From: Arcobacter sp. F2176
GTDB lineage: Bacteria > Campylobacterota > Campylobacteria > Campylobacterales > Arcobacteraceae
Reading direction: 5' to 3'
DNA: 43,904 nt
Assembly (NCBI RefSeq): GCF_004116465.1
Contig: NZ_PDJV01000022.1
Span: 1-43,904, forward strand
Part shown: positions 1-43,904 of the stretch, in pieces
Layout of the letters: each line of letters begins with the position of its first letter
How positions within the stretch are numbered: position 1 is the first letter of the stretch
Made by a program: the position numbers and the translations under genes
Notes under the pieces: generated by a model
The model's input: only the letters and a program-made list of their open reading frames with translations
The model's database searches: none
What the model was told of the DNA's origin: nothing

Positions 1-120
1 GATTTTACTAGCTGCTTCATATCCATCTGTACAGTTTTCTACAAAAAAACCTCTATTTTCTAGTGAGAGTTTTATGATTTTATTAAGTGAATAGTCATCT
101 TCTAGTAAAAATATTTTCAT
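1..120 (-). CDS. Response regulator, OmpR-type receiver (partial, N-terminus only)
   Basis: Reading the minus strand from the ATG at 120-118 gives MKIFLLEDDYSLNKIIKLSL followed by the rest of a receiver start; the gene runs off the left edge after about 40 residues. The E-D-D acidic cluster after the first beta strand and the L-N-K-I-I pattern are typical of OmpR/PhoB-class regulators of Campylobacterota. Its ATG lies one base past the stop of the upstream kinase (122-1165), so the two are co-transcribed and probably form one phosphorelay. The DNA-binding domain is outside the window, so the OmpR class is inferred from the receiver only. It is the best candidate to bind the 11-bp tandem repeats in front of urtA and ureD. 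Confidence 0.8.
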   Translation of the reverse strand, partial: MKIFLLEDDYSLNKIIKLSLENRGFFVENCTDGYEAASKI

Positions 121-121
121 T

Positions 122-1165
122 TTAAGAGCCTTTATTTATAAGGTTTTTTGGAAATATATATCTAAATGTTGTAAATTCATTTGAAAGTATTTCTATGTTT
201 ATATCATAATTTTCACAAATTGACTTTACGATATTTAGTCCTAGTCCAAGACCTATGTTTTTTACTTTTTCTTGATAATATTTTTCAAAAATTAAAGAGG
301 TATCTTGTATTTTTATTCCTTCATTTATTACTTCTACTTGATAGTTTTTGAGAGCAATTACTACTGTTGTATTTTCAAATGAGTATTTTATGGCATTTGA
401 AAGTGTATTATCAATTATTCTCTCGAACTCATATTCATCTATTGAAATTTCAAATTCATCACTTATCTCTAAGTCCAAAATGATATTTTTTGTTTTTGCA
501 ATCTCATCAAAAAAGATTATTCTTGAAGATAAAAAGTTTACAAGATTTATCACTTTTATTTGTTTTTGCATAGTTTGTTTTTTTGTTAAATAGTAAAGGT
601 CATTATAAATAGAAGAGAGAGATTTTGATGAAGCTTTTATGGCTTCAAATTGTTCTTTTGGTCCTAATTGTCGCTCCAAATTATCTACATTTAGTGAAAT
701 AATACTAAGTGGAGTATTCATCTCATGGATTATTTTTTTTAAGAAAAAATCTTGTTGTTGAAGAAGGCTTAAAATAGTTTGATTATTTTCAAAAATCTTA
801 AGTTGAGTCTTTATTCTAGCAAGTACTTCTTCCTTTTCAAAGGGTTTAGTAATATAATCAACTCCACCTTGTTCGAAAGCTTTTACTTTTATTTCTATAT
901 CATCAATGGCACTTATGAAAATAATAGGAATATCTTTTAATTTATCCTTTTCTTTAAATAATTTACAAACTTCAAAGCCATCAATATTTGGCATTTTAAT
1001 ATCAAGTAAGATTAAATCAGGAGGATAACTTTCTGACGAAGTTAAAGCAAAACTAGGATCAGTAGTGGCTCTAATATTATAATCATAAACTTTTAGTATG
1101 CTATTTAGATAATGAAGATTTTCATTTTTATCATCTATGATTAATATTGTATATTTTTTATGCAT
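122..1165 (-). CDS. Receiver-first hybrid histidine kinase
   Basis: A 347-residue cytoplasmic protein with the receiver domain in front of the kinase. Receiver: I-I-D-D acidic pair near residue 10, phospho-acceptor Asp near 55 (LLDIKMPNIDG), conserved Lys near 107 (TKPF). Kinase: H box I-I-H-E-M-N-T-P-L-S with His near 147, N box N-T-L-S-N-A-I-K-Y-S, and G box G-L-G-L-G-L-N-I. There is no membrane segment, so it probably takes phosphate from another kinase, such as the divergent membrane-bound hybrid kinase at 1241, and hands it to the OmpR-type regulator downstream. The start is the ATG at 1165 behind GAGAT; a TTG one codon upstream is also possible. Role in urea control is inferred from position. 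Confidence 0.85.
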   Translation of the reverse strand: MHKKYTILIIDDKNENLHYLNSILKVYDYNIRATTDPSFALTSSESYPPDLILLDIKMPNIDGFEVCKLFKEKDKLKDIPIIFISAIDDIEIKVKAFEQGGVDYITKPFEKEEVLARIKTQLKIFENNQTILSLLQQQDFFLKKIIHEMNTPLSIISLNVDNLERQLGPKEQFEAIKASSKSLSSIYNDLYYLTKKQTMQKQIKVINLVNFLSSRIIFFDEIAKTKNIILDLEISDEFEISIDEYEFERIIDNTLSNAIKYSFENTTVVIALKNYQVEVINEGIKIQDTSLIFEKYYQEKVKNIGLGLGLNIVKSICENYDINIEILSNEFTTFRYIFPKNLINKGS

Positions 1166-1240
1166 CAATTATCTCATTTTATATTGCTTTGTTGATAAGA
1201 TTATAGAGTAAAAGATATAAAATCAAAATGAGGCACCTCC

Positions 1241-3538
1241 TTGAATCTAAAAAAACTCTTTATGTTACTTTTTATATTAAATACTATTTCTTTTATTAGT
1301 GTTGCAGTTGTCATAAATAAATACCAAAACTCTACAGTAAAACTAGAAAATGCCTATCAACTACAATACAAATCACTTATCCTTGCCCATGAGCTAAGAC
1401 AAAGTAGTGATGACCTGACAAGGATGGCAAGAACTTATGTGATTACTGGAAATCCATTATTTGAAGAACAATATAAAACAGTATTGGATATAAGGAATGG
1501 GAAAAAGAATAGACCCAAAAGATATAATGGAATATTTTGGGATTTTTATACTTTAGATGGTACAAAGCCTATTTTAGATGGTGAAAAAGTTCCTTTAAGA
1601 GATCTTATGAAAAGGGCAAACTTCCCAGATGAAGAGTTAAATTTACTTTTTGCTTCACAAAATGAATCGGATGATTTAACAAACCTTGAACACAAAGCCA
1701 TGAATGCAGTTAAAGGAATCTTTGAAGATGAAAATGGAAATTTTACTATAAAAGGAAAACCTGATTTTAAACTAGCAAGGGAACTTATGCACTCAGATGA
1801 GTATCACAAAGCAAAAATAAGAATTATGCAACCTTTGGATAACTTCTATAAAGCCTTTGAAAAAAGAACCCAAGAAAGAGTAAATGATGAGAGAAAGACC
1901 GTAAAACAACAAGAGTTTTATGTAAATGTGATAGTTCTTTTTTCAGTTATTTTTTTCTTGATGTCATTTTTTATAATTTTATTTAGAATCATTTACCCAA
2001 TAGATTTATTAAGAGTTGCCATGTTAAAACTTTCATCAAATGATATGAGTGTGGAGTTGGATAAGAACAAGTATGATGATGAAGTGGGCGACATGATAGG
2101 TTCTGTTTCTATTTTCAAAGAAAATACTAAAAAACTAATAGAGAGTGAACACCAAATCAAACTTGCCATGGAAGAAGCAAAAAGTGCAAATAAAGCAAAA
2201 TCTATATTTCTAGCAAGAATGAGTCATGAACTTCGAACTCCCCTAAATGCTATACTTGGATTTTCAAATATTTTAAAAAAATCTATGAATGCTACACAAG
2301 AAGAAAAAAACAATTTAAATATAATCAAAAGAAGTGGAGAACATCTTTTAAATATCATAAATGAAATTTTAGAATTATCAAAAATCGAAGCTGGAAAAAT
2401 AGAAATTATTCCAAAAGTTTTTAATCTAAAAGAGTTAATAGAAGATATTAATTCAATTTTTGCCTTTAGATGTAAAGAAAAGGGCTTGGAGTTTAAAATT
2501 GTTTTAGATGATAATCTACCTGAAGTTGTAAAAATGGATGATTTAAGACTTCGGCAAATACTTATAAATCTCTTAAGTAATAGTTTGAAATTTACAAATG
2601 AAGGTGAAATATCACTATATTTATATGAAAAGAGCCAAAAACTATTTTTTGAAATAAAAGATAGTGGAATAGGTATTGATAATAAAGATTTAAAAAGAAT
2701 ATTTAAACCCTTTGAGCAAATTAAACATGAAGATTATAATAAAAATGGAACAGGATTGGGACTATCTATTACAAAAGAGTTAGTAACTTTAATGAATGGT
2801 TCTATTTATGCAAAAAGTAAAGTTAATCTTGGAACAGAGTTTTATTTTAGTGTTGATTATAAAAATGCAAATAGTAGTGATATTGATGCTCAGTTAAAAT
2901 TAAAAGATATTATAGGAATAGAAAAGAATAAAAATAAAAAAACTATTCTTGTAGTTGATGATATTGAAGTAAATAGAAATCTATTAACACAAATATTAAC
3001 TTCCCATGGCTTTGAAGTATTTCAAGCAAGTAGTGGATATGAGGCCATTGAACTTTTTGAAAAGCAAGAGTTTAATCTTATTTTTATGGATATAAAAATG
3101 AGTGGCTTAGATGGCTTAGAAACTATAAAGCTTATAAGAAAAGATGAAAAAGACAAAAATATACCAATAGTTGCAGTATCTGCAAATGTATTTAATGAAG
3201 ATAAAGAAATAGCAATACAAAGTGGAGCAGATGGATTTTTAGCAAAACCAGTTGATGAAAAAGAGTTATTAATTATTTTGGCAAAGTATTTTAATTTGAA
3301 ATTAAAATATTTAGAAAATAATGAAGAAAAAGCTGATATTTTTGAAAGAATATCAAAACTTGATAAAAAGTTTTTTATAAAACTAAATGAATTCGCTTTA
3401 TTAATGGACTCTTCTAGTATTGAGCAGTTTTTAGAAAATAGTGATATTGAAAATGATTTAAAACTATATTTAAAAGAACTTGTGGAAAACTTCAAATATA
3501 AAGAGATAAGTGAAATCTGTATAAAAAATATACAGTAA
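1241..3538 (+). CDS. Membrane-bound hybrid sensor histidine kinase, probable urea-system sensor
   Basis: A 765-residue sensor kinase. Transmembrane segment at about 7-26, a periplasmic domain at 27-225, a second membrane segment at 228-251, then a HAMP-like linker, HisKA with His329 (S-H-E-L-R-T-P-L-N), HATPase (N-L-L-S-N-S-L-K; G-T-G-L-G-L), a receiver with Asp617 (FMDIKMSGLDG) and Lys669, and a tail of about 80 residues without recognised motifs. The periplasmic part (L-A-H-E-L-R-Q-S-S-D-D-L-T-R-M-A-R-T-Y near residue 50, then D-L-M-K-R-A-N-F) resembles a sensor module I recall from other proteobacterial hybrid kinases; its ligand is unknown to me. The start is TTG at 1241, since the nearby ATG at 1228 is out of frame. 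It lies 93 bp before urtA and divergent from the other two-component genes, so sensing urea or a nitrogen cue is likely but inferred. Confidence 0.85.
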   Translation: MNLKKLFMLLFILNTISFISVAVVINKYQNSTVKLENAYQLQYKSLILAHELRQSSDDLTRMARTYVITGNPLFEEQYKTVLDIRNGKKNRPKRYNGIFWDFYTLDGTKPILDGEKVPLRDLMKRANFPDEELNLLFASQNESDDLTNLEHKAMNAVKGIFEDENGNFTIKGKPDFKLARELMHSDEYHKAKIRIMQPLDNFYKAFEKRTQERVNDERKTVKQQEFYVNVIVLFSVIFFLMSFFIILFRIIYPIDLLRVAMLKLSSNDMSVELDKNKYDDEVGDMIGSVSIFKENTKKLIESEHQIKLAMEEAKSANKAKSIFLARMSHELRTPLNAILGFSNILKKSMNATQEEKNNLNIIKRSGEHLLNIINEILELSKIEAGKIEIIPKVFNLKELIEDINSIFAFRCKEKGLEFKIVLDDNLPEVVKMDDLRLRQILINLLSNSLKFTNEGEISLYLYEKSQKLFFEIKDSGIGIDNKDLKRIFKPFEQIKHEDYNKNGTGLGLSITKELVTLMNGSIYAKSKVNLGTEFYFSVDYKNANSSDIDAQLKLKDIIGIEKNKNKKTILVVDDIEVNRNLLTQILTSHGFEVFQASSGYEAIELFEKQEFNLIFMDIKMSGLDGLETIKLIRKDEKDKNIPIVAVSANVFNEDKEIAIQSGADGFLAKPVDEKELLIILAKYFNLKLKYLENNEEKADIFERISKLDKKFFIKLNEFALLMDSSSIEQFLENSDIENDLKLYLKELVENFKYKEISEICIKNIQ

Positions 3539-3557
3539 ACTTTTTAACTTTACAAAA

Positions 3558-3591
3558 AAACAACACTTAAACAACACTTCTATTTTATACT
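3558..3591 (+). promoter_or_regulatory. Tandem 11-bp operator and -10 box in front of urtA
   Basis: Two perfect, abutting copies of AAACAACACTT occupy 3558-3568 and 3569-3579. A -10 box TATACT follows at 3586-3591, six bases after the second copy. An 11-bp period and replacement of the -35 region are the layout of PhoB/OmpR-class activator sites. There is no good TTGACA at the usual distance. A near-identical pair lies before ureD at 11089-11110. Confidence 0.7.
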
Positions 3592-3631
3592 TCCCTTAGT
3601 AGTCAAAGAGACTAAATCTAAAGGAGAATAA

Positions 3632-4909
3632 ATGAAAAGTAGATTCACAAAAGTTTTAGCTGCATCAGCAATTGTAACTATGAGTATGATGGCTCAAGCT
3701 GCTGATACAATCAAAGTTGGTGTTTTACACTCACTATCTGGAACAATGGCGATTTCAGAAACAACTTTAAAAGATACAGTTTTAATGCTTATTGATGAGC
3801 AAAATAAAAAAGGTGGTTTATTAGGTAAAAAAATAGAACCAGTTGTAGTTGACCCTGCATCAAACTGGCCACTGTTTGCTGAAAAGATGAGAGGACTTTT
3901 AACTAAAGATAAAGTTGATGTTACATTTGGTTGTTGGACATCAGTTTCTAGAAAATCAGTTCTTCCAGTTGTTGAAGAGTTAAATGGTTTACTTTTTTAT
4001 CCTGTTCAATATGAGGGTGAAGAGTCTAGCAAAAATGTATTTTATACAGGTGCTGCGCCTAACCAACAAGCAATTCCTGCAGTTGATTATCTTATGAACG
4101 ATATGGGTGTTAAAAGATGGGTTTTAGCTGGTACTGATTATGTATATCCAAGAACTACAAATAAAATCTTAGAAGCATACTTAAAATCAAAAGGTGTTAA
4201 ATCATCTGATATTATGATTAACTATACTCCATTTGGACACTCTGATTGGCAAAGTATTGTAAGTGAAATCAAAAAATTCGGAAGCGCTGGTAAAAAAACT
4301 GCTGTTGTATCTACAATCAATGGTGATGCAAATGTTCCTTTTTATAAAGAATTAGGTAACCAAGGTATTACATCTTCATCTATTCCAGTTATTGCATTCT
4401 CTGTTGGAGAAGAAGAGCTATCAGGACTTGATACTAAACCTTTAGTTGGTCATTTAGCTGCATGGAATTATTTTGAAAGTGTTTCTACTCCAGAAAATGA
4501 CAAATTTATTTCAACTTGGCATAAATATATTAAAGATGATAAAAGAGTTACAAATGACCCAATGGAAGCTACTTACATCGGATTTAATTTATGGGTAAAA
4601 GCTGTTGAAAAAGCTGGAACTACAAATGTTGATAAAGTAAGAGAGGCAATCGTTGGATTATCTGTTCCAAATCTTACTGGTGGAACTGCAACTATGCTTA
4701 AAAATCACCATATTACAAAACCTGTTTTAATCGGTGAGATTCAAGAAGATGGCCAATTTGAAACTGTATGGCAAACTGAAAAAGAAGTTCCAGGTGATGC
4801 TTGGTCAAACTACTTACCAGGAAGTAAAGACTTAATCTCAGATTGGACTAAACCAATCAATTGTGGAAACTATAACACTAAAACTAAAAAGTGTATGGGT
4901 GCTAACTAA
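3632..4909 (+). CDS. urtA: Urea ABC transporter, periplasmic urea-binding protein UrtA
   Basis: A 425-residue periplasmic solute-binding protein of the branched-chain amino acid/amide family that captures urea for the UrtBCDE permease. An N-terminal signal peptide (MKSRFTKV, hydrophobic stretch, cleavage near A-Q-A-A at 22-25) is followed by K-V-G-V-L-H-S-L-S-G-T-M-A. Stretches typical of UrtA are present: F-G-C-W-T-S-V-S-R-K-S-V-L-P, P-V-Q-Y-E-G-E-E-S-S, and the C-terminal A-W-S-N-Y-L-P-G. Length matches the family. The ATG follows AAGGAG at a good distance. It is the first gene of the transporter operon and is separated from urtB by a strong hairpin, which should make this protein more abundant than the membrane parts. 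The tandem operator just upstream is the likely control point. Confidence 0.95.
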   Translation: MKSRFTKVLAASAIVTMSMMAQAADTIKVGVLHSLSGTMAISETTLKDTVLMLIDEQNKKGGLLGKKIEPVVVDPASNWPLFAEKMRGLLTKDKVDVTFGCWTSVSRKSVLPVVEELNGLLFYPVQYEGEESSKNVFYTGAAPNQQAIPAVDYLMNDMGVKRWVLAGTDYVYPRTTNKILEAYLKSKGVKSSDIMINYTPFGHSDWQSIVSEIKKFGSAGKKTAVVSTINGDANVPFYKELGNQGITSSSIPVIAFSVGEEELSGLDTKPLVGHLAAWNYFESVSTPENDKFISTWHKYIKDDKRVTNDPMEATYIGFNLWVKAVEKAGTTNVDKVREAIVGLSVPNLTGGTATMLKNHHITKPVLIGEIQEDGQFETVWQTEKEVPGDAWSNYLPGSKDLISDWTKPINCGNYNTKTKKCMGAN

Positions 4910-4917
4910 CAAAATTA

Positions 4918-4944
4918 AAATATGAGAGTTCAACTCTCATATTT
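4918..4944 (+). terminator. Hairpin between urtA and urtB (partial terminator)
   Basis: Arms of 13 bases (AAATATGAGAGTT and its exact complement) meet at a single base, and TTTCTTTGCTCT follows. This is an intrinsic-terminator-like stem inside the operon. Such stems after a solute-binding gene usually lower expression of the downstream permease genes relative to the binding protein. Confidence 0.75.
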
Positions 4945-4975
4945 CTTTGCTCTACATAATAAATGAAAGGTAATC

Positions 4976-6571
4976 ATGAAAATCTTAAAAATAATATTGC
5001 TTAATTTATTAATTTTATCTTCACTAATTGCTTCAGATCTTCAAAGTGATTCACAAGAACTTTTGACAAATAGTTATTCTAAAAAAGAAATAGTTATATT
5101 AGATTTAACTAAAAAGTATAAAAGTGAAAAAAAGTTTGAGTACTTATTACAAAAACTTTTAGCAGGAGATTTATATTATACAAAAAGTGATAAACAAATT
5201 GTATTTTTAAAAGAGAAAAAAGAGAATAACTATCATACAGTTGATGTTTTTTCTGGCGAGAAGTTAAGTGAAGCTTCAAAATATGATTTTAAAAAAGTTA
5301 AAATCAATAATAAATTAAGAAATATTATAAAAGCATCTTTGGCAAAAATAAATCTTTTTTCTACTGATGAAGATAAAAGATTAAATTCTGCTAAAAATTT
5401 ATTAAAAAACCTAAAACTTGATGATAAGGAGATTATCATTGAGGCTTTACAAAGTGAAAAATCCTCAAATATTAGAGATATTTTAGATGAGGCAAATACT
5501 ATTTTAATTGCTCAATATGGAACTGCTGAAGAAAAATATAAAGCTGTAGATAAACTTGGAGGTTTTATTTCATCTAAAACTCTTGCAACACTAAAAGATG
5601 TACTTAATAATAGTGAAGATGAAAAACTAAAAACAATAGCTGAATCTTCACTTGATATAGTTGAGATAAAAAAGAGTATTTATTCATTTATCGAAACTGC
5701 ATTTTTTGGACTTAGTATGGGTTCTGTTTTACTTTTAGCAGCTATTGGCTTAGCAATTACCTTTGGTGTTATGAAAGTAATCAATATGGCGCATGGTGAA
5801 CTTATTATGATAGGTGCTTATACCACATATACGATTCAACAACTTTTCCCAAATCTCATTGAATACTCTGTGATTATCGCAATTCCTGCTGCTTTTATAG
5901 TAAGTGGAATTGTGGGAATCATAATAGAAAGATTGGTGATAAGACATCTTTATGGAAGACCTCTTGAAACACTACTTGCAACTTTTGGGGTAAGTTTGAT
6001 TTTACAACAGTTAGTGCGAACAATATATTCACCACTTAATCAAGAAGTAAAAACTCCTTCATGGATGAGTGGAGCTTGGGAAGTAAATAGTTCACTGTTT
6101 CTTACATACAATAGATTATATATCGTGATATTTTCTGTAATGGTATTTTTAGCGATTTTGTATGTTATGAAAAAGACTTCTTTAGGGTTAAAAGTAAGAG
6201 CTGTTTCACAAAATAGACCAATTGCAAGAGCTATGGGTATAAAATCAAGTTTTATAGATGCAGCTACTTTTGGAATAGGTTCAGGAATAGCAGGAGTTGC
6301 AGGGGTTGCCCTATCTCAACTTACAAATGTGGGACCAAATCTAGGACAAGCTTATATTGTGGATAGTTTTATGGTTGTTGTATTTGGTGGAGTTGGAAAT
6401 CTATGGGGAACTTTAATAGCAGCCCTTACTTTAGGTGAAATTAACAAGTTTATTGAGCCAATTTCAGGAGCAGTGTTAGCAAAAGTTATTATCTTAGTAT
6501 TTATTATTTTATTTATACAAAAAAGACCTAGAGGATTATTTCCTCAAAAAGGTCGAGATGCACAGGATTAA
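4976..6571 (+). CDS. urtB: Urea ABC transporter permease UrtB
   Basis: A 531-residue inner-membrane permease subunit of the LivH type. It has a signal-like N-terminus (residues 1-20), then a roughly 210-residue lysine- and glutamate-rich region predicted outside the membrane, then the permease part from about residue 235 (S-M-G-S-V-L-L-L-A-A-I-G-L-A-I-T-F-G, V-I-N-M-A-H-G-E-L-I-M-I-G-A-Y). The long extracytoplasmic extension in front of the permease is normal for UrtB and separates it from LivH. The ATG follows AAAGG. The stop overlaps the longest possible reading of urtC. Downstream of the urtA hairpin, it starts the urtBCD run. Confidence 0.94.
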   Translation: MKILKIILLNLLILSSLIASDLQSDSQELLTNSYSKKEIVILDLTKKYKSEKKFEYLLQKLLAGDLYYTKSDKQIVFLKEKKENNYHTVDVFSGEKLSEASKYDFKKVKINNKLRNIIKASLAKINLFSTDEDKRLNSAKNLLKNLKLDDKEIIIEALQSEKSSNIRDILDEANTILIAQYGTAEEKYKAVDKLGGFISSKTLATLKDVLNNSEDEKLKTIAESSLDIVEIKKSIYSFIETAFFGLSMGSVLLLAAIGLAITFGVMKVINMAHGELIMIGAYTTYTIQQLFPNLIEYSVIIAIPAAFIVSGIVGIIIERLVIRHLYGRPLETLLATFGVSLILQQLVRTIYSPLNQEVKTPSWMSGAWEVNSSLFLTYNRLYIVIFSVMVFLAILYVMKKTSLGLKVRAVSQNRPIARAMGIKSSFIDAATFGIGSGIAGVAGVALSQLTNVGPNLGQAYIVDSFMVVVFGGVGNLWGTLIAALTLGEINKFIEPISGAVLAKVIILVFIILFIQKRPRGLFPQKGRDAQD

Positions 6572-6581
6572 GGGGAAAATG

Positions 6582-7721
6582 ATGAAACAAAGTGAAATCC
6601 TGCTTGCAGGTAAAAATAAATCAATAATTTTTAAAATTTTGGAAAATGACAAAGGTGGGAAGATAGTTTTATCAACTCTTGCAGTTGTAGTATTTGTAGT
6701 ATCATTTTGTAATTTATTTGTACCAAGTAGTTCAGCATTTTATATCTCAACTTTTACAGTTACGATTTTAGGTAAATATTTAGCATTTGCTCTTTTAGCA
6801 CTTGCATTAGATTTAGTGTGGGGATATTTAGGGGTTTTAAGCCTTGGTCATGGAGCATTTTTTGCCCTTGGTGGATATGGGTTTGCTATGTATCTTATGC
6901 GTCAAATAGGTGATAGAGGAGTTTATGGGAATCCTGATTTACCAGATTTTATGGTATTTATGAACTTAAAAGAGTTACCATGGTTTTGGTATGGATTTGA
7001 TAATCCTTTGTTTACTTTTATAATGATTATGCTCGTACCTGCAATCTTAGCTTTTGTTTTTGGCTGGTTTGCTTTTAAATCAAGAGTTACAGGAGTTTAT
7101 CTTTCAATCATAACTCAAGCAATGACTTATGCACTTATGTTAGCATTTTTTAGAAATGATATGGGCTTTGGTGGAAATAATGGGTTGACAGATTTTAAAG
7201 ATATTTTAGGATTTGATTTACAAGCGGATACGACAAGAGTAGGACTTCTTATAATTACTTTTTTAGCTTTGACTTTGGGATATTTGATTTGTAGATTTAT
7301 TATCAACTCAAGATTAGGTCGTGTAATTATATCTATTAGAGATGAAGAGAGTAGGGTGAGATTTATTGGATATAAAGTTGAACAATACAAAGTATTTATA
7401 TTTGTAGTTTCAGCAATACTTGCAGGAATAGCAGGAGCACTTTATGTTCCACAAGTGGGCATCATAAATCCAGGAGTTTTCTCACCACTATTTTCTATTG
7501 AACTTGTTATTTGGGTAGCAATAGGTGGAAGAGGAACTTTATATGGTGCAATCATTGGAGCAATTATTGTAAATTTTGCAAGTACATATTTTACCTCTGC
7601 ACTTCCAGAAGTTTGGTTATATGCTTTAGGTGGATTGTTTGTGCTTGTAACTTTATATCTTCCACAAGGTGTAGTTGGACTTATAAGTAAAATCAATGGA
7701 AAACTTGGAAAGGCTAAATAA
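6582..7721 (+). CDS. urtC: Urea ABC transporter permease UrtC
   Basis: The second membrane subunit, LivM type, 379 residues from the chosen start. Several membrane segments are visible. Family motifs include D-L-V-W-G-Y-L-G-V-L-S-L-G-H-G-A-F-F-A-L-G-G-Y and, near the C-terminus, I-W-V-A-I-G-G-R-G-T-L-Y-G-A. An in-frame ATG at 6558 would overlap urtB, but the AGGGG at 6571-6575 sits 6 bases before the ATG at 6582 (3 before the one at 6579), so 6582 is preferred. The last base of its stop codon is the first base of urtD's ATG, indicating translational coupling. Confidence 0.94.
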   Translation: MKQSEILLAGKNKSIIFKILENDKGGKIVLSTLAVVVFVVSFCNLFVPSSSAFYISTFTVTILGKYLAFALLALALDLVWGYLGVLSLGHGAFFALGGYGFAMYLMRQIGDRGVYGNPDLPDFMVFMNLKELPWFWYGFDNPLFTFIMIMLVPAILAFVFGWFAFKSRVTGVYLSIITQAMTYALMLAFFRNDMGFGGNNGLTDFKDILGFDLQADTTRVGLLIITFLALTLGYLICRFIINSRLGRVIISIRDEESRVRFIGYKVEQYKVFIFVVSAILAGIAGALYVPQVGIINPGVFSPLFSIELVIWVAIGGRGTLYGAIIGAIIVNFASTYFTSALPEVWLYALGGLFVLVTLYLPQGVVGLISKINGKLGKAK

Positions 7722-8509
7722 TGAATCTATTAAGACATGAAAATGAACAAAATATTGGTAATCTTAAAATTGGAGATAGAATATTATTAGTTGATGGCGT
7801 TAGTGTTAGTTTTGATGGATTTAAAGCCTTAAATAACTTAAGTTTTTCCATAAACTATGGGGAACTTAGATGTATCATTGGAGCCAATGGTGCAGGAAAA
7901 TCTACTATGATGGATGTGGTTACAGGAAAAACTAGACCTGATGAGGGAGAAGTTGTATTTGGTAATGCCGTAAATTTATTAGAACTAGATGAACCAACAA
8001 TTTCTGAAATAGGTATTGGGAGAAAATTCCAAAAACCAACAGTATTTCAAAATCATTCAGTTTTCGAAAATTTAGAGTTAGCAATGAAAGATGATAAAAG
8101 ATTTTTTAAAACACTTTTTTCGAAACTAGGAAGTGAGCAAAAAGACAAAATAGAAGAGACTATGAAATTAATTGGTCTAAAAGAGCTTTACAATATGGAT
8201 GCTGGTATTTTATCTCACGGTCAAAAACAGTGGCTTGAAATAGGTATGCTTATCATGCAAGAGCCAAAGTTACTTCTAGTAGATGAACCCGTTGCAGGAA
8301 TGACACCACAAGAGGTGGACAAAACAGCAGAGATTTTGACAAGTTTATCAAAAGAAAATGCTGTAGTTGTGGTTGAACATGATATGGAGTTTATACGAAG
8401 TATCGCTTCAAAAGTAACTGTGCTACATGAGGGTTCTGTTTTGGCAGAAGGTAATATGGATGCGATACAGAACAATGAAAAAGTGCGAAAAGTATATTTA
8501 GGAGAATAA
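7721..8509 (+). CDS. urtD: Urea ABC transporter ATP-binding protein UrtD
   Basis: A 262-residue ATPase of the LivG type. Walker A is G-A-N-G-A-G-K-S-T near residue 56, the signature L-S-H-G-Q-K-Q-W-L-E is near 167, and Walker B is L-L-L-V-D-E-P-V-A-G near 185, followed by the switch His in V-V-V-E-H-D-M-E-F. L-S-H-G-Q in place of L-S-G-G-Q is usual in UrtD. The ATG overlaps the urtC stop by one base. A long hairpin element follows immediately after its stop. Confidence 0.94.
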   Translation: MNLLRHENEQNIGNLKIGDRILLVDGVSVSFDGFKALNNLSFSINYGELRCIIGANGAGKSTMMDVVTGKTRPDEGEVVFGNAVNLLELDEPTISEIGIGRKFQKPTVFQNHSVFENLELAMKDDKRFFKTLFSKLGSEQKDKIEETMKLIGLKELYNMDAGILSHGQKQWLEIGMLIMQEPKLLLVDEPVAGMTPQEVDKTAEILTSLSKENAVVVVEHDMEFIRSIASKVTVLHEGSVLAEGNMDAIQNNEKVRKVYLGE

Positions 8510-8612
8510 AAATTCAAATTATGCCACTATTACGGCGTTGAAAACTTTTGATTTACTTATAGTAAACCTTCAAGTTTCCGCCTTGTACTAGCAACATACT
8601 TTGAATTTTTTT
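8508..8612. repeat. Long imperfect palindromic element between urtD and urtE
   Basis: Almost the whole 120-bp gap between urtD and urtE folds on itself. The outer arms AAAAATTCAAA (8508-8518) and TTTGAATTTTT (8600-8610) are complementary. Inner complementary blocks TATG/CATA, CTA/TAG, GGCG/CGCC and ACTT/AAGT continue the stem to an apical TTTACTTATAGTAAA. Total length is about 100 bases. The shape suggests a small non-autonomous palindromic repeat (MITE/REP-like) or a structured mRNA segment rather than a simple terminator. A genome search was not possible here. Confidence 0.7.
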
Positions 8613-8629
8613 TAATTGAAGGGAAACAG

Positions 8630-9325
8630 ATGTTAAAAATAGAAAATATAAATCAATTTTATGGTCAAAGTCATACCCTTTGGGATTTGAATTTAGAGAT
8701 TAAAAAGGGTCGTTGTACTTGTCTTATGGGAAGAAATGGAGTTGGTAAAACAACACTTAGTAAAGTTATTATGGGTTTACTTCCTATTCGTGATGGGCAA
8801 ATCATTTATGATGGACAAGATATTTCAAAACTACCAGATCACAAACGGGCAAGTATTGCAATAGGTTATGTTCCTCAAGGAAGAGAGATATTTTCACAAC
8901 TAAGTGTCCTAGAAAACTTGCAAATTGGAGTTTTGGCAAATAGAAATAAAATCTTAAAAGTTCCAGAAAAGATATATGAACTTTTCCCAGTACTTAAAGA
9001 TATGCAAAAAAGAAAAGGTGGGGATTTATCAGGAGGTCAACAACAACAACTTGCAATCGCCCGAGCACTTTGTATTGATCCAAAGTTTTTAATTCTTGAT
9101 GAGCCAAGTGAAGGGATACAACCAAATATTGTAGCTCAAATTGGGGAAGTAATTGATTATCTTACAAAAGAAGAAGATATGACAGTTTTACTTGTGGAAC
9201 AAAAGCTTCCATTTGCCAGACGACATGGTGATGATTTTTATGTAGTAGATAGGGGAAGTGTAGTTGCACAAGGAGAGATTGGGCAACTTAGTGATGAGAT
9301 TATTCGGAAGTATATGTCGGTTTAG
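8630..9325 (+). CDS. urtE: Urea ABC transporter ATP-binding protein UrtE
   Basis: A 231-residue ATPase of the LivF type. Walker A is G-R-N-G-V-G-K-T-T near residue 34, Q-loop region Y-V-P-Q-G-R-E-I-F near 85, signature L-S-G-G-Q-Q-Q-Q near 134, and Walker B F-L-I-L-D-E-P-S-E-G-I-Q-P near 155. G-R-E-I-F and E-G-I-Q-P are characteristic of UrtE. The ATG follows GAAGGG. It closes the urt operon; expression may be set apart from urtD by the palindromic element in front of it. Confidence 0.94.
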   Translation: MLKIENINQFYGQSHTLWDLNLEIKKGRCTCLMGRNGVGKTTLSKVIMGLLPIRDGQIIYDGQDISKLPDHKRASIAIGYVPQGREIFSQLSVLENLQIGVLANRNKILKVPEKIYELFPVLKDMQKRKGGDLSGGQQQQLAIARALCIDPKFLILDEPSEGIQPNIVAQIGEVIDYLTKEEDMTVLLVEQKLPFARRHGDDFYVVDRGSVVAQGEIGQLSDEIIRKYMSV

Positions 9326-9341
9326 ATTTTTTCTTTTTTTT

Positions 9342-9359
9342 CCCAACTTTTTAGTTGGG
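9342..9359 (+). terminator. Hairpin after urtE
   Basis: CCCAACT (9342-9348), TTTT loop, AGTTGGG (9353-9359), 16 bases after the urtE stop. A T-rich run precedes rather than follows the stem, so termination strength is uncertain, but the position suits the end of the urt operon. Confidence 0.5.
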
Positions 9360-9433
9360 AGTATTCTTATATAATAAACATTAATTTTATTAAATTTATT
9401 GTACCATCAATGAAAATTAATTTGGAATAAAAT

Positions 9434-9529
9434 ATGAAAGATTTTTTTGGAACAAAGTTTCTTAATATTGCAGGAACATTTTTCCTTCCACTTGGTGCAA
9501 TACTTGGGATTATACATTTCTTTGGATGA
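9434..9529 (+). CDS. Small hydrophobic protein, 31 residues
   Basis: A short open frame, ATG at 9434 to TGA at 9527-9529, encoding M-K-D-F-F-G-T-K-F-L-N-I-A-G and then a hydrophobic run rich in F, L, I and G that ends H-F-F-G. It could be a single-pass membrane miniprotein. A TATAAT box is at 9370-9375. The Shine-Dalgarno is weak: only GGAATAA lies upstream (9424-9430). I do not recognise the family. It could be real or chance; conservation in relatives would decide. Confidence 0.35.
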   Translation: MKDFFGTKFLNIAGTFFLPLGAILGIIHFFG

Positions 9530-9537
9530 ATTAAATA

Positions 9538-9702
9538 GTGAAAAATCTTATTATTTTATTATTAGTACTTATTTTCTTTAATGGCTGTGAGAATAAAGAA
9601 AAGAAAAATGAAAAAACTATCGGAAAGCCTCCATTTATTATAAAATCTGAAAATAAAATAAAAGGGGACAAATACCATTTTTTAAATATCTTTTACAGAT
9701 AA
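9538..9702 (+). CDS. Small putative lipoprotein, 54 residues, possibly with an altered C-terminus
   Basis: A GTG-started frame nine bases after the previous small ORF. It encodes a lysine, a hydrophobic stretch (N-L-I-I-L-L-L-V-L-I-F-F) and N-G-C, a plausible lipobox with Cys17, then a charged tail (E-N-K-E-K-K-N-E-K). The last dozen codons lie in a sequence that looks like the edge of the neighbouring ATPase segment (AAAAGGGGACAAATACC, 9660-9676) and overlap the 3' end of the antisense ATPase by 21 bp. The original C-terminus may have been replaced. Function unknown. Confidence 0.4.
   Translation: MKNLIILLLVLIFFNGCENKEKKNEKTIGKPPFIIKSENKIKGDKYHFLNIFYR
9660..9676 (+). repeat. Boundary-like motif at the 3' side of the ATPase
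   Basis: AAAAGGGGACAAATACC. A related sequence in the same orientation (AAAAAGGGACAGTCGCCACC) lies at 11051-11070 on the other side of the ATPase. The two may mark the ends of an inserted segment. Confidence 0.4.
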
Positions 9703-10988
9703 AAGCCTATATTCAATCTCATAACCTTTATATTCTTGTACTAATTTTTGAGATTTTAAAACTAAATCATTATAACTTAGTCGTTTTTCATTTAGTTTTA
9801 CTTCACAAATAAGAAGTTTTTTATCTATATCATCAATAGCGACTATATCTATTTCATTTTGATTATTTCGTTCCCAATATGAACCAATAGTTGTAAAAGT
9901 TTGTTTCTCTTTTAATAGTTCAACAAAAAGCTTTTCAAGGAATTTTCCTTTAAAAGTTGAAATATCTCTATAAATAATCTTTTTTAATCTATCAAAATTT
10001 TCAGCTTCGATAAGTGATTGGTATTTAAAAATAAATCTAAACCAAAAAGCTAAAAAGTTATCTACTATTTCATATTTTTGAATTTTTGAGTTTGGTTTTG
10101 CATTTATTGGTTTGATTGATTTTATGATGTTATAGTCCTTTTCAAGTCGTGATAAATGTCCTGAAATGTTTTTCTCTAAGATAGATTCTATTTCACTTCT
10201 TGAAGTTTTTGAATCAGAGATAAGTGCAAGAATTGAAAAATATGTTCCTATTCTTTTCCAAACTCTTCTATAAGTCTATTTTTACCCTCTTCTAAAAACA
10301 TTGAGTTTGGGTCAATTATTGTATCTATCATTGATTTTAAATCAAAACTACTATTTAAAATAAATAGTTCAATATATTTTGCAACTCCACCTGTTAAAAG
10401 GAAAAAATCTAGTAAGTTTTCATTTGAATATGAGTTGTAGTCTTTTAAAATCTCTTTTAATACACTAACTTTCAAAGGTTTTAAATCTACTTTAAAATCA
10501 CATCTTCCAAAAAGTGGCTCTTTATTATCTTCATAGATTTTTTTCATTAGTGAATAAACAGAACCACAAGTTATAAGATGAATATTTGTTTTATCTTTAT
10601 TTAAATCCCAAAGTTTTTGCATAGATGAATAAATTGATTCATTTATTCTAAAAAACTCTTGAAATTCATCAATTATAAGTGTAAATGATTTTGTTTTTCC
10701 AAGCTCTAAAATATATTCAAAAAGTTCTTCAAATTTTGTAACTTTTCCAAAAATCTTAACTTCTAACTTATCAACTATTTCGTTACAGAACTCTTCACAA
10801 AGCAGTTGTTCATTTTTTTTAGAAACAAAAAAATATAAAACCTTTTCATTTGAATAATTTTGTAAAACAAGAGTTGTTTTTCCAACTCTTCTTCTACCTA
10901 TTAACATTGTCATTATTGATTTTTGAGATTTTAATATATCTGCTTTTTTTAGAACTTCAAGCTCTTTTTCTCTATTGTAAAATTTCAT
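9682..10988 (-). pseudogene. AAA ATPase with C-terminal DUF234-like nuclease-type domain, frameshifted
   Basis: The first part (10988 to 10248, 246 codons) is an ATPase of the archaeal-type/DUF234 group: Walker A G-R-R-R-V-G-K-T-T at residues 31-39, Walker B L-I-I-D-E-F-Q-E-F near 120. It ends ...L-I-E-E-F-G-K-E-stop. The adjoining frame continues at once with G-T-Y-F-S-I-L-A-L-I-S and runs to a stop at 9682-9684. It includes N-E-I-D-I-V-A-I and C-E-V-K-L-N, the pattern of a PD-(D/E)XK-like fold. Restoring one base (TA to TAT after GAA, near 10248-10251) joins both halves as F-G-K-E-Y-G-T-Y-F-S. So this is a one-base deletion in a gene that would encode about 435 residues, or a sequencing error. 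A palindromic operator precedes it. Confidence 0.8.
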
Positions 10989-10998
10989 TATAAAAACC

Positions 10999-11030
10999 TT
11001 TGTTATGATAACCTGTGTTATTATAACAAA
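10999..11030. promoter_or_regulatory. Palindromic operator upstream of the ATPase
   Basis: TTTGTTATGATAAC (10999-11012) and GTTATTATAACAAA (11017-11030) are inverted repeats with one mismatch and a 4-base spacer. It lies 10 bases before the ATPase start on the minus strand, and a TATAAT-like box is embedded in one arm. It looks like a repressor or autoregulatory site. Confidence 0.6.
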
Positions 11031-11050
11031 ATTATTCTAATTTTTGAAGA

Positions 11051-11070
11051 AAAAAGGGACAGTCGCCACC
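11051..11070 (+). repeat. Boundary-like motif at the 5' side of the ATPase
   Basis: AAAAAGGGACAGTCGCCACC, partner of the motif at 9660-9676. It is unusually GC-rich for the surroundings. Confidence 0.4.
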
Positions 11071-11088
11071 TTTAAATTCATATTTAAG

Positions 11089-11110
11089 AAGTGTTGCTTT
11101 AGTGTTGTTT
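11089..11110 (-). promoter_or_regulatory. Second copy of the tandem 11-bp operator, upstream of ureD
   Basis: On the minus strand this reads AAACAACACTA then AAGCAACACTT, a 20/22 match to the perfect tandem repeat before urtA, and the neighbouring bases also agree. Relative to ureD the repeats point away from the gene. They lie 28 bases before a TATAAT box at 11139-11144, that is, in an upstream-activator position. Shared control of urease and urea uptake is inferred. Confidence 0.6.
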
Positions 11111-11138
11111 TTTCAAAAGTCAAGAGCCTAAATCTATA

Positions 11139-11144
11139 TATAAT
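11139..11144 (+). promoter_or_regulatory. -10 box of the urease operon
   Basis: TATAAT, about 77 bases before the ureD ATG, with no clear TTGACA at 17 bases, consistent with activator-dependent transcription. It is preceded by AGTCAAGAGCCTAAATCTA (11118-11136), a sequence also found, with one gap and one change, in the urtA leader (3601-3620). Confidence 0.45.
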
Positions 11145-11220
11145 TTATACAGCTAAAGAAAAAGTAATCTCTATTTTTGTGATAAAATATTATGAATTAA
11201 AGCACAATTTTAGGAAAAAA

Positions 11221-11973
11221 ATGAATATAAAATTTAAGTTTGAAAATAATAAGTTTTCTTTAGATAAATTAGAACTTCCCTCAAGATACTACTATTTTCA
11301 AAATGAAGAGAATTATATAAAGCTCTTAAATATTGGAGAGGGAATATTTCCCAAAGATAAAATAAGAACATCATTTAAACTTGATAACTCAAACCTAATT
11401 CTAACAACTGAATCAGCTACAAAAATCTATCCATCTAAAAAAGAGTATGGAATAAACAAAATAGATATAAGATTAGAAAATAGTTCAAACCTAGAGTTTC
11501 TAAATGATGAACTTATTTTATACAAAGACTCAAAATATATTCAGTTTTTTAATTTAAAGTGTGATGATAGTTCAACATTTTTTTATTCAGATATATTAAG
11601 TCGTGGAAGAAGTTTCGAGGACTTTGTTTTCTCAAAGATGTTAATAAAAAACAGTTTTTCATGTGAGAGTAAACTTGAATACATAGAAAAGTTTGATGTG
11701 TGTGGTGATGAGCTTAAAGATTATATTTATAGAAAAAGCAGTGATAATTTTATTTTTGCAAAAATATATATTAAAATAAAAGAAAATGACAATCTAATAA
11801 AAAATATACAGCAAAATGGCTTTGAATCTTTTTCTTTTAGTCATAATAAAAGAATTATTATTGGAGTAATTAGTTCAAACAGTATGTCAGAGCTTAAATC
11901 AAAAGTTATGTATATCTGGGAACTTTATAGAAATGATTTAAATAAAAAGAAATTTAGTCTAGGAAAACAATAA
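11221..11973 (+). CDS. ureD: Urease accessory protein UreD (UreH)
   Basis: A 250-residue urease accessory protein that binds apo-urease and recruits UreF and UreG for nickel insertion. The sequence is divergent, but T-T-E-S-A-T-K-I-Y-P-S near 70, the I-L-S-R-G-R-S-F-E-D-F segment near 125, and its place in front of ureA identify it. The frame is open further upstream to 11044, but that stretch runs through the operator and promoter; the ATG at 11221 with AGGAAAAAA before it is the credible start. First gene of ureD-ureAB-ureC-ureE-ureF-ureG, as in Arcobacter. Confidence 0.85.
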   Translation: MNIKFKFENNKFSLDKLELPSRYYYFQNEENYIKLLNIGEGIFPKDKIRTSFKLDNSNLILTTESATKIYPSKKEYGINKIDIRLENSSNLEFLNDELILYKDSKYIQFFNLKCDDSSTFFYSDILSRGRSFEDFVFSKMLIKNSFSCESKLEYIEKFDVCGDELKDYIYRKSSDNFIFAKIYIKIKENDNLIKNIQQNGFESFSFSHNKRIIIGVISSNSMSELKSKVMYIWELYRNDLNKKKFSLGKQ

Positions 11974-11991
11974 ATTAACTGGAGGTAAGAG

Positions 11992-12672
11992 ATGTTTCTA
12001 ACAAATCGTGAACAAGAAAGATTGATGATTTATACAGCTTCAAAATTGGCACTTGAGCGAAAAGAAAAAGGTTTAAAGCTAAACTATCCAGAAGCTGTTG
12101 CAATTTTGAGTTCATATATTCTTGAAGGTGCAAGGGAAGGTAAAACTGTAGCACAACTTATGGTTGATGCTACAAAGGTTTTAGGTGAAGATGATGTTAT
12201 GGATGGAATTGCCTCTATGATGCATATGGTTCAAATAGAAGCTACCTTTGATGATGGTACAAAACTCGTTACAGTTCACAATCCTATTACTACAAGTAAA
12301 AAAGCAAAAATAGAACCGGGTGAATATTTTGTAAGTGAAGGTGAAATAGCTCTAAATGAAAATAAAAAAATTGCCACAATACAAGTAGAAAACAAGGGCG
12401 ATAGACCAGTGCAAATTGGATCACACTATCACTTTTTTGAAGTTAATAAGGAACTTGCCTTTGATAGAGTAAAAGCTTATGGAAAAAGACTTGATGTTCC
12501 AGCAGGAACTTCAGTACGATTTGAGCCAGGTTCAATAAAAGAGATAAATCTAATAGATTTTAGTGGAAAAAGATATATGAGTGGATTTAATGGTTTGGTT
12601 GAGGGATTTTTAGATGATGTTCCAACAAAAGAAAATGCCATGAAAAATTTAGAAAAGTTCCTAGGAGTATAA
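11992..12672 (+). CDS. ureA: Urease gamma-beta fusion subunit (UreA+UreB)
   Basis: A 226-residue structural subunit in which the gamma chain (about 1-100: [23 protein letters not shown]) is fused to the beta chain (about 106-226: [22 protein letters not shown]). This fusion is the arrangement of Helicobacter (named UreA there) and Arcobacter; most bacteria keep the two apart. The ATG follows GGAGG. The stop lies one base before the ureC start. Confidence 0.96.
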
Positions 12673-12673
12673 G

Positions 12674-14377
12674 ATGAAAATATCAAAAGAAAAATATGCT
12701 TCAATGTATGGACCAACGACTGGTGATAGATTTAGACTCGCTGATACATCTTTAATAGCTAAGATAGAAAAAGATTATACAACTTATGGAGAAGAGAGTA
12801 AGTTTGGTGGTGGTAAAACAGTAAGAGATGGTATGGCACAAAGTCCAACTGCTGTAGATGTTGCTGATTTGATTATTACAAATGCTGTTATTATTGATTA
12901 TACAGGTATTTACAAAGCTGATATAGGTATCAAAGATGGAATAATATCGGCTATTGGAAAATCTGGAAATCCAAACCTTTGTGATGGTATTACAGAAGGT
13001 TTAGAAATAGGTGCAAATACAGAAATATTGTCTGCTGAGGGTAAAATCATAACTGCTGGTGGTATAGATTCTCATATTCATTTTATAAGCCCTGGTCAAA
13101 TTGATGTTGCACTAGCTAGTGGAGTTACTACTATGGTAGGTGGGGGAACTGGCCCAAATACAGGAACAAATGCCACAACTTGTACTCCAGGGGAGTGGAA
13201 TATAGGTAAGATGATACAAAGTGTTGATAACTTACCACTTAACTTTGGTTTTATGGGAAAAGGAAATAGTTCTTGTAAAGAGGCTTTAGAGGTTCAAATA
13301 AAAGCTGGAGCTATGGGACTAAAACTGCATGAGGATTGGGGAAGTACTCCAAAGGCTATTGATACTTGTTTAAGTGTTGCAGATGAGTATGATGTGCAAG
13401 TTGCTATTCATACAGATACATTAAATGAATCAGGATTTGTAGATAATACTGTTGATTCTTTTAAAGATAGAACAATACATACCTTTCATAGTGAAGGAGC
13501 AGGTGGGGGACATGCCCCTGATATTATGAAAGTGGCTGGTTTAGCAAATGTCTTACCATCAAGTACTAATCCAACTCTACCATATACAAAAAATACAATA
13601 GAAGAACATCTTGATATGCTTATGGTTTGTCACCATTTAAGTCCAAAGATTCCAGAAGATGTAAGTTTTGCAGAGAGTCGTATTAGAGGCAAGACAATTG
13701 CAGCTGAAGATGTGTTACATGACTTGGGAGCTATTAGTATCACAAGTAGCGATTCACAAGCTATGGGAAGAGTAGGGGAAGTACTTACAAGAACTTGGCA
13801 AGTGGCTGATTCTATGAAAAAACAAAGAGGTGCTTTACTTGGAGATGATGAGTTAAGTGATAATAATAGAATTAAAAGATACATCGCAAAATATACAATA
13901 AATCCAGCAATTGCTTGTGGAATAGATGAGTATGTGGGAAGTATTGAAGTTGGTAAAATGGCTGACTTAGTTTTATGGAATAGAGCATTTTTTGGAGTGA
14001 AACCTGAAATTATCATCAAAGGTGGATTTATAGCACTTAGTATGATGGGTGATTCAAATGCTTCAATTCCAACACCAGAACCAAATATGTATAGACCTAT
14101 GTTTGGAAGTTTGGGAAAAGCAACTGCAAAAACAAGTGTTATTTTTACTTCTAAAGTAGCTTTAGATAGTGGCATTAGAGAAAAGTTAGAAATTGACAAA
14201 TCTATGTTAGCAGTGAAAAATACAAGAAATATTGGTAAAAAAGATATGAAATTAAATGATTTTATTGGAGATATTGAAGTTAATCCAGAAACTTATGATG
14301 TAACAGTAAATGGAGAGTTAATAGAATCAAACTATGTTTCAGTAGTACCAATGGCAAAAAAATATTTTATGTTCTAG
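12674..14377 (+). CDS. ureC: Urease alpha subunit, catalytic
   Basis: The 567-residue catalytic subunit, hydrolysing urea to ammonia and carbamate. All active-site residues are present at canonical positions: His134 and His136 (S-H-I-H-F), the carbamylated Lys217 and His219 (G-L-K-L-H-E-D-W-G), His246, His272, the flap Cys319-His320 (M-V-C-H-H-L) and Asp360 (T-S-S-D-S-Q-A-M-G). The enzyme should therefore bind two nickel ions. Start ATG with AGGAG just upstream inside the end of ureA. It is called ureB in Helicobacter nomenclature. Confidence 0.98.
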
Positions 14378-14386
14378 GAGGAAAGT

Positions 14387-14833
14387 TTGGAAAATTGCAT
14401 GATAAAAAAAGTTGCAAAGATAAGTAAGGATATTGATGCAACTGATGAGGTTGAGCTATCTTGGTTTGATATGCAAAAACCAAATTTAACAGGGGTTAGT
14501 AAAAGTGGTATAAATTTTGTAGTAAAAGTAAAGTTTACTCATTTACATGAAAATGATATTTTAATATGTGAAGATGGTTATGCTATCAAAGTAAAACGAA
14601 GTGTTGATGAGGTTTTTGTTTTAGAGTTCTCAGATGCTTTAGTTTTTGCAAAAACAGCATATGAAATAGGAAACAGACATCAACCCATAATGATAGAAGA
14701 TTATAAAATTACACTCTTAGATGATATTTCTATAGGTGATATTATAAAAGATTGTTATACAAATGAGAATATTAATGTAGAAAAAACAAAAGGGTACTTT
14801 AAACCAAATGGTAAAGCACATCACTCGCACTAA
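14387..14833 (+). CDS. ureE: Urease accessory protein UreE
   Basis: A 148-residue nickel metallochaperone. Two beta-rich domains are followed by the typical C-terminal end with only a short histidine tail (A-H-H-S-H), so its nickel-storage capacity is small compared with His-rich UreE proteins. The start is TTG at 14387, five bases after a perfect AGGAGG; the in-frame ATG at 14399 would be 17 bases away. The 3' end overlaps the ureF start by 26 bases. Confidence 0.88.
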   Translation: MENCMIKKVAKISKDIDATDEVELSWFDMQKPNLTGVSKSGINFVVKVKFTHLHENDILICEDGYAIKVKRSVDEVFVLEFSDALVFAKTAYEIGNRHQPIMIEDYKITLLDDISIGDIIKDCYTNENINVEKTKGYFKPNGKAHHSH

Positions 14834-15506
14834 TCTTAAATCTTTAAGTAGATTTTTGCAAATACTTGATGGAACTTTTCCCTCTGGTATGTTTGTGCAC
14901 TCTTTTGGTTTAGAGCCTCATATTGTAAAAGAAGTGGTTTATGATGAAAAGAGTTTGAAAATTTATTTAAAAAACTTAATCATAGATCAATATTCAAAGA
15001 TGGAGTTTGTTTATATCAAAAAAGTCTATAAAGCTTTAGAAAATGATAAATTAAATCTAATAAAAAAACTTGATAATGAGTATGGTTCATATTTGACTTA
15101 TGAATATGCAAAAGCTTCAAAAGATATTGGTGAAAACTATTTTGCCCAAATTAAAAGTTTGCCCACAAAAGATATAGTAAAAAACTATTTTTTAAATATA
15201 GATAATAAAACTTGTGAAGCAAATGAAATCATAGTTTTAAGTGCTCTATCTTTTGACTTGGATATTTGTATGGAAGATTTTATTGTAATGTGGACTAAAA
15301 AAAATCTTATAAATATAGCAGCAACGACACTTAAAATATCCAGAATAAAACCCTCTCAAATACAAAAAATGCTTTTTGAATTTGATGAAATATTAGAGAA
15401 TATTCTTTTTGAAGATATTGATAAAAAGATTACAAACTTTAATCCTCTTTTTGAAGAAGTCATTTTTTCTCACAAGAATTTAGAACCAAAGATGTTTATA
15501 ACGTAA
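14808..15506 (+). CDS. ureF: Urease accessory protein UreF
   Basis: A 232-residue helical accessory protein that works with UreD and UreG to load nickel. The family segment L-Q-I-L-D-G-T-F-P-S-G-M-F-V-H-S-F-G-L-E is at 17-36, and Y-E-Y-A-K-A-S-K-D-I-G near 100 is also typical. The start overlaps ureE, implying translational coupling. Confidence 0.92.
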   Translation: MVKHITRTNLKSLSRFLQILDGTFPSGMFVHSFGLEPHIVKEVVYDEKSLKIYLKNLIIDQYSKMEFVYIKKVYKALENDKLNLIKKLDNEYGSYLTYEYAKASKDIGENYFAQIKSLPTKDIVKNYFLNIDNKTCEANEIIVLSALSFDLDICMEDFIVMWTKKNLINIAATTLKISRIKPSQIQKMLFEFDEILENILFEDIDKKITNFNPLFEEVIFSHKNLEPKMFIT

Positions 15507-15519
15507 AGGAAAATAAGAA

Positions 15520-16107
15520 ATGAGTTTAAAAATAGGAATAGCAGGACCAGTAGGAAGTGGGAAGACTTCACTAATAGAAAGTCTTACAAACATACTAAAA
15601 GATAAATATTCACTAGCAATCGTGACAAATGATATATATACAACAGAAGATGCAAACTATTTAAAAAGAACACTTGATTTAGATGAGAATAGAATCACAG
15701 GTGTTGAAACAGGTGGTTGTCCTCATACTGCCATTCGTGATGATATTTCTATGAATCAAAAAGCTGTACGAGAACTTGAAAAAAAGTTTAATCCAGATAT
15801 AACATTTGTGGAAAGTGGAGGAGATAATTTAAGTGCAACTTTTTCTTATGAGTTGATTGATTATTATATGTATGTAATAGATGTGGCACAAGGGGCTGAT
15901 ATTCCTCGTAAAAAAGGTGCAGGATTACTTTTTTCTGATTTACTTGTAGTAAATAAAACTGACTTAGCTGTTTATGTTGGAGTTGATTTAGTATCTATGA
16001 AAAGTGATGTGGAAAATAATAGAAAAAATAAACCCTCAGTTTTTATTTCAAATAAAGATGAAAAAAGTTTAGTTCAAGTTATTTCTTGGATAGAGGCTTT
16101 ATTATAA
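15520..16107 (+). CDS. ureG: Urease accessory GTPase UreG
   Basis: A 195-residue SIMIBI-class GTPase that powers nickel delivery. P-loop G-P-V-G-S-G-K-T at 9-16, metal-binding C-P-H at 67-69 within E-T-G-G-C-P-H-T-A-I-R-D-D, and guanine-specificity N-K-T-D near 150. There is no His-rich N-terminal extension. Last gene of the urease operon, followed directly by a strong two-way terminator. No ureI or nickel transporter gene is adjacent. Confidence 0.96.
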   Translation: MSLKIGIAGPVGSGKTSLIESLTNILKDKYSLAIVTNDIYTTEDANYLKRTLDLDENRITGVETGGCPHTAIRDDISMNQKAVRELEKKFNPDITFVESGGDNLSATFSYELIDYYMYVIDVAQGADIPRKKGAGLLFSDLLVVNKTDLAVYVGVDLVSMKSDVENNRKNKPSVFISNKDEKSLVQVISWIEALL

Positions 16108-16139
16108 AAGGTAAATAAAGAAATATCTTTATTTACCTT
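16108..16139. terminator. Bidirectional terminator between ureG and exbD
   Basis: GGTAAATAAAGA (16110-16121) and TCTTTATTTACC (16126-16137) are perfect arms around AATA. A-rich sequence lies on the left and T-rich on the right, so it can stop transcription from both sides. It begins right after the ureG stop and contains the last codons (K-K-G-K) and stop of exbD. Confidence 0.85.
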
Positions 16140-16518
16140 TTTTATCAGTTAATAGTGAAATATTAAATAGCTCATGTTTTTGAAGTAAATCTAAAATCTT
16201 AATAACTCTTTCATATTTTACTTCTTTGTCTATTCTAAAGATAATATTTCTTTGCTTGTCTTTTATTTTACTTATCTCTTCTTCAAGATTAGATATTGAA
16301 ACTTCTTTTCCGTAAATTGCTAATTTTCCTCTATCAAGTTCAATTATAATTTCTTTTTGTTTTAGTTCTATCTCTTTTGCACTTGAGGTTGGCAGATTTA
16401 AAACTAAGGCTAATTCATCTTTTTTAAAAACAGAAGATACAATAAAGAATATTAAAAGAATAAAAACAACATCAATAAGAGGCGTAATATCAGGAGTTAA
16501 AATCTCTCTTTTTTTCAT
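16129..16518 (-). CDS. exbD: Biopolymer transporter ExbD
   Basis: A 129-residue inner-membrane protein of the TonB energising complex. One N-terminal membrane helix contains the proton-pathway Asp (T-P-L-I-D-V-V-F-I-L-L-I-F-F); a periplasmic domain follows. The start overlaps the exbB stop by four bases (ATGA). The C-terminal codons are part of the terminator hairpin shared with ureG. Confidence 0.92.
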   Translation of the reverse strand: MKKREILTPDITPLIDVVFILLIFFIVSSVFKKDELALVLNLPTSSAKEIELKQKEIIIELDRGKLAIYGKEVSISNLEEEISKIKDKQRNIIFRIDKEVKYERVIKILDLLQKHELFNISLLTDKKGK

Positions 16519-17024
16519 ATTCTTTTTAGAACCTCTTTTTGAATTTTTAGTTCAATATCATCTAATATTCCAATAATATAGTTGTACCCAATATAATGTG
16601 GAATAGCCACAATTAAACCTGCAACTGTTGTAATAAGAGCTACTGATATACCACTTGAGAAAACAGATGGATCACCCAAACCACTTTTAGTAATAGAGTC
16701 AAATGAGTTTAAAACCCCAATAACTGTTCCTAAAAGACCTAAAAGAGGAGCAATTGATGCAATTATTTTTACAGTATTTAATCCAAACTCTAATTTTCTT
16801 ATTCTTCTATTTATTACATTTTCAACAGACTCTTTCTCAAATGAGCTGTTTGTAGTTTTTACAAAAGCTAATATATCTTGTACAATTTTTTCTTTTCCAG
16901 CTCTTGAAGATAGAATAACTACTAATTTCCAAAACATTATTGTAAATCCAATAATATTTAAAAAAATTAGAATGTATACTATAACTCCACCTCTATCAAT
17001 GTAACTCATTAAATCAATACCCAT
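16515..17024 (-). CDS. exbB: Biopolymer transporter ExbB
   Basis: A 169-residue inner-membrane proton-channel subunit of the MotA/TolQ/ExbB family. Three membrane segments lie near 12-32, 85-105 and 125-147. The family region A-S-I-A-P-L-L-G-L-L-G-T-V-I-G-V is near 88. Start ATG at 17024 follows AGGAG. It sits between tonB and exbD in one transcript. Confidence 0.93.
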   Translation of the reverse strand: MGIDLMSYIDRGGVIVYILIFLNIIGFTIMFWKLVVILSSRAGKEKIVQDILAFVKTTNSSFEKESVENVINRRIRKLEFGLNTVKIIASIAPLLGLLGTVIGVLNSFDSITKSGLGDPSVFSSGISVALITTVAGLIVAIPHYIGYNYIIGILDDIELKIQKEVLKRI

Positions 17025-17029
17025 GTATT

Positions 17030-17740
17030 TTAACTCCTAATAATTTGATATAAAACTGGAACTGTAATATTCCAAGAACTTTTATTTAGTTCTTGAGGAA
17101 TTGGTTCAAAATGTTTTATTTTGTTTATAATTTCCATTGCTGCATTGTTTAATCTTTTGTATTTTGACTTTTCCATTATTTTGATATTTACAATATCTCC
17201 ATTTTTTGCAATGGTAAAGTTTAAGTATACTTTTCCTGTTTGATTAAGTCTTTTTGCACTATTTGGATATATTTTATTTTTTTCTATTAATTCTTTTAAT
17301 TTTAATAAATATTCATTCTCTATAGCTTTTAATTTATCTAAATCAATGTTTATAGTTTTATTTTTAGTTTTTTGTTGAACTTTATGTTCAACAATCTTTT
17401 CTTTAAAAGTTTTTTCAGGTTCTTTTTTATGAACAAGTTTTTTTATTGGTTTTTCTTTTTTAATAAACTTCTTTTTCTTTGTGTGTTTGATAATATTTTT
17501 ACTTTTTGTTTTGTGAAGCTTTTTTCTTACGACTTCTTTTTTCTTAACTTCTTTTTTGACTTCAACTTTTTTAACTTCTTGTTTTTTTATTACTATCTTG
17601 TTTAATTTTATTTGCGTAGCAGAATTTGTAGGTTTTGGTGCTATAATTTTATTTTCCTCTGTATGTAATTGGGCAAATAAATAAATATGAGTACAAATAA
17701 CAAGTATAAATATTGATAATAGACTTTTCTTTTTTTCCAT
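17030..17740 (-). CDS. tonB: Energy-transducing protein TonB
   Basis: A 236-residue TonB. An N-terminal anchor helix lies at about 6-24, then a very lysine-rich linker (residues 60-125, with many K-K-E-V and H-K-K repeats) replaces the Pro-rich spacer of other TonBs. The C-terminal TonB domain follows at 150-236 (G-K-V-Y-L-N-F-T-I-A-K-N-G-D-I, F-E-P-I-P-Q-E-L). It passes proton-motive energy to outer-membrane receptors. It leads tonB-exbB-exbD and is preceded by a Fur box. No TonB-dependent receptor is in the window. Being next to urease, nickel uptake is a possible extra role (inference). Confidence 0.9.
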   Translation of the reverse strand: MEKKKSLLSIFILVICTHIYLFAQLHTEENKIIAPKPTNSATQIKLNKIVIKKQEVKKVEVKKEVKKKEVVRKKLHKTKSKNIIKHTKKKKFIKKEKPIKKLVHKKEPEKTFKEKIVEHKVQQKTKNKTINIDLDKLKAIENEYLLKLKELIEKNKIYPNSAKRLNQTGKVYLNFTIAKNGDIVNIKIMEKSKYKRLNNAAMEIINKIKHFEPIPQELNKSSWNITVPVLYQIIRS

Positions 17741-17762
17741 TTGAGGATATTAACATAATATT

Positions 17763-17775
17763 GATAATGATTATC
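17763..17775. promoter_or_regulatory. Fur box upstream of tonB
   Basis: GATAATGATTATC, a 13-base palindrome apart from its centre, matching the core of the Fur consensus (GATAATGATAATC). It starts 23 bases before the tonB ATG, so iron repression of tonB-exbB-exbD is expected. Confidence 0.75.
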
Positions 17776-17801
17776 TTAATTATTGTTTAAATTGTTTAAT
17801 T

Positions 17802-20018
17802 TTAAATTGTTATATGAAAATTTGCTCCATTATTATGATTAAATACTTCTATCTTGCCCTTAAAATGAGATTCGATTATCATTTTTGACATATAAAGTCC
17901 TATACCACTTCCTTTTTGTTTTGTTGTAAAATATGGGTCAAATAAACATTCTAGGTATTTTTCTTCTATCCCTCCCGCATTATCCTCTATTGTTGTTATT
18001 ATTGATTCATTTTCAATTTTGAGAATTATTTTGATTTTTGGGTTTTGGATTTTTCTTGATATTAAAACATCTTTTGCATTTGTTATAATATTTAGTATTA
18101 CTTGAGCATATTCATTTTCATAGGCTAATATTTGTTTGTCATTTTTTATAATAAATTCATATTCTATTTTATTCTCTTGCAATAATGGTTTCATTATGTC
18201 CATTACATTATTTATTGAATGACTGATAAAAAATAGATTTTTCTCTTTATTTATTTTGTAAAAATCTCTAAAATTATCAATAGTTTTTGACATAAAATTT
18301 AATTGTATTTTTGATTCTTCTATTTTTTCTTTTAAATATTTTGTATCGATATAATCATTTTTAATAGATAATTGTAAATTCATATTAATAAATCCTAAAT
18401 GAGCAAGAGGTTGTCTCCATTGATGTGCAATATTATTAATCATTTCTCCCATGGAAGAGAGTTTATTATTATGAATTAAAAGTTTTTCTTTTTTATTTTT
18501 GTCTTCAATAATCTTTTTTAAAGTATATCCAAGTGCAAAACTAAATATTAATGATTCTATGGGTGTAACTAGATGAATAGTATAAATTGGACTTATAGAA
18601 ATCAATTGATAAGAATTTAACACTAAAAAAAGAAAGACAAAAGACCAACCTAAAATATAAAAAGAAGAGATATAATTACCTTTATAGAGTGAAATAATAC
18701 CTGCTACAATGGGAATAAAAAAACAAACATAAAAATGCATATATTCATACAATACGGACTCTTTATATATAAGTATAGCAAAAAGATCAAGTACATTTAA
18801 AACAATAAAAATGATGAAAATAATATTGAAAATAGGCATTTGTTTTTTTGCATTTAATATGTCTTTTGCAAAAAGAAGAGTAAATAAAAAGGCACTGGTT
18901 TCAAAAATATCAGTAATTGCTTGTTCTAAAACAGTTGGAAAAGATTTGTAACTTAAATAAACAAAAGCTATTAGGCTCAATAAAACAAATAATTGCATTA
19001 AAGAATAATATAAAAAATACTTTATGCGAGTGGAAAAGAATATTATTAAATAATATAAAAATGCACAAAATATTATTCCATAAGCAGTGCCATAAACAAA
19101 TGTTTCATAATTAAATATATAATTATATTCAAATGAATTAATAACATTATATCTAAAGTCTAATCTTCCCTTTTTTTTATATTTATAATTTAAATATATT
19201 ATATCTTTTGTATTTTTATCTAGTTTTATTACTAATATTTTATTTATTATTTCATATTTTGCATTTGTGTATACAAGATTTTCTAAGTTTGAAACTACTG
19301 TTAAATAAAATACTTGATCTTTTAATTCTATTTTATTAATTAAATCTATTTTTTCTTCATTTAAAATATCACGAGGATATACTAATGTTCCTATATATAT
19401 ATCTAATGGTTTAAAATATATGACAGCAACTGCTTTTAAAAATACATTATCCCTAAGATTTGGCTTTTTAAAATAATATTGAGTAAATCCAATTTTTTCA
19501 TTATTTGATAAACTATTAAATAATTTTAAGCCTATTTTTTTATTATCTGTATCAAAATAATCATTTAAGTTTTTTCCAATTAAGTCTTTTTCAGGATGGG
19601 CAAGGATAGTTCCTGCTTTATCAAAAATAAAATAATAACTCTTATCTTTGTTATATGTTAAAATTGAAAGCCTACTTTTTAGTACATTTATTAAACTCTT
19701 TTTTGATAAACTTTTATTCTTTTTATATGTATTTTTAGCAACTCTTAATGCAATTATAATTTTTTCTTCTAATTGGCTTTTAACTTTTTTATTAACTTTA
19801 TTGTTATCTATTTTTATTATATTATTTATATTATGAACTTTGTTATATATCAGATTTTTCTTTTCTTCAAAAAACTCGGCTTTTTTATTTTTTATTTGAT
19901 TTTCTAACTGTTTCTTAGTAATATGTATATTATAAATAGTAATACTTGTGATGAGAAAAATTATAATTATTATTGGTAAAAATATAATTTCAAAAATATA
20001 ATTATTTTGCTTTTGCAT
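17802..20018 (-). CDS. Sensor histidine kinase with extracytoplasmic Cache-like domain and 7TM-type membrane segment
   Basis: A 738-residue kinase. Membrane helix at 9-29; an extracytoplasmic domain to about 300 that includes F-I-F-D-K-A-G-T-I-L-A-H-P near 130-142 and D-L-I-G-K-N-L-N-D-Y, the look of a single Cache (sCache_2) domain; a block of about seven membrane helices at 305-500 resembling the 7TM-DISM type; then HisKA with His532 (N-I-A-H-Q-W-R-Q-P-L) and a HATPase ending G-S-G-I-G-L-Y-M-S-K. Putting Cache and 7TM sensing in one kinase is uncommon. No partner regulator gene is adjacent, so it is an orphan here. Start ATG follows AGGGAT. Cognate signal unknown. Confidence 0.82.
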   Translation of the reverse strand: MQKQNNYIFEIIFLPIIIIIFLITSITIYNIHITKKQLENQIKNKKAEFFEEKKNLIYNKVHNINNIIKIDNNKVNKKVKSQLEEKIIIALRVAKNTYKKNKSLSKKSLINVLKSRLSILTYNKDKSYYFIFDKAGTILAHPEKDLIGKNLNDYFDTDNKKIGLKLFNSLSNNEKIGFTQYYFKKPNLRDNVFLKAVAVIYFKPLDIYIGTLVYPRDILNEEKIDLINKIELKDQVFYLTVVSNLENLVYTNAKYEIINKILVIKLDKNTKDIIYLNYKYKKKGRLDFRYNVINSFEYNYIFNYETFVYGTAYGIIFCAFLYYLIIFFSTRIKYFLYYSLMQLFVLLSLIAFVYLSYKSFPTVLEQAITDIFETSAFLFTLLFAKDILNAKKQMPIFNIIFIIFIVLNVLDLFAILIYKESVLYEYMHFYVCFFIPIVAGIISLYKGNYISSFYILGWSFVFLFLVLNSYQLISISPIYTIHLVTPIESLIFSFALGYTLKKIIEDKNKKEKLLIHNNKLSSMGEMINNIAHQWRQPLAHLGFINMNLQLSIKNDYIDTKYLKEKIEESKIQLNFMSKTIDNFRDFYKINKEKNLFFISHSINNVMDIMKPLLQENKIEYEFIIKNDKQILAYENEYAQVILNIITNAKDVLISRKIQNPKIKIILKIENESIITTIEDNAGGIEEKYLECLFDPYFTTKQKGSGIGLYMSKMIIESHFKGKIEVFNHNNGANFHITI

Positions 20019-20169
20019 GATATCCCTTGTGTTGAGACAATATTACAAAAAATAATAGAAATAATAACTTAATTATATATTAGCCATTAGATAATACAAT
20101 AAAATATTAACCAACATTTCAATTCATTTTTGATATATTTACTATTCAAAATATTAACAAAGGATTACT

Positions 20170-20511
20170 ATGCAAATAGAAATGTCACCTGAAGTTGTTC
20201 TATCACAATTAGGTTATTCAAAAAGTGAAAGTGCACTAAAGCAAGCAGAAGTTATGATAAAAAATACAAAAGATTTTGAAAAGTTTGCAAAACATATTAT
20301 TAGTTTAAATGACCATTTAAAAAAAATGAATGCTTATGTAGGGTTTTCAAATAAAACAGAATACTTAAAAATTAAGTGTGATGAAAATGATTCAGATGAA
20401 ATTCTAAAAGAATTTCATAATGAAGTTTCACATTGGGCTGACAAATATGGGGTAAAAGTTCAACAAATAAGTGAAAGACCAATTTATTATATTTTAGGTG
20501 TAAATAACTAA
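20170..20511 (+). CDS. Conserved-looking hypothetical protein, 113 residues
   Basis: I do not recognise the family. It is a soluble, mixed alpha/beta protein without signal peptide: a helix-rich start (M-S-P-E-V-V-L-S-Q-L-G-Y), long charged helices, and a C-terminal strand-like end (R-P-I-Y-Y-I-L-G-V). A good AAGGAT ribosome site precedes the ATG, and codon use is like its neighbours, so it is probably a real gene. Its last four bases overlap the 3' end of convergent msrBA. Confidence 0.65.
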   Translation: MQIEMSPEVVLSQLGYSKSESALKQAEVMIKNTKDFEKFAKHIISLNDHLKKMNAYVGFSNKTEYLKIKCDENDSDEILKEFHNEVSHWADKYGVKVQQISERPIYYILGVNN

Positions 20512-21359
20512 AATATTTTCTTATAAGTATGACAATATGGCACCTTTTGGTGTCTGTCATAATAATTTTGATGATATTCTTCTGCTTCATAAAAAGTTGA
20601 TGCTTCGTATAATGCAGTAGCCACTTTGTACCCTTTACTTTCTAACTCATCTATTATTTCCAAAGATTTTTCTCTTTGCTCATCATTTTTATAAAATATT
20701 GCAGATAAATATTGACTACCTATGTCAGGACCTTGACCATTGGCTTGAGTGAAATCATGAATTTCAAAAAAGTATTTGACTAACTGTTCAAAAGTGACTA
20801 CTTTCTTATCATACTCTATTTTTACTGTTTCTAAATGTCCCGTTGTACCAGTACAAACACTTTGGTAATCAGGATGAAGTGTATCTCCACCCATATATCC
20901 AGAAACTGCACTATAAACACCTTTTAAGTGTTCAAAATGATATTCTACACCCCAAAAACAACCTGCTGCAAAATAACATATTGCTTGGTCTTCGTTTGTT
21001 TTATTTATATAATCAAAATTTAATGAAATAGAATTTACACAATGTCTTGTATTTTTTGATGTAAAACCTTCACCTTCAAATACATGACCTAAATGAGCAC
21101 CACAGTTTGCACAAACAATTTCTGTTCTTCTTCCATCACTATCTTGAACTCTTTTTACAGTTCCAAAATCATCATCAAAACTTGGCCAACCACAACTTGA
21201 GTTAAATTTACTATCAGATGAATACAACTTTGTATCACATTTTTTACATTTATAAATACCATCCGAATAAAAATCATTATATTTACCAGAAAAAGGTCTC
21301 TCTGTTCCTTTATTTTCTATTACTCTTATTTCTTCTTCAGTTAATTTATTAAATGACAT
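20508..21359 (-). CDS. msrBA: Methionine sulfoxide reductase, MsrB-MsrA fusion
   Basis: A 283-residue bifunctional repair enzyme. The MsrB domain is first (1-120) with zinc cysteines 38, 41, 83 and 86 and catalytic Cys107 (R-H-C-V-N-S); it reduces methionine-R-sulfoxide. The MsrA domain follows (about 126-283) with catalytic Cys134 (G-C-F-W-G-V-E); it reduces the S form. B-before-A order occurs in several bacteria, including Helicobacter. No signal peptide, so it is cytoplasmic. ATG at 21359 after AGGATAT. Confidence 0.95.
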   Translation of the reverse strand: MSFNKLTEEEIRVIENKGTERPFSGKYNDFYSDGIYKCKKCDTKLYSSDSKFNSSCGWPSFDDDFGTVKRVQDSDGRRTEIVCANCGAHLGHVFEGEGFTSKNTRHCVNSISLNFDYINKTNEDQAICYFAAGCFWGVEYHFEHLKGVYSAVSGYMGGDTLHPDYQSVCTGTTGHLETVKIEYDKKVVTFEQLVKYFFEIHDFTQANGQGPDIGSQYLSAIFYKNDEQREKSLEIIDELESKGYKVATALYEASTFYEAEEYHQNYYDRHQKVPYCHTYKKIF

Positions 21360-21452
21360 TTTATATCCTATAATTTATAATTTCTGAAATTCTATCTAAA
21401 GAAAAAAAGTTCTTTAATAAATTATAAATATAGTTTTTGCTCTTAATAAAAG

Positions 21453-22082
21453 TTAAATTTTTGAAGATTCTTTAACATCAAACTTTACATTTATTAACAC
21501 TTCATTTTTATATAAAAGCTTACCTTCAAAGATATCATTTACTTCAAATTTCCCTACACCACTAGGAGTTCCACTCATAAGTATATCTCCATCTTCAAAA
21601 GATGAAAAAGTGTTTAAATTTTTTATTATTTCATTTGGTTTATATATCATCATAGATACATCACCTTTTTGTTTGAGTTCCCCATTTATATATAACTCAA
21701 GTGCAAGTTCTGAGATGTCTTCGTTAAAACTAACAAAATTAGAAAAAACCGCTGCTCCATTAAAAGCTTTTGCTCTTTCCCAAGGTAAACCTTTTTGTTT
21801 AAGCTTTGATTGAACTTCTCTTAAAGTTAAATCTAAACCAAAAGCAACAGCTGAGATTTTGTTCTCTTCAATTAGAAATGATATTTCTGCTTCATAGTGG
21901 CAACTAGTATTTCCTTTTGGAAATACTAATTCACTACTTATTGAAGAATTTGGTTTGAAGAAAAAAACTGGTTCTTCAGGAGTCTCATTATTTAACTCTT
22001 TTATGTGTTCCACATAATTTCTACCTATACATACTACTTTTGAAGGATATATTTCTTTATTGTCTATTAGTATTTTATTCAT
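21453..22082 (-). CDS. Fumarylacetoacetate hydrolase (FAH) family protein
   Basis: A 209-residue FAH-fold enzyme: V-C-I-G-R-N-Y-V-E-H near 17-26, H-Y-E-A-E-I-S-F near 62 supplying metal-binding acids, and S-G-T-P-S-G-V-G near 170. Small single-domain members act as acylpyruvases or oxaloacetate decarboxylases on 2-oxo-acid substrates; the exact substrate cannot be told here. Nearby genes give no pathway context. Confidence 0.85.
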   Translation of the reverse strand: MNKILIDNKEIYPSKVVCIGRNYVEHIKELNNETPEEPVFFFKPNSSISSELVFPKGNTSCHYEAEISFLIEENKISAVAFGLDLTLREVQSKLKQKGLPWERAKAFNGAAVFSNFVSFNEDISELALELYINGELKQKGDVSMMIYKPNEIIKNLNTFSSFEDGDILMSGTPSGVGKFEVNDIFEGKLLYKNEVLINVKFDVKESSKI

Positions 22083-22158
22083 TTTTCTACTTTTTAAATA
22101 AATTTTGCACAGCTTTTATTTAAAGCTGTAATAAAAAATTATATCAAAAATGAACTAA

Positions 22159-22175
22159 TTTTGATAATTTATATC
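22159..22175 (+). promoter_or_regulatory. TTTTGATAATYTATATC motif, copy 1
   Basis: TTTTGATAATTTATATC lies 34 bases before the truncated nhaD. An inverted TATCAAAA lies just upstream. It matches the 5' 17 bases of the palindrome at 24022-24042 with one difference. Confidence 0.4.
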
Positions 22176-22209
22176 TCATAAATTTTGAAAGATCTTCTTA
22201 TTTCTTTCT

Positions 22210-23259
22210 ATGACATATATCGAATCACTTATTCCTATGGGTGTTTTTGATAGACTAAAATACAATCTAGTTTCAAAAGGGTATAGTTATAGAAAACTAT
22301 TTTGGCTTACTGGATTTTTATCTTTCTTTATCTCACCAATTGCAGATAACTTAACAACAGCACTTATTCTTTCAACTGTTTTAATTACAATTGAAAAAGA
22401 GAAAAAAGAGTTTTTAGTTCCAGGTGCAATTAATATCGTAGTTGCAGCTAATGCGGGTGGTGCATGGTTTCCATTTGGTGATATTACAACTTTGATGGTT
22501 TGGACTTCAGGTAAGGGTCAATTTATGGACTTTTTATATCTATTCCCTGCCTCAATATTAGGATATTTAGCAACTGCTTTTTTATTATCTCTTGTTGTTC
22601 CAAAAACAAAACCAGAGTTTGATTCAAAAGTTGAAGTTCCTCAAATGAAAGACGGTGCAAAAACTATCATTTTCTTAGGTGTTGTTACAATTGTCATGGC
22701 AGTAATTTCTCATCAATTCTTAGACTTCCCAGCTATGTGGGGTATGATGTTTGGTTTAATGTTATTAAAATTCTATTCATTTAAATTAAGAAAAAAATAT
22801 GGAAGTGAACACTTTGATATTTTTTATTCGATGTCAAAAATTGGAAATAATGCATTGATGTTTTTCTTTGGTATTTTAGCAGCAGTTGGAGCTTTATATT
22901 TTGTAGGTTGGCTAACTCTTGCTTCAGTAGTATATCATCCAAATAATTTAGGACCAACTTTATCAAATATTGCAGTTGGGTTCTTATCAGCAATTGTAGA
23001 TAATGTTCCAGTAATGTCTGCTATTTTAAAAGCAAATCCAAATATGGATATTTCAAACTGGCTATTAGTTACATTAACAGCAGGTATTGGTGGTTCTTTA
23101 ATCTCATTTGGTAGTGCTGCTGGTGTAGGTGTTATGGGAAAACTAAAAGGTGTTTATACTTTTAGTAGTCATATGAAATATGCATGGACTATTTTAATTG
23201 GATATTTTGTATCAATTGGTATTTGGTATTTTCAATTTGAGATGTTAAAACTTTATTAA
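22210..23259 (+). pseudogene. nhaD: Sodium/proton antiporter NhaD, 5'-truncated
   Basis: The 349 codons from the first ATG match the C-terminal three quarters of NhaD: V-S-K-G-Y-S-Y-R-K-L-F-W-L-T-G, S-P-I-A-D-N-L-T-T-A-L, A-A-N-A-G-G-A-W-F-P-F-G-D-I-T-T, and A-I-V-D-N-V-P near the end. NhaD normally carries roughly 100 more N-terminal residues with two or three membrane helices. Family-like sequence (I-F-L-F-L-S-M-T-Y-I) continues upstream of the ATG only to a TGA at 22186-22188. There is no ribosome site. The remaining frame is intact, so the loss may be recent. Loss of the N-terminal helices argues against a working antiporter. Confidence 0.7.
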
Positions 23260-23328
23260 TTAAACTTAATTTAAATCTTCTTTTTTTATAAAATATAGTA
23301 AATATCTTGAGATTTATCATAATTAATA

Positions 23329-23943
23329 TTATTCTATATTACCCTTCTTTTTTAATTCTCTTCTAATACGACTCAAATGAGTAGGTGAAATACCCAAGTA
23401 TGATGCTATATAGTGCTTAGGAATTCTTTTTATGATATTTTTAAATTCTTCATTGAATTTTTCATATCTTTTTTTAGCATTATCAAGAACAAGAGAAGAG
23501 CCTATATCATCTCTTTCTAATACCCAATGTTTTTCTAAATAAAAAATATGAAAAAATTTTAAATCATCATATGTTTCTAAAAGTTTTCTATATTTGTCAT
23601 GTTTAATATCTATAACTATTGAATCTTCAATTGCTTGAACTACTGCATTTATAGGTTTTTTATATAATAGTGCAACCATTGGTCCATAAAATTTAGTTTC
23701 CCAGAAAAATTTTTTTGTATATTCTTCTGCTTTTTCATTAAATGAAAATGTTCTAAATAAACCTTCATATACATAAGAAAAAGCATCTACATTATCATAA
23801 AGTTCAAATGCATATGCATTTTTTTTTATTTCTTTTATTGTGCATATATTTCTAAAATCTTTCCATGTTTTTTCTGAAAGTGGATAATAAGAATCTAAAG
23901 TCTTTTTAAGTGAGTTAAATATTTCTTCTGTACTTGTGTTCAT
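23329..23943 (-). CDS. Crp/Fnr family transcriptional regulator
   Basis: A 204-residue regulator. The N-terminal cyclic-nucleotide-binding-like beta barrel (about 10-130) lacks the Cys cluster of Fnr and a clear cAMP pocket. The C-terminal winged helix contains H-Y-I-A-S-Y-L-G-I-S-P-T-H-L-S-R-I-R-R-E near 177-196, a helix-turn-helix typical of effector-free Crp/Fnr members in Campylobacterota and Bacteroidetes. It is divergent from the EamA exporter and probably acts at the palindrome 24022-24042. Signal unknown. Confidence 0.85.
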   Translation of the reverse strand: MNTSTEEIFNSLKKTLDSYYPLSEKTWKDFRNICTIKEIKKNAYAFELYDNVDAFSYVYEGLFRTFSFNEKAEEYTKKFFWETKFYGPMVALLYKKPINAVVQAIEDSIVIDIKHDKYRKLLETYDDLKFFHIFYLEKHWVLERDDIGSSLVLDNAKKRYEKFNEEFKNIIKRIPKHYIASYLGISPTHLSRIRRELKKKGNIE

Positions 23944-24021
23944 AAATAATCTTTAATATTTTAGAAAGGATATTACAAATTTATTTAAAAATCAACATAT
24001 GTATATGACAAAGATAAATAA

Positions 24022-24042
24022 TTTTGATAATCTATATCAAAA
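24022..24042. promoter_or_regulatory. Palindromic operator before the EamA exporter
   Basis: TTTTGATA (24022-24029), ATCTA, TATCAAAA (24035-24042): perfect 8-base arms. It ends directly at the ribosome site of the exporter and is about 80 bases from the start of the Crp/Fnr gene. TTGAT/ATCAA half sites are of Crp/Fnr type, though the spacer is wider than in the Fnr consensus. Confidence 0.65.
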
Positions 24043-24053
24043 AAGGATATTTT

Positions 24054-24935
24054 ATGTCAAAAACATTATATGCACATATTTTAATTTTATTTGCAACGTT
24101 TATATCAGGAGGATCATTTATAGTATCTCAAAAATTATCAGGAGTAATTAATCCTATTTCGATTAATTTATTAAGATTTTTAATAGCAACTGTAACTTTG
24201 CTTCCTTTTATATTTTTAAAAAAAGAGTATAGAATAAAACTTATTTCAACTTTTAAAAGAGCATTTATAATAAGTTTTTTTTATACATCATTTTTAATAG
24301 GAATGTTCATCTCTTTAGAATATACAACTGCTTTAAACACTGGAGCAATATTTACCCTTGTACCTTTAATTACTGCAATATTATCAATGATATTTTTCAA
24401 ACAAAAAATCCCAAAAAAACAATATTTAGTATATCTTTTTGGAATTATTGGAACTTGTATTGTTATTTTTAAAGCAAGCTTACAACTTTTTTTGTCACGT
24501 ACTTTAAATAAAGGAGATATATTTTTTTTTATATCTATTTTATTTATATCAATGTATTCTATTTGTGCAAAATATTTTTATGAAAAAGATGATAAGTTAG
24601 TTGTTTTAGTTTTTATGACATTAGTTGGTGGTTGCATTTGGATGTCAATTGCTTTAATTATATTCAATATACCTTTACAATGGAATAGAATCAATACAAA
24701 TGATTTTGTTTCCTTAGGTTATATTAGTATACCTGCAACTTTGGTTACTGCATATTTATATCAAAAGTGTACAGTGATTTTAGGACCTAAGAAAATTATG
24801 GCTTATACTTACTTAACTCCTGCTTCTATTGCAATACTTATGTTTGTTGTGTCATCACAAGTTTTAGCTTATTGGGTAATTATAGGTATATTGATATCTA
24901 CTTTTTCTACAGTAATGTTATTACGAAAAAGTTAA
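24054..24935 (+). CDS. EamA/DMT family transporter
   Basis: A 293-residue inner-membrane protein with ten predicted helices in two EamA halves (first half to about 140; second from about 155). Motifs such as N-L-L-R-F-L-I-A-T and T-A-L-N-T-G-A-I-F-T-L-V-P-L-I are typical of drug/metabolite exporters. The ATG at 24054 follows AAGGAT; a TTG further upstream lies inside the operator and is not used. Substrate unknown. Likely controlled by the divergent Crp/Fnr regulator. Confidence 0.87.
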   Translation: MSKTLYAHILILFATFISGGSFIVSQKLSGVINPISINLLRFLIATVTLLPFIFLKKEYRIKLISTFKRAFIISFFYTSFLIGMFISLEYTTALNTGAIFTLVPLITAILSMIFFKQKIPKKQYLVYLFGIIGTCIVIFKASLQLFLSRTLNKGDIFFFISILFISMYSICAKYFYEKDDKLVVLVFMTLVGGCIWMSIALIIFNIPLQWNRINTNDFVSLGYISIPATLVTAYLYQKCTVILGPKKIMAYTYLTPASIAILMFVVSSQVLAYWVIIGILISTFSTVMLLRKS

Positions 24936-24977
24936 AAGAATTTTAATGGAGCAATTCAAACTATAGTAGAAAATATT

Positions 24978-25439
24978 CTATTTAACCTTATTATTTGCTT
25001 CACTAATTTTCCCTAATACTTTATACAACAATGCATAAAGATTTTCTACATCGTCTTTATCCATCTGTAAAGAACGCCCTAGTTCCTCTGGAACTTTAAT
25101 GGCATTATCTTTTAGCTTTTCACCTTCTAAAGTAAGTCGTACAACTAAATTACGTTCATCTTCTTGTGCACGTGTCCTAGTAATATATCCTTTAGACTCT
25201 AGTTTTTTCAATAAAGGAGTTAATGTTCCAGAATCCAAATACAAATATTTACCCAATAATTTGCTATTTATTTCTTTGTGTTCCCACATAACCATCATTG
25301 TAAGATATTGAGTATAAGTTAAATCAAGCTTGTCCAAAAAAGGCTTATAAATTCTTACAACTTCTTTTGAACAAGCATACAAAGGAAAACATAGTTGATT
25401 TTCAAGTTTTAAAATTTCATCTTTGTTTTCTTCTAGCAT
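24978..25439 (-). CDS. ohrR: MarR-family peroxide-sensing repressor, OhrR-like
   Basis: A 153-residue winged-helix repressor. Reactive Cys17 in the OhrR context (Q-L-C-F-P-L-Y), then L-T-Y-T-Q-Y-L-T-M-M-V-M-W-E near 40, L-D-S-G-T-L-T-P-L-L-K-K-L-E near 70, and D-E-R wing residues near 95. In OhrR, oxidation of this Cys by organic peroxide releases DNA. It lies 68 bp behind a glutathione peroxidase gene on the same strand; that gene's promoter carries an OhrR-type operator, so autoregulation of a two-gene operon is likely. Confidence 0.88.
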   Translation of the reverse strand: MLEENKDEILKLENQLCFPLYACSKEVVRIYKPFLDKLDLTYTQYLTMMVMWEHKEINSKLLGKYLYLDSGTLTPLLKKLESKGYITRTRAQEDERNLVVRLTLEGEKLKDNAIKVPEELGRSLQMDKDDVENLYALLYKVLGKISEANNKVK

Positions 25440-25507
25440 ACAAATCCTTGTTTACAATATATTTTATACAATGAAGTGTATCAAGATTTGCATTAATAAG
25501 ACAAGAC

Positions 25508-26053
25508 TTATAGGAGTGCATTGATTTGTTCTTCAATGACTTCAATGTCAACAGTTGGTTCGAATCGTGTTACAACATTTCCATTTTTATCAATTAAAAA
25601 CTTTGTAAAATTCCATTTGATAGATGGATCATTTTTATAGTTAGGATCAACTTTGGCTAGCATTTCATCCAATCCCTTTGATAGGGGATGTTTTGCATCA
25701 AATCCTTCAAATCCTTTTTGTCCAACTAAGTATGAAAATAGAGGTTCAGCATTATTACCATTAACATCAATTTTCCCAAAAATTGGAAATTGAATTCCAA
25801 ATCTTGAATTACAAAAGCTTGCTATTTCTGCATTGGTTCCTGGCGCTTGATTACCAAACTGATTGCAAGGAAAATCAATTATTTCAAATTTTTCACCTTT
25901 TAATTTTTCATATAATAGTTGTAACCCTTCATATTGAGAAGTAAATCCACACTCAGTTGCAGAATTAATAATTAATAAAACTTTCCCTTTATATTTATCT
26001 AAATTGACAACATTTCCGTAAGAGTCTTTCACTCTGAAATCGTAAATTGACAT
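25508..26053 (-). CDS. Glutathione peroxidase family protein
   Basis: A 181-residue thiol peroxidase of the BsaA/BtuE type. Peroxidatic Cys35 (A-T-E-C-G-F-T), Gln65 in F-P-C-N-Q-F-G-N-Q, and the Trp-Asn pair in I-K-W-N-F-T-K-F-L near 148 give the catalytic set. Cys replaces selenocysteine, and such enzymes commonly use thioredoxin. It reduces hydroperoxides in the cytoplasm. First gene of an operon with ohrR; promoter and operator are excellent. Confidence 0.93.
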   Translation of the reverse strand: MSIYDFRVKDSYGNVVNLDKYKGKVLLIINSATECGFTSQYEGLQLLYEKLKGEKFEIIDFPCNQFGNQAPGTNAEIASFCNSRFGIQFPIFGKIDVNGNNAEPLFSYLVGQKGFEGFDAKHPLSKGLDEMLAKVDPNYKNDPSIKWNFTKFLIDKNGNVVTRFEPTVDIEVIEEQINALL

Positions 26054-26081
26054 GTAAATCCTTTATTTATTTTTTAATTTT

Positions 26082-26110
26082 AATTGTGTACAATTAAATT
26101 GTACACAATT
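26082..26110. promoter_or_regulatory. OhrR-type operator before the peroxidase gene
   Basis: AATTGTGTACAATT (26082-26095), A, AATTGTACACAATT (26097-26110): perfect 14-base arms. The centre TACAATTAAATTGTA (26089-26103) is, as I recall it, identical to the Bacillus OhrR box. It covers the -10 box and transcription start of the peroxidase promoter. Confidence 0.85.
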
Positions 26111-26136
26111 ATATAAGGTTTTATTTTTTTTGTCAA
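26108..26136 (-). promoter_or_regulatory. Sigma-70 promoter of the peroxidase-ohrR operon
   Basis: On the minus strand, TTGACA (26136-26131), 17 bases, then TATAAT (26113-26108): both boxes match consensus with ideal spacing. The -10 box overlaps the OhrR-type operator, so bound repressor would block it. Confidence 0.85.
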
Positions 26137-26310
26137 GATAAAATATTTTTTCTTCACACATTTATAAAACGTTAGGTTATCTTTAACACTGGAGCTTATT
26201 TAATTTTTGAAAAATGAATATGCCAATGTAGAGTTGAGAATTATTACTTTCACAATTTGCAATATTTTTTCAAGCTAGATTAGATAGTGAACTTAAAATT
26301 TAAGTTTAGA

Positions 26311-26334
26311 TTTGATAGGAGTTCTCCTATCAAA
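26311..26334. terminator. Strong hairpin in the gap between doxX and the peroxidase promoter
   Basis: TTTGATAGGAG and CTCCTATCAAA are 11-base complementary arms joined by TT. It could end the doxX transcript coming from the right or an unseen one from the left. The stretch 26137-26310 holds no gene that I can support. Confidence 0.6.
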
Positions 26335-26371
26335 ATTTCTTTGGCATGGAATACTAAAATCAAAATGATGA

Positions 26372-26388
26372 TTTTGATAATTTATATC
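26372..26388 (+). promoter_or_regulatory. TTTTGATAATYTATATC motif, copy 3
   Basis: TTTTGATAATTTATATC, identical to copy 1 at 22159-22175, again with an inverted ATCAAAAT just upstream. It is next to the 3' end of doxX, with no gene start to regulate, so it may be a relic. Confidence 0.35.
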
Positions 26389-26391
26389 TAT

Positions 26392-26823
26392 TTATTTTTT
26401 AAATATAAAATTATCAAGTGATATTTTTCCAGCTCCATGGGTAAGAAAAATTCCTAAAAATAATAAGTAGTATAAAGGTACTTCAAATCCATTATCTCCA
26501 GCTCCAAAACCATTTCCTAGATGTACTGTAAAAATAGCAACTACCATTACAACCATTAAAGGAATAGATATTAGTCTAGTAAATAGCCCAAGAGTTAATA
26601 AAACAACACCTAAAATTTCAGTTGTTGCAGCCATATATGCATTTATAATAGGGAAAGGGATTCCAATTGATTCAAACCATTGTGCTATACTACCAATATC
26701 TGCCCACTTTTTCATTGCAGGATCATAGAAACCATAAGCAAGAACTAATCTAGCTAAAAGTAAAAACAGTGATTGAATATTTTCAAAAACTCCAAAGATT
26801 TGATTATATAGTTTTACAAACAT
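26392..26823 (-). CDS. DoxX family membrane protein
   Basis: A 143-residue inner-membrane protein with four helices: L-F-L-L-L-A-R-L-V-L-A-Y-G-F-Y near 18-32, T-T-E-I-L-G-V-V-L-L-T-L-G-L-F-T-R near 67, M-V-V-M-V-V-A-I-F-T-V-H near 90, and Y-Y-L-L-F-L-G-I-F-L near 117. DoxX proteins are linked to thiosulfate oxidation or thiol stress membranes, but the function of this one is not known. Monocistronic by context. Confidence 0.85.
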   Translation of the reverse strand: MFVKLYNQIFGVFENIQSLFLLLARLVLAYGFYDPAMKKWADIGSIAQWFESIGIPFPIINAYMAATTEILGVVLLTLGLFTRLISIPLMVVMVVAIFTVHLGNGFGAGDNGFEVPLYYLLFLGIFLTHGAGKISLDNFIFKK

Positions 26824-26937
26824 TTTTTATCCTTCTTTATTTATTTTTATTATATTCTCTAAATATTTACTTTTTGTGTATTAATATTTTATTATAATAA
26901 CAAATGTAATAAAAAATATCAAGAAAAAGGTTATAAA

Positions 26938-27282
26938 ATGTCTAAATCAAACTTATTAATAGTCTGGTCAAATCAAGATAAAGAAGTTGCAAATAAATTT
27001 CCTTTGCTTTATTCTTCTGTAATATTAGAAAGAAAATATTGGAAGAAAGCTCATTTAATGCTATGGGGACCTTCAATAAAACTTGTAAAAAAAGATAAAA
27101 AAATTCAAAAAAAACTACTAGAAATCCAAAAAACAGGTGTAAAAATGAGTGCTTGTATAGTGTGTGTTGAAGATTATAAAGCTATAAAAGAATTGGAAAA
27201 ACTAAATATAAAAATAGAACATACAGGTGAGTTACTAACAAAAGCTTTAAAAAGTGAGAAGTGGTCAGTAATGACTATTTAG
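26938..27282 (+). CDS. DsrE-like family protein
   Basis: A 114-residue soluble protein of the DsrE/F-like fold: L-M-L-W-G-P-S-I-K-L near 40-50, G-V-K-M-S-A-C-I-V-C-V-E-D-Y near 69-82 with two cysteines in the place where family members carry the sulfur-handling Cys, and the end L-K-S-E-K-W-S-V-M-T-I. Such proteins carry or sense sulfane sulfur; the exact role here is unknown. It is convergent with a Nudix gene across a shared hairpin. Confidence 0.8.
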   Translation: MSKSNLLIVWSNQDKEVANKFPLLYSSVILERKYWKKAHLMLWGPSIKLVKKDKKIQKKLLEIQKTGVKMSACIVCVEDYKAIKELEKLNIKIEHTGELLTKALKSEKWSVMTI

Positions 27283-27310
27283 AAGATTAATATCTTCTTA
27301 ATAGGTCATT
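27270..27310. terminator. Shared 3' hairpin of the DsrE-like and Nudix genes
   Basis: AATGAC..TATT..AGAAGAT pairs with ATCTTCT..AATA..GTCATT around a TAAT loop. Both stop codons lie inside. No strong T run follows on either side, so it may stabilise 3' ends rather than terminate on its own. Confidence 0.5.
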
Positions 27311-27943
27311 TAAAATAACAGCTGTTAAACCCCAAATAACTTTTTTCTTATATTTATAAACATAAACTTTGTGTTTTTTATTTCCCCAAGGTTTTTGATA
27401 GGCTTCAGGAAGTCCTAATTCATCAACGGGGAAATAAACCTCTTTATTTCCATTTTCATCTATGTGATAAGGTTTTACTTCTGTTCTTAGATTATAAATT
27501 TCTGGTTCATTTTGTTTAAAATAATCCAATGGAATTAAATAAGTATTTTCAACTTCATTTTTATCTATATTCATATTTTTTATAGCTTTTTTCTTTATAA
27601 TTCCAATAAAAGGCTCAATTATAGTTCCAAAAGAAGCTACCATAGTATCAAGTTGACCAATTATTTTTATATCTTTTCTAGAAATACCTAATTCTTCTTC
27701 TGTTTCTCTAAGTGCTGTTTGTTTAAAATTTTTATCTATACCTTCTTCATATCCTCCACCAGGAAAACAAATATCTCCACCTTGTTTTATTCCCATAGCT
27801 CTTTTTTGAAAAAGTATAAAATACTGACCTTTTATTTTTACAAAAGGTATTAAAACGGCACTATTAAAAAATCTATCTCTACCCATTACACCAGGATTTT
27901 TTGGCAAATTTGTTATAAGTTTTTTAAATCCATTTTTATTCAT
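27287..27943 (-). CDS. Nudix hydrolase, coenzyme A pyrophosphatase-like
   Basis: A 218-residue Nudix enzyme. The box G-G-G-Y-E-E-G ... R-E-T-E-E-E-L-G at about 62-86 carries the metal-binding glutamates. The preceding segment (F-N-S-A-V-L-I-P near 26, then G-G-D-I-C-F-P-G-G-G) is like NudL/CoA diphosphatases, but the definitive UPF0035 motif is only partly present, so the substrate is tentative. The stop is one base before the bioA start region, which suggests co-transcription with bioA. Confidence 0.83.
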   Translation of the reverse strand: MNKNGFKKLITNLPKNPGVMGRDRFFNSAVLIPFVKIKGQYFILFQKRAMGIKQGGDICFPGGGYEEGIDKNFKQTALRETEEELGISRKDIKIIGQLDTMVASFGTIIEPFIGIIKKKAIKNMNIDKNEVENTYLIPLDYFKQNEPEIYNLRTEVKPYHIDENGNKEVYFPVDELGLPEAYQKPWGNKKHKVYVYKYKKKVIWGLTAVILNDLLRRY

Positions 27944-27944
27944 C

Positions 27945-29210
27945 TTATCTCTTTATACTTTTTATTGATTCAACCATAGTTTTAGCAACTTTTCTTAAAT
28001 CATCATCTTCTATTGTATAAGCAACTATAGAATAAATAAGTTTACCAAAAGGTCTTATCCAAACTCCATTTTTCACACAATAATCTTGTATCTCTTGAGC
28101 ACAACTATCATCATGTAGTTCAATTATTCCAATTACTCCTATATTTCTCACATCTTTTACTATAGATAAATCTTTTAACTCTTTTAATTCTTCTGAAAAT
28201 ATCTCTTCAATATTAGAAACTCTTTTTTCCCAAGGAGTTTCTAAAAGTAATTCAATAGATGCAATAGCAACACTACAAGCTAATGGATTAGCCATAAAAG
28301 TTGGTCCATGCATAAGTACACCTATTTCACTATTTGATATAGTATCACTTACTTCTTTTGTTGTAAGCATTGATGCCATTGTCATATAACCACCAGTCAA
28401 ACCTTTTCCTAAAGTCATAATGTCTGGTTTTATATTTGCATGTTCACAAGCAAACATTTTTCCAGTATGTCCAAAACCTGTAGCAATCTCATCAGCTATA
28501 AGTAAAATATCATATTTTGTGCATAATTCTCTTGCTTTTTGTAAATAAGTTGGATTATATATTCTCATACCACCTGCCCCTTGAACGATTGGCTCAAGTA
28601 TAAATCCAGCAAGTTCATTATGATGTTTTTCAAATTTTTCTTCTAATTGTTTTAAAGAAGCTGTACAATCACTATCAAAACCTAACTCAGGCTCTTGTGT
28701 AAAAATATGTTGGGGCAAATATGAACCATAAACAGTATGCATAGAGTTCTTTTGATCACATACACTCATTGCACCTAAAGTATCACCATGATAAGCATTA
28801 TTTAAAGCCAAAAATTTAAATTTTTCTTTCCCCTTTGCTTTTTGATAAAGTAATGCAGTTTTTAGTGCAACTTCAACTGAAACAGAACCACTGTCACATA
28901 AAAAAACAGAATTTAGACCTGTTAAATCAACTAATAATTTTGACAGAATCGCTGCATTTTCATGGGCAAGACCTCCAAACATAACATGAGGCATAATATC
29001 AACTTGTTTTTTTAATGCATCATTTAATTTTGGGTGATTGTATCCGTGAATAGCACTCCACCAAGAACTCATTCCATCTATTAATTTTGTATCATCACTT
29101 AAAAATATAAAAGTTTTATCAGTTTTTTTTACAGGTAAAAGTTTTGTTTTAGATGGAAGAGAATTATAAGGGTGCCAAACATGCTTTTTATCTATTTCTA
29201 ACCAATTCAA
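27945..29210 (-). CDS. bioA: Adenosylmethionine-8-amino-7-oxononanoate aminotransferase
   Basis: A 421-residue PLP enzyme of biotin synthesis that makes 7,8-diaminopelargonate from KAPA, using S-adenosylmethionine as amino donor. H-V-W-H-P-Y near 10, D-G-M-S-S-W-W-S-A-I-H-G near 45, N-A-Y-H-G-D-T-L-G-A-M near 140, D-E-I-A-T-G-F-G near 240, and the PLP Lys in T-L-G-K-G-L-T-G-G. Other bio genes are not in the window. The gene downstream (Nudix) starts one base after its stop. Confidence 0.95.
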   Translation of the reverse strand: MNWLEIDKKHVWHPYNSLPSKTKLLPVKKTDKTFIFLSDDTKLIDGMSSWWSAIHGYNHPKLNDALKKQVDIMPHVMFGGLAHENAAILSKLLVDLTGLNSVFLCDSGSVSVEVALKTALLYQKAKGKEKFKFLALNNAYHGDTLGAMSVCDQKNSMHTVYGSYLPQHIFTQEPELGFDSDCTASLKQLEEKFEKHHNELAGFILEPIVQGAGGMRIYNPTYLQKARELCTKYDILLIADEIATGFGHTGKMFACEHANIKPDIMTLGKGLTGGYMTMASMLTTKEVSDTISNSEIGVLMHGPTFMANPLACSVAIASIELLLETPWEKRVSNIEEIFSEELKELKDLSIVKDVRNIGVIGIIELHDDSCAQEIQDYCVKNGVWIRPFGKLIYSIVAYTIEDDDLRKVAKTMVESIKSIKR

Positions 29211-29256
29211 TATAATTCCTCATTTAATTTATTAAAAGATTATATCAAAATTAAAA

Positions 29257-31845
29257 TTATTCACCATAAAAAGTAATTGTAAATAAAGCACCTTTATATT
29301 TTTCATTTTCATATTCATATTTGCTATTTAACACTTCAATTTGTCCATCCATATGCTTTGTTATTATTTGATGGCTCATGTATAATCCAATACCAGTACC
29401 TTGACTTTTATGTTTTGTTGTAAAATATGGATCAAATATTTTATCAATAATTGAAGAGTTAATTCCACCTGCATTATCTTTTATTTTAATAACAATTTTT
29501 GATTTTTCTTTTAAGATATCTAAAAAAATAATTCTTTTATTTACTTTTGCTTCACAAAAAGCATCTTTAGCATTATTTAATATATTAATAAATACATGAA
29601 CCAATTCTGATTCATATCCTACTATTTCTACTTTTTCAATATTTTTAATTATTGTTATCTTTTCATTATTTAACTTTAAACTTAAGACATTTAAGCTTTT
29701 TTCAAAACATGATTCCAATGAAAATTTATCTTTATCTTTACTAGGTTTAAAGAAATATTTAAAGTCATCAATTGTTTGTGATAAATAAGAAGATGACTTT
29801 AAAATTGATTCTAAAGTATCTGTTAAAAATGCATCATCTAAAAGTTCTAATTCTTTTTTTAATTTTATTCCACTAGCTCCCATAGTTATCACAGAAAGGG
29901 GTTGTCTCCATTGATGTGCAATATTTTCTAACATCTCTCCCATAGAAGCCAATTTTGATTGTCTTTGTAAAAGATGGTCTTTTTTTAGATTTTTTTCTAC
30001 TTCTTCATTTATTCTTTTTTCAAGTTCACTATTTATTTTCAATAATTCTTCTGTTTTTTGTTTTACTTTGTCATTTAGTGATTTATTCATTCCACTTAAA
30101 ACTTTATGTCTATACATAAAAGCTAAAAATATTACTCCTGCAATAAATAAAGTTATCCAAAGGTAAGTAAAATCAGTACTTTTTTTATATTCTATTGTCA
30201 CCCATGACTTAATAAGTGCTTCAATTTTTGCATCATCAATATCATTAACTGCTCTACTTATAATCTCAAATAGAATTTTATTTTCTTTTCTAACAGCAAC
30301 TCTTAAATTTGAATCAATATCAAGTTTATTAGAAATCTTTAGATTTGAATTATCATCATACAGTCTATATAAAGTTGTATATAATAAATCAACATGACCA
30401 TCAATTTTATTATTTAAAACTTTTTTAATACCTTCATCCAAACTTTCTACACCTATAAACTGTATATCAGGATATTTTTCTTTAACTCGTTTACTTATAT
30501 TATAACTAGCATTTATTCCTATTTTTTTATTTTTTAATGTACTTAAACTATCTACAAAAGGAAAGTTTTGTTTTGTAATTAGAACAAAAGGAATATTGAC
30601 ATATGGCTTTGTAAAATTAGCATATTTTTCTCTCTCTTTTGTTTTTTCTAAAGAAGCAAAAATATCACACTTTTTATTTTTGAACAAATCAACATAATTT
30701 TTAAATTTATCATCTTTTATTACTTCAAATTCCATACCAGTTTTTTCTTTAATTATCTTAAAATAATCTGCTATAAAACCCTTAAATTCATTCTTTTCAA
30801 AATAACTATAAGGTTTAATATTAGGAATAATGCACATTTTAAATTTATTATTTTTATTTAAATAAGAAATCTCTTCTTTAGATAAAAATATCTTTTTATT
30901 ATCATTTGTATAATAAATAAATTTTTTGGCATCAGTTTTTTTAGGTATTAAACCCATTACATTATACAAATCATAAATTCTTTGTACTTTATCTTCTTTT
31001 ATTTCGCCTAAAATCTTTGTATCTTGGTAAGATAATTTTTTTAGTTCTTCACCTTCGAAGATTAGGGCTTTTTTTGTAATATGTTGAGAATTATATTTTT
31101 TTGATATTAAATTAGCTGTCTCTTCTATATGGGAATAAGCATATTCCCAACCTTTTAAAGATGCTTTTTTAAAAGCTGCTACTGTAGCAAAATGGTTATT
31201 TATCATATCTTCACTAGTAAACAAGAAATCACTATACATATCAAATCCATAATCTTTTGGATCAAATATTTTGTATTGAATTCCTCTTTCAACAAGATCA
31301 AATGGTGATTTTGAAATATATGCTGAGATAATATCTGTTTTTTTATTGATTAAGTCATTTATATTATGTGTATGTTTTATAAAATGCAATTGTTCGAATT
31401 TTACTTTTTTTGAACTAATCATAGCTTTGATAGAAACTTCACTAGAATCATCATCTGTGGTCATAATTTTCTTATTTACAAAATCTTCTACTTTATTTAT
31501 GTTTTTATTTGTAGTTATTAAAATTAGAGGTGTTGATTGAAATAAAGAATAAAGAGCAACTATTTTTTTGCCTTTTGCTCTATCTAGTATTAAAGTTTCT
31601 CTTCCAATTCCAAAATCAGCTTTGCCCTCATCTACTTCTTTAGGCGCATGAATTCCAAAATTGAATGGTTTTATTTCCACATCCAAACCTAGATTTTCAT
31701 AGTAACCTTTTTCTTTTGCAATATAATATCCTGCAAACTGAAATTGATCAAACCAAGATAACTGTAAGCTAACTTTTTTTAATGCTTTAGCACTTAAAGT
31801 TTCAAAAGAAATAATTATCAATATAGATATAAATATTAATCTCAA
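29257..31845 (-). CDS. Sensor histidine kinase with two fused solute-binding domains
   Basis: An 862-residue kinase. Signal peptide 1-20; an NMT1/THI5-like binding domain at about 24-250 (L-Q-L-S-W-F-D-Q-F-Q-F-A-G-Y-Y); a family-3 solute-binding domain at about 335-555 (P-Y-S-Y-F-E-K-N-E-F-K-G-F, A-N-F-T-K-P-Y); a membrane helix at 559-579; a coiled coil at 585-630; HisKA with His644 (N-I-A-H-Q-W-R-Q-P-L); and a HATPase ending G-T-G-I-G-L-Y-M-S. It should sense one or two small periplasmic ligands. NMT1/THI5 domains often bind pyrimidine-, nitrate- or taurine-like ligands; the ligand here is unknown. No regulator gene is adjacent. It precedes bioA on the same strand. Confidence 0.85.
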   Translation of the reverse strand: MRLIFISILIIISFETLSAKALKKVSLQLSWFDQFQFAGYYIAKEKGYYENLGLDVEIKPFNFGIHAPKEVDEGKADFGIGRETLILDRAKGKKIVALYSLFQSTPLILITTNKNINKVEDFVNKKIMTTDDDSSEVSIKAMISSKKVKFEQLHFIKHTHNINDLINKKTDIISAYISKSPFDLVERGIQYKIFDPKDYGFDMYSDFLFTSEDMINNHFATVAAFKKASLKGWEYAYSHIEETANLISKKYNSQHITKKALIFEGEELKKLSYQDTKILGEIKEDKVQRIYDLYNVMGLIPKKTDAKKFIYYTNDNKKIFLSKEEISYLNKNNKFKMCIIPNIKPYSYFEKNEFKGFIADYFKIIKEKTGMEFEVIKDDKFKNYVDLFKNKKCDIFASLEKTKEREKYANFTKPYVNIPFVLITKQNFPFVDSLSTLKNKKIGINASYNISKRVKEKYPDIQFIGVESLDEGIKKVLNNKIDGHVDLLYTTLYRLYDDNSNLKISNKLDIDSNLRVAVRKENKILFEIISRAVNDIDDAKIEALIKSWVTIEYKKSTDFTYLWITLFIAGVIFLAFMYRHKVLSGMNKSLNDKVKQKTEELLKINSELEKRINEEVEKNLKKDHLLQRQSKLASMGEMLENIAHQWRQPLSVITMGASGIKLKKELELLDDAFLTDTLESILKSSSYLSQTIDDFKYFFKPSKDKDKFSLESCFEKSLNVLSLKLNNEKITIIKNIEKVEIVGYESELVHVFINILNNAKDAFCEAKVNKRIIFLDILKEKSKIVIKIKDNAGGINSSIIDKIFDPYFTTKHKSQGTGIGLYMSHQIITKHMDGQIEVLNSKYEYENEKYKGALFTITFYGE

Positions 31846-31907
31846 CTTAACTCCTCGATAGTGTTAAGATTATATCTAAATTACATATAAAATATCTCTA
31901 AACTATT

Positions 31908-33164
31908 CTAAACTATTTTTTGTTGTTCATCAACCCAATCTTGATCTTGTCTTGGATCGATTTCTGGCATAACAGAACTAGAAGTAACTGGTACATTCAC
32001 AAAAACACTCATATCATCATCCGCTACTCTTTTTTTAGATAATGAATAAAGGGCTAAATAAACCCCTAAAATTGCAAAAATAATAAATAATGTTTGGTAT
32101 CCAAAATAATTAAAGCCAAGCCCTATAATAATTGGTGCAATAAAAGAGCCTGTTCCATATGCAAAAAGTAAAGCTCTAGAAATCTCTACTATATCTTTAT
32201 TTTCATCAATAACATCATTAGCACGAGATAAACTTAAAGGATAAATACAAAAAATACTAGCCCCTAATAAAATCCCCAAAGCATATATCAATAAATCATT
32301 GGAAGGTAAAAAAATAAATAATAATGAAACAACAGTTGTAAAAAAACCAGTTACTGAAATAAGTTTTCGTCTACCATAAATATCTGAAAGTTTTCCTATT
32401 GGCCATTGGGAAATTAATCCGCCTAAAATAGTAAATGCCATAAAAAAAGATAATACTTCTTTAGAATCATAAATTTTGATAATATATAAAGGAATCATTG
32501 TAAAAAATCCACCAACTAAAAACCCACTTATAAAACTTCCTGTTAAAGCTAAAGGAACCACATTATAAAGTTTTGGGAAACTATATCTTTCAAATGGTTT
32601 AAGAATAGGCTCTTTAATTTTTGTCATTGCTATAAAAACAACAGAAAAAAGTACTAAAACTGCACCTATAGAAAAAATAATATGATCTAAATCTTCATCA
32701 ATATTTAATAATAACTGACCAATAGCATTTGAAAGATAAAAAACAGTTGTATATATGGCTAATATTTGTCCTCTTTGTTCATTTGAACTCTTTTCATTTA
32801 ACCAACTCTCTAATATAATCAATAATCCATAATATGCAAATCCACAAATAAGCCGAAGAATAGCCCAAAAAAATTCATTTAAAAACATAGAATGTAGTAA
32901 AAATGTAATAACCATAATAGATGCAAAAGTAACAAAACTTCTTATATGCCCAATATTTGTAATAATTTTTTGACTAAAAATAGAAGATGCCATAGCACCT
33001 AAGAAAAATGCAGCATTAATTAAACCAATAACCATATCAGAAGATCCATGTTCTTTAAGAAACAGACCTATAAAAGTCATAATCATCCCATATCCAATGG
33101 CTAAAAAACCAATTGAAAAGAATAACGAAGATATAGCTATAAAAACTGATTTTGTTGCTTGCAT
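31908..33164 (-). CDS. MFS transporter, YcaD-like
   Basis: A 418-residue, 12-helix permease. S-I-G-F-L-A-I-G-Y-G-M near 15, then the loop-2 region Q-K-I-I-T-N-I-G-H-I-R-S near 68, and D-I-Y-G-R-R-K-L-I near 265. It ends in a charged, Asp/Pro-rich cytoplasmic tail. An ATG 25 codons upstream at 33239 is in frame, but AGAGGTG directly before the ATG at 33164 marks the real start. Downstream of poxB on the same strand. Substrate unknown. Confidence 0.82.
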   Translation of the reverse strand: MQATKSVFIAISSLFFSIGFLAIGYGMIMTFIGLFLKEHGSSDMVIGLINAAFFLGAMASSIFSQKIITNIGHIRSFVTFASIMVITFLLHSMFLNEFFWAILRLICGFAYYGLLIILESWLNEKSSNEQRGQILAIYTTVFYLSNAIGQLLLNIDEDLDHIIFSIGAVLVLFSVVFIAMTKIKEPILKPFERYSFPKLYNVVPLALTGSFISGFLVGGFFTMIPLYIIKIYDSKEVLSFFMAFTILGGLISQWPIGKLSDIYGRRKLISVTGFFTTVVSLLFIFLPSNDLLIYALGILLGASIFCIYPLSLSRANDVIDENKDIVEISRALLFAYGTGSFIAPIIIGLGFNYFGYQTLFIIFAILGVYLALYSLSKKRVADDDMSVFVNVPVTSSSVMPEIDPRQDQDWVDEQQKIV

Positions 33165-33295
33165 TTCACCTCTTTTGTTTATTTTTCGTGATAATAGTAG
33201 ATATATGATTAGAAAGTAATAAAGTGTAAAATATTCCACTAATTGTTTATATTATTTTACACTATCCTCTACAAATTTTATTCAAATAAGAAATT

Positions 33296-35020
33296 TTATC
33301 TTAATATATTATCTTTTGCAACTTCAATTAATTCATCACCTTTTCCATTAATTATTGCCCGTAACATATATATTCCAAATCCTTTTGCACTTTCAAAACT
33401 GATTTTAGGAGGCATTGTTAACTCTTGTTTTGCTGTTGTAACATCCAAAAGTGCTGCTCCGTCATATTGTAAAAACTCTTTTATTGTACTTTCTAATTCT
33501 TCTGGTTCTTCAACTCTAAAACCTTTCACTCCAACTGCTTTTGCAATTGCAGAAAAATCAGGATTTTCTAATTCTGTATTATCATACAAATATCCACCAG
33601 CTTTCATTTCAATGGCTACAAAGCCCAATGAACTATTATTATAAATAACTATTTTTGCTTTTATTTTATGTTGAAGAAGAGTTAAAAAATCTCCCATAAG
33701 CATAGCAAAACCTCCATCACCACATAAAGCAATGACTTCTTTATTGGGACAACTTACTTTTGCTCCAATTGCTTGAGGAAGAGCACTAGCCATTGAACCA
33801 TGATTAAAAGATCCTATAAGCTTTCTTTTTCCATTCATAGTTAAATATCTTGCTGCCCAAACAGTAGGTGTTCCCACATCACAAGTAAATATTGCATCAT
33901 CACTTGCATGTTTATCAATAAGTTTCGTTAAATATTGGGGATGTATTAATCCAAACTTACTATTTCCACTTGCTAATTTATCAAAATTTTCAACTGTACC
34001 TTTATAATGTTTTAGTGCACTTTTTAAAAAAGTGTTATCTTCTTTTCTATGAATTCTTGGTATTAACATTTCCAAGCTCGATTTTATGTCACCTACTAGA
34101 CCTAAGTCAACTTGTGTATGTCGTCCAATTGCTTCAGGTTTTATATCAATTTGAACTATTTTTGCATTTTGTGGATAAAAAGATTTATAAGGGAAAGCTG
34201 AACCCAAAATAAGTAATACATCAGAGTTTTCCATAGCATAATAGCCTGATTCATATCCTATAAGTCCTGTCATTCCAACGCTATTTGGGTTATTGCCTTC
34301 TATATACTCTTTCCCACCAAGAGCATGAACAACTGGTGCATTTAAAAGTTGGGCTAACTTAACTACCTCATCATGTGCATCCTTACACCCTGCTCCACAC
34401 ATAAAAGTAATTTTTTTATTTTCATTTAAAATTTTTGCTAATTCAATTATATCTCCCTCATCTGCTAGTACTTTTGGCAAATTTGGTTCATTCCATAACA
34501 ACTTTGAACTCTGAGGCATTGGTTTTAACATAATATCACCGGGAATGACAATTACACTAACACCATTTTTCAAAATAGCTTGTCTAATTGCAGTTTCTAA
34601 GATATGGGGCATTTGTTCAGGGTTTGAAACTAACTCACAAAAAACACTACACTCTTTGAATAAATTTTCTGGATGTGTTTCTTGAAAATAACCACTACCT
34701 ATTTCAGTTGATGGGATGTGAGAAGCAATTGCTAAAATAGGAACTCCTTTTCTTTGACAATCAAAAAGGCCATTTATAAGGTGTAAATTCCCAGGTCCAG
34801 AGGAACCAGCACAAACTGCTATCTTGCCACTAACTTTTGCATCAGCACCAGCTGCAAAAGCAGCTGTTTCTTCATGTCTTGTACCTATCCACTCAATCTG
34901 TGCTAATTTTTCCAAACTATCACTTAGTCCATTTAAAGAATCACCTGTGATTCCCCATATTCTTTTAATACCAACTTTTGCTAAAAGTTTTGCGAAATAC
35001 ATTGCTATACTATCATTCAT
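33296..35020 (-). CDS. poxB: Pyruvate oxidase / quinone-dependent pyruvate dehydrogenase
   Basis: A 574-residue thiamine-diphosphate flavoenzyme, converting pyruvate to acetate and CO2 and passing electrons to quinone or oxygen. Catalytic Glu in R-H-E-E-T-A-A-F-A-A-G near 50, the TPP-binding stretch L-C-G-D-G-G-F-A-M-L near 430 and the following N-N-S-S-L-G-F-V, and a central FAD-type domain (S-A-F-P-Y, Q-I-D-I-K-P-E-A-I-G-R). The C-terminal tail could be the membrane-binding peptide of PoxB. An acetolactate synthase or indolepyruvate enzyme is less likely because of the P-Q-S-S..L-W and K-G-F-G-I-Y-M-L segments. Confidence 0.87.
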   Translation of the reverse strand: MNDSIAMYFAKLLAKVGIKRIWGITGDSLNGLSDSLEKLAQIEWIGTRHEETAAFAAGADAKVSGKIAVCAGSSGPGNLHLINGLFDCQRKGVPILAIASHIPSTEIGSGYFQETHPENLFKECSVFCELVSNPEQMPHILETAIRQAILKNGVSVIVIPGDIMLKPMPQSSKLLWNEPNLPKVLADEGDIIELAKILNENKKITFMCGAGCKDAHDEVVKLAQLLNAPVVHALGGKEYIEGNNPNSVGMTGLIGYESGYYAMENSDVLLILGSAFPYKSFYPQNAKIVQIDIKPEAIGRHTQVDLGLVGDIKSSLEMLIPRIHRKEDNTFLKSALKHYKGTVENFDKLASGNSKFGLIHPQYLTKLIDKHASDDAIFTCDVGTPTVWAARYLTMNGKRKLIGSFNHGSMASALPQAIGAKVSCPNKEVIALCGDGGFAMLMGDFLTLLQHKIKAKIVIYNNSSLGFVAIEMKAGGYLYDNTELENPDFSAIAKAVGVKGFRVEEPEELESTIKEFLQYDGAALLDVTTAKQELTMPPKISFESAKGFGIYMLRAIINGKGDELIEVAKDNILR

Positions 35021-35321
35021 AAAAAAATCCTTTTAAATAATTATTGACATATGCTCATTATAATCTTTTTATTTTTATTTTTATTTAACTATTTATTGTA
35101 ATTTTGGAATTTATTTTCAAAGGCATATTCATAACTTTTTTCATATTTTAAACTCTCCAAGCCCTTTTAATTACACACCTTTTAATTATTTAATCTTTAA
35201 GAATAGAAAAAAACTTATTATTAATATTAAATAAATAATATAATTTATACTTATAATTATTTCTTATAATAAATTTTATAATTGTTTAATATTTATAATA
35301 GTAATATAAATTATAATTATA
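35021..35321. other. Extremely AT-rich divergent intergenic region
   Basis: This gap between poxB and the flavoprotein gene has no gene. From about 35215 to 35325 it contains only a handful of G or C bases, with many TAATAT and TTATAA tracts. It must hold both divergent promoters, but no box stands out from the background. It could also bind nucleoid proteins. Confidence 0.6.
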
Positions 35322-36518
35322 ATGGAATTAAAAAAAATGAAAAAAATACTTATACTAGGAGGTGGTTTTGCTGGGATTGATGCAGCATCTCACCTTAAAA
35401 AAATGAATTATGATGTTACATTAGTAAGTGATAGAGACTATTTCTTTATATACCCAACTTCTATTTGGATTCCAACCCATGAAATTGCATTTAAAGAAAC
35501 TTGCATTGATTTAAATGAACTTCAAAAGGCACATGGTTTTAAACTTATAATTGATGGAGTTTATAAAATATCAAAACAGAATAATAGTGTCACTTTAAAA
35601 AGTGGTAAAGTTCTTGATGATTACGATTATCTTATTATTGCAATAGGAGCATCAAAAATGAAACCAAAAGGTGTAGAGCATACTCTTTCTATTTGTGGAA
35701 AACCAACCCAAGCACTTGATATAAGAGATGCATTAGACTCACTTATAGAAAAAGAAAGTGGAAAAATAGCAATGGGTTTTGGAGGTAATCCAAAAGATAG
35801 TTCTGCTGTTAGAGGAGGTCCTGCCTTTGAGTTACTTTTTAATGTTCACAATTTGCTTAAGAAAAAAGGAATAAGAGATAGATTTGAATTAACATTTTTT
35901 GCACCTATGGAAGAACCTGGAAAACGCATGGGAAAAAATGCACTTAAGATGATGTCTACTATGTTTGACAAACTAAAAATCAAACAACACTTTGGGAAAA
36001 AAATTACCCATTTTGAAAAAGATGGTGTAGTATTTGAAGATGAAAGTAAACTTGATGCCGATTTAATAATGTTTATACCAGCAGGTGATGGACATGAGAT
36101 TATTAAAGAATCTGACCTTCCTACAAATGATACTGGCTTTATTAAAACAGATGATTACTCTTGTGTTTTAAATGAGGATAGAAGTCTAAGTAATATTTAT
36201 GCTATTGGTGATGTAGCTTCGCTAGAAGGTTATGATTGGAGAGCAAAACAAGGTCATGTAGCAGAAGTTATGGCAAAAAATGCTGCACATAATATACACC
36301 AAAGAGAACAAAATAAAACTAACTTCAAAGGATACCATGAACACTTAAATATACTTTGTGTAATGGATACAGGAAATGGAGCGGCTTTTGTTTATAGGGA
36401 CGAAAAAAAAGCATTTATGCTTCCAATGCCTATATTTGGTCACTGGCTTAAAAAAGGTTGGGGAGTATATTGTCGTAATACAAAACTTGGGAAAATACCT
36501 AGAATACCTGGGATGTAA
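35322..36518 (+). CDS. FAD-dependent pyridine nucleotide-type oxidoreductase, sulfide:quinone reductase-like
   Basis: A 398-residue two-dinucleotide-binding-domain flavoprotein. FAD motif G-G-G-F-A-G-I-D-A near 13, second motif around G-G-N-P-K-D-S-S near 154, and A-I-G-D-V-A near 291 for the FAD ribityl. Domain layout and the region F-F-I-Y-P-T-S-I-W near 42 recall SQR. The Cys residues (56, 125, 281, 344, 386) do not obviously match the SQR redox set, so NDH-2-like or another quinone reductase is possible. Two starts are possible (ATG at 35322 and 35337), neither with a good ribosome site. A terminator follows at 36553. Confidence 0.75.
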   Translation: MELKKMKKILILGGGFAGIDAASHLKKMNYDVTLVSDRDYFFIYPTSIWIPTHEIAFKETCIDLNELQKAHGFKLIIDGVYKISKQNNSVTLKSGKVLDDYDYLIIAIGASKMKPKGVEHTLSICGKPTQALDIRDALDSLIEKESGKIAMGFGGNPKDSSAVRGGPAFELLFNVHNLLKKKGIRDRFELTFFAPMEEPGKRMGKNALKMMSTMFDKLKIKQHFGKKITHFEKDGVVFEDESKLDADLIMFIPAGDGHEIIKESDLPTNDTGFIKTDDYSCVLNEDRSLSNIYAIGDVASLEGYDWRAKQGHVAEVMAKNAAHNIHQREQNKTNFKGYHEHLNILCVMDTGNGAAFVYRDEKKAFMLPMPIFGHWLKKGWGVYCRNTKLGKIPRIPGM

Positions 36519-36552
36519 AAGCTTAAGTATGCTTTGAAGTTTTATGAAAAAA

Positions 36553-36578
36553 TATAGCCAAATCAGCTATACTTTTTT
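36553..36578 (+). terminator. Terminator after the flavoprotein gene
   Basis: TATAGC (36553-36558), loop, GCTATA (36566-36571), then CTTTTTT. It ends two bases before the ATG at 36580 and decides the start of the next gene. Confidence 0.75.
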
Positions 36579-36579
36579 C

Positions 36580-37101
36580 ATGAAATATATAATTACTATA
36601 CTATTAACCATCTTATTTATAGGCTGTAGCGTATCTAATATTCAAGTTGAAAAAAATCTAACTAAGGATAATAAGTTGGCTATTTTATTATCTTCATTAA
36701 ATAATAAAGTCAATAAAAAAGAAGCCAAAATTCTCTCCAATGAAATGTTTAAACAATCTCAATTTTTAAAAGAATCATATGATTTAGTAAGCCCTCCTTT
36801 ATTTCAAAACTTTTTAGTAAATATTGGATTAAAAGATAAAGGCTTATGCTGGCAATTTGCATATGATATGCTAAAACATGCAAAAAGTTTAGATTTAAAA
36901 AGCTTTGATTATTATATAGGTGGAGCAAATATTGGTGACTATTGGAGAGAACACACCACTTTGGTAGTTACCTGCAAAGATTGTAACTTTAGTGATGGAA
37001 TAGTTCTTGACCCATGGAGAAATTCAGGAGAATTATTTTACTCAAAAGTGAAAAAAGATACTCAATATGTTTGGTCTCAAAGGGGTGAAAAAAGGAATTG
37101 A
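36580..37101 (+). CDS. Putative lipoprotein with a Cys-His-Asp arrangement
   Basis: A 173-residue exported protein. Hydrophobic N-terminus I-I-T-I-L-L-T-I-L-F-I-G-C gives a good lipobox. The C-terminal half has G-L-C-W-Q-F-A-Y-D-M, Y-W-R-E-H-T-T-L-V-V and G-I-V-L-D-P-W, a spacing that suggests a papain/transglutaminase-like Cys-His-Asp triad; two more cysteines form C-K-D-C. I do not recognise the family by name. An in-frame ATG at 36544 would put the upstream terminator inside the coding sequence and spoil the signal peptide, so 36580 is preferred. Confidence 0.7.
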   Translation: MKYIITILLTILFIGCSVSNIQVEKNLTKDNKLAILLSSLNNKVNKKEAKILSNEMFKQSQFLKESYDLVSPPLFQNFLVNIGLKDKGLCWQFAYDMLKHAKSLDLKSFDYYIGGANIGDYWREHTTLVVTCKDCNFSDGIVLDPWRNSGELFYSKVKKDTQYVWSQRGEKRN

Positions 37102-37170
37102 TAAAATAGATATACAAATTACTGATCTGTGTAAATTTCCCCATTTTAGCGATATCATAAATAGATAAGG

Positions 37171-37176
37171 TATAAT
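37171..37176 (+). promoter_or_regulatory. -10 box of the BCCT transporter gene
   Basis: TATAAT 24 bases before the ATG, with a strong AAAGGAG ribosome site in between; no clear -35. Confidence 0.4.
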
Positions 37177-37199
37177 GCATTTTTTTGTAAAGGAGAATA

Positions 37200-39197
37200 A
37201 TGAAAAATGAAAAAAACTCAACTATTTTAAAACCAGTATTTTATCCCTCGGTTGCTATTATTGCAATACTTGTGATATTTGCAATGACAATGCCTCAAGT
37301 AGCAGGTGAAACTTTTAATGGAGTGAAACATTTCATAGCAGATAAATTTGGTTGGCTTTATATGCTTAGTGTTGGAATTTTTGCTATATTTGTAATCTTT
37401 CTTGCAATATCTCCTTTTGGAAGATTTAAATTAGGGCCTGACCAATCAAAACCTGCCTATAGTCATATTTCGTGGTTTGCTATGCTTTTTAGTGCAGGTA
37501 TGGGAATTGGACTGATGTTTTGGGGTGTAGCAGAACCTGTTATGCACTATGGAGCACCTCCTGTTGGTGACAAAGAGACAATTGAAGCTGCTAAACAAGC
37601 TATGCGAATCACTTTTTTTCACTGGGGATTACATGCTTGGGCAATATATGCTGTTGTTGGTTTAGTACTAGCGTATTTTTCTTTTAGACATGGATTACCT
37701 CTTTCTATTAGATCAGCTCTTTATCCAATGATAGGAGAGAAAATTTATGGAAAAATAGGACATACAGTTGATACAATAGCAATACTTGGAACTGTTTTTG
37801 GTGTTGCAACTTCATTGGGACTAGGAGTATTACAAGTCAATGCTGGACTTAATTATATTTTTGATATTCCTGTTGGACTTACAACACAAATTATATTAAT
37901 TGCTATTATTACAACTATGGCAACAGTTTCTGTTGTTTTAGGACTTGATGGAGGAATTAAACGATTATCGGAATTGAATCTTTATCTTGCACTAGCACTT
38001 GTTTTATTTGTGTTTTTAGCAGGTCCAAGCTTCTTTTTACTTGGAGCATTAGTTCAAAATATAGGAAATTATTTATCGCATATTGTACAAATGACTTTCA
38101 ACCAATACATTTATCTAGATACAAAATGGATGGGATCTTGGACATTCTTTTATTGGGCTTGGTGGATTGCATGGGCACCTTTTGTTGGGATGTTTATTGC
38201 ACGAGTTTCAAGAGGTAGAACTATAAGAGAGTTTGTTCTTGGTGTTTTATTTGTTCCTGTTGGATTTACTTTAGTTTGGATGACAGTTTTTGGTAATAGC
38301 GCACTGCATTCAATTATGAAAGAAGGATTTACTAGTCTAAGTTCAGCTGTATCAGCAGATGTTGCAACTGCCTTATTCAAATTCTTAGAACACTTCCCTT
38401 TTTCTAGTATTATTTCAATCCTTGCTATTATCTTAGTTGTTACTTTCTTTGTAACTTCTTCTGATTCAGGTTCATTGGTAGTTGACACTATTTCAAGTGG
38501 AGGAAGAGAAAATAATCCTGTATGGCAAAGAATATTTTGGGCAGTACTTGAAGGTGTTGTTGCAGCAGCATTATTAATAGCTGGTGGATTAGGAGCTTTA
38601 CAAGCAGCTTCTATTGTTATTGCTTTACCTTTTGCTGTTATTATGCTTATTGCATGTTGGGGACTGTATAAAGCCTTACACTTAGAATCTATTCGATATG
38701 ACTCACTTCAACATCATATGAATGCAGGACGACATGGAGAAGTATCTGGAACTTGGCAAAATAGACTTTCAAGACTTATTGAATTTCCAACGCCAGAGGA
38801 AACACGAAGATACATCAATGAAGATGTAATTACTGCTATGCAAAATGTAGAAGAAGAGCTTGAGAGACATGGTTGGAATGTAGAAGTTATTAACAACAAA
38901 GAAAAAAGTGTTTCTGTTTTAACAGTAGAACACAATGGTGATTTAGACTTTACATATGAAGTAAGATTCAGTAGATATGATACACCAACATATGCATTTC
39001 CTGAAATACTTAATCCAAATCATGAACAAAAGAAATACGCTAGAGCAGAAGTTTATTTACAAGATGGGAATAAAGCCTATGATATTTATGGATATGAGAT
39101 GGATGTAGTTGCAAGTGATATTATTGATCAGTTTGAAAAACACAGACACTTTTTACATATAACTGCAGGATTAAATCCTGTTATACCTATAGATTAA
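37200..39197 (+). CDS. BCCT family transporter (betaine/choline/carnitine type)
   Basis: A 665-residue sodium- or proton-coupled importer of quaternary ammonium compatible solutes. Twelve helices in the first 500 residues. The glycine-rich G-M-G-I-G-L-M-F-W-G-V-A-E-P near 100 and the aromatic/BCCT signature W-W-I-A-W-A-P-F-V-G-M-F near 320 identify the family. The sodium-site-like G-M-G-I-G segment is as in BetP. A long C-terminal cytoplasmic domain (500-665) is predicted to be involved in osmotic regulation, as in BetT-type carriers. Convergent with the sugar dehydrogenase. Confidence 0.93.
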   Translation: MKNEKNSTILKPVFYPSVAIIAILVIFAMTMPQVAGETFNGVKHFIADKFGWLYMLSVGIFAIFVIFLAISPFGRFKLGPDQSKPAYSHISWFAMLFSAGMGIGLMFWGVAEPVMHYGAPPVGDKETIEAAKQAMRITFFHWGLHAWAIYAVVGLVLAYFSFRHGLPLSIRSALYPMIGEKIYGKIGHTVDTIAILGTVFGVATSLGLGVLQVNAGLNYIFDIPVGLTTQIILIAIITTMATVSVVLGLDGGIKRLSELNLYLALALVLFVFLAGPSFFLLGALVQNIGNYLSHIVQMTFNQYIYLDTKWMGSWTFFYWAWWIAWAPFVGMFIARVSRGRTIREFVLGVLFVPVGFTLVWMTVFGNSALHSIMKEGFTSLSSAVSADVATALFKFLEHFPFSSIISILAIILVVTFFVTSSDSGSLVVDTISSGGRENNPVWQRIFWAVLEGVVAAALLIAGGLGALQAASIVIALPFAVIMLIACWGLYKALHLESIRYDSLQHHMNAGRHGEVSGTWQNRLSRLIEFPTPEETRRYINEDVITAMQNVEEELERHGWNVEVINNKEKSVSVLTVEHNGDLDFTYEVRFSRYDTPTYAFPEILNPNHEQKKYARAEVYLQDGNKAYDIYGYEMDVVASDIIDQFEKHRHFLHITAGLNPVIPID

Positions 39198-39206
39198 AAA
39201 ATCAAA

Positions 39207-39229
39207 CCAATAGCTTTTAAAGCTATTGG
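39207..39229. terminator. Bidirectional terminator between the BCCT and sugar dehydrogenase genes
   Basis: CCAATAGCTTT and AAAGCTATTGG around a single T: 11-base perfect arms, with TATTTT on the right and A-rich sequence on the left. Confidence 0.8.
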
Positions 39230-39260
39230 TATTTTAAAACTTTCATTATCTTTTTTATTT

Positions 39261-40367
39261 TTAAAAAAGTTTATAAATATTTCCACTATCCGTTGAAATA
39301 TAAAGATTACCTTTTTTATCTTCTATTACGTTTCTAATACGTTCATCTAGATTTTCTAAAAGGCGCTCTTCTTTTATAACATTATTATTTTTATCAATAA
39401 CTATGCGATTTAAATGTGTAAGTTTCAAGGCACCTTGAAAAATATTTCCCTTCCATGCTTTAAATTTAGTCCCCTCATAAATAATCAATGACCCAGGAGC
39501 AATAGAAGGATCAAAATATTTTATTGGTTGAGTCATGCCTTTTTTATGTGTGCTCTCACCTACTGATAATAAAGGATTCCAATACTCTTTTCCATATGAA
39601 ATAACTGGCCAACCATAGTTTTCACCCTTTTTGATAATATTAATTTCATCACCACCTCTTGGTCCATGTTCTCCACTAAAAAGTTGCTTGTTTTTTTTAT
39701 AAAAAAAAAGTCCTTGAGGATTACGATGACCATAACTATAAATTTCTGGCAAAGCATTTTTTTGATTTATAAAAGGATTATCATTAGGAATTGTTCCATC
39801 TAAATTAAGTCTAATAATAGTGCCCGCATGTGTGCTTAAATCTTGACCATTTGGCCTAATTCCCCTATCACCTACACCAAAGAAAATATGTCCTTTATCA
39901 TCAAACGCAATTCTACTTCCAAAATGTCTTGTAGTATCACTTAAAGATTGAGTAAGTAAAATATCTTCTATATTCTCTAGTTTATCATTAATTAATTTTG
40001 CTTTAGCAAGTGTTGTTGCACCTTTATTATCAATATTTTTTACATAAGTAAAAAATATCGTGTGGTCTTTTGAAAAAGATGGTGAAGCCTTTACATCTAG
40101 TAAACCAGCTTGCCCTTGCAAAAATAGTTTTAAAGATGACTTTAGAGGTTTTAGAGTTCTATTTTGTATATTAAATATAACAAATTGACCTTTTTTTAAA
40201 CTCAAAATCATATTGTGATTATCTAACATACTCATACCCCAAACTATGCCTAAGTTTGATGCAACTTTTTCTACAGATATATTCATATTTTCACTTTTAA
40301 ATTCTGTTATAGTTTGAGAAAATAGTGATAAAAAGAGCATTGTATTTATTATAAAAACTTTTATCAT
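39261..40367 (-). CDS. PQQ-dependent aldose sugar dehydrogenase-type protein
   Basis: A 368-residue periplasmic beta-propeller of the soluble glucose/sorbosone dehydrogenase family (YliI type). Signal peptide at 1-18; conserved S-D-T-T-R-H-F-G-S-R-I-A-F near 145, G-V-G-D-R-G near 165, Y-G-H-R-N-P-Q-G-L near 212, and G-E-H-G-P-R-G-G-D-E-I-N-I near 232. These loops hold PQQ and calcium in the family. No PQQ synthesis genes are nearby. The neighbouring GntP permease suggests aldonate use, but the genes are not obviously one operon. Confidence 0.88.
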   Translation of the reverse strand: MIKVFIINTMLFLSLFSQTITEFKSENMNISVEKVASNLGIVWGMSMLDNHNMILSLKKGQFVIFNIQNRTLKPLKSSLKLFLQGQAGLLDVKASPSFSKDHTIFFTYVKNIDNKGATTLAKAKLINDKLENIEDILLTQSLSDTTRHFGSRIAFDDKGHIFFGVGDRGIRPNGQDLSTHAGTIIRLNLDGTIPNDNPFINQKNALPEIYSYGHRNPQGLFFYKKNKQLFSGEHGPRGGDEINIIKKGENYGWPVISYGKEYWNPLLSVGESTHKKGMTQPIKYFDPSIAPGSLIIYEGTKFKAWKGNIFQGALKLTHLNRIVIDKNNNVIKEERLLENLDERIRNVIEDKKGNLYISTDSGNIYKLF

Positions 40368-40442
40368 GAGATCATCCTTATAAATTAATATTTATATATT
40401 GTAATAATATAAGTTTTAAGTATGATAAATTATGTAATTTAG

Positions 40443-40469
40443 ATATAGGTACTTAAAAAGTACCTATAT
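40443..40469. terminator. Hairpin between gntP and the sugar dehydrogenase gene
   Basis: ATATAGGTACTT and AAGTACCTATAT are perfect 12-base arms around AAA. It lies 17 bases after the gntP stop (minus strand), so it probably ends that transcript, although the T run is short. Confidence 0.65.
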
Positions 40470-40486
40470 TTTATAGAAGTTATAAA

Positions 40487-41827
40487 TTAAAGTAAAATTC
40501 CAGCTAATAAATAAACAATAGCAATAGTTACAAGACCTTGAAGCAAAGTAGCAGTAGTATATGCTTTATATGCAGTTGCTACATCCATTTGACTAAATCT
40601 TGAGACAACCCAAAAGAAACTATCATTTGCATGACTTACAGTCATTGCTCCTGCACCAATTGCCATTACTGTTAATACTTTTCCAAGTTCACTATCTAAG
40701 CCTAAATTTGCAAGTAAAGGATAAATGATAGTAGAAGTTACAACTAATGCAGTTGTTGATGAACCTTGAGCAGATTTTAAAGCAGCTGCAATAATAAATG
40801 GAACAAGAATACCTAAACTTAGAGTTTGAAGAACATCACCTAAATAAGATCCTATTCCACTTGCTTTTAAAACAGCTCCCAAAGCTCCACCTGCACCTGT
40901 GATAATTAAAATCTCACCTGCATTTTTAATCCCTTCACCTATCCAACCTGACAATCTCTCTTCATCAAATTTTGGTAAAAGCATCGTAGCAAATAATAAA
41001 CCTATAAATAAAGCATTTGTAGGATTCCCTAAAAATATAAATAATTTATAAATAGAAGTTTCACTCATATCTTTAAAAACAAGTTTTATGATACTTGCTA
41101 ATGCCATTAAAAGAATTGGAATAAAAATAGGTGCAAATGATTTAAAAGCACTTGGCAATTCTCCATATTTTTCAATAACTTCACTATCTTTTTCCAAATC
41201 CACAAGAGTATCTTCTCCACTTTTATAGATTTTTCCAGAACGCAAAGCCCAAAAATATCCTGCAAGCATTGTTATAATAGATATAAAAATACCAAAGATA
41301 ATTACAAGTCCTAAGTTATCAACCATCAAATTACCTGCTGCTGCAATAGGACCAGGTGTTGGTGGGACTAAAGTATGAGTTGCAAAAAGTCCAGTTGCCA
41401 AAGCGACACTCATAGCAACACCTGAAACTTGTAATTGCTTAACCATAGAGCGTTTTAAAGCATTTAAAATTACAAATCCACTATCACAAAAAACAGGAAT
41501 AGAAACAATATATCCAATTACTGACATGGCTAATACAGGTCTTTTCTTTCCAACAATTTTTAAAATAACATTTGCCATTTTAATTGCAGCACCACTTTTT
41601 TCAAGTATTACTCCAATAATAGTTCCAAGAACAATCACAATTCCAATATAAGCTAATATTCCACCAAAGCCTTTGGTCATAGTACTTGCAATATCGTTGT
41701 ATCCCATACCAACACTAATAGCGATACCATACGCTGCAATTAACAAAGCAATAAATGGATGTAATTTCCACTTACTTGTAGCAAGAACTATAAAAATAAC
41801 AGCAAGCAATAAAATAACTACTAACAT
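40487..41827 (-). CDS. GntP family permease (gluconate:H+ symporter type)
   Basis: A 446-residue inner-membrane protein with 12 or more helices. Family sections: G-F-G-G-I-L-A-Y-I-G-I-V-I-V-L-G-T-I near 53, S-I-P-V-F-C-D-S-G-F-V-I-L near 108, A-T-H-T-L-V-P-P-T-P-G-P near 148, and A-Q-G-S-S-T-T-A-L-V near 352. It imports gluconate or a related sugar acid or hydroxy acid. ATG follows AGGGG; a palindrome lies just upstream. Confidence 0.9.
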   Translation of the reverse strand: MLVVILLLAVIFIVLATSKWKLHPFIALLIAAYGIAISVGMGYNDIASTMTKGFGGILAYIGIVIVLGTIIGVILEKSGAAIKMANVILKIVGKKRPVLAMSVIGYIVSIPVFCDSGFVILNALKRSMVKQLQVSGVAMSVALATGLFATHTLVPPTPGPIAAAGNLMVDNLGLVIIFGIFISIITMLAGYFWALRSGKIYKSGEDTLVDLEKDSEVIEKYGELPSAFKSFAPIFIPILLMALASIIKLVFKDMSETSIYKLFIFLGNPTNALFIGLLFATMLLPKFDEERLSGWIGEGIKNAGEILIITGAGGALGAVLKASGIGSYLGDVLQTLSLGILVPFIIAAALKSAQGSSTTALVVTSTIIYPLLANLGLDSELGKVLTVMAIGAGAMTVSHANDSFFWVVSRFSQMDVATAYKAYTTATLLQGLVTIAIVYLLAGILL

Positions 41828-41842
41828 AAAACCCCTTTTGTA

Positions 41843-41862
41843 TTTAAGAATATGTTCTTAAA
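41843..41862. promoter_or_regulatory. Palindromic operator upstream of gntP
   Basis: TTTAAGAA, TATG, TTCTTAAA: perfect 8-base arms, 16 bases before the gntP start. It may be a repressor site. Confidence 0.5.
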
Positions 41863-41946
41863 TTATTTTTAATTTTTAAAATTAATAAAAGAAAAAAGTA
41901 TAGCAAAAAAAAGTAAAATTTTTCAGATTTAGAAGGCAAATGTATT

Positions 41947-42381
41947 TTAATTTTTAGAAATTATTTCTTTTGAATTTTGATTCTTTATTCTGCAAAAAAA
42001 TACAACAATTGAATATATAAGAATAAAATATAATAGTATTGGAGTAAAAGCCATAAAAGCAGAAATAAGTAAGATCCCATATAACCAATCACTTATGTAC
42101 TGAAAATAAGGAATAATATAACTAGTTCCAGACATCGTTCCTTCATTCCAACCCGTTGTATTCATTAAAAATAGTATATTTACTAAAACTATTAACAAAA
42201 AAGCAATTTTTGTAGAGTGTTTGTTATTTTTTAAAAGAATTCTTACAAAAAGTGATATAAGACAGCTTATAAAAAATAAAGAGAGAATGGCTTTTGAATC
42301 ATCAGTATAATCGCCACTTAATAATATAGTTATAATAAAGTATACAATTATGAAAAAAACTATTTTAAAAAATAAATTCAT
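41947..42381 (-). CDS. Hypothetical membrane protein, four helices
   Basis: A 144-residue protein of unknown family. Predicted membrane segments lie at about 3-22, 30-50, 57-75 and 95-130; the tail (F-C-R-I-K-N-Q-N-S-K) is cytoplasmic. Nothing in the neighbourhood points to a function. Confidence 0.55.
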   Translation of the reverse strand: MNLFFKIVFFIIVYFIITILLSGDYTDDSKAILSLFFISCLISLFVRILLKNNKHSTKIAFLLIVLVNILFLMNTTGWNEGTMSGTSYIIPYFQYISDWLYGILLISAFMAFTPILLYFILIYSIVVFFCRIKNQNSKEIISKN

Positions 42382-42466
42382 TTGTATCCTATGTCAAGAT
42401 TTTATTTGAGTATTTTATTTAAAATTTCCGTAGAAGATATAAATCATAATTATTTCATTAGATTAT

Positions 42467-42757
42467 TTAGTCTCTTTCTTTCCAATAATTTGGTTCTCGA
42501 TTTAATTGCATCACAGCCAAAATAATTATTTCTTCATTTCTTTGATAATAAATTACTCCAAAGGGAAATCTATTCATTAAACATCTTCTAATATCATTAT
42601 CTAGAATTTGCCAAGCTTTTGGGTATTTTAAAATTCTTTGAATAGTTTTGTAAACTTCATTAGCAAATTCTAAACCAAGGTTTCTTTTGCACTCTTCATA
42701 ATAATCAATTGAAATATTAAATTCTAATTCTGCATCAGGATGAAATGAATAAGTCAT
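42467..42757 (-). CDS. RelE/ParE family toxin
   Basis: A 96-residue toxin of a type II system. F-H-P-D-A-E-L-E-F near 5, S-I-D-Y-Y-E-E near 16, and the C-terminal core F-P-F-G-V-I-Y-Y-Q-R-N-E-E-I-I-I-L-A-V-M near 64-83 are typical of the ParE/RelE fold. The gene starts three bases after the antitoxin stop, in the usual antitoxin-first order. Whether it cuts mRNA or blocks gyrase cannot be told. Confidence 0.9.
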   Translation of the reverse strand: MTYSFHPDAELEFNISIDYYEECKRNLGLEFANEVYKTIQRILKYPKAWQILDNDIRRCLMNRFPFGVIYYQRNEEIIILAVMQLNREPNYWKERD

Positions 42758-42760
42758 TTA

Positions 42761-42991
42761 TTATTTTAATCTTTGAGATATTTTTTTAAAAACTTCATCA
42801 CCATCAACTAAACTTATATTATCTGCTTCAATATCATTTTTTCTTTTATTTACTTCTTTTATCCATAAGTCATCAATAGTTTTATTTGCAGGACTTATGC
42901 TATTTAGTATTTTATCAACAATTTTAGTTTTTATATCTATTGGTAAAATATCTATTTCATCAAAAAGTTGTTGCTGTTTTAGTGCTGTCAT
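42761..42991 (-). CDS. Antitoxin, addiction-module component family
   Basis: A 76-residue antitoxin. I-L-P-I-D-I-K-T-K-I-V-D-K-I-L-N-S near 16, D-D-L-W-I-K-E-V-N-K-R near 40, and D-E-V-F-K-K-I-S near 64 match the small 'addiction module component' family commonly paired with RelE/ParE toxins. AGGAG precedes the ATG. A palindrome at 43019-43035 may be the autoregulatory site. Confidence 0.88.
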   Translation of the reverse strand: MTALKQQQLFDEIDILPIDIKTKIVDKILNSISPANKTIDDLWIKEVNKRKNDIEADNISLVDGDEVFKKISQRLK

Positions 42992-43018
42992 AATGAGCTC
43001 CTATTGTCAAAATATATG

Positions 43019-43035
43019 TCATTTTAACAAAATGA
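43019..43035. promoter_or_regulatory. Palindrome upstream of the toxin-antitoxin operon
   Basis: TCATTTT, AAC, AAAATGA: perfect 7-base arms, 27 bases before the antitoxin ATG, where such pairs are usually autoregulated. Confidence 0.5.
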
Positions 43036-43170
43036 TGTAAATTTTTTGTTTAAATAAATTATATAGTATATTTAGTTTTTTAGAAAGAGTAATAACATGC
43101 TCTTTGTATTTTTATTTATTTTGTCACAATATTTTTTCTCTCTCTTGAAGAGGTAAACCTCTCCGCTCTT

Positions 43171-43360
43171 CTTACTTTTGTATTGACGAAAAGTAAGCAA
43201 AAACAACTACAGCTGCGAAGCCAAAGGTTCCCTCACTTATTATTTTTAATTTCTAGCTTGCGGAACTCCTAAAAAAGAGTGAGTTTATCACTCTTTTTTA
43301 CTCAAACAAGTCCTCAGCTTTTTCCGAAATAAAAAATAAACGCTCGGCTTCTGTAGATGT
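43171..43360 (+). repeat. Dispersed repeat element, copy A
   Basis: A roughly 190-bp non-coding element that pairs, block by block, with copy B at 43483-43674 in inverted orientation. Blocks in order: CTTACTTT..AAAGTAAGCAAAA, GGTTCCCTCA.TTATTATTT, CTTG, AACTC, CAAGTC, TTTTCC, AAATAAAC, TCGGCTT. It includes a perfect hairpin at 43271-43299. No credible gene lies in it. Confidence 0.7.
43271..43299. terminator. Hairpin inside repeat copy A
   Basis: AAAAAAGAGTGA and TCACTCTTTTTT are perfect 12-base arms around GTTTA, with A and T runs at the two sides: a bidirectional terminator-like stem. Copy B has a different sequence here. Confidence 0.65.
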
Positions 43361-43482
43361 AGTAATATCTTTTGGTGTCTTTTTAATAATAATTTGAACA
43401 ATCTTTTAGTAATTGAGAATATAAGAAGTTAAGAATAGCTTTTAATCAAAAATGCAAATGTCATTATCCCACCTTTGATTCC

Positions 43483-43674
43483 AACATTTGCAAAAGCCGA
43501 ATGTTTATTTCTCTTTTTGGAAAAGACTTGTAACTGTTTGAATATAACAAATATCCTAATAGCATATTTTTATATGAGTTTTACAAGTCAGAAAAGAGAA
43601 ATAATAAATGAGGGAACCCAAAGGGCTTTGAAACTCTGTTGGTGGTTTTGCTTACTTTGTCCACACAAAGTAAG
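43483..43674 (-). repeat. Dispersed repeat element, copy B
   Basis: An inverted, divergent copy of the element at 43171-43360, 192 bp long. Its end has the stem CTTACTTTG..CAAAGTAAG (43651-43674). A 75-codon open frame across it (43475-43702) has the composition of a translated repeat and is not supported as a gene. The flanks 43361-43482 and 43675-43884 show no gene. Confidence 0.7.
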
Positions 43675-43884
43675 AGATGCGAAGACCGTTAGGTGTTTAT
43701 GAGAATCTTTGACATCTATTATTAATTAAATATCCTGTCACCACTTATTTAGATTTTAAATTATCGTTATCACCTGACCCCCAATGCCGTTAAGTTAAGA
43801 AAAAACACCCTTAGAACCTCTAATAATTTTTATCTAAAATATCACTAAATAAACACCTACTAAATTACAAAAATAACTCCATAC

Positions 43885-43904
43885 AACCCCTTTATAAAGG
43901 GGTT
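43885..43904. terminator. Perfect palindrome at the right edge
   Basis: AACCCCTTTATAAAGGGGTT is a perfect 20-base palindrome, GC-rich for this genome. It probably belongs to a terminator for a gene beyond the edge. Confidence 0.5.

Follow-up and report, generated by a model that had tools for sequence, protein, structure and literature searches.

The Pho box, bound by PhoB, and the operators of the OmpR family are built of head-to-tail direct repeats of 11 bp, and class II activators of the OmpR/PhoB type act from operators that overlap the -35 region. Urease of Helicobacter is subject to control by NikR. Published reports place Helicobacter urease under the response regulators HP1021, CrdRS and ArsRS (PMC9010608, PMC9927306, PMC2736386), and the Yersinia urease operon under OmpR, a global regulator (PMC7156557). 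The genome paper on A. butzleri remarked that NtrB/NtrC and RpoN are absent from that species (PMC2147049). In open-licence literature, represented chiefly by titles and abstract openings, no urea-responsive system of the kind considered here was found described for Arcobacteraceae.

We analysed a 43,904-nucleotide stretch of the Arcobacter sp. F2176 genome (hereafter the window, meaning the whole stretch), in which a urea transporter operon is followed by a urease operon with the gene order ureD(AB)CEFG, an order reported previously (PMC2147049). We consider it quite probable that urtA, and ureD where it stands apart from the urt genes, are governed by the same pair of control sites, which would be read by a urea two-component regulator and a nitrogen-shortage regulator cooperating in helical phase. 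The elements themselves, their conservation, spacing and genomic distribution, and their co-occurrence with regulator genes are direct observations. The genes concerned are as follows.

3632..9325, plus strand: urtABCDE, the urea ABC transporter operon
9340..9361, plus strand: terminator-like hairpin past urtE
10248..10988, minus strand: AAA ATPase ORF between urtE and ureD, unconserved at this place and not considered a target of the operator described below
11221..11973, plus strand: ureD, urease accessory gene (Pfam UreD)
11992-12672, plus strand: ureAB fusion
12674-14377, plus strand: ureC
14387-14833, plus strand: ORF in the ureE position, assigned by gene order alone
14808-15506, plus strand: ORF in the ureF position, likewise assigned by gene order alone
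15520-16107, plus strand: ureG

The terminator-like hairpin after urtE suggests that ureD is a separate transcription unit. For ureD itself, a start at ATG 11221 is likelier than one at TTG 11044. The AAA ATPase gene, taken over 9650-10988, looks frameshifted near 10250, with its C-terminal half in another frame, pointing to either a pseudogene or a sequencing error. Opposite the start of ureC (12822-13103, minus strand) lies a match above the gathering score to Rfam RF02514 (5' ureB small RNA), which conserved coding sequence could equally explain.

Each of the two operons is preceded by a tandem operator, which we call the T box.

11089..11110, minus strand: T box at ureD, a tandem 11-bp direct repeat, AAACAACACTA AAGCAACACTT, kept in 10 genomes of the family
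3559..3579, plus strand: T box at urtA, AACAACACTTAAACAACACTT, which overlaps the -35 region

An earlier note on this DNA had reported, ahead of ureD and on the opposite strand, a 20/22 match to the tandem repeat of urtA, and the match is indeed present at 11089-11110, which agrees with 3558-3579 at 20 of 22 bases. The repeat reads RCAACACTNAA, with a period of 11 bp, about one helical turn, as in direct repeats of the OmpR/PhoB type. When the whole window was searched for two AACAAC units with 0-1 mismatch, only the T boxes of urtA and ureD were returned. On a matrix derived from 38 urtA sites, the ureD box scores 33.6 bits, compared with 27.5-36.2 bits for the urtA sites, and 20 Mb of simulated sequence of the window's composition yielded zero matches of at least 25 bits to this matrix, so that two such sites before two urea operons are, as the note had argued, hard to explain by chance. 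The genome-wide scan that the note proposed also supports a urea regulon: in the 3.27-Mb genome, a fuller T pattern has two perfect matches, at urtA and ureD only, and the other four matches carry three mismatches each, which is background, the backwards control giving 11 matches (whole-genome scans were pattern searches with backwards controls).

A second box, overlooked in the first reading, lies beside each T box. We call it P; its consensus is TGTATA-N5-TATACA.

11134..11152, no strand: P box at ureD, palindrome CTATATATAATTTATACAG, including TATAAT at 11139-11144
3517..3535, no strand: P box at urtA, CTGTATAAAAAATATACAG, with perfect palindromic arms
11183..11188, plus strand: likely -10 element of ureD, TAAAAT inside TGATAAAAT (11180-11188), conserved across ureD upstream regions
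3586..3591, plus strand: likely -10 element of urtA, TATACT, beginning 7 bp past the end of T, a spacing conserved in the family

Recognition of P changes the reading of the ureD promoter. The TATAAT 28 bases past the repeat, to which the earlier note had drawn attention as a box, is present at 11139-11144 but is unlikely to be the -10 element, because it lies within the conserved palindrome and is not itself conserved as a hexamer. The -10 element of ureD is likely the TAAAAT at 11183-11188, a position inferred from its conservation. At urtA, the fixed spacing between T and TATACT implies that T overlaps the -35 region. Both -10 elements resemble sigma-70 sites; a promoter scan of positions 9200-11300 was uninformative, sigma-70-like sites being no commoner there than in shuffled sequence. 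At ureD, P lies 64-74 bp ahead of the start codon with T behind it, so that the complete P-T unit faces the other way from that at urtA, where P is upstream of T. Across ureD upstream regions, T and P show pairwise identities of 86% and 84%, respectively, compared with 46% between the boxes and 44% just upstream.

The distance between the boxes is constrained as well. It is 24-26 bp at the 38 urtA promoters and 25, 35, 45 or 46 bp at ureD, that is, whole helical turns, and random spacing would be equally phased with a probability of about 1e-4 (six lineage values). Such whole-turn separation suggests that two regulators work together on the same promoters, and the spacings amount to a natural mutagenesis series for their cooperation.

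We compared 104 Arcobacteraceae genomes, 39 of which encode UrtA. T precedes urtA in all 38 for which upstream sequence exists, and ureD has an inverted T ahead of it in 10 genomes from four genera. The presence of this second T follows the distance between urtE and ureD. All nine ureD-T genomes of known gap have one of 760-2351 bp (the tenth gap is unknown); T is present at ureD in 9 of the 11 genomes within that range, F2176 among them, and in 0 of 20 with a gap of at most 139 bp. Over all gaps the association gives a Fisher p of 4e-4, uncorrected for kinship, and the genome counts are not independent because several T carriers are close relatives. Among close relatives, the state of T nevertheless tracks the gap (G000 versus G001 and G002, G008 versus G013, G032 versus G028). 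The two exceptions, both with a gap of about 1 kb, are G012, which has no ureD T, and G003, in which it has decayed; where the gap is 3-9 kb, ureD is without T. In G012, a gene for a GntR-type-looking regulator (L243:6200-6886) lies directly before ureD, at the place where other genomes have T. Nearly all T matches in the family are at urtA or ureD, with one clear exception before a urea/guanidine carboxylase gene, a distribution in line with the note's idea of one operator serving two urea operons as a small urea regulon. Outside the family, nine urtA upstream regions from other families, inspected by eye, showed no T, and three genomes of another family carry both the response regulator discussed below and T at urtA, two of them with only a weak P.

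These patterns bear on how an inverted T might act at ureD. It could be bound and yet repress or insulate, for example by limiting ureD, and its distance (about -95) and inversion do set it apart from the class II position at urtA. We regard this as unlikely: T is found when ureD is cut off from urt, which fits restored co-expression better, and it is phased with the P box adjoining the ureD promoter. For the inverted orientation the earlier note had offered two explanations, upstream activation of ureD or a former divergent target since replaced by the ATPase; the first is favoured here and the second finds no support. That T is the relic of a leftward divergent promoter appears very unlikely, even though the minus-strand order P - 25 bp - T is that of urtA and a weak TATGAA stands at the urtA -10 spacing in F2176. 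The ATPase is not conserved at this place and looks frameshifted, the genes upstream vary, and T follows the end of a plus-strand gene by 0-40 bp in G032, G083 and G005, all of which argues against a divergent target. Moreover, the minus-strand -10 is unconserved although T is conserved, and T stays in phase with P beside ureD.

With upstream activation of ureD as the preferred reading, we next consider which proteins might read the two boxes. At the left edge of the window, next to urtA, lie the genes of a signalling system.

1..121, minus strand: 5' part of the gene for an OmpR/PhoB-type response regulator, the remainder being on contig C41:3-515
122..1168, minus strand: receiver-histidine kinase of the same system
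1241..3538, plus strand: hybrid histidine kinase, whose gene immediately precedes urtA

The response regulator has Response_reg and Trans_reg_C domains (Pfam, 93.1 and 47.6 bits), and its gene is near urtA in most urea-locus genomes. Orthologs, defined by an identity of 59% or more, are found in 39 of 40 urea-locus genomes and in 0 of the 64 others; in the sole urea-locus genome without one (G042), the contig ends just upstream of urtA. Linkage alone is insufficient to account for this co-occurrence, because in G008 the regulator gene is unlinked, about 1 Mb from urtA. The OmpR/PhoB-type response regulator is thus the likely reader of T, with the qualification that the co-occurrence fits equally the two kinases travelling with it.

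P reaches beyond the urea genes. Good P sites in F2176 precede amt-glnK, another amt, an amt-GGDEF gene and a NifA-type gene, as well as eutB, an amino-acid ABC transporter gene (both named from their sequence) and a gene for an NtrC-like protein; P is also found ahead of genes with no clear nitrogen role. The amt-GGDEF gene (L283:2579-4396) encodes an ammonium-transporter-like protein with an apparent C-terminal GGDEF domain. The NtrC-like protein is our best candidate for the reader of P.

L279:1570-2319, minus strand: degenerate NtrC-like protein of 249 aa, encoded with glnD and adjoining amt-glnK

It is present in 81 of the 104 genomes. Its Sigma54_activat matches are partial, in an AAA region; a search for a receiver domain gave no Response_reg match, no GAFTGA is visible in its sequence, and the Fis-type helix-turn-helix is faint (HTH_50 below the cut-off, Fis matches weak). 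Of the 81 genomes with the protein, 53 have perfect P palindromes, versus 1 of the 23 without it. Co-occurrence and gene position therefore make it the best candidate for binding P, and a candidate for a general nitrogen regulator. That a single protein reads both P and T, P not being a general nitrogen box, would agree with the constant company of the two boxes at urtA in the family; we judge it highly improbable, since P stands before amt, glnK and the NtrC-like gene in genomes that have no urtA, T or response regulator, and since the two relatives from another family have regulator and T with only a weak P. Finally, we give almost no credence to the idea that the ureD match arose by chance or persists neutrally from a common ancestor: although several carriers are close relatives within one genus, the simulated sequence gave nothing comparable, the flanks have diverged far more than T, and the element recurs in four genera at whole-turn spacing.

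The favoured reading has two proteins acting on two boxes. In the mechanism that we propose, T would be the operator of the urea-linked two-component system, whose response regulator would bind the 11-bp direct repeat head-to-tail, while P would be bound by the regulator responsible for general nitrogen control in the family, which is probably the NtrC-like protein of 249 aa. The boxes would form a composite element in helical phase, so that both proteins would sit on one face of the DNA, where they would cooperate. At urtA, the location of T on the -35 region would place the response regulator for direct contact with RNA polymerase, while at ureD, P, centred near -52 relative to the inferred start, would adjoin the promoter, and T at about -95 would serve as an upstream activation site. 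Where ureD is cut off from urt read-through, urease and urea uptake would stay subject to one urea-plus-nitrogen-shortage control through the P-T unit. What we infer from sequence comparison is the pairing of proteins with boxes, that the effect is activation and not repression, and the nature of the signals.

A third target is suggested by genome G057, in which an additional P-T pair, with a spacing of 24 bp and followed by TATACT, lies ahead of a full-length urea carboxylase gene at a locus that also holds allophanate hydrolase, UAAP1 and UAAP2. This promoter (L364:3956-4017) sits between UAAP2 and the carboxylase gene, at the place of a guanidine-II-like riboswitch in relatives (compare L365 and L370). 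Scans of the carboxylase loci of ten other family genomes returned no T. At the Rfam gathering score no riboswitch was found in four tested carboxylase loci; below it, two of the four have guanidine-II-like matches, and visual inspection shows comparable sequence in others. A guanidine-I riboswitch stays before an ABC transporter gene (L376:4824-4920). Judged by sequence, the substrate of the carboxylase may be either urea or guanidine. Tentatively, and as a slightly less than even prospect, P-T may be a portable element, usable in either orientation with sigma-70-type promoters and requiring helical phase between the urea two-component regulator and a nitrogen regulator derived from NtrC but devoid of a receiver, that is kept or installed at stand-alone urea-degrading operons, including this carboxylase.

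Nitrogen control is little described in Arcobacteraceae, and the elements identified here outline a urea regulon specific enough to be tested, for which a candidate regulator can be named. The reach of the candidate nitrogen regulator and of P includes ammonium transport and a NifA-type gene. Compared with known systems, the T box resembles PhoB and OmpR operators in its 11-bp head-to-tail repeats on the -35 region of urtA and in the Response_reg and Trans_reg_C regulator encoded nearby; it differs in its sequence, in the urea gene set that it precedes, and in its ureD copy, which stands inverted at a distance upstream of the promoter, in phase with the box of a second regulator. P is comparable to NtrC-type palindromes in its 5-bp centre and in standing ahead of ammonium-transport, NifA-type and urea genes, and the predicted reader of P, encoded with glnD, has a sigma-54-activator-like AAA fragment and may have a Fis-type helix-turn-helix; unlike NtrC, it lacks a receiver domain and a visible GAFTGA, and the -10 elements at urtA and ureD are sigma-70-like. 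Helicobacter offers a parallel from a related group in which urease is under response regulators, but the signals described there are AI-2, nitric oxide, acid or nickel, whereas in the present case the link is with urea transport and a nitrogen box. In Yersinia, an OmpR-family regulator is likewise reported to act on the urease operon; we know of no urea-transporter linkage or T/P unit there. The regulator families involved are ordinary, but the proposed two-regulator element is phased and can seemingly be inverted and reused.
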